Shown here piece after piece: positions 1-64,000 of a DNA stretch of 64,000 nucleotides. Position 1 is the first letter of the stretch, and each line of letters starts with the position of its first letter. The notes beneath the pieces were generated by a model. The model had not been told where the DNA came from. It saw nothing but the letters and a program-made list of their open reading frames with translations, and did no database searches. A program made the position numbers and the translations under genes. The DNA comes from Mucilaginibacter frigoritolerans (lineage in GTDB: Bacteria > Bacteroidota > Bacteroidia > Sphingobacteriales > Sphingobacteriaceae), in assembly GCF_007830615.1 (NCBI RefSeq), contig NZ_VLLI01000001.1, positions 434,001-498,000 of the forward strand, in the 5' to 3' direction.

Positions 1-1441
1 TAAAAACGGCATTTGGGGCGCGTTTAAAAGGATCCATAGTAGCCATAGAGGGCATCAGCAGTAATAAATCTTTTAACCCCAGGCGACTACCATCTAAGTT
101 AGCATTTACAAATAACTGGCCCAAATTAGTACTTAATGAAGCGATAGACGGATAGCTTACCTGTAATTGTTTTTGAATAACAGATTGAGGTGTTTCAACG
201 AGAAGATCATTTAGGTACGCATTTTTAGGGCCGTACAGAAATGAAGTATGAAATTTTTTGATTGCCAGACCGCTCTTTTCGCTAAAGGTGAATGTGTTTA
301 TTTTACCTGAGATGGTATCAGGGCTGTAGGCAATGTTTTCTGCATCAACATTTAGGTCGCGGATATTCATGTGGGCAAAATCAAGGCCTTTAGCTATAGG
401 TTTTTGCGCATTATTATCAAACTTAATATTATCATTGCTGAAGCTTATTCTTCCTAATGAAGCCCGCCATCCTTTACCACTCTGTGGTGATGCCACTAGG
501 GTGTCCAGCTTTTTAACTGCTTTTACCACTGTTTTTTTAACAGACTGAGGTTGGGCGAATGCTAGGGAAGCTTTAGTATCATTTAACTCAATACTTTTAA
601 TACCAACATTTTGGTTCTTCAAATCGATTTTATCTATCTGCACCAACAGCTTACCCAATCCAACCTGCGTGGTCATGTTATTGCTTTGGTAGTCAACTTT
701 TACTTTTGATATATCAATTGTGCCTAAGTTGATAACCATGCTGATAGGTTTGGTAGCGGTATCAATAGGAACTATTTTAGTTCCTCCGGCTGTTACTGGC
801 GATTGAATAATGCGCGCATCAATATCCGAAATGGTGATTTTTGGAATGGTAAATTTCATTTTATCCATATCAAAATCCTTGATACGGGTATCAAAATGTC
901 CTAACAGAAATTTTATATCATTACCTGTAATGGCATCTTTATAGGAGACATTTATTTTATCGAGAATAACCTTATCAATAGAAAACTTCATGGTTGATGA
1001 AGTGTCGGTAGGTTTTACAGGCTTTTGCTGTTCCCCCGCAAAGGCTTTTATAATGTAATCAAAGTTAAAAGCACTGTCGGCCCCACGGTTAATATTAGTG
1101 GTAATGCCTTCCAAATTTATCTCATTAATCTCCACTTTATGGTTAAACAGCTCAAATAAACTGATATCAACTTTTAATTTATCGCCTGCTAAAAGGGTGT
1201 CTTTTTTCTGATCTTCAAAATAAACATCTTCTAAAACAAGCAACTTGGGTAGGCCCAATGAAATATGACCAATTTTAACTTTAGTGTGGATTTTACCCTG
1301 TATAAAAGTAACCGCTTTATCTTTTGCAAAGTTTTGGACTGCTGGTACCTGTATCAGTATTACTATTAACAGTATGAGAAATAAGACACTGGCAATTATC
1401 CAGAGAATTGTTTTAAGGGCTATACGTCCAAATCGTTCCAA
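1..1441 (-). CDS. TamB/AsmA-like translocation and assembly protein (C-terminus cut by window edge)
   Basis: About 480 codons read without a stop from a probable TTG start at 1441 to the left edge; the rest of the gene is outside. The protein begins with a short basic stretch (LERFGR) and one long hydrophobic helix (about residues 10-30). A periplasmic region rich in short beta strands follows, with alternating phrases such as GKIHTKVKIGHISLGLPKL and LEGITTNINRG. This is the pattern of TamB/AsmA-type lipid-transfer and barrel-assembly proteins, anchored by one N-terminal helix. No in-frame ATG lies between the upstream stop and the helix, so TTG (or another non-ATG codon) must be used. In Bacteroidota these proteins usually exceed 1400 residues, so most of it is missing. 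The family call rests on architecture read by eye. Confidence 0.7.
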   Translation of the reverse strand, partial: MERFGRIALKTILWIIASVLFLILLIVILIQVPAVQNFAKDKAVTFIQGKIHTKVKIGHISLGLPKLLVLEDVYFEDQKKDTLLAGDKLKVDISLFELFNHKVEINEINLEGITTNINRGADSAFNFDYIIKAFAGEQQKPVKPTDTSSTMKFSIDKVILDKINVSYKDAITGNDIKFLLGHFDTRIKDFDMDKMKFTIPKITISDIDARIIQSPVTAGGTKIVPIDTATKPISMVINLGTIDISKVKVDYQSNNMTTQVGLGKLLVQIDKIDLKNQNVGIKSIELNDTKASLAFAQPQSVKKTVVKAVKKLDTLVASPQSGKGWRASLGRISFSNDNIKFDNNAQKPIAKGLDFAHMNIRDLNVDAENIAYSPDTISGKINTFTFSEKSGLAIKKFHTSFLYGPKNAYLNDLLVETPQSVIQKQLQVSYPSIASLSTNLGQLFVNANLDGSRLGLKDLLLLMPSMATMDPFKRAPNAVF

Positions 1442-1616
1442 GGGGATATATTTTTCAAGATAAAGATTATTTATATATATAATCAAATAACTGCCTGAAA
1501 AGTTTTTAGGATTTTAACGAAAATGCCATAAATATTTACTTATCAAATAATAAATAATAGCCTGAAAACTAGCGTTTAACAATTTGTTAGCGGCTAAATA
1601 ATAAGATGCTGATTTT

Positions 1617-2879
1617 TTATTGCTTTTTTGTCGTATTTAATAGTGTATATCCCACTAATTCGTCCCAACGCGCGCCGGCAGGGTGATAATATACCAATAG
1701 CTGGTAATCATTTTCTGTTTGGAAAAAACTGCCCTCCAAGGCTGTATCATCCTGTTTGCCAGCTTTATCAACCCAAACATAAGTGTAATCATACACACCT
1801 TGTTTTAATAGAATACTGGCGGCAAATCTATTCTTGTCCGCATAATATACCATTTTGCTGTTATCATCCACTTTGTAATCATTAAACTGGCCAACAATAT
1901 ACGGGGTACCCTCGTTTGGCGACCTTTTTGTGTTCAGCGTAAAATACATATGTGCATAATCGGCATCGGTGTGCGGGTCTGTACCATCCTGGTTAAGAAT
2001 ATAAAAGGCGCCATTTAAATCATACGAAAAAGAATAATTGGGTTCGTTCCTGTCAGGGTCAGTTAATAAGAGGATGGTATTTGATGTATCCTCACGGGTA
2101 ATGTGTAAAATACGCTCGGAGTTTAATTTTAAGGTACGGGTATCAAAATGCCTGAACTCGTTTCCGCCAGGGAAATCGTTAAGAGTAATGTCATTGTAAA
2201 TGAGCTTGGTGCCCTGGATATAAGTAGGCTGATTATTTAATTGGGCTGTTTCGCTACGGGCATTCTGCATAATAATAGTACGGACATCATTCCCCGGATT
2301 TTGTACCCGCAAAGTGCCATAATCCAAAGTGAAGTTAATCTTTTGGTTTGTAAGACGGGTTGATACATCGCCTGATTGTACTATTTCAGCACTTAAAGCT
2401 ATTTTAGGTCCGATTACATACATTCTGCGGGTAAGAATTGGTTTTGATGAATCATCTTCATAAACCTTTAAAATATAGTTACCTGCTATTTTAGGTGCAA
2501 CGTTTTGGTTGGGTAGCTTAAGTTGATAGTGGGTGTATTTTTGTACAGTAGCTACGGAATAACTAAAATCGGTTATTTTATCGTCGGTATAGTTTTTCAG
2601 GTATTCGGCAGTTGATAGGTTAGATGAGTTCCAGTTCATATCGCAATGCTCTATTGTATAACTGAAATTTTTAGAGCCACCCTGCAAATCATCAAACGCA
2701 AGTAAAAGTTTATCGCCCGAGCCTAATGTAATTGCCGGAAACGACGATTGTTTTGCTGAATTATAAAATTCAACGCTTTTTATATTGGACTGAAATACGT
2801 TATTATCGTAAGTTGATTGGGCAAAAGTATTTGCGACAATAAGCATTAATAAAACGAATAGGGGATAGGTGTTTTTCAT
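1617..2879 (-). CDS. Type IX secretion system plug protein (DUF5103 family)
   Basis: This 420-residue secreted protein has a cleavable signal peptide (about residues 1-20, ending NTFAQ). An N-terminal beta-rich region contains the LAFDDLQGG and IEHCDMNWN motifs typical of DUF5103. The middle has the phrases NFTLDYG, NDFPGGNEFRHFD and DPDRNEPNYSF, and the C-terminus contains VGQFNDY, LKQGVYDYTYVW and ETENDY-like segments. The DUF5103 family includes the Plug protein, which closes the SprA channel of the type IX secretion system on its periplasmic side. Length and motif order fit a full-length member. No other T9SS gene is adjacent, which is usual because T9SS genes are scattered in this phylum. 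It is separated from the ABC-F gene by a terminator, so it is probably transcribed alone. Confidence 0.85.
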   Translation of the reverse strand: MKNTYPLFVLLMLIVANTFAQSTYDNNVFQSNIKSVEFYNSAKQSSFPAITLGSGDKLLLAFDDLQGGSKNFSYTIEHCDMNWNSSNLSTAEYLKNYTDDKITDFSYSVATVQKYTHYQLKLPNQNVAPKIAGNYILKVYEDDSSKPILTRRMYVIGPKIALSAEIVQSGDVSTRLTNQKINFTLDYGTLRVQNPGNDVRTIIMQNARSETAQLNNQPTYIQGTKLIYNDITLNDFPGGNEFRHFDTRTLKLNSERILHITREDTSNTILLLTDPDRNEPNYSFSYDLNGAFYILNQDGTDPHTDADYAHMYFTLNTKRSPNEGTPYIVGQFNDYKVDDNSKMVYYADKNRFAASILLKQGVYDYTYVWVDKAGKQDDTALEGSFFQTENDYQLLVYYHPAGARWDELVGYTLLNTTKKQ

Positions 2880-2929
2880 TGCAGTAAATTACTAAGCAAT
2901 TAACGTAATTTACAACTATATTTTACTCA

Positions 2930-2964
2930 AAAAAAAATCTCCCGTTTAGAGGAGATTTTTTTTA
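2930..2964 (-). terminator. Rho-independent terminator after the ABC-F gene
   Basis: An inverted repeat AAAAATCTCC / GGAGATTTTT surrounds the loop CGTTTAGA and has T-runs on both sides. It lies directly after the stop codon of the 2969-4894 gene on the minus strand. Confidence 0.8.
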
Positions 2965-2968
2965 ATCA

Positions 2969-4894
2969 TTATGCTTCCAGTTCCATTATTTGTTCGGCCA
3001 GGGCCTCCCATTTTAGCTGGATATGACCCAACTCCAGTTTCTTAGCATCATAATCCTTGTTCATTTCTTTCATTTTAGAAAGATCATTGTACAATTTTTC
3101 ATCAGCTAATTTTGCTTCCAATTGTTTTATCGTTTTTTCAAGCTCTGCAATTTGCTCTTCCATTTTAGCCAGATCTTGGTTGAGTTTTTTTAATTGCTGA
3201 TGTTTATTTTCGGATGGTTGTTTTGCCGGGGCAGTTTCTTTTTTCTCTTCCTTTTTAGGTTGAGGAGCAGGAGCCGCAGCTGTTTTTGGTTCAAGCTTGC
3301 GTTTGCTATTCCAAACATCAAACTCCGCGTAAGTACCCGGATATTGTTTGATTTTTTGATCTTCGATAAACCAGATCTTATTGGCAATATTATCAAGGAA
3401 ATACCTATCGTGCGATACTACTATAAACGTTCCTTCGAACTGCTGTAAAGCCTGTATCAATATGTTTACTGATGCAATGTCAAGGTGGTTAGTGGGCTCA
3501 TCCAGTACCAGGAAATTGGCATCTGCAGTTAGCGCCTTAGCTAGGGCCACACGTGATTTTTCACCTCCTGATAATACCTTTATCTTTTTAAATACATCGT
3601 CACCGGTAAACAAAAATGAACCTAAAATAGTACGTAGCTCAGTTTCTGAATGCTTTGGAGCAAAAGATTGTAACTCCTGCAAAGCAGTGTTTTCCAAATG
3701 CAGGGCTTCCAATTGGTGCTGTGCAAAAAACGTTTGCGATACGTTGTGCCCTGTTTCTGCCTTGCCAGTAAATTCTTTATCAGCTGCAGCAATAATACGC
3801 AGTAGGGTTGATTTACCTTTACCGTTAGCACCGATCAGAGCTATTTTGTCACCTTTTTCAATTACGGCTTCTGTGTCATTTAAAATATCAAGTGCAGGGT
3901 ATTTTTTGGTGATGTGTTCCAACGTTACCACGTGCCTGCCTGATTGCTTGGTGAAACGGAAACTAAAGTTTACTGATGGGTTATCATCATCTACATCATC
4001 CACACGTTCCAGCTTATCCAATGCCTTGATACGCGATTGTGCCATTTTTGCTTTTGAAGCTTTGGCACGGAAACGTTCAATTAAGCGTTCTTCCTGTTTT
4101 ATTTTTGATTGCTGATTTTTAAACTCACCGCGCTGAATTTCTTCACGCTGTGCTTTTTCTTCTAAATAAAAAGAGTAATTACCAGCATAAACGGTTAATT
4201 TACCCTTACGCGATTCTACCGTACGGTTAATTACTTTATCCAAAAACCACCTATCGTGCGATACGATAACGATAGCACCTTCAAAAGCTTTCAAATAATC
4301 TTCAAGCCACACAATTGATGGTAAGTCCAAGTGGTTGGTCGGCTCATCCAGCAATAAGATATCAGGTGCTTGCAAAAGAATTTTGGCCAGCATTACACGC
4401 ATACGCCATCCACCCGAAAACTCACTCAATTTACGTTTGGTATCTGCTTCATTAAAACCTAAACCGGCTAAAATTTCGTGTGCCTTGTATTCAATATTGT
4501 AACCATCAAGTAGTTCAAACTCATGTTGTTTGTCACTTAGCTTATGTAAAAGGTCATCAGTATAGTCGGTCTCCAGCTTTTTAAGCAGGTTTTCAATCTC
4601 ATCATGCAATTGGTTTTGGCGCTCAAAAGCCTCCATGGCCACGTGCAAAATATTTTTATCAGATGAGTAAGAAAGTAAATCCTGATTAAGGTAACCAATG
4701 GTCAGATCCTTAGCCATTGATATAGTGCCCGAGGTAGGTTTATAATCACCTACAATGATTTTTAAAAGAGTGGTTTTACCAGTACCGTTGGCGCCAATAA
4801 GACCAATTTTTTCCCCTGGTTTTATATGCCAGTTAGCTTCATCATACAGGGCCCGTGCACCAATCTCGAACGTAAGGTTATTTATAGCAATCAT
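2969..4894 (-). CDS. ABC-F family ATPase (two ABC domains, ribosome-associated type)
   Basis: This 641-residue protein has two tandem ABC ATPase domains and no membrane segment, which defines ABC-F. Domain 1 carries Walker A GANGTGKT (residues 34-41), signature FSGGWRMR and Walker B LLLDEPTNHLD. Domain 2 carries GANGKGKS, signature LSGGEKSR and LVLDEPTNHLD. The inter-domain linker is charged and helical (rich in QREEIQRGEF-type sequence). The C-terminus, from about residue 560, is a Lys/Glu coiled coil like the C-terminal domain of Uup. ABC-F proteins act on the ribosomal E site, in translation factor or antibiotic-protection roles. Nothing nearby suggests resistance, so a housekeeping Uup/YdiF-like role is inferred. 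A TATCTTTG promoter element lies 18 bp upstream of the ATG. Confidence 0.92.
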   Translation of the reverse strand: MIAINNLTFEIGARALYDEANWHIKPGEKIGLIGANGTGKTTLLKIIVGDYKPTSGTISMAKDLTIGYLNQDLLSYSSDKNILHVAMEAFERQNQLHDEIENLLKKLETDYTDDLLHKLSDKQHEFELLDGYNIEYKAHEILAGLGFNEADTKRKLSEFSGGWRMRVMLAKILLQAPDILLLDEPTNHLDLPSIVWLEDYLKAFEGAIVIVSHDRWFLDKVINRTVESRKGKLTVYAGNYSFYLEEKAQREEIQRGEFKNQQSKIKQEERLIERFRAKASKAKMAQSRIKALDKLERVDDVDDDNPSVNFSFRFTKQSGRHVVTLEHITKKYPALDILNDTEAVIEKGDKIALIGANGKGKSTLLRIIAAADKEFTGKAETGHNVSQTFFAQHQLEALHLENTALQELQSFAPKHSETELRTILGSFLFTGDDVFKKIKVLSGGEKSRVALAKALTADANFLVLDEPTNHLDIASVNILIQALQQFEGTFIVVSHDRYFLDNIANKIWFIEDQKIKQYPGTYAEFDVWNSKRKLEPKTAAAPAPQPKKEEKKETAPAKQPSENKHQQLKKLNQDLAKMEEQIAELEKTIKQLEAKLADEKLYNDLSKMKEMNKDYDAKKLELGHIQLKWEALAEQIMELEA

Positions 4895-4911
4895 TTGGGC
4901 GCAAAGATACG

Positions 4912-4919
4912 ATTTAAAG
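4912..4919 (-). promoter_or_regulatory. -7 promoter element for the ABC-F gene
   Basis: TATCTTTG on the minus strand exactly matches the Bacteroidota -7 consensus TAnnTTTG and is followed by GCGCCC and the start codon. No clear -33 TTG was found at the usual distance. Confidence 0.5.
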
Positions 4920-4935
4920 CCGAAGGCTTAAAATG

Positions 4936-5063
4936 GAGATTAGAGATAAGTTAATTAGAGGTTAGTTTTTTGACATCTAATCGAAAATGAAGGTTAGCGA
5001 TTAGTTGATTGGAGATTACTTCTTGACTTTTAACCTAAAAACTAACCTCAAATCACTAATCTC
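4936..5063. repeat. Imperfect inverted repeat built from short recurring words
   Basis: The left arm (4936-4970) runs GAGATTAG to AGGTTAGTTTTT. The right arm (5037-5063) carries the complementary AAAAACTAACCT to CTAATCTC. Between them the words AGGTTAG and GGAGATTA recur once more (4991-5017). The arms flank the gap between the ABC-F gene and the end of the SGNH hydrolase gene. It could fold as a long imperfect hairpin. It has no coding content. Confidence 0.55.
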
Positions 5064-5071
5064 TTACCTCT

Positions 5072-5830
5072 TTAGCGAACAGCCTCCATCCAGGTTTTTG
5101 CCATCAACGCTTCACCTGCAATACTGGGGTGTACCCCGTCAAGGCTCCAATAGGCAGCTGGGGCCACCTTTAAAGCCTGATCAAATGCTGACTGATAAGG
5201 TACAAAAGCAGCGTTATATTCATTGGCAATATCACGAGCTGCTTTTCTGAACAGATCAAATGTTGGATACCATTTTTCATCAACCGCTTTAACGCCTTTG
5301 GTGGCAAATGGCTCGCAGATAACTAATTTTATATTAGGTAAAGCCTGTTTGGTGCGGTCAATTAGTTTATGATAGTCGGTAATGTAAGTTTCAATAGTAC
5401 CAGTGTAGCCACTGGTAAGTGTATGCCAAAAATCATTTACGCCAATGTGTATGCTCAGTACATTGGGTTTTAACGCAAGGCAATCTGCATCCCAGCGTTC
5501 AGCCAATTGGTAAACTTTGTTGCCGCTGATGCCTTTATTGTAAATCTGTAAGTTTTTATCCGGATGTTCCAACAGTAAATGCCCGGCTGCAAATATTACA
5601 TAGCCGTTTCCCAAAGCACTGGTATTATTGGGTGTTGATTTGGAGTGATCGCGACCCCAGTCGGTAATAGAATCGCCCTGAAAAAGGATTACATCATCTT
5701 TATCAAGATGAACCTTTTTTATATTTTCTTTAACCAAAGCTGCTGAAACAAGTTCGGGTAATGCTAGTGCTGCAATGGTTCCCACTGCTGTGTTTTTAAT
5801 AAAGTTACGACGGGTGTTTTTAGGATTCAT
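5072..5830 (-). CDS. Secreted SGNH/GDSL-family hydrolase with Tat-like signal
   Basis: This 252-residue protein opens with twin arginines (KNTRRNFIKNTAVG), then a hydrophobic segment ending at about residue 30, consistent with Tat export. SGNH blocks are in order: block I FQGDSITDWGRD (nucleophile Ser), block II GISGNKV, block III IGVNDFW, and block V DGVHPS (Asp-His). Family members are esterases or lipases acting on acyl groups, often acetyl groups on polysaccharides; the substrate cannot be read from the sequence. The length fits a single-domain enzyme. The gene is monocistronic, with repeat-rich DNA on both sides. Confidence 0.88.
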   Translation of the reverse strand: MNPKNTRRNFIKNTAVGTIAALALPELVSAALVKENIKKVHLDKDDVILFQGDSITDWGRDHSKSTPNNTSALGNGYVIFAAGHLLLEHPDKNLQIYNKGISGNKVYQLAERWDADCLALKPNVLSIHIGVNDFWHTLTSGYTGTIETYITDYHKLIDRTKQALPNIKLVICEPFATKGVKAVDEKWYPTFDLFRKAARDIANEYNAAFVPYQSAFDQALKVAPAAYWSLDGVHPSIAGEALMAKTWMEAVR

Positions 5831-5841
5831 AGTTTATATAT

Positions 5842-5981
5842 GGTTCATAGTTGATGGATCATAGATCATGGCAGATGATGAAAGCTAATATAGATATTCT
5901 TTTATATACCCAAATTGGTTTACCAATTTGTTACAAACGGTTTTTGCTTCGCTATTAACCATGATCCATCAACTATGAACC
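5842..5981. repeat. Perfect 21-bp inverted repeat separated by 98 bp
   Basis: GGTTCATAGTTGATGGATCA(T) at 5842-5862 is exactly complementary to 5961-5981. The pair frames the divergent intergenic region between the SGNH hydrolase and pyrD. A diverged copy of the word (AATTATGAATC) follows at about 5989-5999. Function unknown. Confidence 0.8.
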
Positions 5982-6020
5982 AGTTACTAATTATGAATCA
6001 AAAAAAGTAACTTCGCGCCC

Positions 6021-7067
6021 ATGTATTCTCTGATAAAACCTTTGCTTTTTAAGTTCGATCCGGAAGTGGTTCATTATTTTGTTACGGCTAATTTGAAGCG
6101 TTTTAACCGTTTTCCGGGTGGTGGTGCATTGAGTCGAGGCATTTGGGATGTTGAACATCCTTCACTCGAAAAAGAAGTTTTTGGTTTGAAATTTAAAAAT
6201 CCTGTTGGTCTTGCTGCCGGGTTCGACAAAAATGGTGAACTGATGGGCGAAATGGCCAACCTTGGTTTCGGCTTTGTTGAAGTTGGAACGGTTACCCCCT
6301 TGCCTCAACCGGGCAACGAGAAGCCGCGTATGTTCAGGCTACCCAATGATGGCGGACTAATTAACCGCATGGGTTTTAATAATTTAGGGGTTGATGTGGT
6401 AGCTGAAAGGTTAGCCGCTTTTCGCAAAAATGCCAAAGGGAAGAACAAACAATTAATTATTGGCGGTAATATTGGTAAAAATAAGATAACTCCTAATGAG
6501 GATGCTGTAAGTGACTATATTAAATGCTTTGACCGTTTATTTGATGTGGTTGATTATTTTGTGGTGAATGTAAGTTCGCCCAACACTCCTGGGTTACGGG
6601 CCCTGCAAGAAAAAGAACCTTTAATGGCGTTGTTGAATACCTTACAGCAACGTAACTCAAAAAATGGTATCAGCAGGCCAATATTACTAAAAATAGCACC
6701 TGATTTAACCAATGAACAATTGGATGATATTGTTGAAATTGTACAGGGAACTGGTATCGCAGGTATTATTGCAACCAATACTACTATTAGCCGGGAAAAT
6801 CTGGCATCACAAGATAGCCTTAAGAATGAAATGGGTGGACTAAGTGGAAAACCTCTAACACAACGTTCTACCGAAGTGATCAAATATCTTTCCGAAAAAT
6901 CAAATGGTACTTTTCCTATTATTGGAGTAGGGGGGATTCATTCGGCAGAAGATGCTTTTGAGAAATTAAATGCAGGCGCGTCACTTGTACAACTTTATAC
7001 CGGATTTATTTATGAAGGACCTGGATTGATTAAAAGAATTAATAAGAGGATATTGTCTGGTCTGTAA
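6021..7067 (+). CDS. pyrD: Dihydroorotate dehydrogenase (quinone), class 2
   Basis: This enzyme oxidises dihydroorotate to orotate in pyrimidine synthesis, passing electrons to the quinone pool. The 348 residues show the class 2 pattern: an N-terminal helical extension for membrane/quinone contact (about 1-45), [10 protein letters not shown], the FMN-site loop NRMGFNN, the catalytic-Ser segment [11 protein letters not shown], the KIAPDL and TNTT motifs, and the C-terminal phosphate-binding [11 protein letters not shown] and [12 protein letters not shown]. The length matches the family. The ATG at 6021 directly follows TAACTTCGCGCCC, a near match to a -7 element, so the leader may be very short. 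It is not in a pyr cluster. Confidence 0.96.
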
Positions 7068-7132
7068 TTTTTCCAGGTTTTAAGATAACATACTTTTCTA
7101 TAATCTTAAAATCCGGAAATTATCACATAAAA

Positions 7133-7161
7133 AAATCCCACCGGTTTATCCGGCAGGATTT
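7133..7161 (-). terminator. Bidirectional terminator between pyrD and the small basic gene
   Basis: The hairpin AAATCC-CA-CCGG-TTTAT-CCGG-CA-GGATTT is followed on the minus strand by a T7 run. It ends the tRNA-Cys/58-residue gene unit on the minus strand and can also serve pyrD from the other side. Confidence 0.8.
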
Positions 7162-7200
7162 ATATATCATTAAAAGCGAATTTAATTTCCTTTGAGGGAA

Positions 7201-7377
7201 TTATTTTGCTGCAACTGCTTTTGCTAAAGCTGCGTTGTTTTTTGCTATCTGGCTGTTTTTAGGTTCAGCAGAACGGCTTCCTGGCTCAAGGTTGGTAGCC
7301 AGTTTCAAAAATTGTACTTCCAACCTGGAAGTAGTTTTGTTTTTCCTATCTTTTCTTTTTAAACGAGTAACGCCCAT
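7201..7377 (-). CDS. Small highly basic protein, 58 residues, unknown function
   Basis: ATG at 7377 to TAA at 7201 gives a 58-residue protein beginning MGVTRLKRKDRKNKTTSR. It has about 14 Lys/Arg and few acidic residues; the middle is VQFLKLATNLE and the end is an Ala/Lys-rich helix. There is no signal peptide. It starts 31 bp after the 3' end of tRNA-Cys on the same strand, with no terminator between, so both are probably made from one transcript driven by the promoter at 7493-7522 and ended by the hairpin at 7133-7161. A short lysine/arginine-rich protein co-transcribed with a tRNA suggests an RNA- or ribosome-binding role, but I do not recognise the family. Confidence 0.75.
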   Translation of the reverse strand: MGVTRLKRKDRKNKTTSRLEVQFLKLATNLEPGSRSAEPKNSQIAKNNAALAKAVAAK

Positions 7378-7407
7378 GGTGTTATTATTTTAATGTTTTT
7401 AATCTTG

Positions 7408-7478
7408 AGGTCGGGAGCGGATTCGAACCGCTGTAAAAGGTTTTGCAGACCTCTGCCTAGCCACTCGGCCACCCGACC
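7408..7478 (-). tRNA. tRNA-Cys (GCA)
   Basis: A complete 71-nt cloverleaf. Acceptor GGTCGGG pairs with CCCGACC, with discriminator T (U73, a CysRS identity base). The D stem is GCC/GGC, the anticodon stem GAGGT/ACCTT encloses loop CTGCAAA (anticodon GCA), and the T arm is AGCGG-TTCGAAT-CCGCT. CCA is not encoded. This is the canonical copy; a divergent second copy lies at 17663-17733. Confidence 0.96.
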
Positions 7479-7492
7479 CTTTTTCAAGGCTG

Positions 7493-7522
7493 CAAAAATA
7501 GTAAATATTTATTGTTGAACAA
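7493..7522 (-). promoter_or_regulatory. Promoter of tRNA-Cys
   Basis: On the minus strand TTG is followed by 19 bp and then TATTTTTG. This matches the Bacteroidota pattern (-33 TTG, -7 TAnnTTTG) in both sequence and spacing. The -7 box lies 15 bp before the mature tRNA 5' end. Confidence 0.75.
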
Positions 7523-7524
7523 TA

Positions 7525-8274
7525 CTATTTGTACGATTTTCTATTTATTTCTGAACAAAATAATGCAGTTGCTATACCAACGTTCAGTGATTCGGCTTTT
7601 CCAGTGCGCGGAATAGTTATTGCTTTGTTAATTAACTGCTCAACATCAGGTCTTAAACCATTGCCTTCATTACCCATAACTATTAACCCTTCGTTGCCAA
7701 AATTGGTAGTATAAATATTTTCACCATTTAGCATGGCACCAAAAACAGGCAATCCAATTTGTGGCAATGTGGCGGTTAAATTTGTATAATGCACATTTAT
7801 ACGTGAAAGAGAACCCATGCTAGCTTGTACCACCTTGGGATTATAAACATCAACTGTATCAACCGAACAAATAATATTATTTATGCCAAACCAGTCAGCC
7901 GTACGGATAATAGTGCCCATATTGCCCGGATCTTGTATTCCATCTAATACCAATGTGAACTTTTGTTTAAGTTGTGTGTTAGTGAGGGCGGGCCATGCCG
8001 GTATTTTCACAAGTGCAATAATATCCTGAGGAGTTTTTAAACTGCTGATTTTTTGAATATCTGTAACAGAAATTTCACATAAGTTTATTTTTCGGGATAA
8101 TTTCAGCATTTTTGGGTCGAATGACGCTGTATAATAAATAGCCTCAATGTGGTAAGAAGAATTAATAAATTCAATAACTGATTTATAGCCTTCAACCAAA
8201 AAAAGGCCATACTCTGCGCGCTCTTTTTTATGTTGTAAGGACTTTAGTAAACTGATTTGAGATTTTGAAAGCAT
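7525..8274 (-). CDS. TrmH/SpoU-family RNA 2'-O-methyltransferase
   Basis: This 249-residue SPOUT-class enzyme methylates ribose 2'-OH in rRNA or tRNA using SAM. The N-terminal substrate-binding part (MLSKSQISLLKSLQHKK, then GLFLVEGYKSVIEF) is typical of RlmB/TsnR-like members. The knot motifs follow in order: motif 1 LDGIQDPGNMGTIIRTADWF, motif 2 LIVMGNEGNGL and motif 3 IPRTGKAESLNVGIATAL. Its 5' end overlaps the 5' end of the divergent barrel gene by 10 bp if that gene uses its TTG start. The target nucleotide cannot be assigned. Confidence 0.93.
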   Translation of the reverse strand: MLSKSQISLLKSLQHKKERAEYGLFLVEGYKSVIEFINSSYHIEAIYYTASFDPKMLKLSRKINLCEISVTDIQKISSLKTPQDIIALVKIPAWPALTNTQLKQKFTLVLDGIQDPGNMGTIIRTADWFGINNIICSVDTVDVYNPKVVQASMGSLSRINVHYTNLTATLPQIGLPVFGAMLNGENIYTTNFGNEGLIVMGNEGNGLRPDVEQLINKAITIPRTGKAESLNVGIATALFCSEINRKSYK

Positions 8275-10643
8275 ATATAAAACCTAATGGTTACCGCCTT
8301 ACAATATTAAGTATTCTTCTGCTCATTATGGTTTCGGGCTGTAGTTTAACGCGAAGGCTTAACGCTAACCAGGCTCTGGTGCGTAAAATAACCATTAAAG
8401 GAGTTTCTAATGAAGATTTTGCTACAGCTGCAGTTACTTATGTTGATAAGGGACAGCAGCCCAATAATGTTATTAATCTTCAGTTTTATTATATGTTCAG
8501 CAAAAACGGCAAAAGAGATATAGGCGAGCCCCCAGCTATTTTGGATAGTGGCCTTGTTGAGTTTTCACGCGTGCAAATAGAGCAATTTTTGCAAAATAAA
8601 GGTTATTTAAAAGCCAAAGTATCAGACTCCATCTACATAAAAAAGAAAAAAGCTGAGCTTATATTTACTGCAGTTGAAGGCCCTTTATTCAGAATTCGTA
8701 AAATTGATGACTCTATTTATGATAAAAACGTAAAAAATCTTTATATGGTTAATCGTCCGCGGTTTTCACATGTTCAGCCCGGAGGGCGTTTTGATACTGA
8801 TAGCCTGGCTTATGATCGGGATGAGTTTTACACCATTATGAAAAGAAATGGGTATTATGATTTTTATCGTCAATATATTAATTATACCTACGATTCTACT
8901 TTTATGAGTAGTGTGGTTGATTTAAAGATGACCATTGATAATCCTATCGGAAAATCGACTCACCCCGTTTATACCATTAATAATACACTGATAACTATCG
9001 CTAACAGCTCTGGCCGAACAGTCGGTAAGGCAGATACCATTCAGGTAGACTCTCAATTCAGATTTGTTGATTTTTCGCACAAATTTAAACCAGGCCCGGT
9101 TATTACTTATATTTTTCAGCGTAAAGGTCAGTTGTATGATGTTGATAAGCAGACACTTACAACATCAAGGCTATCGGAGCTGAATGTTTTTAGAAATGTA
9201 CCCAATCCAACCTATATCAAGTTGCCAGATAGTACCCATCGTTTGGATTCTAAAATAGATATTGTTCCTTTAAAACGGATGTCCGATCGGGTAGAGGGGG
9301 AGTTCCTTTTTAATGCTGGCCAATTTGGATACAATCTTGGTAATACTTTTACAGATCGTAACGTATTTAAAAGTGCTGCCATTTTACAAATAAAAGCTAA
9401 TTGGAGCGTGTTGTTTGATAATAGTAACAATAAGACTAATCCGGGTGGAATTGAAAACCAGGATCTGAGGTTAGGAGCCAGCCTTATTTACCCGCTCATC
9501 ATTTCGCCCTTTGATTTTGCATTGCCAGGCAAATATGGCGTTCCCCACACCACTTTTTCAAGCAACTACCAATTGTTTTATGAAAAGGGATTAGTGCAGC
9601 GCACAAGTATAACCAATTCTATTACTTATGATTTTGCAGAAACTGCCCGTAAACTGCATACGATAACACCTATAGATATTGAATTTTCACGTGGAGTTAT
9701 AGACCCGGTTGCTGAGCAGGAATTATTATCAAAAAACTTATATGCTTACAGTTATCTTATAGGAAGAACCATTTTTACATCAGGAAGTCAATATACTTTT
9801 CAATATAATGCCATTGAACTTAATTCATATTCAAATTTTGTATACTTCCGTGGAAATGTAGATGTAGGTGGTAATACTTTAGCCTTATTAAGCAAAATTT
9901 TTAATACGCCACGGGATACTTCTGGATCACGGACGCTTGGAGGCAGGGCTTTTGCCCAGTATGCAAAAACGGAAATCGATTTACGGATATATCATAGTTT
10001 TGGAGGTGAAAGACAATTGATATTCAGGTTAAATCCGGGTATTGGTGTCCCTTATGGTAACAGTAATACCAGTAACTGGATATTTGAAAAGGAATTTTAT
10101 ACTGGCGGAGCTAATGATATGCGTGGATGGTTGCCGCGTACTCTTGGGCCCGGGCAATTTAATAGAGCTACATTTTATGGAACCGGATCGGGGGCTGATT
10201 CAATCAGGACAAGATTGAAATACCTTGACCAGTTTGGGGAAATTAAAATAGTATCAAACCTCGAATACAGGTATAAATTAGCAGATGATTTTTTTGGATC
10301 AAAGTTAAAAGGAGCAGTCTTTGTTGATGCCGGGAATGTGTGGCGTTTAAATAAACAACCCAATGACCCTAATGTTGAATTCAGGGTCGATAATATTTGG
10401 CAATCATCAGCAATGGATATAGGCACCGGATTACGGTTTGACCTTGGTTTTTTTGTATTTAGACTGGATGCTGCACTTAAGTTCAAAGATCCGCAATTTA
10501 ATGGCAGTGCTCAGTGGGTGCTTATTGATCACTTTAATGAGCTATTCCATTCCGGATCATTTAAGGCAAACTATGCGGCCACCAATAGTGGAGATACCTA
10601 TAACTTTTTACAATTGAATTTTGGTATAGGAATGCCATTTTAA
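8265..10643 (+). CDS. BamA/TamA-family outer-membrane barrel with lipoprotein signal
   Basis: This 792-residue Omp85-type protein has an N-terminal hydrophobic signal ending in a lipobox (MVSGC, Cys at about residue 26). A POTRA-like region follows (for example VQIEQFLQNKGYLKAKVSD, then FRIRKIDD and YTIMKRNGYYDF). A C-terminal 16-strand-type barrel contains the Omp85 phrases GGANDMRGW and AVFVDAGNVW and ends GIGMPF. Omp85 proteins insert or export proteins and lipids at the outer membrane; a TamA-like partner role with the TamB-like protein in this window is an inference. The frame has no upstream ATG. A TTG at 8265 is needed to keep the signal peptide, because the first ATG lies inside the lipobox. 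Confidence 0.9.
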   Translation: MKAYIKPNGYRLTILSILLLIMVSGCSLTRRLNANQALVRKITIKGVSNEDFATAAVTYVDKGQQPNNVINLQFYYMFSKNGKRDIGEPPAILDSGLVEFSRVQIEQFLQNKGYLKAKVSDSIYIKKKKAELIFTAVEGPLFRIRKIDDSIYDKNVKNLYMVNRPRFSHVQPGGRFDTDSLAYDRDEFYTIMKRNGYYDFYRQYINYTYDSTFMSSVVDLKMTIDNPIGKSTHPVYTINNTLITIANSSGRTVGKADTIQVDSQFRFVDFSHKFKPGPVITYIFQRKGQLYDVDKQTLTTSRLSELNVFRNVPNPTYIKLPDSTHRLDSKIDIVPLKRMSDRVEGEFLFNAGQFGYNLGNTFTDRNVFKSAAILQIKANWSVLFDNSNNKTNPGGIENQDLRLGASLIYPLIISPFDFALPGKYGVPHTTFSSNYQLFYEKGLVQRTSITNSITYDFAETARKLHTITPIDIEFSRGVIDPVAEQELLSKNLYAYSYLIGRTIFTSGSQYTFQYNAIELNSYSNFVYFRGNVDVGGNTLALLSKIFNTPRDTSGSRTLGGRAFAQYAKTEIDLRIYHSFGGERQLIFRLNPGIGVPYGNSNTSNWIFEKEFYTGGANDMRGWLPRTLGPGQFNRATFYGTGSGADSIRTRLKYLDQFGEIKIVSNLEYRYKLADDFFGSKLKGAVFVDAGNVWRLNKQPNDPNVEFRVDNIWQSSAMDIGTGLRFDLGFFVFRLDAALKFKDPQFNGSAQWVLIDHFNELFHSGSFKANYAATNSGDTYNFLQLNFGIGMPF

Positions 10644-10793
10644 GAGATTGATTAACCAGGAAAAGAAAATTTAAGCTGGATGATTTAAGTTCAAAAGTGA
10701 TTATAATATAAATAGCAGAACTAATTTTCAAAAATGCGCGTTAAACCTATCTTTACCTGATTGAAATTTATCACATAAAGCCCCTAGTATAAA

Positions 10794-11969
10794 ATGAAGT
10801 TATCGCCCGTAAAACAATTAGTTTATAGCATAATTCTGGTTTTTTCAATTGGGTGTGTTATTACAGCATGTACTAAAAAAACAATACCTCCTAATACTAC
10901 TTATACAAAGTCAAAAGGTGATAGTACTACAACTAGCTTAGATAGTTTGCCAACATTTTATAGCCCTGCCGCTGTGGCAGTTGATGCCGCAGGCAATGTT
11001 TATGTTGCTGATTATGGGAATGACATGATCCGTAAAATAACTCCTGGCGGCAAAGTGAGTACACTGGCAGGCAGCGGAGTTCAGGGAAGCGTAAATGGTA
11101 CGGGTGAGGCTGCATCTTTTAACCGACCCAGCGGAGTTGCTGTTGACGCAAACGGAAATGTATATGTAGCCGATGCCGGAAATAGCTTGATAAGGGAAGT
11201 TAGTGCAGCAGGTGTTGTAACAACTGTTGCCGGTGGCGATACAACCGGTGCAGCTAACGGACCGGGTGCAAGTGCTACCTTTAACTATCCTACTGGCGTT
11301 GCGTTAGATGCTGCAGGTAATTTATATGTGGCTGATGCCGGTAATAATTTGATAAGGTTAATATCAAATGGAACGGTTAGCATTTTTGCAGGCAGCCTTA
11401 CAGATACTACATTAAATTTTAATAACCCTACCGGAGTAGCTGTTGATTTGAATAACAATGTTTATGTAGCGGGCTATCTTAATAATGATATATTAAAGAT
11501 AAATCAAGCCGGTTTAATAGCAACATTTGCCGGTTCAGGTTCACCCGGATCTACAAATGGACAGGGAACCAACGCATCATTTTATTATCCAAGTAGTGTA
11601 GCTACCGATGCAGCAGGCAATGTTTACGTAGCCGATGAAGTTAATAATCTGATCAGAAAAATTACACCTAATGGTACAGTAACAACCCTTGCAGGCAACG
11701 GAACTGCCGGTGCCGCTGACAGTACAGGAACTGCTGCTTCCTTTAATGGCCCCGCAGGAATTGCAGTAGATGCCACAGGTAATGTTTATGTTGCCGACGC
11801 AAATAATAATTTAATACGCAAAATAACCGCAGCAGGAGTCGTAACCACACTGGCCGGCAGTGGTTTGGAAGGCTACCAAAATGGGCAGGCTGCTGTACGT
11901 CGAATCAAAACCATTAAAGTTACCATCCGTAAGTTGAACATGTTTGTTAAACCTAAAGGGCATTCATAA
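10794..11969 (+). CDS. NHL-repeat lipoprotein (beta-propeller)
   Basis: A 391-residue protein with a lipobox signal peptide (IGCVITAC, Cys at about 26) and six NHL repeats. Each carries the phrase GVAVDAxGNVYVADxxNxLIRKI followed by VxTLAGSG and a spacer such as GxxNGxGxxASFNxP. NHL repeats form propellers that bind proteins, RNA or glycans; a surface role is inferred. After the last AGSGLEGYQNGQAA the expected ASFNxPxG stretch is missing. Instead comes a basic, unrelated tail of about 25 residues (RRIKTIKVTIRK to the stop). This suggests that the reading frame changed or the 3' end was replaced. It is monocistronic. Confidence 0.88.
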   Translation: MKLSPVKQLVYSIILVFSIGCVITACTKKTIPPNTTYTKSKGDSTTTSLDSLPTFYSPAAVAVDAAGNVYVADYGNDMIRKITPGGKVSTLAGSGVQGSVNGTGEAASFNRPSGVAVDANGNVYVADAGNSLIREVSAAGVVTTVAGGDTTGAANGPGASATFNYPTGVALDAAGNLYVADAGNNLIRLISNGTVSIFAGSLTDTTLNFNNPTGVAVDLNNNVYVAGYLNNDILKINQAGLIATFAGSGSPGSTNGQGTNASFYYPSSVATDAAGNVYVADEVNNLIRKITPNGTVTTLAGNGTAGAADSTGTAASFNGPAGIAVDATGNVYVADANNNLIRKITAAGVVTTLAGSGLEGYQNGQAAVRRIKTIKVTIRKLNMFVKPKGHS

Positions 11970-12025
11970 CCATACCGAACCGCTTAAACAGTAGGTGTGC
12001 AATGCAAAGAAAGTTAATTAATCAA

Positions 12026-12253
12026 TCAAACATTGGCGTTTACAGCAGCTTTATCCCGTTTTTTAAGAATATAAATTCTTAGGGAACAAATTGCGACAAA
12101 AACCAATAGGGTAGCTTCAATAATTAGGTGGATGAGCGGAATTCCTTCTGATCGGTTAGACAACCAAATACCAACTTCGGGTAGTATTGAACCAAACAGA
12201 GGAAAGCAAAGAAACATTCTTAATATTATTAATTTTTCCATAATTGATAACAT
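12026..12253 (-). CDS. Small membrane protein, unknown
   Basis: A 75-residue frame (an internal start at Met5, 12241, is equally plausible). It has two hydrophobic segments (about 9-25 and 42-62) and a basic end IYILKKRDKAAVNANV, which suggests a two-helix inner-membrane protein. No family is recognised. The frame is open and membrane-like, but there is no homology argument and no operon partner. It lies alone on the minus strand, tail to tail with the NHL gene. Confidence 0.45.
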   Translation of the reverse strand: MLSIMEKLIILRMFLCFPLFGSILPEVGIWLSNRSEGIPLIHLIIEATLLVFVAICSLRIYILKKRDKAAVNANV

Positions 12254-12525
12254 TTAGTATGACAATACTAATTTATGGATTAAATCATTACGAAGGAGAA
12301 ATAAAAAGAAACTAAATTAACTTTTGCAATAATTTTAATTTATGATTAAATATCTTTTAATTTTTTAATATTTAGTCAAAGTTCTACCTATGTGTTTTAT
12401 GAAATATGTATCCGAAATTTCATAAAGTGTTAATTTACAGTAGTTATTGTTAAAATACATCGTCCGACAACCAGGTGTCTCGTTGCCGGATGAGGTGTAA
12501 TTTAGTACGGGTTGGGTTGATTTTG

Positions 12526-13065
12526 CTAAAAAATATTCTTCAAACCATCAATAATGCTTTCAAAAAATGTTGGGATACTTAAACCATGATGATAATTGAA
12601 GAATACGAAAATGGCAAAAATAATAACAGCAAAAATGATAAAACGCTTAAACATATACGCCAATAAAATCAAGGCACATGGAATGGCTAGGAGAAGTATC
12701 CAACTGATATGAAGAGGGGTTAATTTATCATCATGTTTATAAACGTAATACAAAATGCCATGTGTGCCACTATCATTCTGATGTTTAGCATATATAAAGG
12801 TTGAGCGTTCAATTTTATGCCTGTAAAAGGCTGTCCCTTTATCAAAATTCAATTCTTCCTGAAATCCATTCATGGTAAAGCTAAATACGCCATTTACATT
12901 CTCGCGAATATTGCCGAGTGTATCGGTGGCCACAATGGCAACTTCATCTTTAGCAAAAGGGTTTTCTTTTACTACAAAATGGTTAATTGCCATTGTTATA
13001 GTATCAGCAAAGACAAACGCTGTTGAAATAAAGGTTAAACAAAAAACAAGAAATATTTTTTTCAT
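12526..13065 (-). CDS. Secreted/membrane protein with C-terminal double hydrophobic segment, unknown
   Basis: This 179-residue protein has a clear signal peptide (about 1-21, ending FVFA). A roughly 95-residue extracytoplasmic beta-rich domain follows, containing FSFTMNGFQEELNFDKGTA and ILYYVYKHDD. Then come two closely spaced transmembrane helices (about 122-140 and 142-160) and a short amphipathic end. I do not recognise the family. The preceding 272 bp (12254-12525) hold no gene, only an imperfect CCG/CGG-centred hairpin at about 12459-12493 that could end this transcript. Confidence 0.7.
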   Translation of the reverse strand: MKKIFLVFCLTFISTAFVFADTITMAINHFVVKENPFAKDEVAIVATDTLGNIRENVNGVFSFTMNGFQEELNFDKGTAFYRHKIERSTFIYAKHQNDSGTHGILYYVYKHDDKLTPLHISWILLLAIPCALILLAYMFKRFIIFAVIIFAIFVFFNYHHGLSIPTFFESIIDGLKNIF

Positions 13066-13326
13066 AGTGAAGGATGCTTTTATCTTCTGGTAAAAATAAT
13101 TATTTTATCATGACGCCCTGATGATGTGAAACGTTTTATTGAATGAATGGTTTAGCTTATTGATTTATTTGTAGTAGTTTAATATAAGGTGTTTATGAAA
13201 TAAATATAGGCTTGTTTAAACTAATGTTATTTTATTTATCTAAAGTATACAAACAATTTGTAGAATTGGGCGTAAACATAATTAACCAAATAGAAGCCAG
13301 ATTCTGCCGGATTGAAGTATTATTTT

Positions 13327-16300
13327 ATGAATGAATTAAGCATTGTTCTTGGCGCTGATCGTCCGGACCTGATAAAAGAAGAAACCCTGCCCTTATTGTT
13401 TTCCAGATCGGCAGAGCAATTTACATATAAAACCGCTCTTATTTTCCACGACCAAAGTTTAACTTATACAGAGTTAGATAAATGGAGTGATGCCATTGCT
13501 TTGTATTTAAACCAAAAGGGCATAGGTCGTAATGCCAGTGTTGGTGTTTGGTGGCAACGTGGGTTAGAATTACATGCCATCATTTTAGGTATCGCCAAGT
13601 CTGGTGCAGCTTATGTGCCAGTGGATAGAGAAATACCCGCAGAACGTGTAGAAGTTATTTTGCAGGAAGTAGGTGCAGCCGGTTGCTTTAGTATGCAGCA
13701 ATTAAATGTGAATTGCCCAATGCTTACAGCGCCTCTGGCTCCCGCGCCGGGAGATGATTTTAAGGCAGAGATCCAACGTTTAAAAGTTGGCCCATCGCCT
13801 GATGATTGTGCCTATGTTTTATATACATCGGGAAGTACAGGGAAGCCCAAGGGTATTCCGATAAGTCATAAACAGATTTGCCATTTGGTACGATCTGAAC
13901 AAACAATTTTGCAGATTAAAGAGACCGACAAAGTTTACCAGGGCTTCTCCGTTTCGTTTGATATGTGGTGTGAAGAAACCTGGATCAGCTATTTTGTGGG
14001 GGCTACTTTGTGGGTGGCTGATAATACTACCTCCAAAGCTATTGATGAGTTATCAGACACTTTAAAAAAAGAAAACATAACCATTTTACACGCCGTGCCG
14101 AGTTTGTTGGCAGTAATGGAAGATAGTTTGCCATCACTACGCCTGGTAAATGCCGGGGGCGAGGCATGTACACCGCAAGTGCTTGCTAAATGGGCCAAAG
14201 AAGGGATTCTGTTTTTTAATAGCTATGGCCCTACCGAAACTACGGTTACAGCAACTATGGCTCCATTAAAATCAGGCGATCCTATTATAATCGGGCAACC
14301 CTTGCCTAATTATAACCTGGCCGTTGTGGATGAGTCGATGAATCTGGTGCCTGTAGGTGAAGCAGGGGAGTTGGTAATAACTGGTCCCGGAGTATCATCT
14401 GGATATGTGAAGTTACCACAACTTACCAAAGAGAAATTTATAACAAAGCCTGTCTCACTTAACCAGTTGCCGGGTAATACCGTTTATCGTACAGGTGATA
14501 TTGCTGTTGTTAATAAAGATGGGAGCGTTGATATGCATGGTCGCCTTGATGACCAGATTAAACTTCGCGGCTACCGTATTGAGCTAGGGGAAATTGAATC
14601 AAAATTAAATGCTATTGCAGGGGTGCGTTCTGCAGCAGTAGCTGTAAAAAAAGATACCACAGGACAAGAGCATCTGGTTGGTTATGTAGTTACTGAAGGG
14701 CTTGCTTGTATTGAGGAGAATGTTTTCAGGGCTGAACTTTCAAAAGGATTACCTTCTTACATGATTCCAAGTACTATAATGGTATTGCCTGAGATGCCGC
14801 GTATGCCAAGTGGTAAAATCAACCGTAAAGCACTCCCAATCCCGGATTCCTTAATGTTTGACGTGAATTCGGCTGCTGAAACATTAGACCTTAATGCTCC
14901 AATGGCCGACAGGATAATGGCCGTTTTGCACAAAACATTTCCTAACAGGGCAATTGACCCTTCAATGGACTTTTTTACTGACCTAGGTGGACACTCATTA
15001 TTAGCTGCAGGGTTTGTTTCACAATTAAGGCGTGATGCTGGTTTACCCAATGCCTCATTGAAAGACGTATACATTAATCGCCCGTTGAGTAACTTAATTG
15101 AGGTTTGGAGTACCCGGGCAGAAGCTAAAGCAAAGCCCAAGCGTATTTTTAACAAAATCCCAGTTTTAAGGCATATAGCTTGCTGGGCCGCTCAAACTGT
15201 TGCATTGCTTGTTATATACGGGTTGTTTGCCTTCCAGATCTTTATTCCGTACCTGGGGTATTATTATGTTGATCAGGAAACCAGCAATGTGCTTTACTCC
15301 ATCATTACCTCATTGGCTCTGTTTTCATTAATACCGCCCATATTTACCATTTTGTGCATTAGTACCAAATGGCTGGTTATAGGAAAAATGAAAGAAGGGG
15401 ATTATCCTTTATGGGGTACTTACTATTTCAGGTGGTGGTTTGTTAAAACTATGCAACGCCTGTTGCCTGCACAGTTTTTAAATGGAACACCGCTTTACCC
15501 GGCTTATTTACGTTTACTGGGGATGAAAATTGCATCCGACGCACAAATCAGCGATTTTACTTTTGGTGCCGAAGACTTGATAACCATAGGCGGCGATGTA
15601 AGTATCAGCTCTAAAACAAGCTTAAACAATGCTTTTGTTGAAGATGGCATGCTAAAGCTTAGAACGATTACATTGGGTGATCACGCTTATATTGGTAGTA
15701 GCTCTATTATTGCCGGCGATGCTAATATGGCGGAGTGGAGTGAGTTACAGGATTTGAGTTTTTTACAAGCTGGTAAAACCATTGGTGCAGGAGAAGTATG
15801 GCAGGGAAGCCCGGCACAATTAAAAGAAAAGAAGAATATTGAAGATTTACCGCAGCCGCTCACGGTATCAACTTATACCCGGCGAAAATATAAAATGATC
15901 TTTATTTTATCGATCATGGTTTTCCCTTTCATTATTCTGCTACCCTTATTGCCTACTATTATCACCATAAATAAACTGGATAATGCTGCTGGCGATTATG
16001 ACTTTACTTATATGATAAGCGCACCTTTACTGGCTTTAGTATATATTATACTTTTTGCAACAGAGACAGTGATTTTAACACGTTTACTTCAACTAAATAT
16101 AAAGCCAGGCAAATACCCCATTTATAGTATGTTTTATGTACGTAAATGGTTTGCTGATCAGTTAATGTCATTAAGTCTAATTGTATTGCATCCTATTTAC
16201 GCTACAGTATATGTGGCAAGTTTCTTTAGGGCCTTGGGGGCCAAAATTGGGAAGGATACTGAAATTTCAACAGCAAGTAGCGTTACGCATCCGTTATTGC

Positions 16301-17280
16301 AAATTGGGGATGGTGCTTTTGTAGCCGATGCAGTTACCCTCGGTGAGGCAGATGTTCGTGCCCAGCAACTGATCCTTGATAATACTACTATCGAAAACAA
16401 TAGCTTTGTGGGTAACAGCGCCCTTATACCACAAGGATATCATTTAAATAGCAATATGCTTATCGGTGTGTTGTCAACCCCGCCAGATCAGGCGCAGATG
16501 GCGGCTAACAGCGCTCGTGATTGGTTTGGCTCACCGGCTATTCCCTTACCCCGCAGGCAGGAAAGTAACCCATTCCCTCCTGAGTTAACTATTCATCCTA
16601 ATTTTAGCAGGAAGCTGGCCCGAAGCATTGTAGAGTTTATCAGGATCATCCTTCCGGAAAGTGCTATCATTTGCTGTTCCATCCTTTTCATTGCTTATGG
16701 GCACGATCTGGTGGTGGATGAGCCGCTGTGGAAGATCATCCTTTACTTCCCGTTCTATTACCTGTTTTATATGGGGATACCGGCATTTTTACTTACTGTA
16801 TTTTTAAAATGGGCCTTTATTGGTAAATACAAGCCCAAGCAGCGCCCCATGTGGAGCTGGAATGTTTGGCGGAGTGAAGCCATTACATCTACCTACGAAG
16901 CATTATCCATCCCTTTTTTACTGGAATACCTACAAGGAACCCCGTGGTTACCCATTTTTATGCGACTGCTGGGGGTGAAAATAGGGAAAAGAGTGTTTCT
17001 GAATACTACCGATATCACCGAATTTGACATGGTAACTATTTGTGACGATGCTGCTCTTAATGCCGACTGCGGCCCGCAAACGCACCTGTTTGAAGACCGT
17101 GTAATGAAAGTTGGCTCAGTAAAAATAGGAGCGAGGGCCAGTATTGGAGCGGGTACCATTATTTTGTATGATAGCGAGCTTGGCGACGATACCAATATTG
17201 AAGCATTATCATTGGTAATGAAAGGTGAACGCCTTTCGCCCGGAACAGATTGGACAGGAAGCCCGGTTAAACCCGCCTGA
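13327..17280 (+). CDS. Pls/PosA-type membrane non-ribosomal peptide synthetase (A-T plus three-unit terminal domain)
   Basis: A 1318-residue single-module synthetase. The adenylation domain (about 20-515) has core motifs YTSGSTGKPKG (A3), NSYGPTETT (A5), YRTGDIA (A7), GRLDDQIKLRGYRIELGEIE (A8) and MPSGKINRK (A10). The carrier domain has DLGGHSLL with the phosphopantetheine Ser at 557. No condensation or thioesterase domain is present. Instead, from about 610, three similar units follow, each with transmembrane helices, a W-rich motif (GTYYFRWW, MFYVRKWF, WSWNVWRSE) and a left-handed-helix hexapeptide region. This is the layout of epsilon-poly-lysine synthetase-like enzymes, which make amino-acid homopolymers or attach single residues. 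Hand alignment of specificity positions gives Glu at position 239, hinting at a basic substrate (weak). ATG at 13327 is preferred to the TTG 15 bp upstream. Confidence 0.9.
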   Translation: MNELSIVLGADRPDLIKEETLPLLFSRSAEQFTYKTALIFHDQSLTYTELDKWSDAIALYLNQKGIGRNASVGVWWQRGLELHAIILGIAKSGAAYVPVDREIPAERVEVILQEVGAAGCFSMQQLNVNCPMLTAPLAPAPGDDFKAEIQRLKVGPSPDDCAYVLYTSGSTGKPKGIPISHKQICHLVRSEQTILQIKETDKVYQGFSVSFDMWCEETWISYFVGATLWVADNTTSKAIDELSDTLKKENITILHAVPSLLAVMEDSLPSLRLVNAGGEACTPQVLAKWAKEGILFFNSYGPTETTVTATMAPLKSGDPIIIGQPLPNYNLAVVDESMNLVPVGEAGELVITGPGVSSGYVKLPQLTKEKFITKPVSLNQLPGNTVYRTGDIAVVNKDGSVDMHGRLDDQIKLRGYRIELGEIESKLNAIAGVRSAAVAVKKDTTGQEHLVGYVVTEGLACIEENVFRAELSKGLPSYMIPSTIMVLPEMPRMPSGKINRKALPIPDSLMFDVNSAAETLDLNAPMADRIMAVLHKTFPNRAIDPSMDFFTDLGGHSLLAAGFVSQLRRDAGLPNASLKDVYINRPLSNLIEVWSTRAEAKAKPKRIFNKIPVLRHIACWAAQTVALLVIYGLFAFQIFIPYLGYYYVDQETSNVLYSIITSLALFSLIPPIFTILCISTKWLVIGKMKEGDYPLWGTYYFRWWFVKTMQRLLPAQFLNGTPLYPAYLRLLGMKIASDAQISDFTFGAEDLITIGGDVSISSKTSLNNAFVEDGMLKLRTITLGDHAYIGSSSIIAGDANMAEWSELQDLSFLQAGKTIGAGEVWQGSPAQLKEKKNIEDLPQPLTVSTYTRRKYKMIFILSIMVFPFIILLPLLPTIITINKLDNAAGDYDFTYMISAPLLALVYIILFATETVILTRLLQLNIKPGKYPIYSMFYVRKWFADQLMSLSLIVLHPIYATVYVASFFRALGAKIGKDTEISTASSVTHPLLQIGDGAFVADAVTLGEADVRAQQLILDNTTIENNSFVGNSALIPQGYHLNSNMLIGVLSTPPDQAQMAANSARDWFGSPAIPLPRRQESNPFPPELTIHPNFSRKLARSIVEFIRIILPESAIICCSILFIAYGHDLVVDEPLWKIILYFPFYYLFYMGIPAFLLTVFLKWAFIGKYKPKQRPMWSWNVWRSEAITSTYEALSIPFLLEYLQGTPWLPIFMRLLGVKIGKRVFLNTTDITEFDMVTICDDAALNADCGPQTHLFEDRVMKVGSVKIGARASIGAGTIILYDSELGDDTNIEALSLVMKGERLSPGTDWTGSPVKPA

Positions 17281-17297
17281 TTTAGATATTTATATTA

Positions 17298-17340
17298 GTG
17301 TGCCACTGTGCCACTCGGTACACGTGGCACACCTGGTACA
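17298..17340. repeat. Short structured word repeat after the synthetase gene
   Basis: GTGCCACT is repeated in tandem (17300-17315). GTGTGCCAC at 17298-17306 is complementary to GTGGCACAC at 17324-17332, and GGTACA occurs twice. The hairpin could be part of a terminator, but no T-run follows directly. Confidence 0.5.
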
Positions 17341-17459
17341 TTTCGGGAAATAGATGTTAAAGTTACCTATTGAAAAAAATAATCATCTGATATATAGATA
17401 ATTTATTTATTTTTTTTAATTAATTATATAAAATCTATAGAATTAATAGATTTTATTCT

Positions 17460-17467
17460 TATGTTTG
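17460..17467 (+). promoter_or_regulatory. -7 promoter element of the SAM riboswitch transcript
   Basis: TATGTTTG is a perfect TAnnTTTG box, 23 bp before the first base of the aptamer P1 stem. No TTG stands at the -33 position, so strength is uncertain. Confidence 0.5.
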
Positions 17468-17490
17468 TATCAACAAATCGTTCTTTATTT

Positions 17491-17612
17491 CACTTATCCA
17501 GAAAGACTGAGGGAAAAGGCCCTGTGAAGTCTTAGCAACCTGTCCTGAGTAGAATAAAACTACTCTCGTAAAAGGTGCTAACTCCTGCTCTGCATTGCAG
17601 AGAAAGATAGGT
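17491..17612 (+). ncRNA. SAM-I (S-box) riboswitch aptamer
   Basis: All conserved parts are present in order. P1 ACTTATC (17492-17498) pairs with GATAGGT (17606-17612). P2 AAGACT/AGTCTT carries the kink-turn GAGGGA and GGCCCTGTGA. The J2/3 core is AGCAACC. P3 is GAGTAG/CTACTC. The conserved AAGGTGCTAACTCC follows, then P4 CTCTGC-ATT-GCAGAG and AGAAAGATAGG. SAM-I normally turns off methionine or cysteine biosynthesis genes. Here the 50 bp after P1 contain a T6 run (17653-17658) and ATAAGTG (17637-17643), which can pair with CACTTAT of the P1 5' strand as an alternative to P1. No protein gene follows on this strand; the next feature is a tRNA-Cys. Confidence 0.93.
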
Positions 17613-17662
17613 TACCCAACCCTCCGGTCCCGATGAATAAGTGATTAAATAGTTTTTTATAA

Positions 17663-17733
17663 AGTCGCGTGACCGAGAGGATAGGTGGGAGTCTGCAAAA
17701 CCCTTTACGGCAGTTCGAATCTGCCCGCGGCGT
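17663..17733 (+). tRNA. Divergent second tRNA-Cys (GCA), possibly riboswitch-controlled
   Basis: A 71-nt sequence aligns without gaps to the tRNA-Cys at 7408-7478. It keeps loop CTGCAAA (anticodon GCA), the T loop TTCGAAT, the same variable loop length and discriminator T73. Paired positions differ in a compensating way: D stem ACC/GGT, T stem GGCAG/CTGCC, acceptor core GCG/CGC and position 28-42 G-C. Two mismatches remain (A1 against G72, A29 against C41). Covariation argues for a selected tRNA rather than random decay; the mismatches argue for a specialised or weakening copy. It starts 50 nt after the SAM-I aptamer on the same strand. Confidence 0.75.
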
Positions 17734-17775
17734 CAAATATTTCATCTGATCTCCATAAAACAATAACTCTGTTGG

Positions 17776-18621
17776 TTATAAATATGATAGGCCCCTTAAT
17801 TGGGGCTGTTCATAATAAAAAGGTTCAAATCCGCTCTCTTCCAGTTCACAGCTTACTATCATTGAGGTAAAAATAACATTGCCAAAAATATTGGCTATTG
17901 CAGTATCCGCAGCATCCCTGCCTGATGCTATTTTAATCAGCCCGTTAAGCGGCACTAACCTGGTGGCATCAAATAAAACCCAATCCGTCCCGATATAGGC
18001 TTCAAAACAGGCGTGGAAATCAGCTGGTTTTAAATGATAGGCGTATCCGGTAAAATACCTTGCCGGTATGGTTAAGGCCCGGCATAAAGCAATGCCCAAA
18101 TGGGCAAAATCACGGCATACACCAGCCTGTTCGGTAACGGTATCAAACGCCGAAGTTTGCGAATTGGTTGATCCGCTTAAGTATTGTACATTTTTATGGA
18201 TCCAGTCGGTTAAGGTAATAACCTTTTCAAAAGGGTTTTCAATATGCCCAAACAGATTGTTCGCCAGCCGGTATAATTTATCAGATTGGCAATACCGGCT
18301 AGGATATAAATAAGGCAAAACGGAACTTTCCATTTTGGCTATTGGGATCTCTTCAATATCAGTAAAATCCTTTATCTCGCAAAAATTGTCAATAACTGCC
18401 TTATACGTTACTTTGATGGTACCCGCCTCCTCAATTTCAAAACGCATTAAGCGGTTTTCATTTTGGGTTGATATTAATTCCTCAACCTTTATATACGGTT
18501 CAATGTCAAATATTTCACTGATAACCGTTTGATGTGGGGTTCTTAACGCATGAATATTAAGTATGATAGTGCCCGGCGAACGGGCAATATATTCCATTTC
18601 AGTAAATACATTAAATTTCAT
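17776..18621 (-). CDS. Transglutaminase-like cysteine protease-fold protein
   Basis: A 281-residue cytoplasmic protein with an N-terminal beta domain (1-110), then a transglutaminase core holding the catalytic triad Cys169 (AGVCRDFAHL), His203 (DFHACFEAY) and Asp218 (VLFDATRL). Members with this N-terminal domain are often encoded beside the Anbu proteasome-like peptidase, and that gene lies immediately upstream (109 bp gap, same strand). A joint role in peptide or cross-link turnover is inferred from this linkage. The other usual partners (alpha-E protein, circularly permuted ATP-grasp protein) are not in the window. The 3' end converges on the tRNA-Cys-like gene. Confidence 0.9.
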   Translation of the reverse strand: MKFNVFTEMEYIARSPGTIILNIHALRTPHQTVISEIFDIEPYIKVEELISTQNENRLMRFEIEEAGTIKVTYKAVIDNFCEIKDFTDIEEIPIAKMESSVLPYLYPSRYCQSDKLYRLANNLFGHIENPFEKVITLTDWIHKNVQYLSGSTNSQTSAFDTVTEQAGVCRDFAHLGIALCRALTIPARYFTGYAYHLKPADFHACFEAYIGTDWVLFDATRLVPLNGLIKIASGRDAADTAIANIFGNVIFTSMIVSCELEESGFEPFYYEQPQLRGLSYL

Positions 18622-18730
18622 GCGTTGCTTTATCTATTGATTATAAATGATGTAATAGCTTTATGGCTATTAATGTTTAAAGGAATTAAAACTTTTATAA
18701 TCCTTACAACGGTTACTTAATTAGTTCAAG

Positions 18731-19450
18731 CTAATCTAACTGTTTAAAGGCATCATCCATCCAGTCTTCTGATATGTGTTCCAGTGCGGCTCTTAGCTCC
18801 TCGTCCCATTGGGTGGAGATATATTCCAGATCTTTTTTCTCGTATCGCTTTTCAATAATATGAAAACTATCTTTACGATATAAGGCTACGTCAATTGGAA
18901 AATCAACATTATTTGAACTTACCCTGGTAGAGTCAAAAGAAAGGAAGCCAGTTTTAAGCGATAATTTTAAACTCGAGTCTTCATCCAGTATCCGGTTCAA
19001 TATTGCTTTTCCATGTCCAGAATTACCAATAATTACATAAGGCGCACCTTGGCCAAGTTCAACCCAGTTCCCTTCCGGGTACAGTAAAAATAACTTATGT
19101 TCTTCATCATCCTTTAACTGCCCACCGATGATGGTATTCAAATCAAACTTAAAGCCGGCCTTCTCTAGTGATGCCTTGTCTTCCTGAGCAACTCTTTTTA
19201 TTTGTTCGCCAAAAGCATTTACTGCTTTATAAAGCTTGTTAAACTCCTTGGTTTCCATCAATTCATTAAAATACACCAATGCTTTATCCCTTACAGAACG
19301 CAGCCCGCTGGTCATAATAAAAAGTGAAAAGTTGTCTTTCTGCTCTATAGTAATCTTCTTTTTAACGGTGGTATCAGTGCCCGTAGTTATGCGGGTATCT
19401 GCAATTGCCAGTAAGCCTTCTTTAACCTTTATCCCTAAGCAATAAGTCAT
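18731..19450 (-). CDS. Anbu-type proteasome-like peptidase
   Basis: A 239-residue Ntn-hydrolase related to HslV and 20S beta subunits. It begins M-T-Y-C-L-G, so removal of Met exposes Thr as the N-terminal nucleophile. Next come ADTRITTG (with the conserved Asp and Arg of the family), LFIMTSGLRSVRDKA and IIGGQLKDDEE, then the later VIIGNSGHGKAIL and SFDSTRVSSNNV segments. The C-terminal acidic helix (DEELRAALEHISEDWMDD) is typical of Anbu. No HslU-like ATPase is nearby; Anbu is known to assemble without one. It forms a probable operon with the transglutaminase gene downstream. Confidence 0.9.
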   Translation of the reverse strand: MTYCLGIKVKEGLLAIADTRITTGTDTTVKKKITIEQKDNFSLFIMTSGLRSVRDKALVYFNELMETKEFNKLYKAVNAFGEQIKRVAQEDKASLEKAGFKFDLNTIIGGQLKDDEEHKLFLLYPEGNWVELGQGAPYVIIGNSGHGKAILNRILDEDSSLKLSLKTGFLSFDSTRVSSNNVDFPIDVALYRKDSFHIIEKRYEKKDLEYISTQWDEELRAALEHISEDWMDDAFKQLD

Positions 19451-19536
19451 TTTATAACGATGGATTGTTTATAATTTTAACGCAGCCAAAATACCTAAAT
19501 TAAGCAGAAATAGAAACCATTGATTAACTGAATCCG

Positions 19537-20289
19537 CTATCGGATGTAATTTACTATAGTTCCAACAACTTCTTTGGTATAAATATTCCAGTTACTAAGT
19601 ACAATTGCGTCTGGTATAAATTCCCCAAAAGAAAATCCCCCGTTACCCTTTAAATAATTGCAAGGGTATGGAACTACTGCTATGCCAGCTCTTTTAAAGA
19701 TCCCCAATGAGCGCCTCATGTGAAATGCGGACGTAACCAAAATATAGGGCTGTTGTAAGTGACGATTGTTAAGCAGTACTTTGCTGAATGCAGCATTTTC
19801 TATAGTATTGCGGCTTTTATTTTCTGTTATGATGCCGCTGTCAGGTACATTCATTAACAGCAGTTGCTTTTTTACCCAATCACTTTCCCTGAAAGTTCCC
19901 GGTAGTAAACTCCCGTTTCCGCCCGAAATAAGGATATGCGATGCTTTGCGGGTGGTAATCAATTTTAAACCTTCAATAAATCTGTCAGAAGCAGAATTAA
20001 ACTGACCTTGCCCGTTAGAATTTTCCCCGGCAAATCCGCCTAAAACAATAACACAACTGTATTGCCCTGTACTTTTTAAGGGAACAGGCTGAATATCCCA
20101 TACACTTACAAACTGATCAAATAAAAAAGGATTGGTGAAAATAATGAGTAGTAGGACCGAAGCAAGTATTAAGCGGCGTTTAAGTTTTGGTTTTTTTATG
20201 ATTAGTCCGGCTATTAAACAGGCCAGGATCCACGTAAGTGGTAAAATGAAAATTAACAACAGTTTTGAAAATATAAAAAACATAGGCAA
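19537..20289 (-). CDS. YdcF/ElyC/SanA-family (DUF218) membrane protein
   Basis: A 250-residue protein with two N-terminal membrane helices (about 4-28 and 39-56) followed by a DUF218 domain. Its motifs are CVIVLGG (with FAGENSNGQ), SASDRFIEGLKL, ILISGGNGS, ENKSRNTIENAAFSK, ILVTSAFHMRRSLGIFKRAG and VPYPCNY. Family members influence peptidoglycan or lipid-carrier metabolism and envelope integrity; the chemistry is not settled. It is 86 bp upstream of the Anbu gene on the same strand, so co-transcription is possible but not clear. Confidence 0.88.
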   Translation of the reverse strand: MPMFFIFSKLLLIFILPLTWILACLIAGLIIKKPKLKRRLILASVLLLIIFTNPFLFDQFVSVWDIQPVPLKSTGQYSCVIVLGGFAGENSNGQGQFNSASDRFIEGLKLITTRKASHILISGGNGSLLPGTFRESDWVKKQLLLMNVPDSGIITENKSRNTIENAAFSKVLLNNRHLQQPYILVTSAFHMRRSLGIFKRAGIAVVPYPCNYLKGNGGFSFGEFIPDAIVLSNWNIYTKEVVGTIVNYIR

Positions 20290-20384
20290 TTATTTCTGCT
20301 AAAAATACCTATTTCATTAACACTAAAAATACTTAAAGTAAATTCATTCGCCAATCGTCTTCTTTAATGAAGGGCAATTAAAGA

Positions 20385-20936
20385 ATGACGCAAAAAACAA
20401 AAAATATAATAAAAGCAGTTGGCGACTATGGTAAAGGACTTTTTAACTTTATACGTGGAAAGGTTACGACCGAAGCTGATGCCGAAGATATTTTGCAGGA
20501 TGTTTGGGTTCAACTAAGCAATATAACCGATACCGATGATATTGACCATTTAAAGGGTTGGTTATTTAGGGTGGCCCGTAACAAGATAATTGACCGAAAC
20601 CGGAAAAATACCGAGCAATTAATTGATGACCTGGTTGATTATGATAACGAAGAGGATGATTTTAATTTTGCGGATATTTTATTAACAGATGAAAATGATC
20701 CCGAATCGCTATATTTAAAGGAATTGTTTTGGGATGAATTATTTGCAGCGCTGGATGAATTGCCCCAAAAGCAGCGTGAAGTTTTTGTTTGGAACGAACT
20801 GGAAGATAAAACCTTACAGCAAATTGCTGATGAAACCGGCGAAAACCTGAAAACTATTATATCGCGAAAAGGTTATGCCGTAAAATATTTACGTAGTCGT
20901 TTGCAACAATTATACAATGAATTTTTAGATTATTAA
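20385..20936 (+). CDS. Sigma-70 family ECF RNA polymerase sigma factor
   Basis: This 183-residue protein has a sigma-2 region (about 8-75: FNFIRGKVTTEADAEDILQD, then LKGWLFRVARNKIIDRNRKN). An acidic linker follows (DDLVDYDNEEDDFNFADI), then a sigma-4 region (about 120-170: LDELPQKQREVFVWNELEDK and LQQIADETGENLKTIISRK). No anti-sigma gene is adjacent. The next gene is a 97-residue membrane protein 33 bp downstream, a possible but unproven regulator. It is distinct from the FecR-linked sigma factor at 52888-53466. Confidence 0.92.
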   Translation: MTQKTKNIIKAVGDYGKGLFNFIRGKVTTEADAEDILQDVWVQLSNITDTDDIDHLKGWLFRVARNKIIDRNRKNTEQLIDDLVDYDNEEDDFNFADILLTDENDPESLYLKELFWDELFAALDELPQKQREVFVWNELEDKTLQQIADETGENLKTIISRKGYAVKYLRSRLQQLYNEFLDY

Positions 20937-20969
20937 TACTTTTAAGGCATATTTAATATACCCGGCTGC

Positions 20970-21263
20970 ATGAAGCGAAAGTTTTTATATCTGATTTTTT
21001 GTATAGCCGTATTTTTGCTGCTTAGTATTGCTGTAATGTTTTTGTGGAATGCCATTTTACCACAGGTTACCCAATTAAATAAAATCAATTATGGGCAGGC
21101 CCTAGGGTTAATGATTTTATGCCGGGTATTATTTGGGAGATTTAATTTCGGCGATAAAGGCAGAAACCCAAAACACTTGTTAAAGGAGAAGCTGATGGGT
21201 ATGAATGAAAATGATCGTACCACTTTTAAAGAAGAATGGCGCAAACGCTGCGAGCGGCGGTAA
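20970..21263 (+). CDS. Small membrane protein next to an ECF sigma factor
   Basis: A 97-residue protein with an N-terminal transmembrane helix (about 5-28), a second moderately hydrophobic stretch (about 43-56) and a basic, charged C-terminal tail (HLLKEKLMGMNENDRTTFKE, then WRKRCERR). It lies 33 bp after the sigma factor gene and is probably in the same transcript. Family unknown; a role in controlling the sigma factor is only a guess from position. Confidence 0.7.
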   Translation: MKRKFLYLIFCIAVFLLLSIAVMFLWNAILPQVTQLNKINYGQALGLMILCRVLFGRFNFGDKGRNPKHLLKEKLMGMNENDRTTFKEEWRKRCERR

Positions 21264-21383
21264 ATGAACTCCACACCATACAATCATCTTCCTCCAAAAA
21301 GTAAAAAACTTTAGAGTAATTTCCTAAACTATCCGTCTTCACTAATAGCAGGGCATTAAAGCCCGCATTAAAAGAAAGATAAA

Positions 21384-21806
21384 ATGTTTAGAGATCATAA
21401 TTCAGCAAGGGGTGCACAAGGTTGCGGCCATGCACACGGAAAACACGGTCATTTCAGAAGCGAACACTTTCGCAGACCAAAATATAACCTGCCATTAAAC
21501 ATAGCAGATAACGAAACCAATTTTGAAGTTTATGTTTATGCACTTGGCTATGCTAAGGAAAATATAAAAATTTCAGTTCAGGATGATATCCTATATATCA
21601 GCGGTACTCGTACTGTTGATGAAGATAATTTGCCAAATTTCAGTAAACAAGAATATCCTGTAAAGTCATTCGAAAGGATGCTTAATTTAAACGGGCAGGT
21701 TAATGTAGATGCGATTACCGCCAGGCAGGAAGATGGGGTATTGATTATCACTTTGCCTAAAAATGCCGAAGCGCAAAAACCTTCACAGCAAATTCCGGTA
21801 AACTAA
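21384..21806 (+). CDS. Hsp20/alpha-crystallin small heat-shock protein
   Basis: A 140-residue protein with a His/Gly-rich N-terminus (about 1-32, with HAHGKHGH) and an alpha-crystallin domain: LPLNIADNETNFEVYVYALG, then KENIKISVQDDILYISGTR, and the closing motif ARQEDGVLIITLPK, whose G-V-L is a hallmark. It is an ATP-independent holdase. The His-rich N-terminal extension is somewhat unusual and might bind metal. The gene follows the sigma/membrane pair but is 120 bp away, so its own promoter is likely. Confidence 0.93.
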   Translation: MFRDHNSARGAQGCGHAHGKHGHFRSEHFRRPKYNLPLNIADNETNFEVYVYALGYAKENIKISVQDDILYISGTRTVDEDNLPNFSKQEYPVKSFERMLNLNGQVNVDAITARQEDGVLIITLPKNAEAQKPSQQIPVN

Positions 21807-21825
21807 TTAAAAGTTTCAAATCAAT

Positions 21826-21864
21826 AAAACAGACCTTCTTGAACCCAAGAGGGCCTGTTTGTTT
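21826..21864 (+). terminator. Terminator after hsp20
   Basis: A near-perfect stem AAACAGaCCtTCTT / AAGAgGGcCTGTTT encloses the loop GAACCC and is followed by GTTTT. Confidence 0.7.
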
Positions 21865-22026
21865 TAGGTAGATCAAAAGTAAATTGGATGTATTTTGACT
21901 TATGTACTGCATTAGTCAAATAGTAGATTTTGACAATTGCGTGAAATTTGAATGAGGGGATTTTGTTTACTTAGTATTGTGTAACTGAAATGTTGCAATG
22001 CTTATTTAATCCCTCATCATTTCTTT

Positions 22027-23046
22027 ATGGATAAAAAAATACTATTCATAACCGGTTCAATGAATCAAACCATTCAAATGCACCTCATTTCACAACAGTT
22101 GAAAGAGTTTGATTGTTGGTTCAGTCAGCTGTTTACCGATTCGCCCTTCATAAATAAATTAATAAAACATACTCCTTTACTAAATAATACCATTCTGGCT
22201 GGTCAGTTTAAAATCAATTCAGAAAAGTATCTGGAGTCTCACGGTTTGCAAATTGATTATCAGGCCAAAAAAAATAAATACGACCTGGTAGTTTATTGCA
22301 GCGATTTGCACATCCCCAAAAGAATGCAGCAGGTAAAAACAATTTGGGTGCAGGAGGGGATGACCGATAAATACACCCTGTTAAGTACCATAGTCAGATC
22401 TTTAAAATTACCGCCTATTTTAAGTGGCGGAACATCATTAAACGGATCATCAAATATTTGTGATGTGTATTGTGCCGGTTCCGACGGATATAAAAAACAG
22501 TTTATAAAATTAGGCACCGATGCCAATAAAATAAAAATAACCGGTATTCCTAACTACGATAACATTAAGCAGTTTTTAAAGAATGATTTCCCCTACAAAG
22601 ATTATGTGATGGTAGCTACAACAGATATGCGCGAAACATTCAGATATGAAAACAGGCCCGCGTTTATCAAAAAAGCTGTAAAATTAGCAGCCGGAAGGAA
22701 GCTACTGTTTAAATTGCATCCCAACGAAAAATTTGAGCGAGCCGAAGCAGAGATTAAAAAGTATGCACCAGCAGGCACGTTAATTTATCGTACAGGTAAT
22801 ACCAATCATATGATTGCTAATTGCAGCGAGTTGATTACTCAATACTCAACCGTTGTGTATGTTGGCCTGGCACTCGGTAAAAAAGTGCATTCCTATTTTG
22901 ATATTAATGATTTAAAAAGGTTGGCACCATTACAAAACAATGGTAAATCGGCACTTAGAATTGCAAATATTTGTCGTGATTTGATGGGGGTTTATGCAAA
23001 AGAAGGGTACATGCACAATTACATGGAACTTGAAAAAAGAGCCTAA
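22027..23046 (+). CDS. GT-B-fold glycosyl/polyol-phosphate transferase-like protein
   Basis: A 339-residue soluble protein with a Rossmann-like N-terminus (KKILFITGSMNQTIQM) and a second half. The second half carries CAGSDGYKKQFIKLGTDANK, KITGIPNYDN and LLFKLHPNE (the K-x-H-P motif shared with CDP-glycerol and polysialic-acid transferases), then NCSELITQYSTVVYVGLALG, which resembles the donor-binding Ser-Thr region of that group. A transferase making or modifying a surface polymer is inferred; donor and acceptor are unknown. Single gene with a 12-bp terminator hairpin overlapping its stop codon. Confidence 0.6.
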   Translation: MDKKILFITGSMNQTIQMHLISQQLKEFDCWFSQLFTDSPFINKLIKHTPLLNNTILAGQFKINSEKYLESHGLQIDYQAKKNKYDLVVYCSDLHIPKRMQQVKTIWVQEGMTDKYTLLSTIVRSLKLPPILSGGTSLNGSSNICDVYCAGSDGYKKQFIKLGTDANKIKITGIPNYDNIKQFLKNDFPYKDYVMVATTDMRETFRYENRPAFIKKAVKLAAGRKLLFKLHPNEKFERAEAEIKKYAPAGTLIYRTGNTNHMIANCSELITQYSTVVYVGLALGKKVHSYFDINDLKRLAPLQNNGKSALRIANICRDLMGVYAKEGYMHNYMELEKRA

Positions 23047-23063
23047 GCAACGCTTAGGCTCTT
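23037..23063. terminator. Bidirectional terminator between convergent genes
   Basis: A perfect 12-bp stem AAGAGCCTAAGC / GCTTAGGCTCTT with loop AAC. A-rich DNA precedes it and TGGAAAATT follows. The stem includes the stop codon of the upstream gene. Confidence 0.8.
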
Positions 23064-23069
23064 GGAAAA

Positions 23070-24146
23070 TTAGTCGTTAAAACCGGTATCCCGTAATTTA
23101 ATATAATCGTCGAGGGTGTGAAGGTTCATGCCCTTGCTTTGGGCTTTCTTTATAAACGAAGCATTTACACCATGATCTCTTAATTCCTGTGCCTGATCAA
23201 GGCTAATATCCTTAAATCCTAATTCGTTAATACTTTTTATAAATTCGGGATTAACACCATGATCGCGTAGTTCCTGAGCTTTTTCAAGGCTGATATCTTT
23301 ATAGCCAATATTTTGCATGTCGGCAATAAACTCCGGGTTTACGCCGTGGTCCCTGAGCTCTTGCGCTCTGTCCAGTGATACTTTTTCGTAGCCCATTTTC
23401 TGGATGCTGGTTATAAATTCAACATTTACACCATGATCGCGTAGCTCCAGCGCTTTATCAAGTGGAATGTTTTTATATCCCGCATGGTGAAAACTGTTTA
23501 CAAACCGGGCATCAACTCCATGTTCCCTTAGTTCAACAATTTTATCAATGGACTGATGGCTGTAACCTTCCGTTTTAAAGAGATTAAAATAATCTTCCAG
23601 CACTTTATGAGTTAGGTTTTGCTGGGCCAGATCTGCTAATTGTCCATTTGAAATAGAAGGGTAACCGTTTGCTTTCAGGTAGTCGAAATAACCTTTACTG
23701 ATATCCGTAAAGAAAATGTTCAGCATTAACTCATTATCCAAACCTTTATAGCCCTTTTGGGCCAGGTATGATTTAAATGCAGGGTTTTCATTAAATTGAT
23801 AGGTTCCATGTCCCCAATGATCCTGGAAAACGCCCTTGAAGTTTAATTTGCCCGATTCCCTGGTCAGGCTAAATTCACCAACTTTATCCGCTGGAAGCGT
23901 ACCGAGTTCTACTGTAGTAAAATCCCTGCCATCGCTCCAATGCTCACCAAAAAATTGAATGTTCACTTCTCCATCTTTTACAACGGCATCCCATGTGCCG
24001 GGTAAATGGCCATCAAAATCCCCATTATAGTTATGATGGCTAACTTTAGGTTTGGGATGAGGCTGCGGTTGTTGTGAAACGGCCTCTTTATGAAATACCG
24101 TTAACAGCAGCATTGCTGATAAACCGGTTGTGATAATTTTTTTCAT
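23070..24146 (-). CDS. Secreted repeat protein paired with the M56 peptidase
   Basis: A 358-residue protein with a signal peptide (about 1-25), a Pro/His-rich linker, and a roughly 100-residue domain (GTWDAVVKDGEVNIQF to NENPAFKSYLAQKGYKG). Seven units of about 29 residues follow, with consensus LRDHGVNPEFIxxxxxxGYKDISLDQAQE. The same domain and related repeats form the C-terminal half of the M56 peptidase encoded 20 bp upstream. The last gene of the probable blaI-M56 operon is therefore a peptidase-free version of the sensor ectodomain. It could be a ligand-binding decoy, a substrate or an effector; none of this is shown by the sequence. There are no catalytic motifs. Confidence 0.85.
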   Translation of the reverse strand: MKKIITTGLSAMLLLTVFHKEAVSQQPQPHPKPKVSHHNYNGDFDGHLPGTWDAVVKDGEVNIQFFGEHWSDGRDFTTVELGTLPADKVGEFSLTRESGKLNFKGVFQDHWGHGTYQFNENPAFKSYLAQKGYKGLDNELMLNIFFTDISKGYFDYLKANGYPSISNGQLADLAQQNLTHKVLEDYFNLFKTEGYSHQSIDKIVELREHGVDARFVNSFHHAGYKNIPLDKALELRDHGVNVEFITSIQKMGYEKVSLDRAQELRDHGVNPEFIADMQNIGYKDISLEKAQELRDHGVNPEFIKSINELGFKDISLDQAQELRDHGVNASFIKKAQSKGMNLHTLDDYIKLRDTGFND

Positions 24147-24166
24147 CGTTTTTAAAGATTAGATCA

Positions 24167-26605
24167 TTAATTAAAGGCTGTTTTTAAACGTACATATTTC
24201 TCTACATCGGTTGAGTTAAAGCCTTTTCCTCTCATTTCGGTGATATAGGCAGGGGTAACACCGGTGGCTTTTAATGATGATAATTGATTGACGGAGATAT
24301 CCGTAAAACCAAGGTCTTTGAAGCCCTTTACAAAATCGGGCGTAATATCCAATGCTTTTAAGGTGTTGAGTGAATTTACCGGGATGTTTTTATAACCAAT
24401 GGCTTCAAAGCTTTTAATATATTCGTCATTTATGCCAAGCGCTTTTAATGAACTCAAGTTATTTACCGACAGGTTTTTGTAACCCAAAGACTCAAATCCT
24501 TTAATATAGTCCTCGGTAATACCTAATGATTTTAAAGTTGATAGGTTATTTACGGTCAGATTTTTGTAACCAATGGCTTCAAACCCTTTAATATAATCTC
24601 CGGTGATACCCAATGCTTTTAAAGATGATAAATTATTTACCGACAGGTTTTTATATCCCAAAGCCTCAAAACTTTTAATGTATGCAGGCGTAATATCTAA
24701 TGATTTTAAAGTAGTAAGGCTATTAACGGTTAAGTTAGTATAGCCAATTTCTTTAAAACTCTTAATATAAGCCGCTGTAATATTGAGTGCTTTCAGGGTA
24801 GTTAATTCATGATAAGGGATGTTGCTATAACCTACAGCAGCCAACGAATGCACATAGCTGGAGTCGATATTCATGGCCTTATAACTTGAAATTTCATTTG
24901 CTGACGGCATAACTTCTTCTCCTGTATTTGCCCCGGTTTTCATTTTGGTTTTACGCAGACCGTTAATGTAGGCACCGGTAATATTTTGTGCTTTAAAACT
25001 CACCAATTGATTAAAGCTGATGTCTTTATAACCAGCCTTACGGATCTCGCTTACATATTCGCTGGTAATGCCTAAAGCTTTGCCCGAAACAAGCTCATTG
25101 GGGCTAAGATCATTATAGCCATTGGCCTTCCACATGTTAATGTATGCTTCATCAACCCTAAGGGCCGACATCGAAATCAGGTTATGTTTTGAAAGATCCT
25201 TGTACCCGCTTTTTTGAAGCATCGACACATAATCCTTTTTGATGTCAAGTGTAAAGAATGCAAACGAATCGCCATCCTCAACTTCGGTTATTCCCAGGCT
25301 GTTTAAAAACGAATTGAAACTTTTATCAGCAGTAAATTTATAATGACCATAGCCTTCATCCCCTTCAAATTTACCGGTGAATACTACGGTACCAGCTTCA
25401 CGTTTTAAGGTAAACTCACCTTTCTGATCTTTTGGCAAAGCCGAAAATTCACTCATAGGGAAAGTTGAACTGCTCGACCAGTTACGGTCATCGTCATCGC
25501 TTTTAAATTCTATATGTACTTTATCACCTTTAATGGTGGCAAACCATGCGCCTTCGGTACGGTCATTAGTTGCTTTATCTGTATCTTTTTTAGCTTTTAT
25601 GCTACTTTTAGCTATCGCTTTAGCCGTCATGCTATAAGCAGCAGGATCATTCAGTACGCAGGCCAGTACACCCAGCATAGGCACCAGGAAAAAGTATTTC
25701 CACATAATATGGATGTTTGATTTTTTTGCGTTCATCATAACAATTCTCTTTTTTAATAGTGATTGATTATAGTTGGTTGTTATCCCAAGGGAAAGGTGCG
25801 GTGCCGATACCTTTAAAAGGCTCATCTGGTAGCTTTCACGCTCTACCTCTTTGTGCTCCAATACAGAGCTGTCGGTTAAAAATTCAAGGTTGTTTTCAAG
25901 CTCGGTGCGGTAAAGCCATGCAAATGGATTAAACCATTGCACTACCAAAACCAGCTCGGCAACTAAAATATCAAAGCTATGACCTTGTTGGATATGGATC
26001 TTTTCGTGTAGTAAAATTTGGCTGTAGGTATCCCAATCGTACTTTTCAGGGTTAATAAAAATATTATTACCGAAAGAGCAGGGAGCTTTATCCCCACTAA
26101 GTTCAACAATACGAAATTTGCCATCCCGTATGGCCGGTTTGGTATAAGCCTGATAAAGCAGCACCACAATTTGCATTAAAAGGTTTAGCCCAAAAGCGGC
26201 TACCCCGATCCAGTATAAATAAAACAACCATTTGATAGCTCTTTGCATAAACGGCACATCCGGGCTGGTTGATGTTTGTTTTACAATTGATGGGGGAGTA
26301 TCTTTTATATCGGTAAAAACGCTTGGTTTTACAGCAATATCCTGCACGGCAACTTCATTTTTGGGTGCAGCTACTACAGGCGGTTGAACAGCTGAGGGCT
26401 CAGTTTTTACAATGGTTGGTTTAGCAGTTTCTCGTAGTGCCCACTGTTGTGGAATAGGGATAAGCGGCAAGGCAAATGATAATGCCAAACAAAAAACCAA
26501 AACTATGCGGTTTAAACGGTAAAAGGTTTCCCTTTGCAGCAACAGCTTATAAAACAAAAGGCAAACTGATATCAGTAAGGCTACATGTAAAAGGTAGGGT
26601 ATCAT
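24167..26605 (-). CDS. BlaR1-type M56 membrane metallopeptidase with twelve C-terminal repeats
   Basis: An 812-residue protein. The N-terminal half is a BlaR1/MecR1-like membrane protease: helices at about 3-22, 32-50 and 124-150, the zinc motif HEKIH at 200-204 (ILLHEKIHIQQGHSFD) with a downstream Glu-rich ELENNLEFLTD, and a final helix at about 303-325. The outside half is not a penicillin-binding domain. It is a roughly 100-residue domain (EGAWFATIKGDKVHIEF to SFNSFLNSLG) followed by twelve 29-residue repeats (consensus LKALGITxDYIKGFEAIGYKNLSVNNLSS), with a short insert after repeat four. By analogy, ligand sensing outside triggers proteolysis that inactivates BlaI. The gene overlaps blaI by 4 bp. 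Confidence 0.9.
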   Translation of the reverse strand: MIPYLLHVALLISVCLLFYKLLLQRETFYRLNRIVLVFCLALSFALPLIPIPQQWALRETAKPTIVKTEPSAVQPPVVAAPKNEVAVQDIAVKPSVFTDIKDTPPSIVKQTSTSPDVPFMQRAIKWLFYLYWIGVAAFGLNLLMQIVVLLYQAYTKPAIRDGKFRIVELSGDKAPCSFGNNIFINPEKYDWDTYSQILLHEKIHIQQGHSFDILVAELVLVVQWFNPFAWLYRTELENNLEFLTDSSVLEHKEVERESYQMSLLKVSAPHLSLGITTNYNQSLLKKRIVMMNAKKSNIHIMWKYFFLVPMLGVLACVLNDPAAYSMTAKAIAKSSIKAKKDTDKATNDRTEGAWFATIKGDKVHIEFKSDDDDRNWSSSSTFPMSEFSALPKDQKGEFTLKREAGTVVFTGKFEGDEGYGHYKFTADKSFNSFLNSLGITEVEDGDSFAFFTLDIKKDYVSMLQKSGYKDLSKHNLISMSALRVDEAYINMWKANGYNDLSPNELVSGKALGITSEYVSEIRKAGYKDISFNQLVSFKAQNITGAYINGLRKTKMKTGANTGEEVMPSANEISSYKAMNIDSSYVHSLAAVGYSNIPYHELTTLKALNITAAYIKSFKEIGYTNLTVNSLTTLKSLDITPAYIKSFEALGYKNLSVNNLSSLKALGITGDYIKGFEAIGYKNLTVNNLSTLKSLGITEDYIKGFESLGYKNLSVNNLSSLKALGINDEYIKSFEAIGYKNIPVNSLNTLKALDITPDFVKGFKDLGFTDISVNQLSSLKATGVTPAYITEMRGKGFNSTDVEKYVRLKTAFN

Positions 26606-26964
26606 TTTTTCTGCGATTTAATAAGGTTTATTATTTCATTTAATTCTTCTTCTGATATCTTTTGTTCTTTGGCAAAAAACATCAGCATGTTTGGGTATGA
26701 ATTATTAAAGTACTGACTAACTATATCTGTCATGGCGTGGTTTTGATACTGCTCTTTTGATATGACAGGATAATAGCGGAAAACGTTACCAATGGTTTCA
26801 TGTTCAAGGAAACGTTTATCTTCCAATATTTTCACCATGGTAGCAATCGTATTATAATGTGGCTTAGGATCGGGCATCTCATTTATAATTTCTTTTATAA
26901 AGGCATGCCCCAATTGCCACACCGCCTGCATAATTTGTTCTTCTCTTTTGGCCAGTTTTTGCAT
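26602..26964 (-). CDS. BlaI/MecI/CopY-family repressor
   Basis: A 120-residue winged-helix repressor: MQKLAKREEQIMQAVWQLGH, then FIKEIINEMPDPKPHYNTIATMV (recognition helix) and LEDKRFLEHETIGNVFRYYP. The C-terminal dimerisation helices contain FFAKEQKISEEELNEIINLI. It is the first gene of the operon with the M56 peptidase (4-bp overlap) and the repeat protein. Three identical-core palindromes, ACTAATnnATTAGT, lie 30-83 bp upstream of its start and are the expected autoregulatory operators. Confidence 0.95.
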   Translation of the reverse strand: MQKLAKREEQIMQAVWQLGHAFIKEIINEMPDPKPHYNTIATMVKILEDKRFLEHETIGNVFRYYPVISKEQYQNHAMTDIVSQYFNNSYPNMLMFFAKEQKISEEELNEIINLIKSQKK

Positions 26965-26993
26965 AACGTTTAGAATTTTTTTATAAAGTTGAT

Positions 26994-27047
26994 ACTAATT
27001 TATTAGTAATGCAACTAATAGATTAGTATTTCTACTAATTAATTAGT
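26994..27047. promoter_or_regulatory. Three phased BlaI operators
   Basis: ACTAATTTATTAGT (26994-27007), ACTAATAGATTAGT (27014-27027) and ACTAATTAATTAGT (27034-27047) share perfect ACTAAT/ATTAGT arms and differ only in the two central bases. Starts are exactly 20 bp apart, about two helical turns. This places dimers on one face of the DNA upstream of blaI. Confidence 0.85.
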
Positions 27048-27197
27048 ATTTAAGTTATAATTCATTGATAATCAATTAGAAAAAATATTTAACGATAGGA
27101 TGGGAGCTGTTTTGAACTTTTAGGAACGATGAAACTGTACGCAAACGGACAATAACTATAACATATCCGAACGGAGGTTTAAAATTAAATTTTATGT

Positions 27198-27220
27198 AAA
27201 ATATTGACAATCAATATTTT
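27198..27220. promoter_or_regulatory. 23-bp palindrome upstream of the permease gene
   Basis: AAAATATTGA-CAA-TCAATATTTT is a perfect 10-bp inverted repeat ending 49 bp before the permease ATG. A related palindrome, ATTGATAATCAAT, lies at 27064-27076. These could be operator sites of an unknown regulator. The rest of 27048-27269 shows nothing else recognisable. Confidence 0.5.
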
Positions 27221-27269
27221 ATTAAAACGGCATAATATTAGCTAATAGTAGTTTCTAATTGCCTGCATC

Positions 27270-29678
27270 ATGATTAAAAACTACTTACTAATAGCATTCA
27301 GGAACCTGTCAAAAAATAAGGCTTTCTCCTTTATAAACATTACAGGACTGGCCATCGGGATGGCTGCCGGCTTACTGATTATACAATATGTATCGTTTGA
27401 ACTGAGTTTTGATAACTTCCATACAAAAAAAGACAGGATATATCGTGTTAGTCAGGATAGATTTAATAATGGTAAACTGAGTACGCAATGGGCCGGGGGA
27501 GCTTTTGCTCCGGGTAATGCCTTTAAAAACAATTTTCCCGAAGTAGAGGACTTTGTTAAAGTAGTTGGCAACGGTTCATTATTGGCTGTTTATAAAGATC
27601 AGCGGCTTACTCTGGAAAAGACCTATTTCGCAGGGAAATCCTTTTTCAATATTTTTAGTTACCCATTAATCAGCGGCGACCCTAAAACTGCTTTGCAGGA
27701 TGTTAATAGTGCAGTAATCACTGAAACCGTGGCCAAAAAACTCTTTGGTACAGTTGATGCAGTGGGTAAAACCTTTATCTGGGATGTTAATCCTTTAAAA
27801 GTAACCGGGGTAATGAAAGATTTTCCTGCAAACACTCATTTTAAAGCAGACTTATTATTATCGTACAGTACGTTAATGAAGTTTGTAGGTCCCAAAAATG
27901 ATCTGGATAATGCCTGGGAAAACGATGGCTGTTTAACCTATCTGTTGCTTAAACCCGGTGTTGATCCTAAAGCATTGGAAGCCAAATTTGTACCTTTTGT
28001 AAATAAAATATATGCGCAGTATAAAGGATCGGGTGAAGGAGCAAAGTATTATTTGCAGCCATTACAAAGCATCCATCTTTACTCACACTTAATGCTGGAG
28101 GCTGAGCCAAATGGTGATGGTAAGTCTGTTTACCTATTAGCTGCTATAGCCATATTTGTAATTATAATAGCCTGGATAAATTATATTAACCTGGCTACAG
28201 CCAAAGGCATTACAAGGGCCAAGGAAGTAGGCGTCCGCAAAACACTAGGTTCGGCAAAAGGTCAGTTGCTGAGTCAGTTTATGCTGGAAGCTATGCTATT
28301 AAATGGCATGGCAATAGTACTTTCCATCATCATGATTATTCTATTCCTGCCCATTTTTTCAGCTATATCAGGTCAGTATATCACGCTTACTTTATTATTA
28401 AAGCCTATTTTTTGGATAGCGGTAATCTGCTTGTTTTTATTGGGCTCATTCTTTTCAGGTTTTTACCCGGCCGTTGTGCTTTCAAATTTTAAACCGGTAG
28501 AGGTAATGAAAGGAAAGCTTTCCGCTTCGCCAAAAGGCATATTACTGCGTAAAGGGATGGTGGTGTTTCAATTTGCAGCATCAATTTTTTTGCTCATTTT
28601 TTCACTTACCGTATACAGGCAGGTGAGTTACATGCAGCGGCAAAAACTAGGCATTAACATTGATCAAACGCTGATTATAAAACAACCGCTGGCGCATGTA
28701 GATTCTTTTTATCGTAGCATGAGTGCCTTTAAGAATGAAAGCCTCAGAGATCCTTCTATTAAAAGTGTAACGGTTTCTACCTCAATTCCTGGCGATCCTG
28801 TTGGATGGAATGCAGGGGGGATTAAACTGACAGGTACCGATCAATCGCAGGGCAAACAATACCGTATTATTGGCGGCGACTATGATTATTTGAAAGCTTA
28901 CAATGCCAAATTGATAACAGGCCGACTATTTTCAAAAGATTTTACTACTGATCCTCACGCTGTAGTTTTTAATGTAAAAGCTACCCAGGAAATGGGTTTT
29001 GAAAAACCTGAACAAGCTATTGGAAAACAAATAGACTTTTGGGGGCAGGTTTATACCATTGTAGGTGTAGTTGATAATTATCATCAGCAATCATTACATG
29101 ATGCTTTTGATGCCGTTATTTTCCGCTGCATACCCGATGTAAGGGGGCAGGTATCAGTAAAAATAAACACCGGTAACCTGCCGCAAACTATAGCCGCCTT
29201 AAAAAGGAACTGGAACGCTTTTTTCCCTGGTGATGAATTTAATTATTTCTTCCTCGATCAGCACTTTAACGAGCAATATCATGCCGATAAGCAATTTGGA
29301 CAAGTATTTGCAGCATTTACGGGCATTGGCATTTTTGTAGCATGTTTGGGATTATTCGGGTTAGTATCGTTTACTATTGTTCAGCGTACCAAAGAAATAG
29401 GGATTCGTAAGGTTTTAGGAGCTTCTGTAAATAGTATTTTGCAATTATTATATAAAGATTTTGCACAGTTGGTATTAATCTCCTTTATTATTTCGGCACC
29501 GTTAGGCTGGTATTCCATTCATCAATGGCTCCAAACTTATGCCTTCCGCATAGAAATAAGCTGGACACTATTTGTAATCCCCTTTATAGCAGTTGCTATA
29601 ATTGCCATGGCTACAGTTTCCTATTTAAGTGTTAAAGCAGCTTTAATGAACCCGGTTAAGAGTATAAAAACTGAATGA
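27270..29678 (+). CDS. FtsX/MacB-like ABC transporter permease
   Basis: An 802-residue permease beginning MIKNYLLIAFRNLSKNKAFS, the standard start of this Bacteroidota family. It has an N-terminal helix (20-40), a first periplasmic MacB-type domain (about 45-270), an FtsX helix block (about 285-405), a second helix plus periplasmic domain (about 425-670), and a second FtsX block (about 690-795) containing GLVSFTIVQRTKEIGIRKVLGAS. The ATPase partner is not adjacent. Such duplicated permeases export peptides or lipids or transmit mechanical force; the substrate is unknown. Only the palindrome at 27198-27220 suggests regulation. Confidence 0.92.
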   Translation: MIKNYLLIAFRNLSKNKAFSFINITGLAIGMAAGLLIIQYVSFELSFDNFHTKKDRIYRVSQDRFNNGKLSTQWAGGAFAPGNAFKNNFPEVEDFVKVVGNGSLLAVYKDQRLTLEKTYFAGKSFFNIFSYPLISGDPKTALQDVNSAVITETVAKKLFGTVDAVGKTFIWDVNPLKVTGVMKDFPANTHFKADLLLSYSTLMKFVGPKNDLDNAWENDGCLTYLLLKPGVDPKALEAKFVPFVNKIYAQYKGSGEGAKYYLQPLQSIHLYSHLMLEAEPNGDGKSVYLLAAIAIFVIIIAWINYINLATAKGITRAKEVGVRKTLGSAKGQLLSQFMLEAMLLNGMAIVLSIIMIILFLPIFSAISGQYITLTLLLKPIFWIAVICLFLLGSFFSGFYPAVVLSNFKPVEVMKGKLSASPKGILLRKGMVVFQFAASIFLLIFSLTVYRQVSYMQRQKLGINIDQTLIIKQPLAHVDSFYRSMSAFKNESLRDPSIKSVTVSTSIPGDPVGWNAGGIKLTGTDQSQGKQYRIIGGDYDYLKAYNAKLITGRLFSKDFTTDPHAVVFNVKATQEMGFEKPEQAIGKQIDFWGQVYTIVGVVDNYHQQSLHDAFDAVIFRCIPDVRGQVSVKINTGNLPQTIAALKRNWNAFFPGDEFNYFFLDQHFNEQYHADKQFGQVFAAFTGIGIFVACLGLFGLVSFTIVQRTKEIGIRKVLGASVNSILQLLYKDFAQLVLISFIISAPLGWYSIHQWLQTYAFRIEISWTLFVIPFIAVAIIAMATVSYLSVKAALMNPVKSIKTE

Positions 29679-29837
29679 TTTTTGAAATATTGCCATGCTG
29701 TTGTCATATATAAACAGATTAGATTTATATTAGGTTGATTTGTAACAGAATGATTACTTTCGTCGCCAAACAAAAACCGGGTGTTAAATAGATGTTAATC
29801 TTTTATGTTAGCGCTTAGGTTTCTAAGCAGGCGCACA

Positions 29838-31097
29838 ATGAAGTTTTTCTACAAAATAAGTTTATACATTATTACGGTATTTTTTGCATTGCCGGTTTTT
29901 GCGCAGGTAAGTAATCAGGTTCCTGTTACTATTTTTCCGGTAGTACCTAATATGCCCCCGGTGATTGATACTACTTCTAAATATGTTAATGGTATAAAAC
30001 AGCAGGATATTTCAGATGTTATAGCCCGTGCATTTCATAAAAGCCGTGTGGCAAAGCTTGATTCCATTACCTCGAAGCCGACCATTTCCTTTGTTCCGGC
30101 AATCGGTTATACACTTGTATCAAAACTTGCACTTGTTGTATCCGGAAATGCTGCTTTCAGAACGGGGCCTAATGCCCGAGTATCAACTATTGTGCTAAGC
30201 TCGTCTATTACTCAAAGAAGACAGTTTACTTTGCCGGTACAAACCAGTATTTGGAGTAAAGACAATAAATATAATTTTGTTGGCGATTATCGTTTTTTCC
30301 GTTACCCTCAAAGTACATTTGGGTTAGGCAGCGGCTCAAACATAAAGGATGAAGATCCGATGGATTATTCTTATGTTCAGTTTTATGAAACTGTTTTAAG
30401 ACATATTACAGGAGACATTTATGCAGGTGCCGGATATATTATTGATGACCATTGGAACGTGACTGATAAGGGCAATATGGATGGTACTGTATCTGATTAT
30501 TCCACTTATGGTAAAATGGCACATTCCATTTCATCAGGGTTTACTTTGAATGCGCTTTTGGATACACGTGATAATGCGATAAATCCGTTTAAGGGGGCAT
30601 TTATGACTTTGCAGTATCGTGATAATTTAACCGCTTTAGGTAGTACAACCGGCTGGCAATCATTAATAGTAGACGTACGTAAATATTTTAGGTTTCCGGC
30701 CGGCTCAGACAATGTACTGGCCTTGTGGAGTTATGACTGGCTTACCTTAACTGGCAGGCCTCCGTATATTGATCTTCCCAGTACACAATGGGATGAAAGC
30801 TCTGCTACAGGCCGCGGATACATTCAGGGTAGATTCAGAGGGGCGCAGATGGTATACGTTGAAAGTGAATACCGCTACAAAATTACCGAAGATGGTTTAA
30901 TTGGAGGCACATTTTTCATAAATGGCCAATCATTATCAGCGGCTCCCGGTACTAAACTACAAGCCATGCAACCTGGCTACGGTCCGGGTTTGCGTATTAA
31001 ACTCAATAAAGTATCAAATACAAACATTAGTATTGATTATGGTTTTGGTCGCCAGGGATCAAACGGATTATTTATTGATGTTGGCGAGATATTTTAG
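29838..31097 (+). CDS. Omp85/BamA-like outer-membrane barrel without POTRA domains
   Basis: A 419-residue barrel from the start at 29838 (MKFFYKISLYIITVF, signal peptide ending VFAQ). An upstream ATG at 29805 would add an unlikely basic leader. A short periplasmic linker precedes alternating beta segments with the Omp85-like phrases NAINPFKGAFMTLQYRD, YDWLTLTGRPPY, GRGYIQGRFRG and VESEYRYKITEDG, ending FIDVGEIF. Its length corresponds to the barrel of the surface-antigen (bacterial surface Ag) family alone. A transport or scaffold role at the outer membrane is inferred. Confidence 0.82.
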   Translation: MKFFYKISLYIITVFFALPVFAQVSNQVPVTIFPVVPNMPPVIDTTSKYVNGIKQQDISDVIARAFHKSRVAKLDSITSKPTISFVPAIGYTLVSKLALVVSGNAAFRTGPNARVSTIVLSSSITQRRQFTLPVQTSIWSKDNKYNFVGDYRFFRYPQSTFGLGSGSNIKDEDPMDYSYVQFYETVLRHITGDIYAGAGYIIDDHWNVTDKGNMDGTVSDYSTYGKMAHSISSGFTLNALLDTRDNAINPFKGAFMTLQYRDNLTALGSTTGWQSLIVDVRKYFRFPAGSDNVLALWSYDWLTLTGRPPYIDLPSTQWDESSATGRGYIQGRFRGAQMVYVESEYRYKITEDGLIGGTFFINGQSLSAAPGTKLQAMQPGYGPGLRIKLNKVSNTNISIDYGFGRQGSNGLFIDVGEIF

Positions 31098-31109
31098 CTT
31101 TCTATAAAA

Positions 31110-31157
31110 AACTCATCCTCCATAATTGAAAGTGGTTCAAATACCAAAGGATGAGTT
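31110..31157. terminator. Hairpin between convergent genes
   Basis: AACTCATCCT (31110-31119) is perfectly complementary to AGGATGAGTT (31148-31157), with A5 before the left arm, so a minus-strand transcript would end in U. The 28-nt loop makes this weaker than the other terminators. Confidence 0.5.
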
Positions 31158-31183
31158 ATTCAGCAAACAACAAAAGTTCTTGC

Positions 31184-31795
31184 TTAGTTAAAAGTAAATC
31201 CTATTTGTAAATTCAATCCAATTGAGGCGCTTTCGCTGTCACCAAATCTTGCTGGTAGGGATAAAGCCACAAAGTAATTTACATCTTTTGTGCGGGCGTA
31301 AACCTGGTTAAATACAGGGGTAAAGCCATAGCGCCCTTGTGTTTCAAATGCAAGCCGGGTAATAATGGTAAATCCATGATCAAAGCGAAACATTGTTCCT
31401 GGATCAAACAGTAAATTGCTGTTTTTGCTGGTACCACCCGATACCTTAACGGTAGGGGTAAACTCATAACTAAAACCAAATTTGTCGCTATATAAAACGT
31501 TTATACCCACCGGGAAGCCGATGCTGCTTGTTGAATGCGAAAAGTTATAAGTTGTAGAGCCATTGTAGGTAGCAAGCGGTAAAATGAAACTGAGGTAGCC
31601 CACAACTCTCGGATAGCTTGGTTTAACAATTGGCGCCGGTGCCAGCAATGCCTGTGTTTTTGCCGAATCGGTAGTTGCGGTTTGCGTTTTTTGTGCACTT
31701 GCATTTTGTACAGCTAATAGTACGGTGATAAGGGCGATTGCTATACCCTGAAGTAAGTACGCATTTTTCAATTTGAAAGATAAATGTTTTTTCAT
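31184..31795 (-). CDS. Outer-membrane beta-barrel protein, unknown
   Basis: A 203-residue protein from the preferred start MKKHLSFKLKNAYL at 31795; a start at 31834 would add 13 polar residues before the signal. The signal peptide ends NASAQ at about residue 35. Strand-like segments follow (VVGYLSFILPLATYNG, FSYEFTPTVKVSGG, FTIITRLAFETQGRYGF), ending IGLNLQIGFTFN with terminal Phe-rich strand character typical of outer-membrane barrels. It has about eight strands by eye. Function unknown. Confidence 0.7.
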   Translation of the reverse strand: MKKHLSFKLKNAYLLQGIAIALITVLLAVQNASAQKTQTATTDSAKTQALLAPAPIVKPSYPRVVGYLSFILPLATYNGSTTYNFSHSTSSIGFPVGINVLYSDKFGFSYEFTPTVKVSGGTSKNSNLLFDPGTMFRFDHGFTIITRLAFETQGRYGFTPVFNQVYARTKDVNYFVALSLPARFGDSESASIGLNLQIGFTFN

Positions 31796-32003
31796 GTTTG
31801 TTTTTTGTTCGGTTTGATGCACGCTTTGCGGCATGCGTAAAAAATGTATTGATTATGTGAATATGAAAGGTTTTGTTTTTGTGTACTTTCAAAAATAATG
31901 GATATATATTGAAAAATATAACGCTATATATAATTACCGTGCCTAATTAAATAATCAGTATTGCCATATAGTCGTAAACAGGTATAGTTCCTTACAGAAT
32001 TTC

Positions 32004-32045
32004 AAAAAAAATCTGCAAATTGTATGTACATACGATTTGCAGATT
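32004..32045 (-). terminator. Strong terminator after the DHA2 exporter gene
   Basis: AATCTGCAAAT (from 32010) pairs with ATTTGCAGATT (to 32045) around an inner palindrome GTATGTACATAC, giving arms of about 18 bp. A T8 run follows on the minus strand. Confidence 0.85.
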
Positions 32046-32071
32046 AAGGAGTGGAGCGTTTGTTGTATGAA

Positions 32072-33631
32072 TTAATGGTCTGATATTACCACTTTTGAGG
32101 TCGCCTGGTTTGCTTTTTTCTTCTTAATGGTCATCAGCACCAATGGAATACAACAAGCGTTCATAATAGCCAGCAGTAAAAATGCATTCATATAGCTCAT
32201 TAAAAAAGTTTGTCTTACTACTGTTGATTCCAATGCGCCTGTTGCCTGTTGCAGTGCTCTTAAATAGTTAGCGCCGTGTGCCATAAAGTTTCTGATAAAT
32301 GCTTGCATCCTAAAGCTAGTGGCACTATCGCTGGTGGTGACATGGGAGATCAATGCTACCCGATTAGCTGCTGCACGATGAGCAATATAGGTGTTGATCA
32401 AAGCAATACCGAATGATCCGCCCATTTGGCGCATCATGTTATTTAATGCAGCGCCTTGTGGTATATCCGAAGGTTTAAGCTCTGATACAGCCAATGCTGT
32501 TAATGGAACAATGAGTAGCGCTGCACCCACACCGCGGAATATTAAGGGAATAAAAAAGTATGCACTCCCTGTGTCAAGATTTGATCCTGACATTAAAAAA
32601 CCGAAAATAGCCGAAAATAGAAACCCTAAAATGATCAAATACTGCGGACGAAGACCGCTTTGCAGCATTTTGCCCAGAAATGGGGATATCATTGCAGCCA
32701 TTAAAGTTCCCGGTAGCAGCATGGTGCCCGTTTGGAAAGCAGAGTAGCCGATGATACGCTGTGCATACAGCGGAAAAACAAATACAGCACTAAATAATCC
32801 GAACCCGAGCACAAAAGTCATTATAGCTGAAATAGACAGGGTAGTGCTTTTTAATACACGTAAATTAATAACGGGGAACTCTGTTTGCAGCTCCCACCAA
32901 ACCAGTATAGTTAAACACAGTGTAGCAATAATGGTTAATACAATAATATAGGTAGCCGAAAACCAATCATCCGTTTCGCCGCGTTCCAGTATCACCTGTA
33001 AGCAGCCAACACCTACCGCTAGTAAGAAAATACCCAGCCAGTCAATTCGTCGGTTATCTTGCGATCTTTTAGTAGGTTTTAGGTAGATGTATGATAATAT
33101 AGCGGCCATGGCACCAATTGGAATGTTTACATAAAATATCCATTGCCAGCTCAAATTATCAACAATATACCCTCCTAAAACCGGGCCAATTGATGGTCCG
33201 ATAATAATTCCAAGACTAAAAATACCACTGGCTGTTCCGCGTTCTTTTACAGGGAAGGTTTCAAATAGGATAGATTGGGAAGTAGATAATAATGCACCCC
33301 CGCCAATTCCCTGGAAAAACCGGAAAGCCACCAGTTCCCACAAACTATGTGAAAACCCGCACATTGCCGAAGCAAGGGTAAATAAAAGTATAGAACCAAT
33401 ATAATATTGCTTCCTGCCAATTTTCTCGGCTAAAAAGCTGGTCATGGGTATAATGATTACATTGGCTATGGCATAAGAGGTAATTACCCAGGCAGTATCT
33501 TCCAGCGAAGCGCCTAAATTACCACTCATTGTATTAATGGAAACGTTAACTATGGTAGTATCAATCAATTCAATAATGGTTGAAGTGATAATAGTGATTA
33601 CGATGATCCATTTTCTGAACCCAGTTTCCAT
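32072..33631 (-). CDS. DHA2-family (EmrB/QacA-like) MFS drug exporter
   Basis: A 519-residue protein with about 14 transmembrane helices. It has the DHA2 hallmark IELIDTTIVNVSINTMSG in helix 1, loop motif A LAEKIGRKQYY and the motif C-like segment GIIIGPSIGPVLGGYIV. Then come WQWIFYVNIPIGA and a late RQMGGSFGIALINTYIAHRA. DHA2 pumps export cationic dyes, bile salts or other amphiphiles using the proton gradient. No adjacent EmrA adaptor or TolC homologue is seen. A MerR regulator is divergently transcribed 118 bp away and probably controls it. Confidence 0.93.
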   Translation of the reverse strand: METGFRKWIIVITIITSTIIELIDTTIVNVSINTMSGNLGASLEDTAWVITSYAIANVIIIPMTSFLAEKIGRKQYYIGSILLFTLASAMCGFSHSLWELVAFRFFQGIGGGALLSTSQSILFETFPVKERGTASGIFSLGIIIGPSIGPVLGGYIVDNLSWQWIFYVNIPIGAMAAILSYIYLKPTKRSQDNRRIDWLGIFLLAVGVGCLQVILERGETDDWFSATYIIVLTIIATLCLTILVWWELQTEFPVINLRVLKSTTLSISAIMTFVLGFGLFSAVFVFPLYAQRIIGYSAFQTGTMLLPGTLMAAMISPFLGKMLQSGLRPQYLIILGFLFSAIFGFLMSGSNLDTGSAYFFIPLIFRGVGAALLIVPLTALAVSELKPSDIPQGAALNNMMRQMGGSFGIALINTYIAHRAAANRVALISHVTTSDSATSFRMQAFIRNFMAHGANYLRALQQATGALESTVVRQTFLMSYMNAFLLLAIMNACCIPLVLMTIKKKKANQATSKVVISDH

Positions 33632-33671
33632 AATAAAAAAGGATATTAATTGTTATTAACCTATAATGATT

Positions 33672-33692
33672 GTAACTTCGTGACAAAGCTAC
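33672..33692. promoter_or_regulatory. Candidate MerR operator between exporter and regulator
   Basis: GTAACTT (33672-33678) and AAGCTAC (33686-33692) form an inverted repeat with one mismatch across 7 bp, in the shared divergent intergenic region. This is the spacing and type of dyad MerR proteins bind. Which promoter it controls cannot be told. Confidence 0.4.
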
Positions 33693-33749
33693 TGCAATAA
33701 TTGTAGTTTTGTTGCGCAGATTGTCATGTAATTACAATTTTATCATCAG

Positions 33750-34079
33750 ATGGAAGAGAAAAGTTTAAGTACAGCAGATGTAAACATTTTAATGGATGTA
33801 GATTTTTTGGTATCCGTTATTGTTGCTATTGGAGAGGTAGCTAATATTACGGGAGTGCCCCAAAGAAAAATCCGTTATTGGGATGAGAAGGGGATAATTG
33901 AGCCTGTAGATAAAACTTCCACCTACAGGCAATATGATTATTTGAATATAAAAAAGATAGTATTGATCCAGGAACTTTTGGATGAGGGCTACACGCTTGA
34001 TGTTTCGGCAAAAAAAGTTAATGAACGTTGTATAAAGGTTGCCGAAGTGTTTGAACGGTTGAAAGCCAGTAAGTCATAA
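33750..34079 (+). CDS. MerR-family transcriptional regulator
   Basis: A 109-residue protein with a MerR winged helix-turn-helix at about 26-95: AIGEVANITGVPQRKIRYWD, then EKGIIEPV, YRQYDYLNIKKIVLIQELLD and EGYTLDVSAKKV. The N-terminal 25 residues are extra compared with most MerR domains. There is almost no C-terminal effector domain, so ligand binding, if any, must use the short tail or the N-terminal extension. Divergent from the DHA2 exporter, which is the likely target. Confidence 0.88.
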   Translation: MEEKSLSTADVNILMDVDFLVSVIVAIGEVANITGVPQRKIRYWDEKGIIEPVDKTSTYRQYDYLNIKKIVLIQELLDEGYTLDVSAKKVNERCIKVAEVFERLKASKS

Positions 34080-34317
34080 TTTAAACTTCTGAATAAAAAC
34101 CATAATTGCAAGATAGTCCGCCCTGTATGCCTGCTTAACGCAGCATTTATTTGTTATAAAAGGTTTATATTTTCTTTTCTTTGCTTTTAATGCAAGTAGT
34201 TGTTTTTCAATTTTTTATTATAAAATAGGCCCTGCATTTTTTTATATTTTAATTTGAGGATTAGTATTTGCGCCACTTATCACCTCTCTTTGATATATTG
34301 ATTATATCAGGAAAAGC

Positions 34318-36042
34318 ATGAATATTAAGTTTAGATGTATTGCCCTTATCCTTTTTTTTAGCGTATTAACAAGCCTGGCACAGGAAAACCCGGGAGCCGC
34401 TATTCCATGGACTACTTATGAAGCCGAACATATGGCAACAAATGGTACTATTATGGGGCCTGCATACAAACCTTACCTGGTTGAAACAGAATCATCAGGG
34501 CAACAGTGCGTAAAACTTAACACAAAGGGGCAATATGTTGAGTTTAATGCCATTTCAAGTGCAAATAGCATGGTGATCAGGTACAGTCTGCCTGATAGTA
34601 AAGATGGTAAAGGGCTAAGCTCCACTATTGGGATTTATAAGAATGGAAACCTGATACAGCAGGTTACGGTCTCTTCGCACTATACTTGGCTATATGGTAA
34701 ATATCCTTTTACCAATGATCCCTCCGCCGGGGTACCAAGACATTTTTATGATGAGATAAGGGTAAAAGATTTAAAAATTGGAAAAGGAGACCATATCAGG
34801 ATACAACGCGATGACCGCACCGTTGACGCTGCTGGATACTGTATAATTGACCTGGTTGATTTGGAAAATATTGCAACTCCGGTAAAAATGCCAGATAATG
34901 CATTATCCATTACAGATAAAAGCTTCCGCGAGAATGACACTACTGATGATTATACAAATGCTTTCAGAAATTGTATAAATAAAGCTGTTGAGACTGGAAA
35001 AACGGTATGGATTCCAGTCGGGACATATAAAATTACCGATAATATTACTCTACCTCCAAACATCATAGTACAGGGCGCCGGGATGTGGTACACAGAACTT
35101 GTCGGCGATGCTGAGCTGTACAAAAACGCAAACAAACGGGTAAGATTAATTGGAAATGGAAGCAATATCCATTTATCGGATTTTGCTATCACAGGAAAAC
35201 TTAATTACAGGAGCGACCAGGAGGATAACGATGGTATCACAGGTTCTTTTGGTACAAATTCAACTATCTCTAATATCTGGATAGAGCACACTAAAGTAGG
35301 GATGTGGATTGAAAACTCTCAAAACCTGAAAATTACAGGGTGCCGCATGCGAAATACCATTGCCGATGGTATCAACTTTTGCGTGGGCATGAGCCAATCT
35401 ATCATAGAAAACTGTACCGCGCGTGGAACGGGCGATGATTGCTTTGCCATTTGGCCCACGGTGTTTCATAAACAAATGTTTTCACCAGGGCATAATCTTA
35501 TAATTCATTGTACAGCTCAGTTGCCTTTTCTGGCAAATGGAATAGCTGTTTATGGTGGTGATAGCAACCAGGTAAAAGATTGTGTATGTACTGATATATC
35601 CCAGGGATCGGCTATTCTGATCAGTACCACCTTCCCGACAGAAAATAAGGATAAAACAGTTAATAATAACTTTAGCGGTACTACGGTAATAGATAGTTGT
35701 TACATAAAAACCAGCGGTGGTTTCGATCATGAATGGGATTGGCGGGCCGCAGTGGAATTATGTGTTGATAAACGCAATATTTCAGGAGTCTCCATCAGTA
35801 ACCTCATTATTGAAAATAGCTTATCAAATGCCATCAGCGTAATTGCCAAAAATGAACCGGATAAAGTTGGTGAATTATCCAATACAACTATAAAAAGTGT
35901 AACTGTTAAGAGCTATGGAATTGGCGTAAATGGAAAACATGGTTTGTTTATTTCTGCTGATGCACATGGAAGCTTAACCGTTATTCAATCAAAGGTTGAT
36001 GGGATTAAAAATGAATCAGGAAATTTCACAATAGTTCAGTAG
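34318..36042 (+). CDS. Secreted CBM35-like plus beta-helix glycosidase, GH87-like
   Basis: A 574-residue protein with a signal peptide (1-20, ending SLAQ). An N-terminal carbohydrate-binding-like domain (about 30-185: TTYEAEHMATNG, GQYVEFNAI, NSMVIRYSLPDS, HYTWLYGKYPF, RIQRDD, IDLVDLE) is followed by a right-handed parallel beta-helix. The helix has regular Asn/Gly turns and the motif CTARGTGDDCFAIWP, an Asp-Asp pair as in GH87 alpha-1,3-glucanases (mycodextranase). The combination of this N-domain with the beta-helix is what GH87 enzymes and related dextranase-like proteins show. Substrate assignment is an inference; GH28/GH49-type relatives cannot be excluded by eye. It is alone, not in a SusCD locus. 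Confidence 0.75.
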   Translation: MNIKFRCIALILFFSVLTSLAQENPGAAIPWTTYEAEHMATNGTIMGPAYKPYLVETESSGQQCVKLNTKGQYVEFNAISSANSMVIRYSLPDSKDGKGLSSTIGIYKNGNLIQQVTVSSHYTWLYGKYPFTNDPSAGVPRHFYDEIRVKDLKIGKGDHIRIQRDDRTVDAAGYCIIDLVDLENIATPVKMPDNALSITDKSFRENDTTDDYTNAFRNCINKAVETGKTVWIPVGTYKITDNITLPPNIIVQGAGMWYTELVGDAELYKNANKRVRLIGNGSNIHLSDFAITGKLNYRSDQEDNDGITGSFGTNSTISNIWIEHTKVGMWIENSQNLKITGCRMRNTIADGINFCVGMSQSIIENCTARGTGDDCFAIWPTVFHKQMFSPGHNLIIHCTAQLPFLANGIAVYGGDSNQVKDCVCTDISQGSAILISTTFPTENKDKTVNNNFSGTTVIDSCYIKTSGGFDHEWDWRAAVELCVDKRNISGVSISNLIIENSLSNAISVIAKNEPDKVGELSNTTIKSVTVKSYGIGVNGKHGLFISADAHGSLTVIQSKVDGIKNESGNFTIVQ

Positions 36043-36136
36043 ACAATAAAAAAGGAATACTAATATTAAGTATGTGTTAATCTAATTCACTTTTATAAGC
36101 TGATATCCGGCTTTAATTGATTACCTTACCGTAATT

Positions 36137-36331
36137 ATGGGCGCAAAAAAATATTATGAATTTATTAATTCTCAAACCGGGAACATCATCGCCCACCTGT
36201 CTTTATCTTTAGCGTTAAATAAGGAAGAACAAAAAGAAAAGCTAGAAAAGAGAAAAGCCCTTTTAGCAACCTCACACAAATTAAACCTTGATCTGATCTA
36301 TTGGCAGGATAAGGATCATCCGATAAGATAG
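36137..36331 (+). CDS. Small charged protein, unknown
   Basis: A 64-residue frame with ATG at 36137: MGAKKYYEFINSQTGNII, a strongly helical Lys/Glu stretch (KEEQKEKLEKRKALL) and LNLDLIYWQDKD near the end. There are no membrane or secretion signals. It looks like a real small cytoplasmic protein by composition, but I know no family, and the only context is the separate kinase gene downstream. Confidence 0.5.
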   Translation: MGAKKYYEFINSQTGNIIAHLSLSLALNKEEQKEKLEKRKALLATSHKLNLDLIYWQDKDHPIR

Positions 36332-36499
36332 CAGGGCTGCTTACCTGCCAGGTTTATAATCGGTTAAACAAACAAATTCGAATAGTTTCACGTTTGTTAT
36401 TTAAAATAATGTGCAAGCGTATTAATTAATGAGTACTATTGCACCACTTGCCTTTAAAAATTCATTTTCTATTAATCTACAGGTGCCGGAGGCACCATT

Positions 36500-38002
36500 A
36501 TGGATACCCGGAATTTAGCCGATCAGTTAATTATTGCCAACCAGGATAAGGTGAAGCTTGCCAGCGAGTTGAGTATTGCAAATGCTGAACTCGATTTCCA
36601 GAATAAGGAAAAAGGGAAGCGTGCTGCAGAACTCCTTCTTGCCAATATTGAACTGGATTTTCAAAACAACCAGAAGTTAGAGCTCGCCCGCGAATTAGTG
36701 ATCGCTAATAAAGAACTGGATTTTCAAAACGAAGAAAAGGCAAAGCGAGCCGCCGAACTCATTATTGCAAATAAAGAACTGCTTTTTCAAAATTCAGAAA
36801 AAGAAAAACGTGCAGCTGAGTTGGTAATCGCTTATACTCAGCTTGACTTGCAAAATAGGGAGCGGGAAAAACGTGCTGCTGAATTAATTTTAGCAAATAC
36901 CGAGCTCATCTTTCAGAATAAGGAAAAGGAGAAACGAGCGGCCGAGTTAGCTGTGGCAAATACCGAACTGCTTTTTCAAAATGAAGAAAAGGAAAAGCGG
37001 GCCGCTGAACTCATTATAGCTAATACCGAGCTGGTATTCCAGAATCTGGAAAAGGAGAAGCGGGCAAATGAACTTATTATTGCTAATAAAGAACTCGTTT
37101 TTCAAAATCATGAAAAAGGTAAACGCGCTGCCGAGCTGATTATCGCCAATATAGAACTTGACTTTCAGGATGAGGAGAAAGAAAAACGTGCAGCAGAACT
37201 CATTGTAGCACTTAAAGAACTTGATTTTCAGGACGAAGAAAAGAGTAAGCGGGCTGCAGAATTGCTCATAGCCAATCGCGAAGTATTGATCCAAAAACAG
37301 GAGAAAGTAAGAAGGGCGGCAGCTGAAGCAAAAAAAGATGAGTTTTTTAATATGGTAAGCCACGAGTTCAAAACACCTTTAACCAATATTAAGGCTATTA
37401 ACCAACTCCTGCAACAAAGAACAGACTGCACGGATAAAATTTATCCCTTTATAGTTAATGCTAACCATAATATCAAACGGCTTGAGAAACTTATTGAAGA
37501 TCTGTTAGATGTTACCAAAATTAATTCAGGGCAAATTGATTTAAACATTGCTGCATTTTACTTTTCTGACGCACTAACCAATAGCATTGTTAATGTACAG
37601 TTAACCGCTCATCAGCATGAAATTTTGCTGGAAAGTTCCGTTGAACAGTTATATAGCGGCGACCAATTCCGAATTGAACAGGTGTTGATTAATTTGCTTA
37701 ATAATGCCATTAAATATTCACCAAATGCCACACAGGTTCTAGTAAAAGCAAAAATTGATGTGGGTAATATAGTTGTAAGCGTCGTAGATTTCGGAATTGG
37801 AATAGCTAAGGAAGATATCAATCAATTATTCCAGCGTTTTTACCGGGTAAGCAAAACGGCTATGAATTTCCAGGGTGTGGGTCTTGGTTTATATATTGCT
37901 TCAGAAATTATCAAGAAGCATAACGGTAGTTTCAGCATTGAAAGCGAACCTGGAAAGGGAAGCAGTTTTCATTTCAGCCTGCCCCTAAATCAAACCGGTT
38001 AA
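36500..38002 (+). CDS. Cytoplasmic sensor histidine kinase with twelve 21-residue coiled-coil repeats
   Basis: A 500-residue protein. Residues about 22-273 are twelve copies of a 21-residue unit, consensus ELIIANKELDFQNEEKEKRAA (three heptads), preceded by a partial copy, giving a long uninterrupted coiled coil. A short linker leads to the dimerisation/phosphoacceptor region EFFNMVSHEFKTPLTNIKAI (His in SHE) and the ATPase domain: QVLINLLNNAIKYSPN (N box), DFGIGIAKEDI (G1), FQGVGLGLYIASEII (G2) and GKGSSFHFSLP. There is no PAS, GAF, HAMP or membrane segment, so the input must come through the coiled coil. No response regulator is adjacent. Confidence 0.93.
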   Translation: MDTRNLADQLIIANQDKVKLASELSIANAELDFQNKEKGKRAAELLLANIELDFQNNQKLELARELVIANKELDFQNEEKAKRAAELIIANKELLFQNSEKEKRAAELVIAYTQLDLQNREREKRAAELILANTELIFQNKEKEKRAAELAVANTELLFQNEEKEKRAAELIIANTELVFQNLEKEKRANELIIANKELVFQNHEKGKRAAELIIANIELDFQDEEKEKRAAELIVALKELDFQDEEKSKRAAELLIANREVLIQKQEKVRRAAAEAKKDEFFNMVSHEFKTPLTNIKAINQLLQQRTDCTDKIYPFIVNANHNIKRLEKLIEDLLDVTKINSGQIDLNIAAFYFSDALTNSIVNVQLTAHQHEILLESSVEQLYSGDQFRIEQVLINLLNNAIKYSPNATQVLVKAKIDVGNIVVSVVDFGIGIAKEDINQLFQRFYRVSKTAMNFQGVGLGLYIASEIIKKHNGSFSIESEPGKGSSFHFSLPLNQTG

Positions 38003-38079
38003 TAAACTTAAATAAGTTCTTCAAAAGTTGTTAAAAAATTGGGAATATTTCATTTTCCCCTGCTGCTCCCAGCATGACA

Positions 38080-38427
38080 TTAATTAGCCAAAGGATATTG
38101 CAGGTAAATCAATAACAGGTTAAGAAAAAGAAATGGTAACTCAATTATGGCTGATTTAATTTCCTTAAAGGATAGTTGAAGGTATATAATAATAAGGATG
38201 GAAACTGCCATTATTATATTCCCCGATTTATAAAGTTGTGGGTGCAGGATAAAAATAGCCCCGGCCATAGTAAACGCACCAAATAGCATTTGCCAAAATG
38301 GATTTAGGTTTGCTTTTTCAAAGATAGCTACGGACTCAGGCTTTCCGCCTACCAGCGCAACTCCTTGTTTAAAACCCATAAAAATCACAAAAAACATAAT
38401 AAGGCATGTGATGATTTTAATAAGCAT
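38080..38427 (-). CDS. DoxX-like four-helix membrane protein
   Basis: A 115-residue protein with four transmembrane helices (about 1-22, 45-62, 70-86 and 92-112). It carries the FMGFKQGVALVGGKPE and FGAFTMAGAIFILHP segments that resemble DoxX/DUF4267-like small membrane proteins. Some relatives work in redox or quinone-linked processes. The gene is downstream of two SDR genes on the same strand but is separated from them by a strong hairpin. Confidence 0.6.
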   Translation of the reverse strand: MLIKIITCLIMFFVIFMGFKQGVALVGGKPESVAIFEKANLNPFWQMLFGAFTMAGAIFILHPQLYKSGNIIMAVSILIIIYLQLSFKEIKSAIIELPFLFLNLLLIYLQYPLAN

Positions 38428-38443
38428 AATTTTATATATTAAA

Positions 38444-38477
38444 GGTCAATAGCAAGGTTTGAACTTTGCTATTGACC
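38444..38477 (-). terminator. Hairpin between the SDR operon and the DoxX-like gene
   Basis: GGTCAATAGCAA (38444-38455) and TTGCTATTGACC (38466-38477) form a perfect 12-bp stem extended by two more pairs, with a loop of about 6 nt. A T-run is weak, so it may attenuate rather than fully stop the SDR transcript. Confidence 0.65.
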
Positions 38478-38492
38478 CTGACTTTAATTTGA

Positions 38493-39245
38493 TTAGTTAG
38501 TGGCTCCACCATTTACCAACAAGTGTTGTCCGTTAACAAAAGATGAAAGATCGCTGGCAAAAAACTCAGCAACGTTAGCTACGTCAACCACTTCAGCCAG
38601 GCGACCCATCGGACAGCTATCCAGCAATTGTTTCCTTAAGCGGGGGTAGGAATCTGCTTCAGCAAATATACCTGAATGATCTACAGCAAAGGGGATGATA
38701 GAATTTACGGTAACGCCACGATGGCCTATCTCTTTTGAAAGAATATCTACCAGGTAGCGTGGAGTAGTTTTACTGCCGCCATAAACCGCCATACCTGGTA
38801 CAGGAAATGAGGTAGTTGACGATGCGATATAAATAATACGACCCCCATCTTCTATTTGTTTTGCGGCTTGCTGCAGGGTAAAATAGGTGCCTTTGGTGTT
38901 AATGGAGAATAAGCGGTCAAACTGTTCTTCAGTAAAATCAGTAACAGGGGTTTCCACCATTTCGATACCAGCATTAGCTACTACTATATCAATTTTTCCA
39001 AAAGCTTTTTTTGCTTCTGCGAATAATTTTTCTATTTCAGCTACCTTGCTTACATCAGCCTGAACGGCTATTACTTTTGCGCCCATGGCTGTAATGTTGC
39101 TTACCACTCCATCAGCTGATGCTTTATCACGAGAGTAATTGATCACAATATTTGCACCTAAAGCTGCGTAGCGCTCTGCGATAGCTTTACCTAATCCTCT
39201 TGCTGAGCCGGTTATAATGGCTACTTTATTATTTAATGAGTTCAT
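38493..39245 (-). CDS. SDR-family NAD(P)-dependent oxidoreductase
   Basis: A 250-residue classical short-chain dehydrogenase: nucleotide-binding TGSARGLGKAIAERY (about 12-26), NYSRD after beta-2, VVANAGIEM (NAG motif), the catalytic Ser in YIASSTTS, and YGGSKTTPRYLVDIL with the Tyr-x-x-x-Lys pair (Y159/K163 region). It ends SFVNGQHLLVNGGATN. Substrate unknown. Its closest neighbour is the paralogous SDR 66 bp upstream, with which it is probably co-transcribed. Confidence 0.92.
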   Translation of the reverse strand: MNSLNNKVAIITGSARGLGKAIAERYAALGANIVINYSRDKASADGVVSNITAMGAKVIAVQADVSKVAEIEKLFAEAKKAFGKIDIVVANAGIEMVETPVTDFTEEQFDRLFSINTKGTYFTLQQAAKQIEDGGRIIYIASSTTSFPVPGMAVYGGSKTTPRYLVDILSKEIGHRGVTVNSIIPFAVDHSGIFAEADSYPRLRKQLLDSCPMGRLAEVVDVANVAEFFASDLSSFVNGQHLLVNGGATN

Positions 39246-39311
39246 GATTAAAAATTTTAAATGTTTTATTAATGTTGATTGAATTGTTTATGATGAAAGT
39301 GATTATTTGAA

Positions 39312-40052
39312 CTATGCCATTGCGCCGTTTAAACCTATAGTTTGGCCGCTTATCCATTTGGCGTCATCACTTGCCAAAAAGGCTACTACTTTTGCAATAT
39401 CTTCAGGTTCGCCTATGCGGTTAAAGGCATTCAAGCTCGCCAGGCGGTCAATCACCTCTTGCTGTTTTCCCTTGGTGAATAATTCGGTATTGGTTGGGCC
39501 GGGTAAGACAGCATTTACATTGATTCCCCTTGCCCCGACTTCTTTTGCAAATACACGTGTCAGCTGTTCAACGGCACCTTTGGTGGCAACATAGGTACTG
39601 TAAGTGGGCATTATTACCCTTGTAGTAGTTGAAGAGAAATTAATGATACTGCCACCGTTGGCTAATTTGGTTGCGGCTTCTCGCAAGGTATTAAAGGTGC
39701 CTCGAACATTAATGTCGAACTGGCGCGTAAAGTCTTCGTCTGTAGTGTCCTTTAATAATTTGGTGATCATCACACCTGCATTGTTTACTAATACATCAAT
39801 CCGCCCGTAGTGTGCAATTGCTGCATCAAACATTGCAGCTACTTCATCAGCTTTACCTACATCAGCTTGTAAAGCGATCGCCTCACCTCCATTAGCTTTG
39901 ATGCTGTTTACTGTTTCTCTGGCCGCTTCTTTACCACCTGCATAATTTACAATTACTTTTGCGCCGGCCTGGGCCAATTGGTGTGCAACTGCGGCTCCTA
40001 TACCTCTTGATGCGCCTGTTACTAAGATTACTTTTTCATTTAGTGTTTTCAT
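39312..40052 (-). CDS. SDR-family oxidoreductase (3-ketoacyl reductase-like)
   Basis: A 246-residue protein from the preferred start at 40052 (MKTLNEKVILVTGASRG). An in-frame extension to 40097 adds 15 residues that do not fit the family. Motifs: TGASRGIGAAVAHQL, VNYAGGKE, VLVNNAGVM, NFSSTTTR (catalytic Ser), YSTYVATKGAVEQLTRVF (Tyr and Lys of the active site), and the end KWISGQTIGLNGAMA. It is a tandem relative of the next SDR. The AraC regulator just upstream on the same strand probably controls both. Confidence 0.92.
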   Translation of the reverse strand: MKTLNEKVILVTGASRGIGAAVAHQLAQAGAKVIVNYAGGKEAARETVNSIKANGGEAIALQADVGKADEVAAMFDAAIAHYGRIDVLVNNAGVMITKLLKDTTDEDFTRQFDINVRGTFNTLREAATKLANGGSIINFSSTTTRVIMPTYSTYVATKGAVEQLTRVFAKEVGARGINVNAVLPGPTNTELFTKGKQQEVIDRLASLNAFNRIGEPEDIAKVVAFLASDDAKWISGQTIGLNGAMA

Positions 40053-40147
40053 GATTCCTTTGCTTTTGTTTGTCTTGATTGACAATACAAAGGTCATGTT
40101 TGAAGTGTGGAGGGAATTGCAAGGCTTAAAGCAAGACTTGCAATATC

Positions 40148-41083
40148 CTAAGATGCTGATGGCTTATCATTCTTTCTGAACTGCACGGGAGAAATATGAG
40201 TATGCTTTTTAAAGTAATTGCTAAAATGCGCCAGCTCCGCAAAGCCTAAGCGGTAGGCAACCTCTTTGATGGAAATTGATGAATTTTGTAACAGTGACTT
40301 TGCCTCCGCAATTGTTTTTTCAGCTATCCATGTACCTACCGGTTTGCCAGTTTTAGTTTTGATAACTGTACTTAAATAATTAGGATGGAGGTTTTGTGCA
40401 TCGGCATATTCTTGTATCCTGAAGGCTCGTTCCGCTTTACCTTCGCTAAGGTCGCGATAATGTTTTTCCAGGAGGCGCTTAAAGTTTTTAACGATCAGCG
40501 AGCTCCGGTTTCCCTCATAGATAGGATTGTAATCCAGCCAAAAGCAGGCCTTAATTTTTAATAACAAGACCACAAACAAGTTTGCTATGATCCCGGTACG
40601 ATAGGGTGAGTTGTTAATGTATTCTGTGTGTATTTGAAGATATAACCTTTCGAACTCACTAAATAACGCCTCATTTATAAGGCGGCCTGGAAATATTTCG
40701 GCCAGTAAAAAAGGAAATTCTTCGAAAATATCGGCATGCACATTTTCTTTAAGAAAAGATTCACTCAAAGTAATCAGGTATACCTCCTCAACAACAGTCC
40801 ACTCGTATGAACGGTAATGACCCGGGTTAGTAAAATAAACTGTGTAAGGTTGGAGCGATACCTTTTGTTCGTCAACCGTATATTCACCAAAACCATTTTT
40901 AATAAATACAAATACGAAGAAATTGAGCCGGTGGCCAGGCGATTTAAATGGGAGGCTTTGATGTATAACATCTTTAAGATTGAATATAGTAAAGTCAGTA
41001 TTTGCATCTATCAGATCTACCGGTAATCCCATATGGTTGTATTGATCCCGCAGATTATTGAATACTTTATTATCTTTTTCCAT
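40148..41083 (-). CDS. AraC-family transcriptional regulator
   Basis: A 311-residue protein with an N-terminal cupin-like sensing region (about 50-170: GHRLNFFVFVFIKNGFGEYT, LQPYTVYFTNPGH) and a C-terminal double helix-turn-helix (about 215-305: IQEYADAQNLHPNYLSTVIK, then ISIKEVAYRLGFAELAHFSN and YFKKHTHISPVQFRK). It lies 95 bp upstream of the two SDR genes on the same strand, suggesting control of that operon. The effector is unknown. Confidence 0.92.
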   Translation of the reverse strand: MEKDNKVFNNLRDQYNHMGLPVDLIDANTDFTIFNLKDVIHQSLPFKSPGHRLNFFVFVFIKNGFGEYTVDEQKVSLQPYTVYFTNPGHYRSYEWTVVEEVYLITLSESFLKENVHADIFEEFPFLLAEIFPGRLINEALFSEFERLYLQIHTEYINNSPYRTGIIANLFVVLLLKIKACFWLDYNPIYEGNRSSLIVKNFKRLLEKHYRDLSEGKAERAFRIQEYADAQNLHPNYLSTVIKTKTGKPVGTWIAEKTIAEAKSLLQNSSISIKEVAYRLGFAELAHFSNYFKKHTHISPVQFRKNDKPSAS

Positions 41084-41122
41084 AAGTGGTGTTCAAATCT
41101 TAGTTTTGGTTACCGGGGTATT

Positions 41123-41272
41123 TCATCCTCCCAAGTTAAAAAAACCTTTTAAGATATTAAACCGTTGGTCATTGACAACATGTTCCTGAGGAAGACCTTT
41201 CTCTGCTTGTAATTTGATCACGGTAAATATCTCCGTCTGTAATGGAGTTGAATCACTTTGGCCATGGATATA
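41123..41272 (-). pseudogene. Orphan 3' coding fragment, unidentified
   Basis: This frame runs from a TAG at 41273-41275 to a TGA at 41123 with no ATG. It gives about 49 protein-like residues, including TEIFTVIKLQAEKGLPQEH and VVNDQRFNILKGFFNLGG. The composition is unlike random intergenic translation, so it is probably the remnant of a deleted gene. Family unknown. Confidence 0.3.
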
Positions 41273-41290
41273 CTAAGACATCGAGACCCG

Positions 41291-41329
41291 GCAGGCATGG
41301 CGCTGCAAAGTATGGAGCCTGCTTTTTTT
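41291..41329 (+). terminator. Plus-strand terminator with no gene upstream
   Basis: GCAGGC (41291-41296) pairs with GCCTGC (41317-41322), followed directly by T7. On the plus strand no intact gene precedes it, so it either ends a small RNA or is left over from a deleted gene. The rest of 41330-41529 holds only weak hairpins. Confidence 0.5.
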
Positions 41330-41529
41330 CTTTAAAAAATACGCATAAGAACCGTACATGATTTCAGATGTTGCACGGTTTATTTTTACGATTTGAGTCC
41401 TGATCCCACTACCCAGAGAAAAAGAAAGCTGTGCTGGTAGGGAAAAATAAGCAAACTATAGAAATGGATATGAGATTTCTGCTTTCCAATATTTGTCTTT
41501 TGTAACATATTCAAGTCAAAGCTCGTCTT

Positions 41530-42057
41530 ATGGTTATGATTCAATTGAAATACGTTTATTTTGCAAGGAGAGATGCAGGAACGGAACTGGCTAGAATTGT
41601 TTCATTGTTCGGCTCTGGCTTTACTATACCATTGTCATTAGGAATCCAATTACAATACCAAACTCAATATGTTTACCCGCGGTTTTCATTTGGAACTGGA
41701 GCTGGCGTAGTTCACTGGTTTTATTTATATAGTCCCGAAGGCAGCCTGAAGATCAAAAATTCTGATGTAAAGGCCAGATTGTACAAATTATTCGGGGAGA
41801 TGCAGTTCAATGGCAGCTTTAGCAGATTGGCAATTGAAGGTTTAATTCTGCGATCATTTGACTAGGATTAATGCAAACCCAAATGGATGGTGCGCTTAAA
41901 AGAGATCCCTTATGATGAGAAAAACATGTTAGTGGATTATTTATCAAAAGAATTAGGGCTGTATCCGGTGCATATTTCCAGAATGTTTGCCAAATACTTT
42001 GAATGTATGCTGGAGGAATATTTGAGAAAGTTAAGGTGGGGTGTTCAACGAAACTGA
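41530..42057 (+). pseudogene. Decayed AraC-family regulator
   Basis: Two adjoining frames together resemble one regulator. The first (41530-41865, 111 residues) ends with VKARLYKLFGEMQFNGSF and SRLAIEGLILRSFD, like the region before the DNA-binding domain of this AraC subfamily. After a stop and a frame change, 41887-42057 encodes DEKNMLVDYLSKELGLYPVH and ISRMFAKYFECMLEEYLRKL, a clear first helix-turn-helix, then stops. The second helix-turn-helix is missing. The first 70 residues of the upper frame do not look like a known domain and may be out of frame. Confidence 0.6.
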
Positions 42058-42241
42058 TGCCGGAAACGGAATTATCACTAACGGCGATCATTTTAAGCAG
42101 TTAACAAAGTGTTTGCGACATATTGACCAACTATAAAATTATAAAAAATAAAAGCCAGGAGATGAAATAATAATCAGGAAGATCTATTTGAAATATTATA
42201 AAAATAGCCTGGCGTGGAAAAACGAACTAATTTTTTACCTA

Positions 42242-42610
42242 ATGAGAATAAAATACGTTACAATTCCTTCAGGGAATATCGCTGAAGAAGAAACCTTTTT
42301 TGTGAATTTTTTAGGGTTTAAGCATACAGGTGAACTGGAATTATGGCCAAACGTACGTTGCAAGTTGTTAAGTAATAACGATAGCGACATACATATAGCG
42401 ATCATACCAGACAGATGTAGCTTGAACCAAAAGGCTGTCATCATTCTTAACACAGAAAATTGTCTCAAACAATATCATGAAATCACTAAAAACGGGGTTG
42501 TTTTTAATCATAAACCTTACTACGTTTCAGCAGGAATGATAGCAGAATTTACTGACAAGGAAGGAAATCAATTTATTTTACTGGAAGAGAGATCATACAC
42601 AGAAGACTAG
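42242..42610 (+). CDS. VOC-superfamily (glyoxalase/bleomycin-resistance fold) protein
   Basis: A 122-residue protein from ATG at 42242 (MRIKYVTIPSGNIAEEETFF). A TTG extension to 42188 would add 18 residues before the fold starts. The beta-alpha-beta-beta-beta pattern is visible: KYVTIPSGN, FFVNFLGFKHTGEL, VRCKLLSNNDSDIHIAII, AVIILNTENCLKQYHEI, then MIAEFTDKEGNQFILLEE with the usual Glu near the end. Metal ligands are not all evident, so catalysis is uncertain. The AraC gene starts 5 bp after its stop, so the two are co-transcribed. Confidence 0.75.
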   Translation: MRIKYVTIPSGNIAEEETFFVNFLGFKHTGELELWPNVRCKLLSNNDSDIHIAIIPDRCSLNQKAVIILNTENCLKQYHEITKNGVVFNHKPYYVSAGMIAEFTDKEGNQFILLEERSYTED

Positions 42611-42615
42611 AAAGC

Positions 42616-43497
42616 ATGGAAAATGTGTTAAAATTAAGTAACGAAAATTGTATTTGTTCAAGTAAACTGACGTATAAAAACATAACCGAGGTAAACAATA
42701 ACTTTACTTTACATGTCAATTTTAACGGGAATGAAAACTTCGTTTTAAATAAGAAGAAATTGCGTTTGTCCCCTCACACTTTCCTGGCAATTAACCCAGG
42801 AACGCTTTATTCCGATATCATTGACTCTGGTAGCCCTGTTCAAAAACTTTCAATCAGTTTTGGCAAAGGATTTATGGATGATTTTAAAACATCCTTTCTT
42901 AAAAAGGATAGCTCTTTTCCGGACAATTATGGGAATTCCCTGCCTTCACATAATTTAACTTTCAATGAAACTATTTTTCCGCTGCTTGGGGATCTAAAAT
43001 ATAATATAGAGCATTTAATAGTTTTGATAAGGTCAAACTGTAAAGATGAATTATTATTAAATGAATTCCTCTATCATATTTTACTAAATTATTATACGCT
43101 TCTACAAAAAGATATGCTTTTTGTAGAAGAAAGCCTTAAAGATCTTCAATTTGTAACCCGAAATGAAATCTACAGGCGGCTAAGCCTGGCCAAAGAATAT
43201 TTATATTCAAATTTTGATCAAAAAATCAGTATACATGAATTGTCAAAATATTCATGTATGTCGGCAACGCATCTGATCCGCTCATTCAGGCAGGCATATC
43301 ATACAACCCCCCACCAGTTTCTGATAAACATAAGGCTAAAACATGCCGAATTTTTGCTTAAAAACACGTCTTATCCAATCAATAAAATTGTAAATACTGT
43401 TGGGCTTGATTCTCCAAGTACATTTATTAAGTTGTTCAAAATACGCCATAAAATCACCCCGCTGAAATATAGGAACTCGCATTATGGGATTAATTAA
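42616..43497 (+). CDS. AraC-family transcriptional regulator
   Basis: A 293-residue protein with an N-terminal cupin-like part (LHVNFNGNENFVLNKKKLRL, SPHTFLAINPGTLYSD) and a C-terminal AraC domain at about 190-290 (ISIHELSKYSCMSATHLIRS, FRQAYHTTPHQFLINIRLKH, then YPINKIVNTVGLDSPSTFIK and FKIRHKITPLKYRN). It is downstream of the VOC gene with a 5-bp gap. Ligand and targets unknown; the VOC protein could serve the same response. A strong terminator follows at 43599-43630. Confidence 0.9.
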   Translation: MENVLKLSNENCICSSKLTYKNITEVNNNFTLHVNFNGNENFVLNKKKLRLSPHTFLAINPGTLYSDIIDSGSPVQKLSISFGKGFMDDFKTSFLKKDSSFPDNYGNSLPSHNLTFNETIFPLLGDLKYNIEHLIVLIRSNCKDELLLNEFLYHILLNYYTLLQKDMLFVEESLKDLQFVTRNEIYRRLSLAKEYLYSNFDQKISIHELSKYSCMSATHLIRSFRQAYHTTPHQFLINIRLKHAEFLLKNTSYPINKIVNTVGLDSPSTFIKLFKIRHKITPLKYRNSHYGIN

Positions 43498-43598
43498 AGT
43501 GCTGATATTGGTTTTTTTCGAATATTTTACTTCTAAGCAAGTAGCTAAGTTTGCTCATATTAACTGCTTTGTTAAAAACGATCAGTTAATAGTTGTTT

Positions 43599-43630
43599 AA
43601 AGGATTGCCGCGCGAGGTGGGCAATCCTTT
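43599..43630 (+). terminator. Terminator of the VOC-AraC operon
   Basis: A perfect 11-bp stem AAAGGATTGCC / GGCAATCCTTT with loop GCGCGAGGTG, followed by TCTGTTT. Confidence 0.75.
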
Positions 43631-43657
43631 TCTGTTTATAAACTGCAAGCAATGAAG

Positions 43658-43945
43658 TGCACCCCAAAAGTTGGAAAAAGTTAGATTATTAACTATTAAT
43701 GTAATGAGCTCGGGATTTATTTTCGGACGCTTTTTCCGCAATGATTTTTCAAGGAAATATAATTGGGTTAAGAAAGCTGTTCCAAATTCTATTCCATTAA
43801 TATTCCCTACTATCAGGATTTCATATTTCTTCTTAATTTCTGTTTTTACTTCGCGGCAATCAGGTTGTCAACTCAACCTCTCGGTATTTATCTTTGCAGC
43901 TTCGAAAATCTCCTTTAAATAGCTGTTCATGAAGTATTGAATGAA
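43658..43945. mobile_element. Possible remnant of an IS3-family end
   Basis: TGCACCCCAAAAGTTGG at 43658-43674 resembles the terminal inverted repeat of IS3-group elements. The adjoining DNA, read on the minus strand, has degraded coding character (EVKTEIKKKYEILIVGNING, then SLRKKRPKINPELITLIVNN) interrupted by a stop after MNSYLKEIFEAAKINTERLS. No second inverted repeat, no DDE motif and no target duplication were found, so this is at most a solo end with flanking decay. Confidence 0.3.
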
Positions 43946-43973
43946 TCACAATTCTCCATAATATTAAGTACGT

Positions 43974-44008
43974 AAAAAAAGGAAATGTCCAATCAAGTCC
44001 ATTTCCTT
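43974..44008 (-). terminator. Terminator of tRNA-Arg
   Basis: On the minus strand GGAAATG and CATTTCC form a stem followed by T7, starting 4 bp after the tRNA 3' end. Confidence 0.75.
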
Positions 44009-44011
44009 AAG

Positions 44012-44083
44012 TGCTCCCGACGAGATTCGAACTCATATCGATGGTACCGGAAACCATAATTCTATCCATTGAACTACGGAAGC
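44012..44083 (-). tRNA. tRNA-Arg (CCG)
   Basis: A complete 72-nt cloverleaf. Acceptor GCTTCCG pairs with CGGGAGC, with discriminator A. The anticodon stem ATGGT/ACCAT encloses TTCCGGT (anticodon CCG). The T loop TTCGAAT has stem GAGTT-type pairing. CCA is not encoded. Confidence 0.95.
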
Positions 44084-44092
44084 AATGCGGCG

Positions 44093-44100
44093 CAAATATA
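44093..44100 (-). promoter_or_regulatory. -7 promoter element of tRNA-Arg
   Basis: TATATTTG on the minus strand matches TAnnTTTG, 10 bp before the tRNA 5' end, followed by GCGCCGC. No good -33 TTG. Confidence 0.55.
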
Positions 44101-44331
44101 ACAGTTTATGTAAGAAGTGTTATACACTATTTTTTACCTGATGTATTCATATTAGACGTCTTTCGGCGGGTTATCGCTGTTATTTATTGTCCGTTTTTCT
44201 TAAGTTATCCATTTTACAAATGCCAAGTGGACTTAATGTATTTACTATTATAACCAAAAGCTAACGTATTGTATCAATATATTAGCTTTTGGTTCGCTAT
44301 TTTACATGATCATAATGGTAAATGTCATTTC

Positions 44332-45468
44332 TTATCTGGATAAAACTTCTGCCAATTTCTTTTGTAGTTCATCGCCATGCAAATTCTCAGCAATTATTTT
44401 ACCATTGGGATCAATCAGGAAATTCTGAGGGATTGTCGTGACACCATATTGCTTAGCAACCTGGTTATTCCAAAAATTTAAATCAGACACCTGTGTCCAA
44501 TTTAACCCATCAGTTTTAATTGCAGCCAACCAGGCATCTTTTTTACCGGGACGATCTAGAGAAACACTCAGCACTGTAAAATTTTTGTCGTGATACTGTT
44601 GATAGGCTTTAAGCACATTTGGGTTTTCTGCCCGGCATGGAGCACACCATGAAGCCCAAAAATCTAACAAAACATACTTTCCGCGAAAATCAGCAAGACT
44701 AACCGGTTTGTCATTTACATCATTTTGTGTAAAAGCAGGAGCTATAGATCCAACTGCTGTTGTACGTGCTGCTTCAATAGCTTTCGCGAATTCTTTGCCG
44801 GCCACAGTATTTTTAATATTAGCCGATAAGCTATTATATAGCGGTTCAATTATCGCAATGTCAAAATGTGATCCGGCAATTTCATGTAAAGCTCCCAAAC
44901 TGAATTCGGAATTTGGGTTTAGTTTTATATACTGTAATTGCAGCTCTTTTTTATTTTCGGCTGCTTGTTTAAGCCGACTGCTAATGTCGCCCATAAATTG
45001 GGCATCATTTTTCTGATCAGTAGTAGCCGCAGCATTTTCGTTTGCAATTAAAGCCATTTCTTTTACCGGCCCGGCGATGAAGGCTTTATATTTTAAATAT
45101 TCAGTATTTATCCTGGACCCGGTTATAATCGATTTTTTTATAGAGTCTGTTGAGTTTATATCAATTTCTCCGCTGTCAAGAAAAAAGGTCAGATTATCCG
45201 GATCATTGCCTAAATGTTTCAATCCGGTGCCATTATGATCCATCCATAATTGCGCCTTGAGCGGATAGGGTATTGTTCCGTTAAATATAAATAGGCCCTT
45301 ATTAAGGATAGCTGAATCTGTTATTAATTTGCCGGGAATGTTGTAACTAAGATATAGTTTGGTTGCAGATGGTATGGCATCAAGTTTAACTTTTAATGTA
45401 AATGCGCTGTTTTGTGCTAAACCGATTATTGGCAGCATTACCAAAATCATTAAGATTATTCTTTTCAT
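44332..45468 (-). CDS. TlpA-like thioredoxin-fold lipoprotein/periplasmic protein with DUF4369 domain
   Basis: A 378-residue protein with a signal peptide (about 1-19, ending GLAQN) and an N-terminal DUF4369-type beta domain (about 22-125: AFTLKVKLDAIPSATKLYLS, then LNKGLFIFNGTI). A helical linker follows, then a TlpA/ResA thioredoxin domain (about 240-378) with the redox motif WASWCAPCRAENP and the cis-Pro segment VTTIPQNFLIDPNG. Such proteins reduce periplasmic disulfides or support cytochrome or SusCD-linked uptake. It is last in the sigma-FecR-SusC-SusD operon and is a tandem paralogue of the next gene (26 bp apart). Confidence 0.92.
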   Translation of the reverse strand: MKRIILMILVMLPIIGLAQNSAFTLKVKLDAIPSATKLYLSYNIPGKLITDSAILNKGLFIFNGTIPYPLKAQLWMDHNGTGLKHLGNDPDNLTFFLDSGEIDINSTDSIKKSIITGSRINTEYLKYKAFIAGPVKEMALIANENAAATTDQKNDAQFMGDISSRLKQAAENKKELQLQYIKLNPNSEFSLGALHEIAGSHFDIAIIEPLYNSLSANIKNTVAGKEFAKAIEAARTTAVGSIAPAFTQNDVNDKPVSLADFRGKYVLLDFWASWCAPCRAENPNVLKAYQQYHDKNFTVLSVSLDRPGKKDAWLAAIKTDGLNWTQVSDLNFWNNQVAKQYGVTTIPQNFLIDPNGKIIAENLHGDELQKKLAEVLSR

Positions 45469-45494
45469 TATATATTAATTAAGAAATTTAAAGA

Positions 45495-46613
45495 TTAAGG
45501 TTTGATAACCTTGTTAAGTTCTTCAATAAGATTATTATTCCGAAGATTTTTAGCTATTATAATACCATTGGGGTCAATCAGGAAACTCTGAGGTATAGCT
45601 GTAATGCCATAAGCTACTGCAACAGCATTGTTAAACCCCTTAAGGTCGCAAACCTGTAGCCACGGAAATTCATTGTCTTTTATTGCTTTAATCCAGTTTG
45701 GTTTTTTATCATCCAATGATACACTTACAATTACGAAATTTTTGTCCTTAAATAATTGATACGCTTTCTTTAAGAATGGGTATTCCATACGGCATGGGCC
45801 GCACCAGCTTGCCCAAAAATCAACCAATATATATTTGCCTTTTAAAGATGCCAACGAAACCGGCTTGCCGTCCGGGTCGTTTTCAGTGAAATCAAGAGCG
45901 GGTTGCCCTATGGCTAATTTTCTTGTGAGAGATAGGAGTTCAGCATATTTTTTTCCCTCATCCGTATTTTTAAGATCAGGGCTTAAAATGTTATATAAAC
46001 CCTCAAATTTATCGGGGTCTGTAATAACGTAAGATTTTTCTCCAACAAGATCGAGGGAAACGTAAGAATTATTATTGTCTACCATAAAATCCATTACAAC
46101 TTCCTCCATCTTTAGCATATATAAATTAAATTTAGCCTGCAACGCTGGTTTTTTGTCTTTTGCAACAGTCATTCTTTTCCAGGTATACAGATCTATAGAA
46201 TCCTGCAAAGGGGCTGACTTTGACGTTAGTTGCATGTATTCATCCTGAGTAGCCCCCCCGTGTATTATTGCTGTTTTTAAGCTATCGCCCGATATAGCCG
46301 TTGCTCCACTACTTAAGTAAAATTTACGTATATCTGCATGATAACCTTTGCTCCTATCAACAGGTAAAATAATCATAACAACCTTAGTTGGCCTTGAAAT
46401 TGTTCCGCTAAAATCAAATTTTCCATCTTTTGTTGTAACAGAATCATCTATATTCTCCCTATTTACCCGATATTCAAGATGAATCATTACCGGCTGTGTT
46501 ATTCCTGAAATGTTGCCAGATACAGTATATTTTTGCTGCGCGTGTGCTATTATAAAGGCAAACAAAAAAGAAAAAAGCAGTACTATTTTTTTTAGCTGAC
46601 GCTGATGTTTCAT
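45495..46613 (-). CDS. TlpA-like thioredoxin-fold protein with DUF4369 domain
   Basis: A 372-residue protein of the same architecture as its downstream neighbour: signal peptide (about 1-26, ending AHAQQ), DUF4369 domain (YTVSGNISGITQPVMIHLEY, then TTKDGKFDFSGTI), helical linker, and a thioredoxin domain with WASWCGPCRMEYPF and ITAIPQSFLIDPNG. The pair probably arose by tandem duplication within the operon, as layout and many phrases match (GKYxLxDFWASWC, SVSLDxxxKxxWxxAIK). It starts 53 bp after susD. Periplasmic thiol-disulfide exchange is the likely chemistry. Confidence 0.92.
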   Translation of the reverse strand: MKHQRQLKKIVLLFSFLFAFIIAHAQQKYTVSGNISGITQPVMIHLEYRVNRENIDDSVTTKDGKFDFSGTISRPTKVVMIILPVDRSKGYHADIRKFYLSSGATAISGDSLKTAIIHGGATQDEYMQLTSKSAPLQDSIDLYTWKRMTVAKDKKPALQAKFNLYMLKMEEVVMDFMVDNNNSYVSLDLVGEKSYVITDPDKFEGLYNILSPDLKNTDEGKKYAELLSLTRKLAIGQPALDFTENDPDGKPVSLASLKGKYILVDFWASWCGPCRMEYPFLKKAYQLFKDKNFVIVSVSLDDKKPNWIKAIKDNEFPWLQVCDLKGFNNAVAVAYGITAIPQSFLIDPNGIIIAKNLRNNNLIEELNKVIKP

Positions 46614-46666
46614 TTTCTTAAGATTAATTGCATTATGTGTGTTAATTAATATCTGAAAACCGCAGT

Positions 46667-48100
46667 TTAATAACCTGGATTTTGAGTTAGATTAGGATTG
46701 TTAGTGATCTCGACAGAGGGAATTGGAAATAACTCAGCGGTTGAATTCCAGGTTGGCTTTAATGCCCCAATAACCGCGTTAGCACGGCCAGTGCGTTTGA
46801 GGTCAAGCCAGCGATGGCCCCATTCATTATTTAACTCGATCCTCCGTTCCTGCTCAATGGCCAATAATATCGAAGCCTGGTCTCCGGCTGTTGTATTTGG
46901 TAAGCCCGCCCTGTTCCTTATTACTGACAAGTCGGCCTGGGCTCCGCTTATATTGCTTTGCTCCGCACGGGCTTCAGCTCTGATCAGGTACATTTCTGCC
47001 AGCCTGAAAATTGTATAATATTCAGCATTAGCCCCTGTAGTAACACTTTTGTATTTATAGGGGTAATAATAAGTTGTGCCGTTATAAACAAGACTTGCGG
47101 TCCAGGCGGCCATACGCTTGTCACCGGTTTCAAATGCGTTAACCAATCCTGTAGTGAGCACATAAGTTGGTATCCTGGTTACAGCATTTGGAAGAACTGT
47201 TCCGGCATATGCCGTATAACCGGTAGCATCATTATAGAATTGCCAAATAGCTTCAGTATTACCTGGAGTAAATACTTTAGTTAGATCAGTTGACAAACTG
47301 AATAACGTTGTGTTTGCAATTATTGCATCGCTTTGCGTTTCTGCAGCAGACCAGTTCTTGTTATATAATTCAATTCTGGCCAGCAGGGCGGTAACAATCC
47401 ACTTGTTGGCTCTGGTTCTTGCATTGCCGGATATGGAATAGTCAGCAGGTAATATGCTTTGTGCACTTTTTAAATCTGCAATTAACTGAGTATAAATGGT
47501 TGCAACAGGCGTTCGGGCCATAACGGCGTTAGTAGCCACATTTGTAGTTAAAACAAGAGGAACATCACCGTAAAGATTGGCTAAATAAAAATAGCAGAAT
47601 GAACGTATAAATTCGGCTTCGGCTATGGCCTGATTTTTAAACTGCACTGAAATGCTGGAGGATTGGGTAACACCTTCAATAAGACTATTTGCTACGTAAA
47701 TGGTGCTATAGGAATTACTCCATATATCGCCGACGTTTGTGTCGGTAACCGGGATGGCATTGTTTATAAATTGATCATAACTACTGCCTACGTAATTTAG
47801 TTCATCAGCGCTAAAGCCGGAAAGCGTACTGATGCTGGAGCGATAACTTTGCGTAGTGCTGAGCACACTTAGTTTTCCGTACATCCCGGAAATGACAGCC
47901 TGAACAGATGCTGAATCCGTATACACTTCTGAGCCAAGTTGCGCAGTTGTAGAAGGTTTGATATCGATGAGTTTTTTACAGCTAGTCAGCGAACTTAATG
48001 TAAGAATAATGGCGATCACCGGTAGTATATAAACTAAAACCGGTTTAAGGTTTGCACCGTGATTGGTGCTAATTGTTTTATATAGTCTGGAATTTTTCAT
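46667..48100 (-). CDS. SusD/RagB-family outer-membrane nutrient-binding lipoprotein
   Basis: A 477-residue lipoprotein with lipobox LSSLTSC (Cys about 41) after an N-terminal hydrophobic segment. It shows the SusD features KLIDIKPSTTAQLGSEVYTD, then AEAEFIRSFCYFYLANLYGD VP, ARIELYNKNWSAAETQSDAI, FRLAEMYLIRAEARAEQSN and QERRIELNNEWGHRWLDLKR. SusD proteins sit as a lid on their SusC transporter and bind the nutrient. It is 9 bp downstream of susC, so the two form a pair. The ligand cannot be deduced; with thioredoxin-like genes downstream and no glycosidase, a peptide or other non-glycan ligand is possible. Confidence 0.93.
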   Translation of the reverse strand: MKNSRLYKTISTNHGANLKPVLVYILPVIAIILTLSSLTSCKKLIDIKPSTTAQLGSEVYTDSASVQAVISGMYGKLSVLSTTQSYRSSISTLSGFSADELNYVGSSYDQFINNAIPVTDTNVGDIWSNSYSTIYVANSLIEGVTQSSSISVQFKNQAIAEAEFIRSFCYFYLANLYGDVPLVLTTNVATNAVMARTPVATIYTQLIADLKSAQSILPADYSISGNARTRANKWIVTALLARIELYNKNWSAAETQSDAIIANTTLFSLSTDLTKVFTPGNTEAIWQFYNDATGYTAYAGTVLPNAVTRIPTYVLTTGLVNAFETGDKRMAAWTASLVYNGTTYYYPYKYKSVTTGANAEYYTIFRLAEMYLIRAEARAEQSNISGAQADLSVIRNRAGLPNTTAGDQASILLAIEQERRIELNNEWGHRWLDLKRTGRANAVIGALKPTWNSTAELFPIPSVEITNNPNLTQNPGY

Positions 48101-48109
48101 GTCGTTTAA

Positions 48110-51100
48110 TTAAAAAGTGGTTTTAATGCCTGCTACTATCATTCGTAAAGGCGGCAGATTGGCACCCAGGGTTTCCGGATCAAGCCCCTTATATTTTGTA
48201 AATGTTAATAGGTTCTCTCCGTGCAGGTAAAGCTGTAATGATGATAATTTTAGCCGGCTTGACCAGGATGGAGGCGCATTAAAAGCCAGTGAAACGTTCT
48301 TTAAGCGTATATAGGAAGCATCTTGTATAGCAGCATCAGAATTGGTGTAATAGAACCATGCTTTTCCTGCAGCTGAAGAAGAAGTTGTTGAGTATTTTAC
48401 AGGCAGATCCAATAAAGATTGTGGGATATTATACTGACGGCCAGGGTAAACACCCAGGCTAAGATCGCCACGCTGGGCATCTCTTTCTACGCCTTGAAAC
48501 GTAAAATCCAACTGAAATCTTTTATAACTGAAAGTATTAGTAATCCCTCCATATAGCTTTGGATCATAACTGCCGTCAACAACATAATCACCTTTACCAT
48601 TAGCATTTATTCCAGTAGTAATTACACCATCATGATTCAAATCCTGTACAGTTGCAATGCCATTTTGAAAACCGGTAAAATGATATACAAGTATAGGATT
48701 GAGTGATTGGCCAATTACAAAAGTATTGGCAAATGTAGATGAGGATAGATTTGGAAAAGCAATTAACTTATTATTAGGCAGCGTAAGGTTGAATGAAGTG
48801 CTCCATGAAAATTTACTGCCTTTTGTAAAGTTTACTGTTGTCAACTCCAATTCAAGTCCCTTATTTTGAACTGTTGCAGGGAGGTTGGCATAATAAGAAC
48901 CAAACCCTACCTGGGATGGTAAAGCTGTTGTTCCAAGCAGATTACTTGAACGGTTTCGGTAAAAATCAGCAGAGAAATATATCCGGTCCTGTAGAAATCC
49001 TAACTCCAACTCGGCATCTAATTTTTTAGTCACCTCCCATTGTAAATAAGGATTTGCAATTCTAGAAGGAGTTAAACCGTTAACAGCCCCATAAGCTGCT
49101 TGAGAGTAGTATGTGGCTTCGTAACTATAATCGGTGATTTTATCATTTCCTACAGTACCATAACTGGTCTTTATTTTACCGAAGCTTAACCATGGTAAAT
49201 TATCTTTAGCGAAGCTTTCATTTGAGAATATCCAGGCACCGGCAATACTGCCGAATGTTCCGAATTGCCGATCGGCCCCAAACCGCGAAGAACCATCTCT
49301 ACGCAGATTGCCGCTGATTAAATATTTATTATCCCATTCATAAGCTAAACGGCCAAAACCTGAGTCGTATTTATAATCAGTATCACCGGATGACTTAACA
49401 AATACGGTTAAGGCACTCAAACTTTTGGCCAGTTCGATATTTGCAAAGCTTCCAACTACAAAGTAAGGCTGGATAGTTTGCGTTTCCTGCCAGGTTCCGC
49501 CTATCAATGCGGTAAGTTTTCCTTTGCCCCAGGTGTGTGTATAATTAAGCTGCGGCTCAATGATGATAGTTTCGATATAATTATCGTTGAGCGTGCTGGT
49601 TTGAACAGCATTGGTTAAAGGATTGTTGGCCGATGCCGGGCTAATTGACGATCCTTCGGCATTAATACGGTTATAACCCATGTTGGCTGCCAAATCTAAA
49701 CCGGGCAATATCAGATAATGAAAATTGGTATTGGCAATAAGATTATCCGTTTTGAGGTTGTTTATTACATTGAAACCGGCTAGGGGATTGGTATAACCGG
49801 TGCCAAAATATAAACTACCATTAGAGTTATATAATGGATAATTGGGGGGCAAACTATAATTAGCAGATGACACACTATAGTTAGGTAAGGTATTACTATC
49901 CACATTATAATTTACAGAAGCACTTACACCAAACTTTCCGTCATGGCTTTTATGTTGTAAGCTTAAATTAAATTGGCCGGCTTCGTCAGCATTTTTTGAA
50001 TAGAAAACGCTTGATTCGCGCCTGTAGTTACCACCCAGTAAAAATTGAGTATAAGTGTCGCCACCTGAAACCGACATGGATGCTTTGGTTTGGTAAGAAG
50101 TTTGGCCGATAAGCAATTTACCGAAATCAGTGTTCCCTGTTTGATTCCATACCGTCAGGTCAGGCGCATTTGTAGTTGTTGGCGTAATATTGTCATTGGC
50201 AAAGGCCTGTTTACGTATACTTAAATATTGTGCTGTTGACGCCATATTGACATTATGATCAACATCACCAAAACCACTAGATATATCTACATTAACCCTG
50301 GTATTGCCAGGCTTGCCTTTTTTAGTAGTGATCAGGACAACACCATTGGCGCCTCTTGAACCGTAAATGGCAGTGGCATCAGCATCTTTTAAAACGGAAA
50401 TGCTTTCTATATCATCAGGATTGATGGTATTCAACGGGCTTAATCCGGTTGTTCCCCCAGACGAATAGCCACCTACAGACTGTTCCACAGGTCCGCTGCC
50501 AAACGGAATGCCATCAACCACATATAGCGGGGAACTTGCATATAGCGGGCCTCCTGAAGTTAAGCTATTCTGCCCCCTGATAGAGACAGTCATATTTGCT
50601 CCTGCATAACCGGCATTCTGGGTGATGAACATACCCGGAACTCTTCCTTCCAGTGCAAGTATCGGGTTTGAAACAGGTTGTTGTTCAATCTCTGTTGCAG
50701 ATACAGTAGAAATGTTTCCTGTACTCAATCTTTTTGTTGTTTCTCCGTAACCAATAACCTGTACAGCATCCAATTGATTCGTTGCCACAACCATCCAAAT
50801 GTTCCCGATATCTGCGGCGGCCGGCAATTCCCGTTTTACGTAGCCTAAGTAAGTAATAACAATCACCGCATGTTCATCAACCCCTTTAATTTCAAATCTT
50901 CCTGTTGCGTCGGTAATCGCGGTTTTGTTGATATTCTTAACTGTAACTGTTGCACCGGCAATTGGTTGCCCCTGTTCATTAAGAATATGACCTGTTACAT
51001 CGATGGCGCTAAATATGGATTTGATTTTGTCGAAGAGGTTGGGTTCTTCAACCTTGGGCTGCAATACTATATTCTTATCAATAATTTGAAAAGTAACCGG

Positions 51101-51412
51101 AATGTTCTTAAAACACTGGGCCAGGGCTTCATTGATTGTCGCATTGTATAGGTCAACACTCACCGAACCAAGTTTTATTTTTGCCTCGTCATAAATAAAA
51201 ACATAGCCTGTTTGCTTTTCAATTGCTTTAATTACCTTTTCAACCGGTACATTCTTTTCGCTGAGGTTGATTTGACTAAATCCCTTAGCGCTTACCTGTA
51301 CAAGGGCTATAATCAACAGGAGCGTCGTTAATTTCATAACCAGGAGAATCTTTTTGATTATCGGCCACCCGTCAAGAGGGGATACGGCCATGTTAATAGC
51401 GTAAAATTTCAT
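48110..51412 (-). CDS. SusC/RagA-family TonB-dependent transporter with STN signalling domain
   Basis: An 1100-residue outer-membrane transporter. After the N-terminal hydrophobic segment (about 25-43, ending VSAKGFSQ) comes a secretin/TonB STN domain (about 46-118), which contacts an anti-sigma FecR protein. A carboxypeptidase-like beta domain follows (VTGHILNEQGQPIAGATVTV), then the plug domain (VVDGIPFGSGPV, SVLKDADATAIYGSRGANGV) and a 22-strand barrel ending GIKTTF. STN plus upstream fecR and sigma genes indicates cargo-triggered transcriptional activation. A later start (the Met in ILLVMKLTTLL) would also give a good signal peptide. Confidence 0.94.
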   Translation of the reverse strand: MKFYAINMAVSPLDGWPIIKKILLVMKLTTLLLIIALVQVSAKGFSQINLSEKNVPVEKVIKAIEKQTGYVFIYDEAKIKLGSVSVDLYNATINEALAQCFKNIPVTFQIIDKNIVLQPKVEEPNLFDKIKSIFSAIDVTGHILNEQGQPIAGATVTVKNINKTAITDATGRFEIKGVDEHAVIVITYLGYVKRELPAAADIGNIWMVVATNQLDAVQVIGYGETTKRLSTGNISTVSATEIEQQPVSNPILALEGRVPGMFITQNAGYAGANMTVSIRGQNSLTSGGPLYASSPLYVVDGIPFGSGPVEQSVGGYSSGGTTGLSPLNTINPDDIESISVLKDADATAIYGSRGANGVVLITTKKGKPGNTRVNVDISSGFGDVDHNVNMASTAQYLSIRKQAFANDNITPTTTNAPDLTVWNQTGNTDFGKLLIGQTSYQTKASMSVSGGDTYTQFLLGGNYRRESSVFYSKNADEAGQFNLSLQHKSHDGKFGVSASVNYNVDSNTLPNYSVSSANYSLPPNYPLYNSNGSLYFGTGYTNPLAGFNVINNLKTDNLIANTNFHYLILPGLDLAANMGYNRINAEGSSISPASANNPLTNAVQTSTLNDNYIETIIIEPQLNYTHTWGKGKLTALIGGTWQETQTIQPYFVVGSFANIELAKSLSALTVFVKSSGDTDYKYDSGFGRLAYEWDNKYLISGNLRRDGSSRFGADRQFGTFGSIAGAWIFSNESFAKDNLPWLSFGKIKTSYGTVGNDKITDYSYEATYYSQAAYGAVNGLTPSRIANPYLQWEVTKKLDAELELGFLQDRIYFSADFYRNRSSNLLGTTALPSQVGFGSYYANLPATVQNKGLELELTTVNFTKGSKFSWSTSFNLTLPNNKLIAFPNLSSSTFANTFVIGQSLNPILVYHFTGFQNGIATVQDLNHDGVITTGINANGKGDYVVDGSYDPKLYGGITNTFSYKRFQLDFTFQGVERDAQRGDLSLGVYPGRQYNIPQSLLDLPVKYSTTSSSAAGKAWFYYTNSDAAIQDASYIRLKNVSLAFNAPPSWSSRLKLSSLQLYLHGENLLTFTKYKGLDPETLGANLPPLRMIVAGIKTTF

Positions 51413-51420
51413 TACATTTG
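51413..51420 (+). promoter_or_regulatory. Candidate promoter of an antisense RNA
   Basis: TACATTTG on the plus strand is a perfect TAnnTTTG box directly beside the susC start codon. It reads away from susC towards the terminator at 51516-51554. The -33 region has TTA rather than TTG. Confidence 0.4.
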
Positions 51421-51426
51421 TTAATG

Positions 51427-51554
51427 TTTGGGTTAATAAGTAGTACTCAATGTCGCAATTGTTTATTCTCCCTGCAGGCTCCGCCTGTAGGAGAAAGGGT
51501 TAACTCAGATACATACCGTGGTTGTGTGCCAACACTTCCGCGGTTTTTTCTTTT
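51427..51554 (+). ncRNA. Candidate antisense small RNA over the susC leader
   Basis: The 5' end is estimated from the promoter match at 51413-51420. The 3' end is set by a strong terminator: CCGTGG-TT-GTGT-GCCA-ACAC-TT-CCGCGG (51516-51543) followed by TTTTTTCTTTT. A second hairpin, CTCCcTGCAGGC/GCCTGTAGGAG, lies inside at 51469-51494. The RNA would be about 128 nt and fully complementary to the untranslated leader of the susC mRNA. Antisense RNAs in susC leaders are known in Bacteroides (the DonS type), which makes this plausible. No expression evidence. Confidence 0.5.
51516..51554 (+). terminator. Plus-strand terminator in the fecR-susC gap
   Basis: A two-part stem with CCGTGG/CCGCGG outside and GTGT/ACAC inside, then T6-C-T4. 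No plus-strand protein gene lies upstream; the rest of the gap 51413-51651 has no gene. Confidence 0.8.
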
Positions 51555-51651
51555 ATAACCATTCTTGGGTGCTTATTTTCTTTTTTGTAAAGGGTTAACC
51601 ATAGTTTAAATTTTAGTGAGCAATTTAAATGATAATTTTATCTTCTATAAA

Positions 51652-52785
51652 TCAGGTGGTTATGATTATTTTTTTTCCGGAAATACGGTAATGGATATCC
51701 AGGTAAGCTAATATTTTCAGTGCCTGGGAAGCACTTACATTTCGGTGTACCTTACCGGTAATCATTGTAGCTGGTATTGCTCCTTCATAGGTAACATCTA
51801 CATTATACCATCTCGCAAATTGCCGCATTACGGTATTAATATCGGCTTTCTTATAAGCAAAATAGCCATCTTTCCATGCTGTTACATCTTCAATGTCAGC
51901 ACCTTTAATGCTTATTTTATTGTTTTTTGTTAAGAGTAAAGATTGTTGCCCGGGTACTAATGTTACATTTTGAAAACCTGTTGACACTTTTACACTACCT
52001 TCTAATAAGGTCGTATTAATTGATGGCTCGTCGTTGTAGGCATTAATATTAAAATGGGTTCCTATGTCCTGAATGGTTTCCCCCTTTGCAATTACCTTAA
52101 ATGGCTGTGCCGCGTTATGTACCACCTCAAAATAAGCCTCACCTGTAACTTTCACTATTCGTTCTTTACCAGTAAAGCTGGTTGGGAAAGTGATTGAAGA
52201 TTCCGCATTGAGCCAAATCTTAGTGCCATCTGCCAACACTAATGGATATGGAGATTGCTCACCACTTGCGGTGGAAAGTGTATTGTATTGAATCTTTGTA
52301 TCCAAATTACTTTTGTCTGCAAAAACGGTGTAAGAAATAGCATTACCTGAATTAACCTGTACAAGCGCATTACCCTGCTGCGCCAGTTTGCCACTTAATC
52401 CTTTTGATAGAATGATTTTTTGTCCATTGGATAAGGTTAAAGTAGCCCTATTGCTTCCTGGGGCAATATCCTGATGTTGATTTTGGGCTATTTGTTGGGT
52501 TAGATGTTTGTGAAAAAGGAAATAGCTACCGATAGAAAGGAATAATAAAATTGAAGCTGCCGCAGCTATGCGGGGCCATAGCTTTATTTGGTGTGGATTT
52601 TTACCCTTCGCTAATAAATGCAGCCACATTTCTTCCTTAACGGCTTGCAAATCATCACCTGTAAAATCTGTTTGCCGTTCAGTTTCAAAATTTAATACCC
52701 AACTCAACAGCCAATTGATTTCTTCTTCGGTTGCTTTACCTGCCCGGTATTTATTCAATAACTCTTCTGCGTCTTTGTTTTGCAT
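51652..52785 (-). CDS. FecR-family anti-sigma factor
   Basis: A 377-residue protein with a cytoplasmic sigma-binding N-terminus (1-65: DAEELLNKYRAGKATEEEIN), one transmembrane helix (about 70-90), and a periplasmic FecR domain (about 170-265: ADGTKIWLNAESSITFPTSF, VKVTGEAYFEVVHNAAQPFK, VIAKGETIQDIGTHFNINAY). The C-terminal DUF4974-type domain (about 305-375: FAYKKADINTVMRQFARWYN) contacts the STN domain of SusC. It holds the upstream sigma factor until SusC signals that cargo is bound. It is in order after the sigma gene (102 bp) and before susC. Confidence 0.94.
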   Translation of the reverse strand: MQNKDAEELLNKYRAGKATEEEINWLLSWVLNFETERQTDFTGDDLQAVKEEMWLHLLAKGKNPHQIKLWPRIAAAASILLFLSIGSYFLFHKHLTQQIAQNQHQDIAPGSNRATLTLSNGQKIILSKGLSGKLAQQGNALVQVNSGNAISYTVFADKSNLDTKIQYNTLSTASGEQSPYPLVLADGTKIWLNAESSITFPTSFTGKERIVKVTGEAYFEVVHNAAQPFKVIAKGETIQDIGTHFNINAYNDEPSINTTLLEGSVKVSTGFQNVTLVPGQQSLLLTKNNKISIKGADIEDVTAWKDGYFAYKKADINTVMRQFARWYNVDVTYEGAIPATMITGKVHRNVSASQALKILAYLDIHYRISGKKIIITT

Positions 52786-52887
52786 AATTCGAGAAGGATA
52801 ATGTTATCCTAATTCATGCCTAAGACGATCAAGAAAGCTTCAGGGGTGAGAAAAAAAAGGAAAATAATTGAAAAATATAACGATTGG

Positions 52888-53466
52888 TTAAAAATAAATC
52901 AAAAAAAACAGAAAACTAATCATGCCAAGTTTAATACGAAGAATTTTTAGTGCATTTTTGACCTGGCTTTTTACAGTTTCTTCTGAAATGCCCAAATGAC
53001 CTGCAATTTCTTTGTGACTAAGCTGTTTTTTTCTACTCAATTCAAAAACCTCTCGCATTTTAGGAGGCAATGCGGCGATTTCCTGTTCAATAATTAATGA
53101 TAACTGTTTTTCTCTTATCAAGTGATCGGTATTGCCTTTACTTTCGTCGAGAAAGTGCTGTAAAAAGCCGGTATATTTAGTTACAGTTTTCTGATGGGCA
53201 AATAGATCAAGTATTTTATGATGAATGCATGTATAAAGATAGCCTGCTAAATTGGTTGCCAATACAAACTCTTCCCGCGTGGCCCAAATCTTAACAAAAA
53301 CCTCCTGCACTACATCTTTTGCTTCTTCGCGATTCTGCAATTTTTTAAAAGCATGAAGGAACAAAAGGCTGTTGTAACGGTTAAAGATTTCGGTGTATGC
53401 AGCTTTGTCGCCTTCCCGGAGTAGAGTAGTCAATTTTTGATCGGAAAAACTGTTATATGCTGACAT
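52888..53466 (-). CDS. ECF sigma factor, Bacteroidota FecI/RagB-locus type
   Basis: A 192-residue sigma factor. Region 2 is at about 20-90 (YTEIFNRYNSLLFLHAFKKL, REEAKDVVQEVFVKIWATRE, LAGYLYTCIHHKILDLFAH) and region 4 at about 125-178 (ALPPKMREVFELSRKKQLSH, KEIAGHLGISEETVKSQVKN). It ends with a hydrophobic tail (MISFLFFLIYF), which is common in these SusC-linked sigma factors. It heads the sigma-fecR-susC-susD-tlpA-tlpA array and should direct transcription of the susC operon when released by FecR. Confidence 0.93.
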   Translation of the reverse strand: MSAYNSFSDQKLTTLLREGDKAAYTEIFNRYNSLLFLHAFKKLQNREEAKDVVQEVFVKIWATREEFVLATNLAGYLYTCIHHKILDLFAHQKTVTKYTGFLQHFLDESKGNTDHLIREKQLSLIIEQEIAALPPKMREVFELSRKKQLSHKEIAGHLGISEETVKSQVKNALKILRIKLGMISFLFFLIYF

Positions 53467-53748
53467 TCAAGATAACCCCAAACGAATTTACGTTAAATTA
53501 ATCTGAATTTAAAATGCGATGATAGAATGTTGTTTTGAAGATATGATAACGACGCTTCGCCATCAGCAAATAAAACGGGATATATACCCTTATCGAAGTA
53601 GTAAATCAAGATAAAGTTGAAGGAGCAATGAAAGCCATGCGCTGCAAATACAGGTAATTAACTCTTATTGTTATGCCCCGATTTATAAAATAACTGCAAT
53701 TGAACGAACATACTTTAATGATTAAAAGTTCAGCTATTCTTTTTAATC

Positions 53749-54273
53749 TTATTTCTGCCTTGCATTGCGCATCCTGATTAATGAAAAGCCAAGTGTTGAT
53801 TTACTAACCGCATCAGCTAAAGCTGTAAGATCAGGGGTAAACCTCAGTTCAATATTTCGTTGCAATAATTCACCAATCAAATCATTCACAACTTTTACCT
53901 TAATCGGTTCAACAGGCTTGTGGGAAATATAATAACCTGCACATTCATCTAGTAATATGAACGGATCTGGTAAAAACGCATAACAGTAAAGGGTTGTATT
54001 TATAATTCTCTCATACCATCCTGATTCAGCAACTACAACAAAATATGCAGAAGAGTGCTTAAAATAATTATCCCTGTCAGCCTTTGTTGTTTGCGCTGAT
54101 GCATAATAGGTTACCCTCGGGCAATCACGCGGAAGCAGGTAATTATGCATCAGTTTTTCCGAAATAGCAAAAACTACATCGCTTGTTATTGAATCAAATT
54201 TTGAAGGTGATGGCCTTGGCTCAAATATTTTAATGCCCGGTTCTTCGCTGATATGAAATAAATGATTGCTCAT
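53749..54273 (-). CDS. DUF6886-like protein
   Basis: A 174-residue soluble protein starting LFHISEEPGIKIFEPRPSPS, with LPRDCPRVTYYASAQTTKAD in the middle, ESGWYERIINTTLYCYAFLP, and FILLDECAGYYISHKPVEPI near the end. This pattern matches small uncharacterised proteins annotated as DUF6886. They often lie beside acetyltransferases, as here: its ATG overlaps the stop of the GNAT gene by 4 bp, so both are translated from one mRNA. Biochemical role unknown. The 282 bp before it (53467-53748) show no gene apart from a short open stretch that looks degraded. Confidence 0.6.
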   Translation of the reverse strand: MSNHLFHISEEPGIKIFEPRPSPSKFDSITSDVVFAISEKLMHNYLLPRDCPRVTYYASAQTTKADRDNYFKHSSAYFVVVAESGWYERIINTTLYCYAFLPDPFILLDECAGYYISHKPVEPIKVKVVNDLIGELLQRNIELRFTPDLTALADAVSKSTLGFSLIRMRNARQK

Positions 54274-54713
54274 TTTAGTCTTTTTACAAAACCATATGAT
54301 TTGAGTTCATAACCGATATGTTGGTAAAACGCATGGGCTGTTTTTCTTTCATCGCGCATGCCGCTGGTTAATACGATCATATAGGCATCAATTTCAGTCG
54401 CCCATTTTTCAGCTTCCATCATCAACACTTTTCCAACACCCATGTTCCTGAAGTCTTTACCGGTTACCAATGCCAGCACACGAATATATTTGGCATTATG
54501 TTCGTAACCATAGTTTTCGGTCATGCCAATCATTCCGACAATTTGCCCGTCATCCGTAACTGCCAATAAAGTCCTGAATTCTTTTAGCCTTAATATGTTT
54601 TCTAAACGCACCTTTATTTCATCAGCAGGGGCGGGGTAACCCAGGTCATAAATTAAGGGTATCATTGCCGGAATATCGCCTTCTCCGGCAGGTCTTGTTT
54701 GTATCATTTGCAA
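54270..54713 (-). CDS. GNAT-family N-acetyltransferase
   Basis: A 147-residue acetyl-CoA-dependent transferase: IQTRPAGEGDIPAMIPLIYD at the start, the beta-4 segment LAVTDDGQIVGMIGM, and the acetyl-CoA site LALVTGKDFRNMGVGKVLMM followed by EAEKWATEIDAYMIVLTSGM. The C-terminal motif is AHAFYQHIGYELKSYGFVK. Full length for the family. The acceptor is unknown. Translationally coupled to the DUF6886-like gene. Confidence 0.92.
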   Translation of the reverse strand: MQMIQTRPAGEGDIPAMIPLIYDLGYPAPADEIKVRLENILRLKEFRTLLAVTDDGQIVGMIGMTENYGYEHNAKYIRVLALVTGKDFRNMGVGKVLMMEAEKWATEIDAYMIVLTSGMRDERKTAHAFYQHIGYELKSYGFVKRLK

Positions 54714-54776
54714 ATGCTGAACTTAATAACAATGGGGCTTAGGCCCCATTGTATTCATTATAAAATTATGTAAAAT

Positions 54777-55607
54777 TTAGTTCTCTAAAAACTCCGCTTT
54801 TAAGCGAGCTATCTTTTCATCATCCAGGCCTACCTGTTTTTTTAGGAAATTGTTAACCGAACCATACTGTTTAACAATGGCAGCAAAGGTTGCATCCAGA
54901 TATTCTTTTTTGGCCAGCATCATTTCAGTAGCTACATCTTTATCAATATGCATATAACCGGACATTCCCTTAATTGCTTTTTCATTTTCGTCTTTGCGGT
55001 AGTAATTAGTAGCGGTATAGTCCTCAACTATAGTGTTGTAAGGTACACCTAAACTATAAAGAAGTAATGCGGCTGCAATACCTGTGCGGTCTTTTCCAGC
55101 AGTGCAATGAAATACAAGGCTTTGGTCGGTAGGTAAAGCTAATAGTTTGCCGAAAAATGGTTTATACCTGTCAGCAAGATAGGTGGTTTTGCCATAAAAG
55201 TCTGCTATAAAAAGTGAGTCAGCACCTTTTTTACCTTTTACCTGCATTAAGCCTTTCATCATAGTGCTTAAACTATCACTGCCAGCAGGGCACAAAACAT
55301 AATCCATATTGGAATTTAATTTATCAGGGGCCTGTGTTGATTCCTGGTGCCCGCGCAAATCCACATCAAATGTGATGTTTAATTTCTTTAATTCTTCCAG
55401 ATCAGATGGAGTTAACTTACTGATATCGGCACTGCGGTATACTTTACCCCATTTCACGGTATGACCATCGGTAGTTTTATAACCACCCACGTCTCTGAAA
55501 TTGGCAGCGCCCTGTAAAACAACATGCCTTTTTGTACTGTCGGTAATCTGGGCAAATGCATTGCAGGTAATTAAAATAGCTGCAACTATTAAAAAGTGTT
55601 TTTTCAT
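54777..55607 (-). CDS. Secreted tyrosine-protein phosphatase (Y_phosphatase3 type)
   Basis: A 276-residue protein with a signal peptide (1-20, ending CNAFAQ). The family entry motif is AANFRDVGGYKTTDGHTVKW, followed by YRSADISKL and an Asp-rich DVDLRGHQES. The catalytic P-loop HCTAGKDRTG has nucleophile Cys168 and Arg174. Such enzymes hydrolyse phosphotyrosine, and some hydrolyse phosphoinositides or other phosphoesters. Export to the periplasm points to an extracellular substrate. It lies downstream of the second susD but is separated from it by a terminator. Confidence 0.92.
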   Translation of the reverse strand: MKKHFLIVAAILITCNAFAQITDSTKRHVVLQGAANFRDVGGYKTTDGHTVKWGKVYRSADISKLTPSDLEELKKLNITFDVDLRGHQESTQAPDKLNSNMDYVLCPAGSDSLSTMMKGLMQVKGKKGADSLFIADFYGKTTYLADRYKPFFGKLLALPTDQSLVFHCTAGKDRTGIAAALLLYSLGVPYNTIVEDYTATNYYRKDENEKAIKGMSGYMHIDKDVATEMMLAKKEYLDATFAAIVKQYGSVNNFLKKQVGLDDEKIARLKAEFLEN

Positions 55608-55625
55608 AATGCTTTAAATTGAAAA

Positions 55626-55658
55626 AAGCAGGGAACCCTGGCTAAAGATCCCCTGCTT
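55626..55658 (-). terminator. Terminator of the second susCD operon
   Basis: AAGCAGGG (55626-55633) and CCCTGCTT (55651-55658) pair, with a T6 run after the stem on the minus strand, 20 bp after the susD stop. Confidence 0.75.
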
Positions 55659-55679
55659 AAATTAAAAATTTATTTTTCC

Positions 55680-57314
55680 TTATTTTGTAAGCCAGGTATC
55701 TTTAGTAGGATCATCAGTAGTGCTTCCAAATTGAGATTGAAGTGCTGCCTGATAATTTGCTGTATTACTTGCTGATTCTGATGAAGGGTATTCCCATCTG
55801 CGTGGAATCAGGTTATTTGGTGTGCCAATACCGGCACCACCCTGTCCAAATGTAGGTACGCCTGTACGACGGAAATTGTAAAATGCTTCCCATCCAGAGT
55901 TGTTAAACATAGAAACATATTTCTGGGTTAATATCTGTGTAAGACCGGTAGCATTGTCGCCTGCATACGCAACATTAGCCAAAAACTGTGTAATATTTAC
56001 TGTTGCAGTTCCCCAGGTACCACCTTGTACAATCAGACTAGGGTTAAGAGCAGTATTAGTAGAAGTGACAGGAAAGCTAATGGTTAATACTTCGCCATTG
56101 GTTAAACCATAATTAGCTAAAGAGGCATTAATACCATTGGTATACCATGTTGCTGAATTTCCGGTTATCCAACCTCTGTTTATTGCTTCAGCGATATTAA
56201 AGCACATTTCTGAGTAACCAATAAATACAAATGGCTCAGCACTTGCACCTGTTGATGAAACATAATAGCGATTGTAGTTAGCAAAAGAATACAAACCGTT
56301 ATTTGAATTGTTTAATAAGGTAGGTTGTGTTTGGTTGATGTCAGAACCCACATATGCGGTAAAGTCACTAACGGCTTTGCCTCCAGCAACTGATGCCGGT
56401 GCCGGTGTAGCAACAACAAAGGTACGTGGATCTTGCGTAGCAGTAGTGATGTTTAAATAAGTGCTGCCAATGTTTGAGAAGTTGTTGTAAGGGTTATAAC
56501 CTAATGAAAAAGTAGGATAACGGTTGGTTGCATTAAATTTGTAAACCAGGTTATCGCTATTTGATGTCATAATAGGATATTGAGTTGGGTTACCCATTAT
56601 AGTAACAAATTGCTGTGGTATCTGTAAATCAGCATTATCAACAGCACGTTTGCTTAAGCTGATTAATACTCTTAAACGGTAAGTATTAATTATTTTTTGC
56701 CATTGCAGATAGGTTAATCCAAATATATCACCACTTGAGTCCAAAACAGTGTTTGCAAGGGTTGGGGTTTTTGTTATAAGGTTGCCCAATAAAGTATTGG
56801 CATTATCAAGCATAGAAAGAGCACTTGCATAAACATCGTGCTGGGTATCATATTTTGGAGTAAGGTTTGTTGCGTTACCTGCCTGTGAAAAAGGGATATC
56901 ACCAACTCTTTGTGCTAACCATATACCTGAATAAGCTTTAAAAAACAGGCTTAACGCATAATATTTGTTAGTTTGATTGCTTAACTGTAAGGTGGACTGC
57001 TGCTGTAATTTTATGGCATATTTAAAAATGTCATAGCTATCCGTTGTACTGCCATAGTTGTAGTTGTTTGTACCCCTATAGTATGAGTAGTTAGCAATAT
57101 CGAATTGTGAACCTACTGATGAGGTACCCCAAGGTAATTCAGATGTGCGAATTAAATTAGAGGTAAGCGTGTTAAGTAGCAGAGAAACCGGTACAAGTGA
57201 GTTATTGCTGGCTACGTTAGGGTTATCTATAAGATCCCCTTTCTGGCAACCGGTTATAGATACCATGCCTATTGTTAACAATAGTACAAATGGGATGAAT
57301 GATTTAATTTTCAT
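55680..57314 (-). CDS. SusD-like lipoprotein (SusD/RagB-like group 2)
   Basis: A 544-residue lipoprotein with lipobox VSITGC (Cys about 23). It has the features of the shorter-motif SusD_2 group: an early helical repeat (QSTLQLSNQTNKYYALSLFF, KAYSGIWLAQRVGDIPFSQA), KIINTYRLRVLISLSKRA in the middle, and FIGYSEMCFNIAEAINRGWI, then YVSMFNNSGWEAFYNFRRTG and IPRRWEYPSSE near the end. It partners the SusC 26 bp upstream. No hydrolase or transporter gene follows, so the ligand is not indicated by context. Confidence 0.92.
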   Translation of the reverse strand: MKIKSFIPFVLLLTIGMVSITGCQKGDLIDNPNVASNNSLVPVSLLLNTLTSNLIRTSELPWGTSSVGSQFDIANYSYYRGTNNYNYGSTTDSYDIFKYAIKLQQQSTLQLSNQTNKYYALSLFFKAYSGIWLAQRVGDIPFSQAGNATNLTPKYDTQHDVYASALSMLDNANTLLGNLITKTPTLANTVLDSSGDIFGLTYLQWQKIINTYRLRVLISLSKRAVDNADLQIPQQFVTIMGNPTQYPIMTSNSDNLVYKFNATNRYPTFSLGYNPYNNFSNIGSTYLNITTATQDPRTFVVATPAPASVAGGKAVSDFTAYVGSDINQTQPTLLNNSNNGLYSFANYNRYYVSSTGASAEPFVFIGYSEMCFNIAEAINRGWITGNSATWYTNGINASLANYGLTNGEVLTISFPVTSTNTALNPSLIVQGGTWGTATVNITQFLANVAYAGDNATGLTQILTQKYVSMFNNSGWEAFYNFRRTGVPTFGQGGAGIGTPNNLIPRRWEYPSSESASNTANYQAALQSQFGSTTDDPTKDTWLTK

Positions 57315-57340
57315 ATATTTTCTTTAAATCGATTAAACAA

Positions 57341-60300
57341 TTAGAATGTTAAGTGAATATTTACACCGTAACGACGGGCTGTAGGGCTTTCAAGGTCACT
57401 ACCCGCATTTGTACCTACTATTGTACCCGTAGAAGCGTTATATCCTGATGCATATTCGTCAAGATCAACATCCTTGCGTGCAGCGAAGTACAATAAGTTT
57501 CTGCCTACTAATGAGAAGGTTACTTTTCTGATAAACGTACCTTTCAACACACTGGAAGGTAAAGAGTAACCAATTGTTGCTTCTCTTAATTTAGCATATG
57601 AACGGCTTATCATGTAATACTCATCAAAGTTGCCACCAATGCCACTTGAAATATAGCTCTGAACCAACACTTTAGTTGAGTTTGGTGCAAATGTTAACTG
57701 GCTTAAGTTGGTTATTACACCGCCCGGACCATATTGTGGAGTACCGCTTACAATAGTAACACCAGGGCCAACGTATTCAGGAGTTGCAGCTTTAGTGCCT
57801 TCAGCAGTACTGTTCCATTCTGCTAAACGTGCTGCACCGTATGCGCCGGTTGCGGTTTCAATTGCTGTACCACCGTTCATTGACTGATAGTAAGTTCTGT
57901 CGTACATTTTACCACCTATTCTGCCATCAAACTGGAAGCTTAAGGACCAGTTATGATAAGTGAAATGGTTAGTTACACCGAAAGAGAAATCAGGGTCAGC
58001 ATAGCCTAATAAACCATAGTTGCCATTGTTTGCCTGGCTTGGTGCAGATAAAGGAACACCACCGTTATTGATGATATCACCCTGAGCATCTCTTACGAAT
58101 TTAGTACCATAAATACCATCAAGTCTGTCGCCAATTTTGTATTCGTGGCCATTTTGATATAATTCAGTTTGATTGCCGTAGATTGATTTTAACGTTTCTC
58201 TGTAAGTTGAGTAGTTAACATTCACATCCCAGTTAATTCCATTAGGATTTTTCAGAATAGAACCCATCAATTCAATTTCAAAGCCTTTTTTAAGTGTAGT
58301 TACACCATTTACCAGTTGGTTACTGTAAGTGGTTGATGATGCTACCGGTAACTGATAAATGTTAGGACCATTTGTAGTTGTAAAGTATGTAGCATTTAAT
58401 CCTAATCTGTTACCTAAAAATTTAGCGTCAAAACCAACTTCTGTTGATTTAACCGTAAAAGGTTTTAAAGCATTATTAGCTATAGTATTTGACAAAGACG
58501 CTGCTGAGGTACCATTATAAATAGAAGTAACCGCTACCGGAGATTCATTTATATAACTTGGACCGTTATAAGGTGTGTAAAGCTCACTTCCGTAGCCAAT
58601 CAATCCGCTAACTGGTTTTGAATTCCATGGTAATCCGTTAGCAGTTGTTTGAAAAGCATTGTATGAAGTACCAATAGTTGGTGAGGTTAAACCACCTTTA
58701 ACATCAGCAAATGAACCACGTACTTTTAAGAAAGATATAAATTCAGGTAATTTAACATAATCAGATACTACACTGCTTACTGATACAGAAGGGTAGAAGA
58801 AAGTGTTATTTCCTGATGGTAAAGTTGATAAATTATCAACACGACCGGTGGTATTGATGTTGAAGTAGTTTTTATAACCCAAATCAGCTGAGTAATAAGC
58901 ACTATTAACCTGCATTTTTGAATTGAAATTGTACAGGTAAGGTTTGTTCAACGAGTTTTGAAGATCGTAAACGCCCGGTACAGCTAAATCCTGGGTAGTT
59001 TCCCAATCTGAATTATAAGTAAATGAACGCTCATTTGCTCCTAATAATCCACCTACGTTCCAGTTACCAAATTTATGGTTATAGTTTAAACCTACATCTG
59101 TGTTGTTTTCTAACAGGTTACGGTCATCCTGTCTGTAATCACCATACCATCCAAAAGAATACCATGGAAGGTATTGATTAAGGTTGGCGCCTGCAGGTAC
59201 ATCTTCGGTATTTTTTTCATTGTAAGTATCAAGCGCTGTGCGCAGATAAAGGTTCAGATCGCTGTTGAACTTGTAAGTTAATTTTAATGATCCGTAAATA
59301 GTTGATTTGGTTCTTCCTTTTAACCATTCGTCAGCAACAAAATAAGGATTGTTTTCACGTCCATATTCAGCAGCATATTGCTGAAGTCCCGGAACACCTT
59401 GCGGGCCCTGGTAAATATTTTTCATTGATCTTACATCATAATCAGCAGATCCATAAACCTTAAACATGTAAACATAGCTTTCAGGGCTGTAATCCACGTC
59501 AGGGATGTTTGGTGAATATTGCTCGTTCAGGTTCAAATCAGCGTCAACACGTAGTTTTGGTGAAATGTCATATCCTGCAGCTAATTTAAAATTGTCAATA
59601 TTTAATTCAGTGTTAGGAAAATCGCCTTTTTGGTAGGTGTGGCCATATGATACATGAATATCATAGTTTGAGCCACTTGCTGCTACTGATAATGTATTGG
59701 TGTTAACTAAACCGGTTTGTACAAAATTATCAAAGTTATTTGCTCCGCGGGCTACCCATGGGGTTGCCTGTCTTATACCTGTAGTTGGGTTATAAGGACT
59801 ATCATATTGTTGGGTTTGGAATACACCATCAAAACGCGGCCCCCATTCTGGTAAACGTTGGGTATTATCATATAATACGTTACCATAAGTGTACTGATAA
59901 TTTGTTCCGCGGCCATATTGAGTTTGGCTCTGAGGAAGAACAATAAAGCCTTTCTCTGCCTCTGTTGTGCTATTAAAATCAACTTGCCAGCCTTTTTTAT
60001 CTTTGCTGCCTTTCTTAGTTGTAATAATAATAGCACCGTTAATACCACGGAAACCATAAAGTGCCGCAGCATTAGGGCCTTTTAAAACGGTATAGGTATC
60101 AATGTCATCAGCATTAAAATCGTAGGTGTCTGATTCAACAGGCTCACCATCTACAACGTACAAAATGTCTGTGCTGCCGCGTAAAACAACGGTTGGTGCA
60201 CCATAAAATTCAGAGCTTGATCCGATTTGCAAACCGGCAACTTTTCCGGTTAATGAGTTTAAGGGATTTGCATCACGTGCTGTTGTTAAATCATCGCCAT

Positions 60301-60691
60301 TAATCTGTGATTGAGAATAACCCAGTTTCTGAAATTCCTTTTTAACACCCAGTGCTGTAACCACTACTTCAGTTAATGCCTTGGTGTCAGGCTTCATGGT
60401 AATCGATGCACTTAGCTCTGTTACTACCAATTCCTGTTCAACAAATCCAATTGATTTAAAAATCAATGTCTGGCCTTTATCAACAGAGATAGTGAAACGT
60501 CCGTTTACACCTGTTACAGTACCTTTGGTACTTCCTTTAACAATAACCGTTACACCAGGCAAGGGTTGATTGTTGTCGTCCAATACAATACCCCGTACCG
60601 GCAAGTTTTGGGCAAACATTTTGCCGCAGGCCAAAAACACTATCAAAAGTGTTAAAAGCAACCGTGAAAATTTTAGTAAATTTTGTTTCAT
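57341..60691 (-). CDS. SusC/RagA-family TonB-dependent transporter without STN domain
   Basis: A 1116-residue transporter with a signal peptide (about 1-27, ending GKMFAQ) and a carboxypeptidase-regulatory-like beta domain (VRGIVLDDNNQPLPGVTVIV). The conserved VTALGVKKEFQKLGYSQSQI region leads into the plug (YVVDGEPVESDTYD, TVLKGPNAAALYGFRGINGA), followed by the barrel ending VNIHLTF. Without an STN domain or adjacent sigma/FecR genes, control differs from the 48-51 kb locus. Forms an operon with the SusD-like gene. Confidence 0.94.
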   Translation of the reverse strand: MKQNLLKFSRLLLTLLIVFLACGKMFAQNLPVRGIVLDDNNQPLPGVTVIVKGSTKGTVTGVNGRFTISVDKGQTLIFKSIGFVEQELVVTELSASITMKPDTKALTEVVVTALGVKKEFQKLGYSQSQINGDDLTTARDANPLNSLTGKVAGLQIGSSSEFYGAPTVVLRGSTDILYVVDGEPVESDTYDFNADDIDTYTVLKGPNAAALYGFRGINGAIIITTKKGSKDKKGWQVDFNSTTEAEKGFIVLPQSQTQYGRGTNYQYTYGNVLYDNTQRLPEWGPRFDGVFQTQQYDSPYNPTTGIRQATPWVARGANNFDNFVQTGLVNTNTLSVAASGSNYDIHVSYGHTYQKGDFPNTELNIDNFKLAAGYDISPKLRVDADLNLNEQYSPNIPDVDYSPESYVYMFKVYGSADYDVRSMKNIYQGPQGVPGLQQYAAEYGRENNPYFVADEWLKGRTKSTIYGSLKLTYKFNSDLNLYLRTALDTYNEKNTEDVPAGANLNQYLPWYSFGWYGDYRQDDRNLLENNTDVGLNYNHKFGNWNVGGLLGANERSFTYNSDWETTQDLAVPGVYDLQNSLNKPYLYNFNSKMQVNSAYYSADLGYKNYFNINTTGRVDNLSTLPSGNNTFFYPSVSVSSVVSDYVKLPEFISFLKVRGSFADVKGGLTSPTIGTSYNAFQTTANGLPWNSKPVSGLIGYGSELYTPYNGPSYINESPVAVTSIYNGTSAASLSNTIANNALKPFTVKSTEVGFDAKFLGNRLGLNATYFTTTNGPNIYQLPVASSTTYSNQLVNGVTTLKKGFEIELMGSILKNPNGINWDVNVNYSTYRETLKSIYGNQTELYQNGHEYKIGDRLDGIYGTKFVRDAQGDIINNGGVPLSAPSQANNGNYGLLGYADPDFSFGVTNHFTYHNWSLSFQFDGRIGGKMYDRTYYQSMNGGTAIETATGAYGAARLAEWNSTAEGTKAATPEYVGPGVTIVSGTPQYGPGGVITNLSQLTFAPNSTKVLVQSYISSGIGGNFDEYYMISRSYAKLREATIGYSLPSSVLKGTFIRKVTFSLVGRNLLYFAARKDVDLDEYASGYNASTGTIVGTNAGSDLESPTARRYGVNIHLTF

Positions 60692-60912
60692 AAACGATTT
60701 TGATTTATCGCATAAAACTATTTTACTACTGTTACCCTATTATTTTTGATTTAACAACAAAAAGTTAATAAATACTAAACAAATCAATAAAAAGTCAACT
60801 ATTGTTAATTGGAGATATTGGTAATATCATTTAAATGTTAAGTGGTTGAATTGTTGCATATTAAGTAAATTCAATATTATTACATTAGAGAATTTAAGGC
60901 AAGAAAATATGC

Positions 60913-60954
60913 TAAAATACTTACCTTATTTTTTTAATATTAGTAAGTATTTTA
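60913..60954. repeat. 12-bp inverted repeat upstream of the second susC
   Basis: TAAAATACTTAC (60913-60924) is exactly complementary to GTAAGTATTTTA (60943-60954), with an AT-rich 18-bp centre. It lies about 220-260 bp before the susC start, so it could be a regulator site or part of a leader. The remainder of 60692-61057 is AT-rich with no gene and no clear TAnnTTTG box. Confidence 0.5.
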
Positions 60955-61057
60955 TCCAATCATAAGCTATTTAAGAGCGTATTTTACCTTTCTTTGAAAG
61001 GCATACTTTTTTACCGGGATTGTCTATTTTAAAAATTTGGTAAGTCAAAAAAAATGA

Positions 61058-61099
61058 ATAAAAGAGGTCTTTTCATTTAAATGAAAAGACCTCTTTTAT
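61058..61099 (-). terminator. Perfect palindromic terminator of ychF
   Basis: A 42-bp perfect palindrome with core AGAGGTCTTTTCATTT and its complement, ending in T-runs on both strands, 13 bp after the ychF stop. Confidence 0.88.
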
Positions 61100-61111
61100 C
61101 ATAATCCTTAT

Positions 61112-62215
61112 TTAAACATTAAACCTGAAGTGCATAATATCACCATCCTGAACAACATAGGTTTTACCCTCAACGCTCATTTTTCCGTTTTCTTTAATAA
61201 CAGTTTCTGATCCGTTGAATTTCACAAAGTCTTCATACTTTATAACCTCTGCACGGATAAAGCCTTTCTCAAAATCGGTATGGATTACGCCGGCAGCTTG
61301 TGGTGCAGTAAAACCCTGGGTAATGGTCCATGCACGTACTTCTTGTACACCCGCAGTGAAGTAGGTTGCCAGGTTAAGCAGTTTATAAGCCGCTTTGATT
61401 AGTTTGTTTACACCTGATTCTGCCAAACCCAAATCATCCAGAAAAAGCTGGCGCTCCTCATAAGTTTCCAACTGTGCAATTTCTGACTCTATTTGTGCCG
61501 ATATGATCAATACTTCAGCATTTTCTTCTTTTACCGCAGCTTTTACTTTTTCAACATAAGCATTACCGGTGTTAACAGCGCTTTCGTCTACATTGCAAAC
61601 ATACATTACCGGTTTAGCGGTTAACAACCATATATCGGCAATGTATTCTTTATCTTCTTCAGCAACAGGAGCTGTGCGGGCTGATTTACCTGAAAGTAAG
61701 TGGTTTTTATAAATAGTGAGTACGTCAAAGGTTTTTTTAGCCTCTTTATCACCGCCCGTTTTAGCCATTTTTTCAACCTTCTGAATTTTTTTCTCTATCG
61801 AGTCAAGGTCTTTCAGCTGTAGTTCTGTATCAATAATCTCTTTATCACGGATCGGATCAACCGAACCATCAACGTGAATTACATTGTCGTTATCAAAACA
61901 ACGTAATACATGGATAATGGCATTGGTTGCACGAATGTTTGCCAAAAACTGGTTTCCTAAACCTTCGCCCTTGCTGGCACCTTTTACAAGACCTGCTATA
62001 TCAACAATTTCAATAACATTAGGAACCACGTTTTTAGGGTTTACTATTTCTGTAAGCTTGGTAAGACGTTCATCTGGCACGGTAATAACGCCCACATTTG
62101 GCTCAATTGTACAAAAAGGAAAGTTAGCCGCCTGCGCTTTAGCATTTGATAAGCAATTAAAAAGTGTTGATTTTCCCACATTTGGCAAACCCACAATACC
62201 ACATTGTAAACCCAT
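61112..62215 (-). CDS. ychF: Redox-regulated ATPase/GTPase YchF (Obg-related)
   Basis: A 367-residue P-loop protein starting MGLQCGIVGLPNVGKSTLFN (G1 at 8-16), with switch VDIAGLVKGASKGEGLGNQF (G3). The G4 position is NVDES in place of the GTP-selecting NKxD, the reason YchF prefers ATP. A coiled-coil insertion follows (KDLDSIEKKIQKVEKMAKTG). The C-terminal TGS-type domain has TQGFTAPQAAGVIHTDFEKG and ends VQDGDIMHFRFNV. YchF binds ribosomes and affects oxidative stress responses. Length and ends match the family. Its leader of about 110 bp is repeat-rich. Confidence 0.96.
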   Translation of the reverse strand: MGLQCGIVGLPNVGKSTLFNCLSNAKAQAANFPFCTIEPNVGVITVPDERLTKLTEIVNPKNVVPNVIEIVDIAGLVKGASKGEGLGNQFLANIRATNAIIHVLRCFDNDNVIHVDGSVDPIRDKEIIDTELQLKDLDSIEKKIQKVEKMAKTGGDKEAKKTFDVLTIYKNHLLSGKSARTAPVAEEDKEYIADIWLLTAKPVMYVCNVDESAVNTGNAYVEKVKAAVKEENAEVLIISAQIESEIAQLETYEERQLFLDDLGLAESGVNKLIKAAYKLLNLATYFTAGVQEVRAWTITQGFTAPQAAGVIHTDFEKGFIRAEVIKYEDFVKFNGSETVIKENGKMSVEGKTYVVQDGDIMHFRFNV

Positions 62216-62226
62216 TTTTTTATTAG

Positions 62227-62319
62227 TTGATTAAGTTGATTGAGTGAATGGTTGACTGAGTTAAAAACGTATGATCAATAAAAGCTTAATCACGCTGATC
62301 AACCCCATTAGCCACTCCC
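62227..62319. repeat. Word-like inverted repeat in the ychF leader
   Basis: TTGATTAAGTTGATTGAGTG and AATGGTTGACTGAG (62227-62260) are made of TTGA/GAGTG words. The segment AATCACGCTGATCAACCCC to GCCACTC (62289-62319) is their imperfect complement. It resembles the elements at 4936-5063 and 5842-5981 in style but not in sequence. Confidence 0.4.
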
Positions 62320-62329
62320 TTAAAAAGCG

Positions 62330-62337
62330 CAAAGATA
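62330..62337 (-). promoter_or_regulatory. -7 promoter element of ychF
   Basis: TATCTTTG on the minus strand followed by GCGC, the same box as at the ABC-F gene. It places the start of the ychF mRNA about 110 nt before the ATG. Confidence 0.5.
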
Positions 62338-62437
62338 ACAGAAAAATATTGCCTTATTATTTGAAAAAATAAACGACTTTTGCCGCCATCAAACCAAACA
62401 AACATTTTTATTAACATGTAAACAAGAGGACTTTTTT

Positions 62438-63829
62438 ATGGAAGAAATGGTTGAACAAATTGAATTATTGCTGGAAAATAATGATGAAAACAAACTCCGG
62501 GAATATCTTAACAACCTTAATATATCTGATGTTGAAGAACTGATAGGTGAACTTCCTGATTATGGTCCTCATTTTATTGAAACACTCTCGCTAAACAGAG
62601 CTGTAAATGTTTTTAGAATACTTGATTTTCCTACGCAGGAGCGCATCCTTAAAAAACTTTCGGGCCCTAAGGTAATTGAGATCATTAATGAGCTTCCTCC
62701 TGATGACCGTACCTCACTTTTTAGCGATTTGCATGGAAAAACTGTTCAGAAATTAATTCAGCACCTATCTGCTGCCGATCGTAAACAGGCGCTGCAACTA
62801 CTTGGTTACGAAGAAGATAGCGTTGGTAGGTTAATGACCCCTGATTATATCGCCGTTAAAAAAAGCTGGGATGTTCAAAAAGTTTTGGATCATATTCGCC
62901 AATACGGTAAGGACTCTGAAACCATTGATGTAATTTATGTTTTAGGTGATAAGGGCGTTTTATTAGATGATATCCGCATCCGTGAGATCCTGTTGGTTGA
63001 GCCATCAACTAAGGTAAGTCAATTAATGGATGGCCGGCTGATAGCTTTAAAGGCAACAGACCCGCAACAGGAGGCCATAAATATTTTCAGAATGAATAAC
63101 CGTACAGCCTTACCGGTTACTGATGACGCTAATGTTTTATTAGGCATAGTTACGGTTGATGATATCCTTTGGATAGCTAACGAGGAATATACAGAGGATA
63201 TCCAGAAAATTGGTGGTACTGAAGCCCTAGATGAGCCTTACCTGGATATTAGCCTTTTTAAATTGGTAAAGAAAAGAGTAGGCTGGTTAATTATCCTGTT
63301 TTTAAGTGAAATGCTTACCACTACCGCTATGCAGTCATACGGAGGTGAATTGGCTTCATTAACCATGCTGGCATTTTTTGTCCCTTTAATTATTTCAAGT
63401 GGCGGTAATAGCGGTTCTCAGGCCTCTACTTTAATTATACAGGCAATGGCATTAGGAGAGGTTAAACTGATTGACTGGTGGCGTGTAATGCGACGGGAAA
63501 TAATATCAGGCTTAATGCTGGGCACCATATTGGGGGTTATAGGTTTCTCGCGTGTAGCTGTCTGGACAACCTTTAGCGATATTTATGGTGAACACTGGTT
63601 ATTAATGGCATTTACTGTTGGTTTTTCATTAATAGGAGTGGTGCTTTGGGGATCGCTGGCGGGCTCAATGCTTCCGTTGGCGTTAAAAAAACTGGGCTTT
63701 GATCCGGCAACTTCGTCTGCACCTTTTGTTGCCACTTTGGTTGATGTTACCGGGCTGGTAATTTACTTTAATATAGCGATGTTGATTTTTGGGCATATCT
63801 TACAGCATCCTGCGCCAATTCATAAGTAA
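62438..63829 (+). CDS. mgtE: MgtE-family magnesium transporter
   Basis: A 463-residue channel. The N-terminal acidic superhelical domain (about 1-130) contains LREYLNNLNISDVEELIGEL and VIEIINELPPDDRTSLFSDL. It is followed by two CBS domains (about 137-255, with GRLMTPDYIAVKKSW and FRMNNRTALPVTDD). Five transmembrane helices (about 285-460) carry PLIISSGGNSGSQAS, the Mg-selectivity region of MgtE. In the known family, Mg binding to the N and CBS domains closes the pore. No M-box or other riboswitch is seen in the 222-bp upstream region. Confidence 0.96.
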   Translation: MEEMVEQIELLLENNDENKLREYLNNLNISDVEELIGELPDYGPHFIETLSLNRAVNVFRILDFPTQERILKKLSGPKVIEIINELPPDDRTSLFSDLHGKTVQKLIQHLSAADRKQALQLLGYEEDSVGRLMTPDYIAVKKSWDVQKVLDHIRQYGKDSETIDVIYVLGDKGVLLDDIRIREILLVEPSTKVSQLMDGRLIALKATDPQQEAINIFRMNNRTALPVTDDANVLLGIVTVDDILWIANEEYTEDIQKIGGTEALDEPYLDISLFKLVKKRVGWLIILFLSEMLTTTAMQSYGGELASLTMLAFFVPLIISSGGNSGSQASTLIIQAMALGEVKLIDWWRVMRREIISGLMLGTILGVIGFSRVAVWTTFSDIYGEHWLLMAFTVGFSLIGVVLWGSLAGSMLPLALKKLGFDPATSSAPFVATLVDVTGLVIYFNIAMLIFGHILQHPAPIHK

Positions 63830-63876
63830 ACGCGGCAGTAGTAATAATGCCCTCGCTAAAATACTTATAAAAACAA

Positions 63877-63902
63877 AAAACCTGCCCAAAAGAGCAGGTT
63901 TT
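63877..63902 (+). terminator. Terminator between mgtE and the last gene
   Basis: AAAACCTGC and GCAGGTTTT form a 9-bp stem with loop CCAAAAGA. It can act on both strands. Confidence 0.75.
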
Positions 63903-63911
63903 GATTTATTA

Positions 63912-63930
63912 TTTAGTTTAGTTTAGTTTA
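63912..63930. repeat. TTTAG tandem repeat
   Basis: TTTAG repeated three times plus TTTA, overlapping the stop codon of the last, minus-strand gene. Could vary in length by slippage. Confidence 0.7.
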
Positions 63931-64000
63931 AATTTCGAATGAGAAATCTTCGTCTGCAGTTTTAGCGATTTCAGATGATTCATTGTATTCATAGCGTTTT
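63928..64000 (-). CDS. 3' end of an unidentified gene (cut by window edge)
   Basis: On the minus strand the last 23 codons before TAA at 63928-63930 read KRYEYNESSEIAKTADEDFS and FEI. The end is acidic, and the terminator at 63877-63902 follows at a sensible distance. Too little is visible to name the family. Confidence 0.5.
   Translation of the reverse strand, partial: KRYEYNESSEIAKTADEDFSFEI

Follow-up and report, generated by a model that had tools for sequence, protein, structure and literature searches.

The window analyzed here comprises 64,000 nucleotides of the Mucilaginibacter frigoritolerans genome, and positions refer to it unless a locus number is given. On the forward strand, a Bacteroidota-type -7 box of the form TAnnTTTG (TATGTTTG, 17460-17467) was read directly in the letters, followed by a SAM-I riboswitch aptamer (17491-17613), a linker of about 50 nt (17614-17662), and a tRNA-Cys gene (17663-17734). 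Rfam cmscan matched the aptamer to RF00162 at 77.0 bits (gathering threshold, 44.4; E value, 2.4e-16) over the whole model (1-108), and the local model R3, whose training set included this aptamer, gave 103.9 bits. The earlier note had reported both the box and a complete aptamer, and both were found as described; the aptamer presumably binds SAM. The tRNA was called by ARAGORN (17663-17734, anticodon gca), by RF00005 in cmscan (17663-17733, 40.4 bits), and by the model R1 (96.4 bits), whose training set contained the same tRNA sequence. It is of type A, with GCA, U73, and an A1xG72 mismatch that was flagged as a non-standard pair in the cmscan alignment. A frame with AMP-binding and hexapeptide domain matches lies upstream (13312-17280), and the next gene after the tRNA is a convergent transglutaminase-like gene on the reverse strand (17776-18621; ORF list and domain match), in agreement with the earlier statement that the tRNA-Cys is the only downstream gene. 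The usual sulfur amino-acid protein target is thus absent behind this SAM-I element. An inverted repeat, GGCCCC/GGGGCT, read directly in the convergent intergenic stretch (17791-17806), is a possible shared transcript end, and a simple terminator scan made no call there. RF00230 (T-box) was absent from the four gathering-threshold Rfam matches of the window. A canonical tRNA-Cys with a G1-C72 pair was called by ARAGORN and cmscan on the reverse strand (7407-7478), with no SAM-I near it within the window, and is taken as the normal tRNA-Cys gene of this genome; the earlier note mentions neither this gene nor the A1xG72 mismatch. We read 17460-17734 as a probable short transcription unit of promoter, aptamer, linker, and tRNA, a judgment made jointly with the switch model presented below.

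When 60 genomes were searched at the DNA level, further members of the genus proved to carry the unit. Among 13 aligned loci, ten contained SAM-I, and three (L015, L016, L022) had the promoter and the tRNA without it; R3 found no SAM-I in the longer versions of these three loci either (L104, L038, L123), indicating that retention of the aptamer is not universal. A single pattern scan across named genomes yielded 36 loci, all with SAM-I and tRNA-Cys, the pattern itself requiring pieces of both; R3, R1, and the ARAGORN tRNA-Cys call each matched all 36, with a weak (46-54 bits) and short SAM-I model match in five. These records comprised 31 Mucilaginibacter, four unclassified MAGs ('Bacteroidetes bacterium'), and one Hufsiella arboris (L198), and the tRNA was of type B in L192 and of type A in the others. 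SAM-I also directly adjoins type B tRNAs (L163, L139), and direct adjacency extends beyond the genus (L181, L198). The family survey detected type A tRNA-Cys in further genera, including g25, which has SAM-I directly in front (L181); this tRNA was identical to that of Hufsiella L198 over the letters compared. The SAM-I/type B unit at L139 (3377-6481, reverse strand), whose genome (G078) also carries a type A unit, was followed by genes for a small protein, a redoxin-like protein, and a MetN-like ABC ATPase (names assigned by eye). As a simpler reading, the earlier note had proposed that the aptamer was stranded by loss of an original met/cys gene, leaving the tRNA as a chance neighbor. Although the lack of a downstream protein gene fits this idea, the adjacency is kept in relatives across 36 named records while the flanking genes vary among the unit loci examined, and no met/cys gene was found behind SAM-I at this site in the loci read. 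SAM-I/tRNA-Cys arrangements that involve type B tRNAs or occur in Hufsiella, together with the conservation of the -7 box and of the element upstream of it, also argue against stranding, which we consider extremely improbable.

To describe the wider family, 61 genomes of the genus, including that of M. frigoritolerans, were surveyed; 95 places with non-canonical tRNA-Cys were picked by score among the matches listed, which undercount the weaker ones, and SAM-I was sought in their flanks with R3. The tRNA lay co-directionally behind SAM-I in 46 of the 95 places, in 38 genomes (45 without L101). SAM-I was directly upstream in 20 places including L101, and in 19 by script, in which a spurious antisense ORF of 114 aa had caused L101 to be left out. 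At 26 further places, SAM-I was followed by one to three co-directional genes and then the tRNA-Cys. The intervening genes belonged to F5 (peroxiredoxin-like AhpC/TSA), F6 (AhpC/TSA redoxin), and F1 (class-V aminotransferase, cysteine-desulfurase-like by eye), all by Pfam, and also included SusC/SusD-like pairs (by eye). In the stretches read for the remaining 49 places, SAM-I was not found co-directional with the tRNA; at one of them, L039, a SAM-I 8.5 kb upstream is separated from the tRNA by genes on the opposite strand. As a control, canonical tRNA-Cys genes had SAM-I at 0 of 20 loci, up to 7 kb upstream (about 3.4 kb for L257). The co-directional association of SAM-I and tRNA-Cys is well supported, and control of the tRNA-Cys by SAM-I, taken alone, is very likely. 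The main reading of the earlier note, a different use of SAM-I that would tie Cys-tRNA supply to SAM level, is supported to this extent.

Several single loci differed in arrangement. Two type A tRNA-Cys genes stand in tandem behind SAM-I and a peroxiredoxin gene at L033 (4521-4713, reverse strand), and the type B tRNA-Cys at L167 (7001-7073), behind SAM-I and a redoxin gene, has a bulged C in place of A and the loop ACGCAAA. At L146, L148, and L153, a tRNA-Cys (near 7001 or 2510) sits without SAM-I inside operons with SusC/SusD, M14-peptidase-like, ATP-grasp-like, and flavin monooxygenase-like genes (by eye), suggesting that these tRNAs are under other control.

The tRNA could also serve to trim SAM-I transcripts, as a processing or 3'-end element, rather than being their payload. 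In the SAM-I operons, the tRNA starts 7-68 nt past the upstream stop codon, or 139 nt past it in the case of the second member of one tandem, as would suit a trimming element. However, the window locus offers no message for trimming, all 95 listed places keep GCA and U73, and the tRNA behind SAM-I was a tRNA-Cys in the cases found, ARAGORN detecting no other isotype in 23 short and 20 longer loci from searches that targeted tRNA-Cys. We judge a trimming role to be quite improbable.

The acceptor stems of these tRNAs were unusual. The 95 listed places comprised 35 with A1xG72, 12 with A1xA72, one with A1-U72, 35 with a bulge, and 12 with G1-C72; a mismatch was therefore present in 47 of the 48 places starting with A. 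The bulged base, in the acceptor 3' strand, was A in 34 places and C in one (L167), and the register of the bulge was supported by C3-G/U3-A changes (five and three of eight). All 19 distinct type A sequences had a non-standard 1-72 pair. When distinct non-G1 sequences were collected over more loci with a pattern that itself requires GCA and U73, 61 of 65 were mismatched at 1-72, the rest being three A-U and one U-G; C33 replaced U33 in three of the 61. In a class-level survey of 247 genomes, the 15 distinct out-of-family sequences, read by pattern from the 25 loci of best-scoring places (L228-L252), all had G1-C72. The type A genes do not show the loss of stem constraint expected of pseudogenes, with 91.6% of cells paired and two-sided changes in 9 of 20 pairs among the 19 distinct sequences. 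According to excerpts of PMC9976931, cysteine identity rests mainly on U73 and GCA, and a mismatched 1-72 pair is a formyltransferase recognition element of initiator tRNA. The tRNA would presumably be charged with cysteine, and it is probably a sulfur-limitation isoform. The bacterial initiator tRNA, whose mismatch is C1xA72, likewise has an unpaired 1-72 position in an otherwise normal cloverleaf, whereas the tRNAs described here have a Cys anticodon, U73, and A1xG/A72. A second CysRS was looked for, and the genome gave a single CysRS match over the cut-off.

The promoter region was also conserved. The -7 box was present in all 37 units scored, and the element CTATAGGAATTATA lay 25-26 nt before it in 36 (33 at 25 nt and three at 26 nt). 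The window was the sole exception: its positional copy (CTATAGAATTAATA, just upstream of the -7 box) is degenerate, and its best-scoring site lies elsewhere than expected. A score of at least 12/14 was reached by 37/37 direct units and 28/37 other SAM-I loci, as against 10% of 3000 AT-rich control windows, the 14-base consensus having been derived from the same loci on which it was scored. Across the whole genome, CTATAGRAATTRTA had 22 matches with one mismatch allowed versus 29 for the reversed control, a criterion too loose to be informative, and a single exact match, before the SAM-I of L025. The element may act as an operator, and we take it to resemble the box of CymR/Rrf2. The CymR/Rrf2-type cysteine regulon is a known system with a comparable box; the TAGGAATT-like element at these promoters is the shared feature, and the regulator here is putative. 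The tRNA would then belong to a wider regulon of thiol/sulfur-type genes governed by SAM-I and an operator, which we hold to be probable as part of the full OFF-switch model. An Rrf2-like gene (by eye) adjoins one SAM-I operon (L036, 4418-4861).

We then examined how the linker could connect the aptamer to the tRNA. The earlier note described it as a 50-nt segment with a T6 run and a stretch complementary to the P1 5' strand. Both features were read directly, the run at 17653-17658 and the stretch as ATAAGTGA (17637-17644, complementary to TCACTTAT at 17490-17497), and the description stands, but it was incomplete, since the linker in addition forms an imperfect antisense to the 5' half of the tRNA. 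Its segments ACCCAACCCTCCGGTC (17614-17629) and ATAAGTGATT (17637-17646) have two alternative partners, the aptamer 5' strands (17490-17513; TCACTTAT of P1 and GACTGAGGG of P2) and the tRNA 5' half, and both competing pairings were obtained in silico. In the leader-only MFE structure of the window, TCACTTAT pairs with ATAAGTGA and GACTGAGGG with CCCTCCGGTC, so that the P1 5' strand is predicted to choose between mutually exclusive partners. The linker and the tRNA 5' half together fold into an anti-tRNA hairpin (z = -3.32), and in the unconstrained full-length MFE structure, letters of the tRNA also pair with the P1 5' strand of the aptamer. Compared with shuffled sequences, the duplex between linker and aptamer 5' strand had z < 0 in 29/29 distinct units (mean -3.5; window -5.94) and that between linker and tRNA in 24/24 distinct cases (mean -1.8), counts that are not independent because the units are related. 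Taken singly, the linker/tRNA duplex reached p <= 0.05 in 11 of 24 cases (window, 0.068).

Leaders without adjacent SAM-I served as controls. The mean z of the leader/tRNA duplex was -2.41 in 31 units versus -0.14 in 75 other tRNA-Cys leaders. Among the latter, five without adjacent SAM-I had z <= -2 (L123, L127, L043, L041, L038). Folds of the leader with tRNA positions 1-37 gave mean z values of -2.13 in 30 units, -0.72 in 20 canonical leaders, and -0.93 in 74 others, of which 18 were below -2. L192 and L198 showed no antisense excess in either the duplex or the fold test. The linker tends to follow changes in the tRNA anticodon stem between clades: in class matching of linkers and tRNAs, the matched assignment of five classes ranked second of 120, and in a swap test 23 of 31 units paired more strongly with their own partner than with the others on average. 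The consensus structure that RNAalifold computed from the linker/tRNA alignment lacked the anti-tRNA hairpin. At L123 (1439-1510), a type A tRNA-Cys without SAM-I has a leader that is strongly antisense to it (z = -4.62).

These data are consistent with a model in which SAM-I acts as an OFF switch for the tRNA-Cys. With SAM bound, P1 and P2 of the aptamer would be closed and the linker free to pair with the emerging tRNA 5' half (acceptor 5' strand, D arm, and anticodon-stem 5' strand), so that no cloverleaf would form and RNase P could not mature the tRNA. When SAM is scarce, the 5' strands of P1 and P2 would capture the linker (TCACTTAT-ATAAGTGA and GACTGAGGG-CCCTCCGGTC), and the tRNA, a second tRNA-Cys for sulfur limitation with a weakened acceptor stem, would fold and be matured. 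Both the direction of the switch and misfolding as the OFF state are suggested by the predicted pairings, and unfolding of the tRNA by the antisense linker is the best-supported platform predicted for the Mucilaginibacter type A units. When P1 was forced or forbidden in the full transcript, about 20 linker-tRNA pairs formed both ways; equilibrium folding therefore showed no switch, and the model needs co-transcriptional order or kinetic switching. This result speaks for control by transcription termination, at the linker U run or through Rho, as do the position of the T run before the tRNA, the P1-competing segment, and the fact that SAM-I switches in other bacteria act mostly by termination. 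On the other side, ATAAGTGA ends 8 nt short of the U run, a simple terminator scan found none on this strand, the TAGTTTT leader also occurs in the direct loci without SAM-I (L015, L016, L022), and the linker is antisense to the tRNA; termination is thus unlikely, albeit the most serious of the rival mechanisms. We assign a probability of about 0.6 to the combined explanation of an OFF switch, misfolding by the linker, and a sulfur-limitation tRNA within a SAM-I/operator regulon, a value lowered slightly because the significance of single units is modest and 18 of the 74 other leaders fold well. A more far-reaching version, in which the riboswitch gates a dedicated sulfur-starvation Cys-tRNA through its built-in antisense linker, and this tRNA, with an open initiator-like 1-72 pair or a bulged acceptor, is charged by the ordinary CysRS and withheld at least in part from normal elongation to serve another purpose or to signal starvation, is offered only tentatively and seems rather doubtful.

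The locus shares with known SAM-I (S-box, RF00162) switches the aptamer family and a P1-competing segment and differs from them in having a tRNA gene as target and a linker antisense to that tRNA, in yielding no terminator in the scan of this strand, and in lacking a protein gene to gate. T-box riboswitches sense tRNA and link a riboswitch to tRNA and amino-acid supply, whereas here a metabolite switch would control the tRNA. To our knowledge, the riboswitch targets described so far are protein-coding genes and, in a few cases, antisense RNAs. The earlier note knew of no described case, and among the open-access PMC matches listed, with excerpts of PMC8632094, PMC3848588, PMC4986893, and PMC2965389 consulted, we likewise found no riboswitch controlling a tRNA gene; an excerpt of PMC4448311 considers that a riboswitch may lie about 2 kb upstream of a B. 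subtilis tRNA operon. The tRNA-associated theta ribozymes of phages are self-cleaving and have a proposed role in tRNA 3'-end processing (PMC10879173, abstract); they too are structured RNAs beside a tRNA with a proposed maturation role, but the abstract mentions no ligand. If the model is correct, this would be the first known riboswitch with a tRNA as its target, tRNA supply would be the direct output of a metabolite sensor, and antisense unfolding of a tRNA would be a new expression platform. The data also point to an unexplained family of tRNA-Cys with altered acceptor stems across thiol/sulfur-type operons of a bacterial family.

Four SAM-I matches in the M. frigoritolerans genome exceed the cut-off, one of them being that in the window. 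Two are classic elements, before metY-metX-like genes (L027) and before metH (L028; names by eye), and at L025 SAM-I is followed by a cysteine-desulfurase-like gene, a redoxin-like gene, and a tRNA-Cys. Two further tRNA-Cys genes without SAM-I nearby lie on the reverse strand of contig C16 (L135): a type A gene with a shortened anticodon arm (2525-2595), flanked by SusC/SusD/peptidase-like and DoxX-like genes (by eye), and one whose sequence begins GGTCAGG (9933-10004). The same genome contains two frames of 1050 and 941 aa (L253, L254) that match Lant_dehydr_N and are possible users of aminoacyl-tRNA; we presume them to be long enough for glutamyl-tRNA-using dehydratases.
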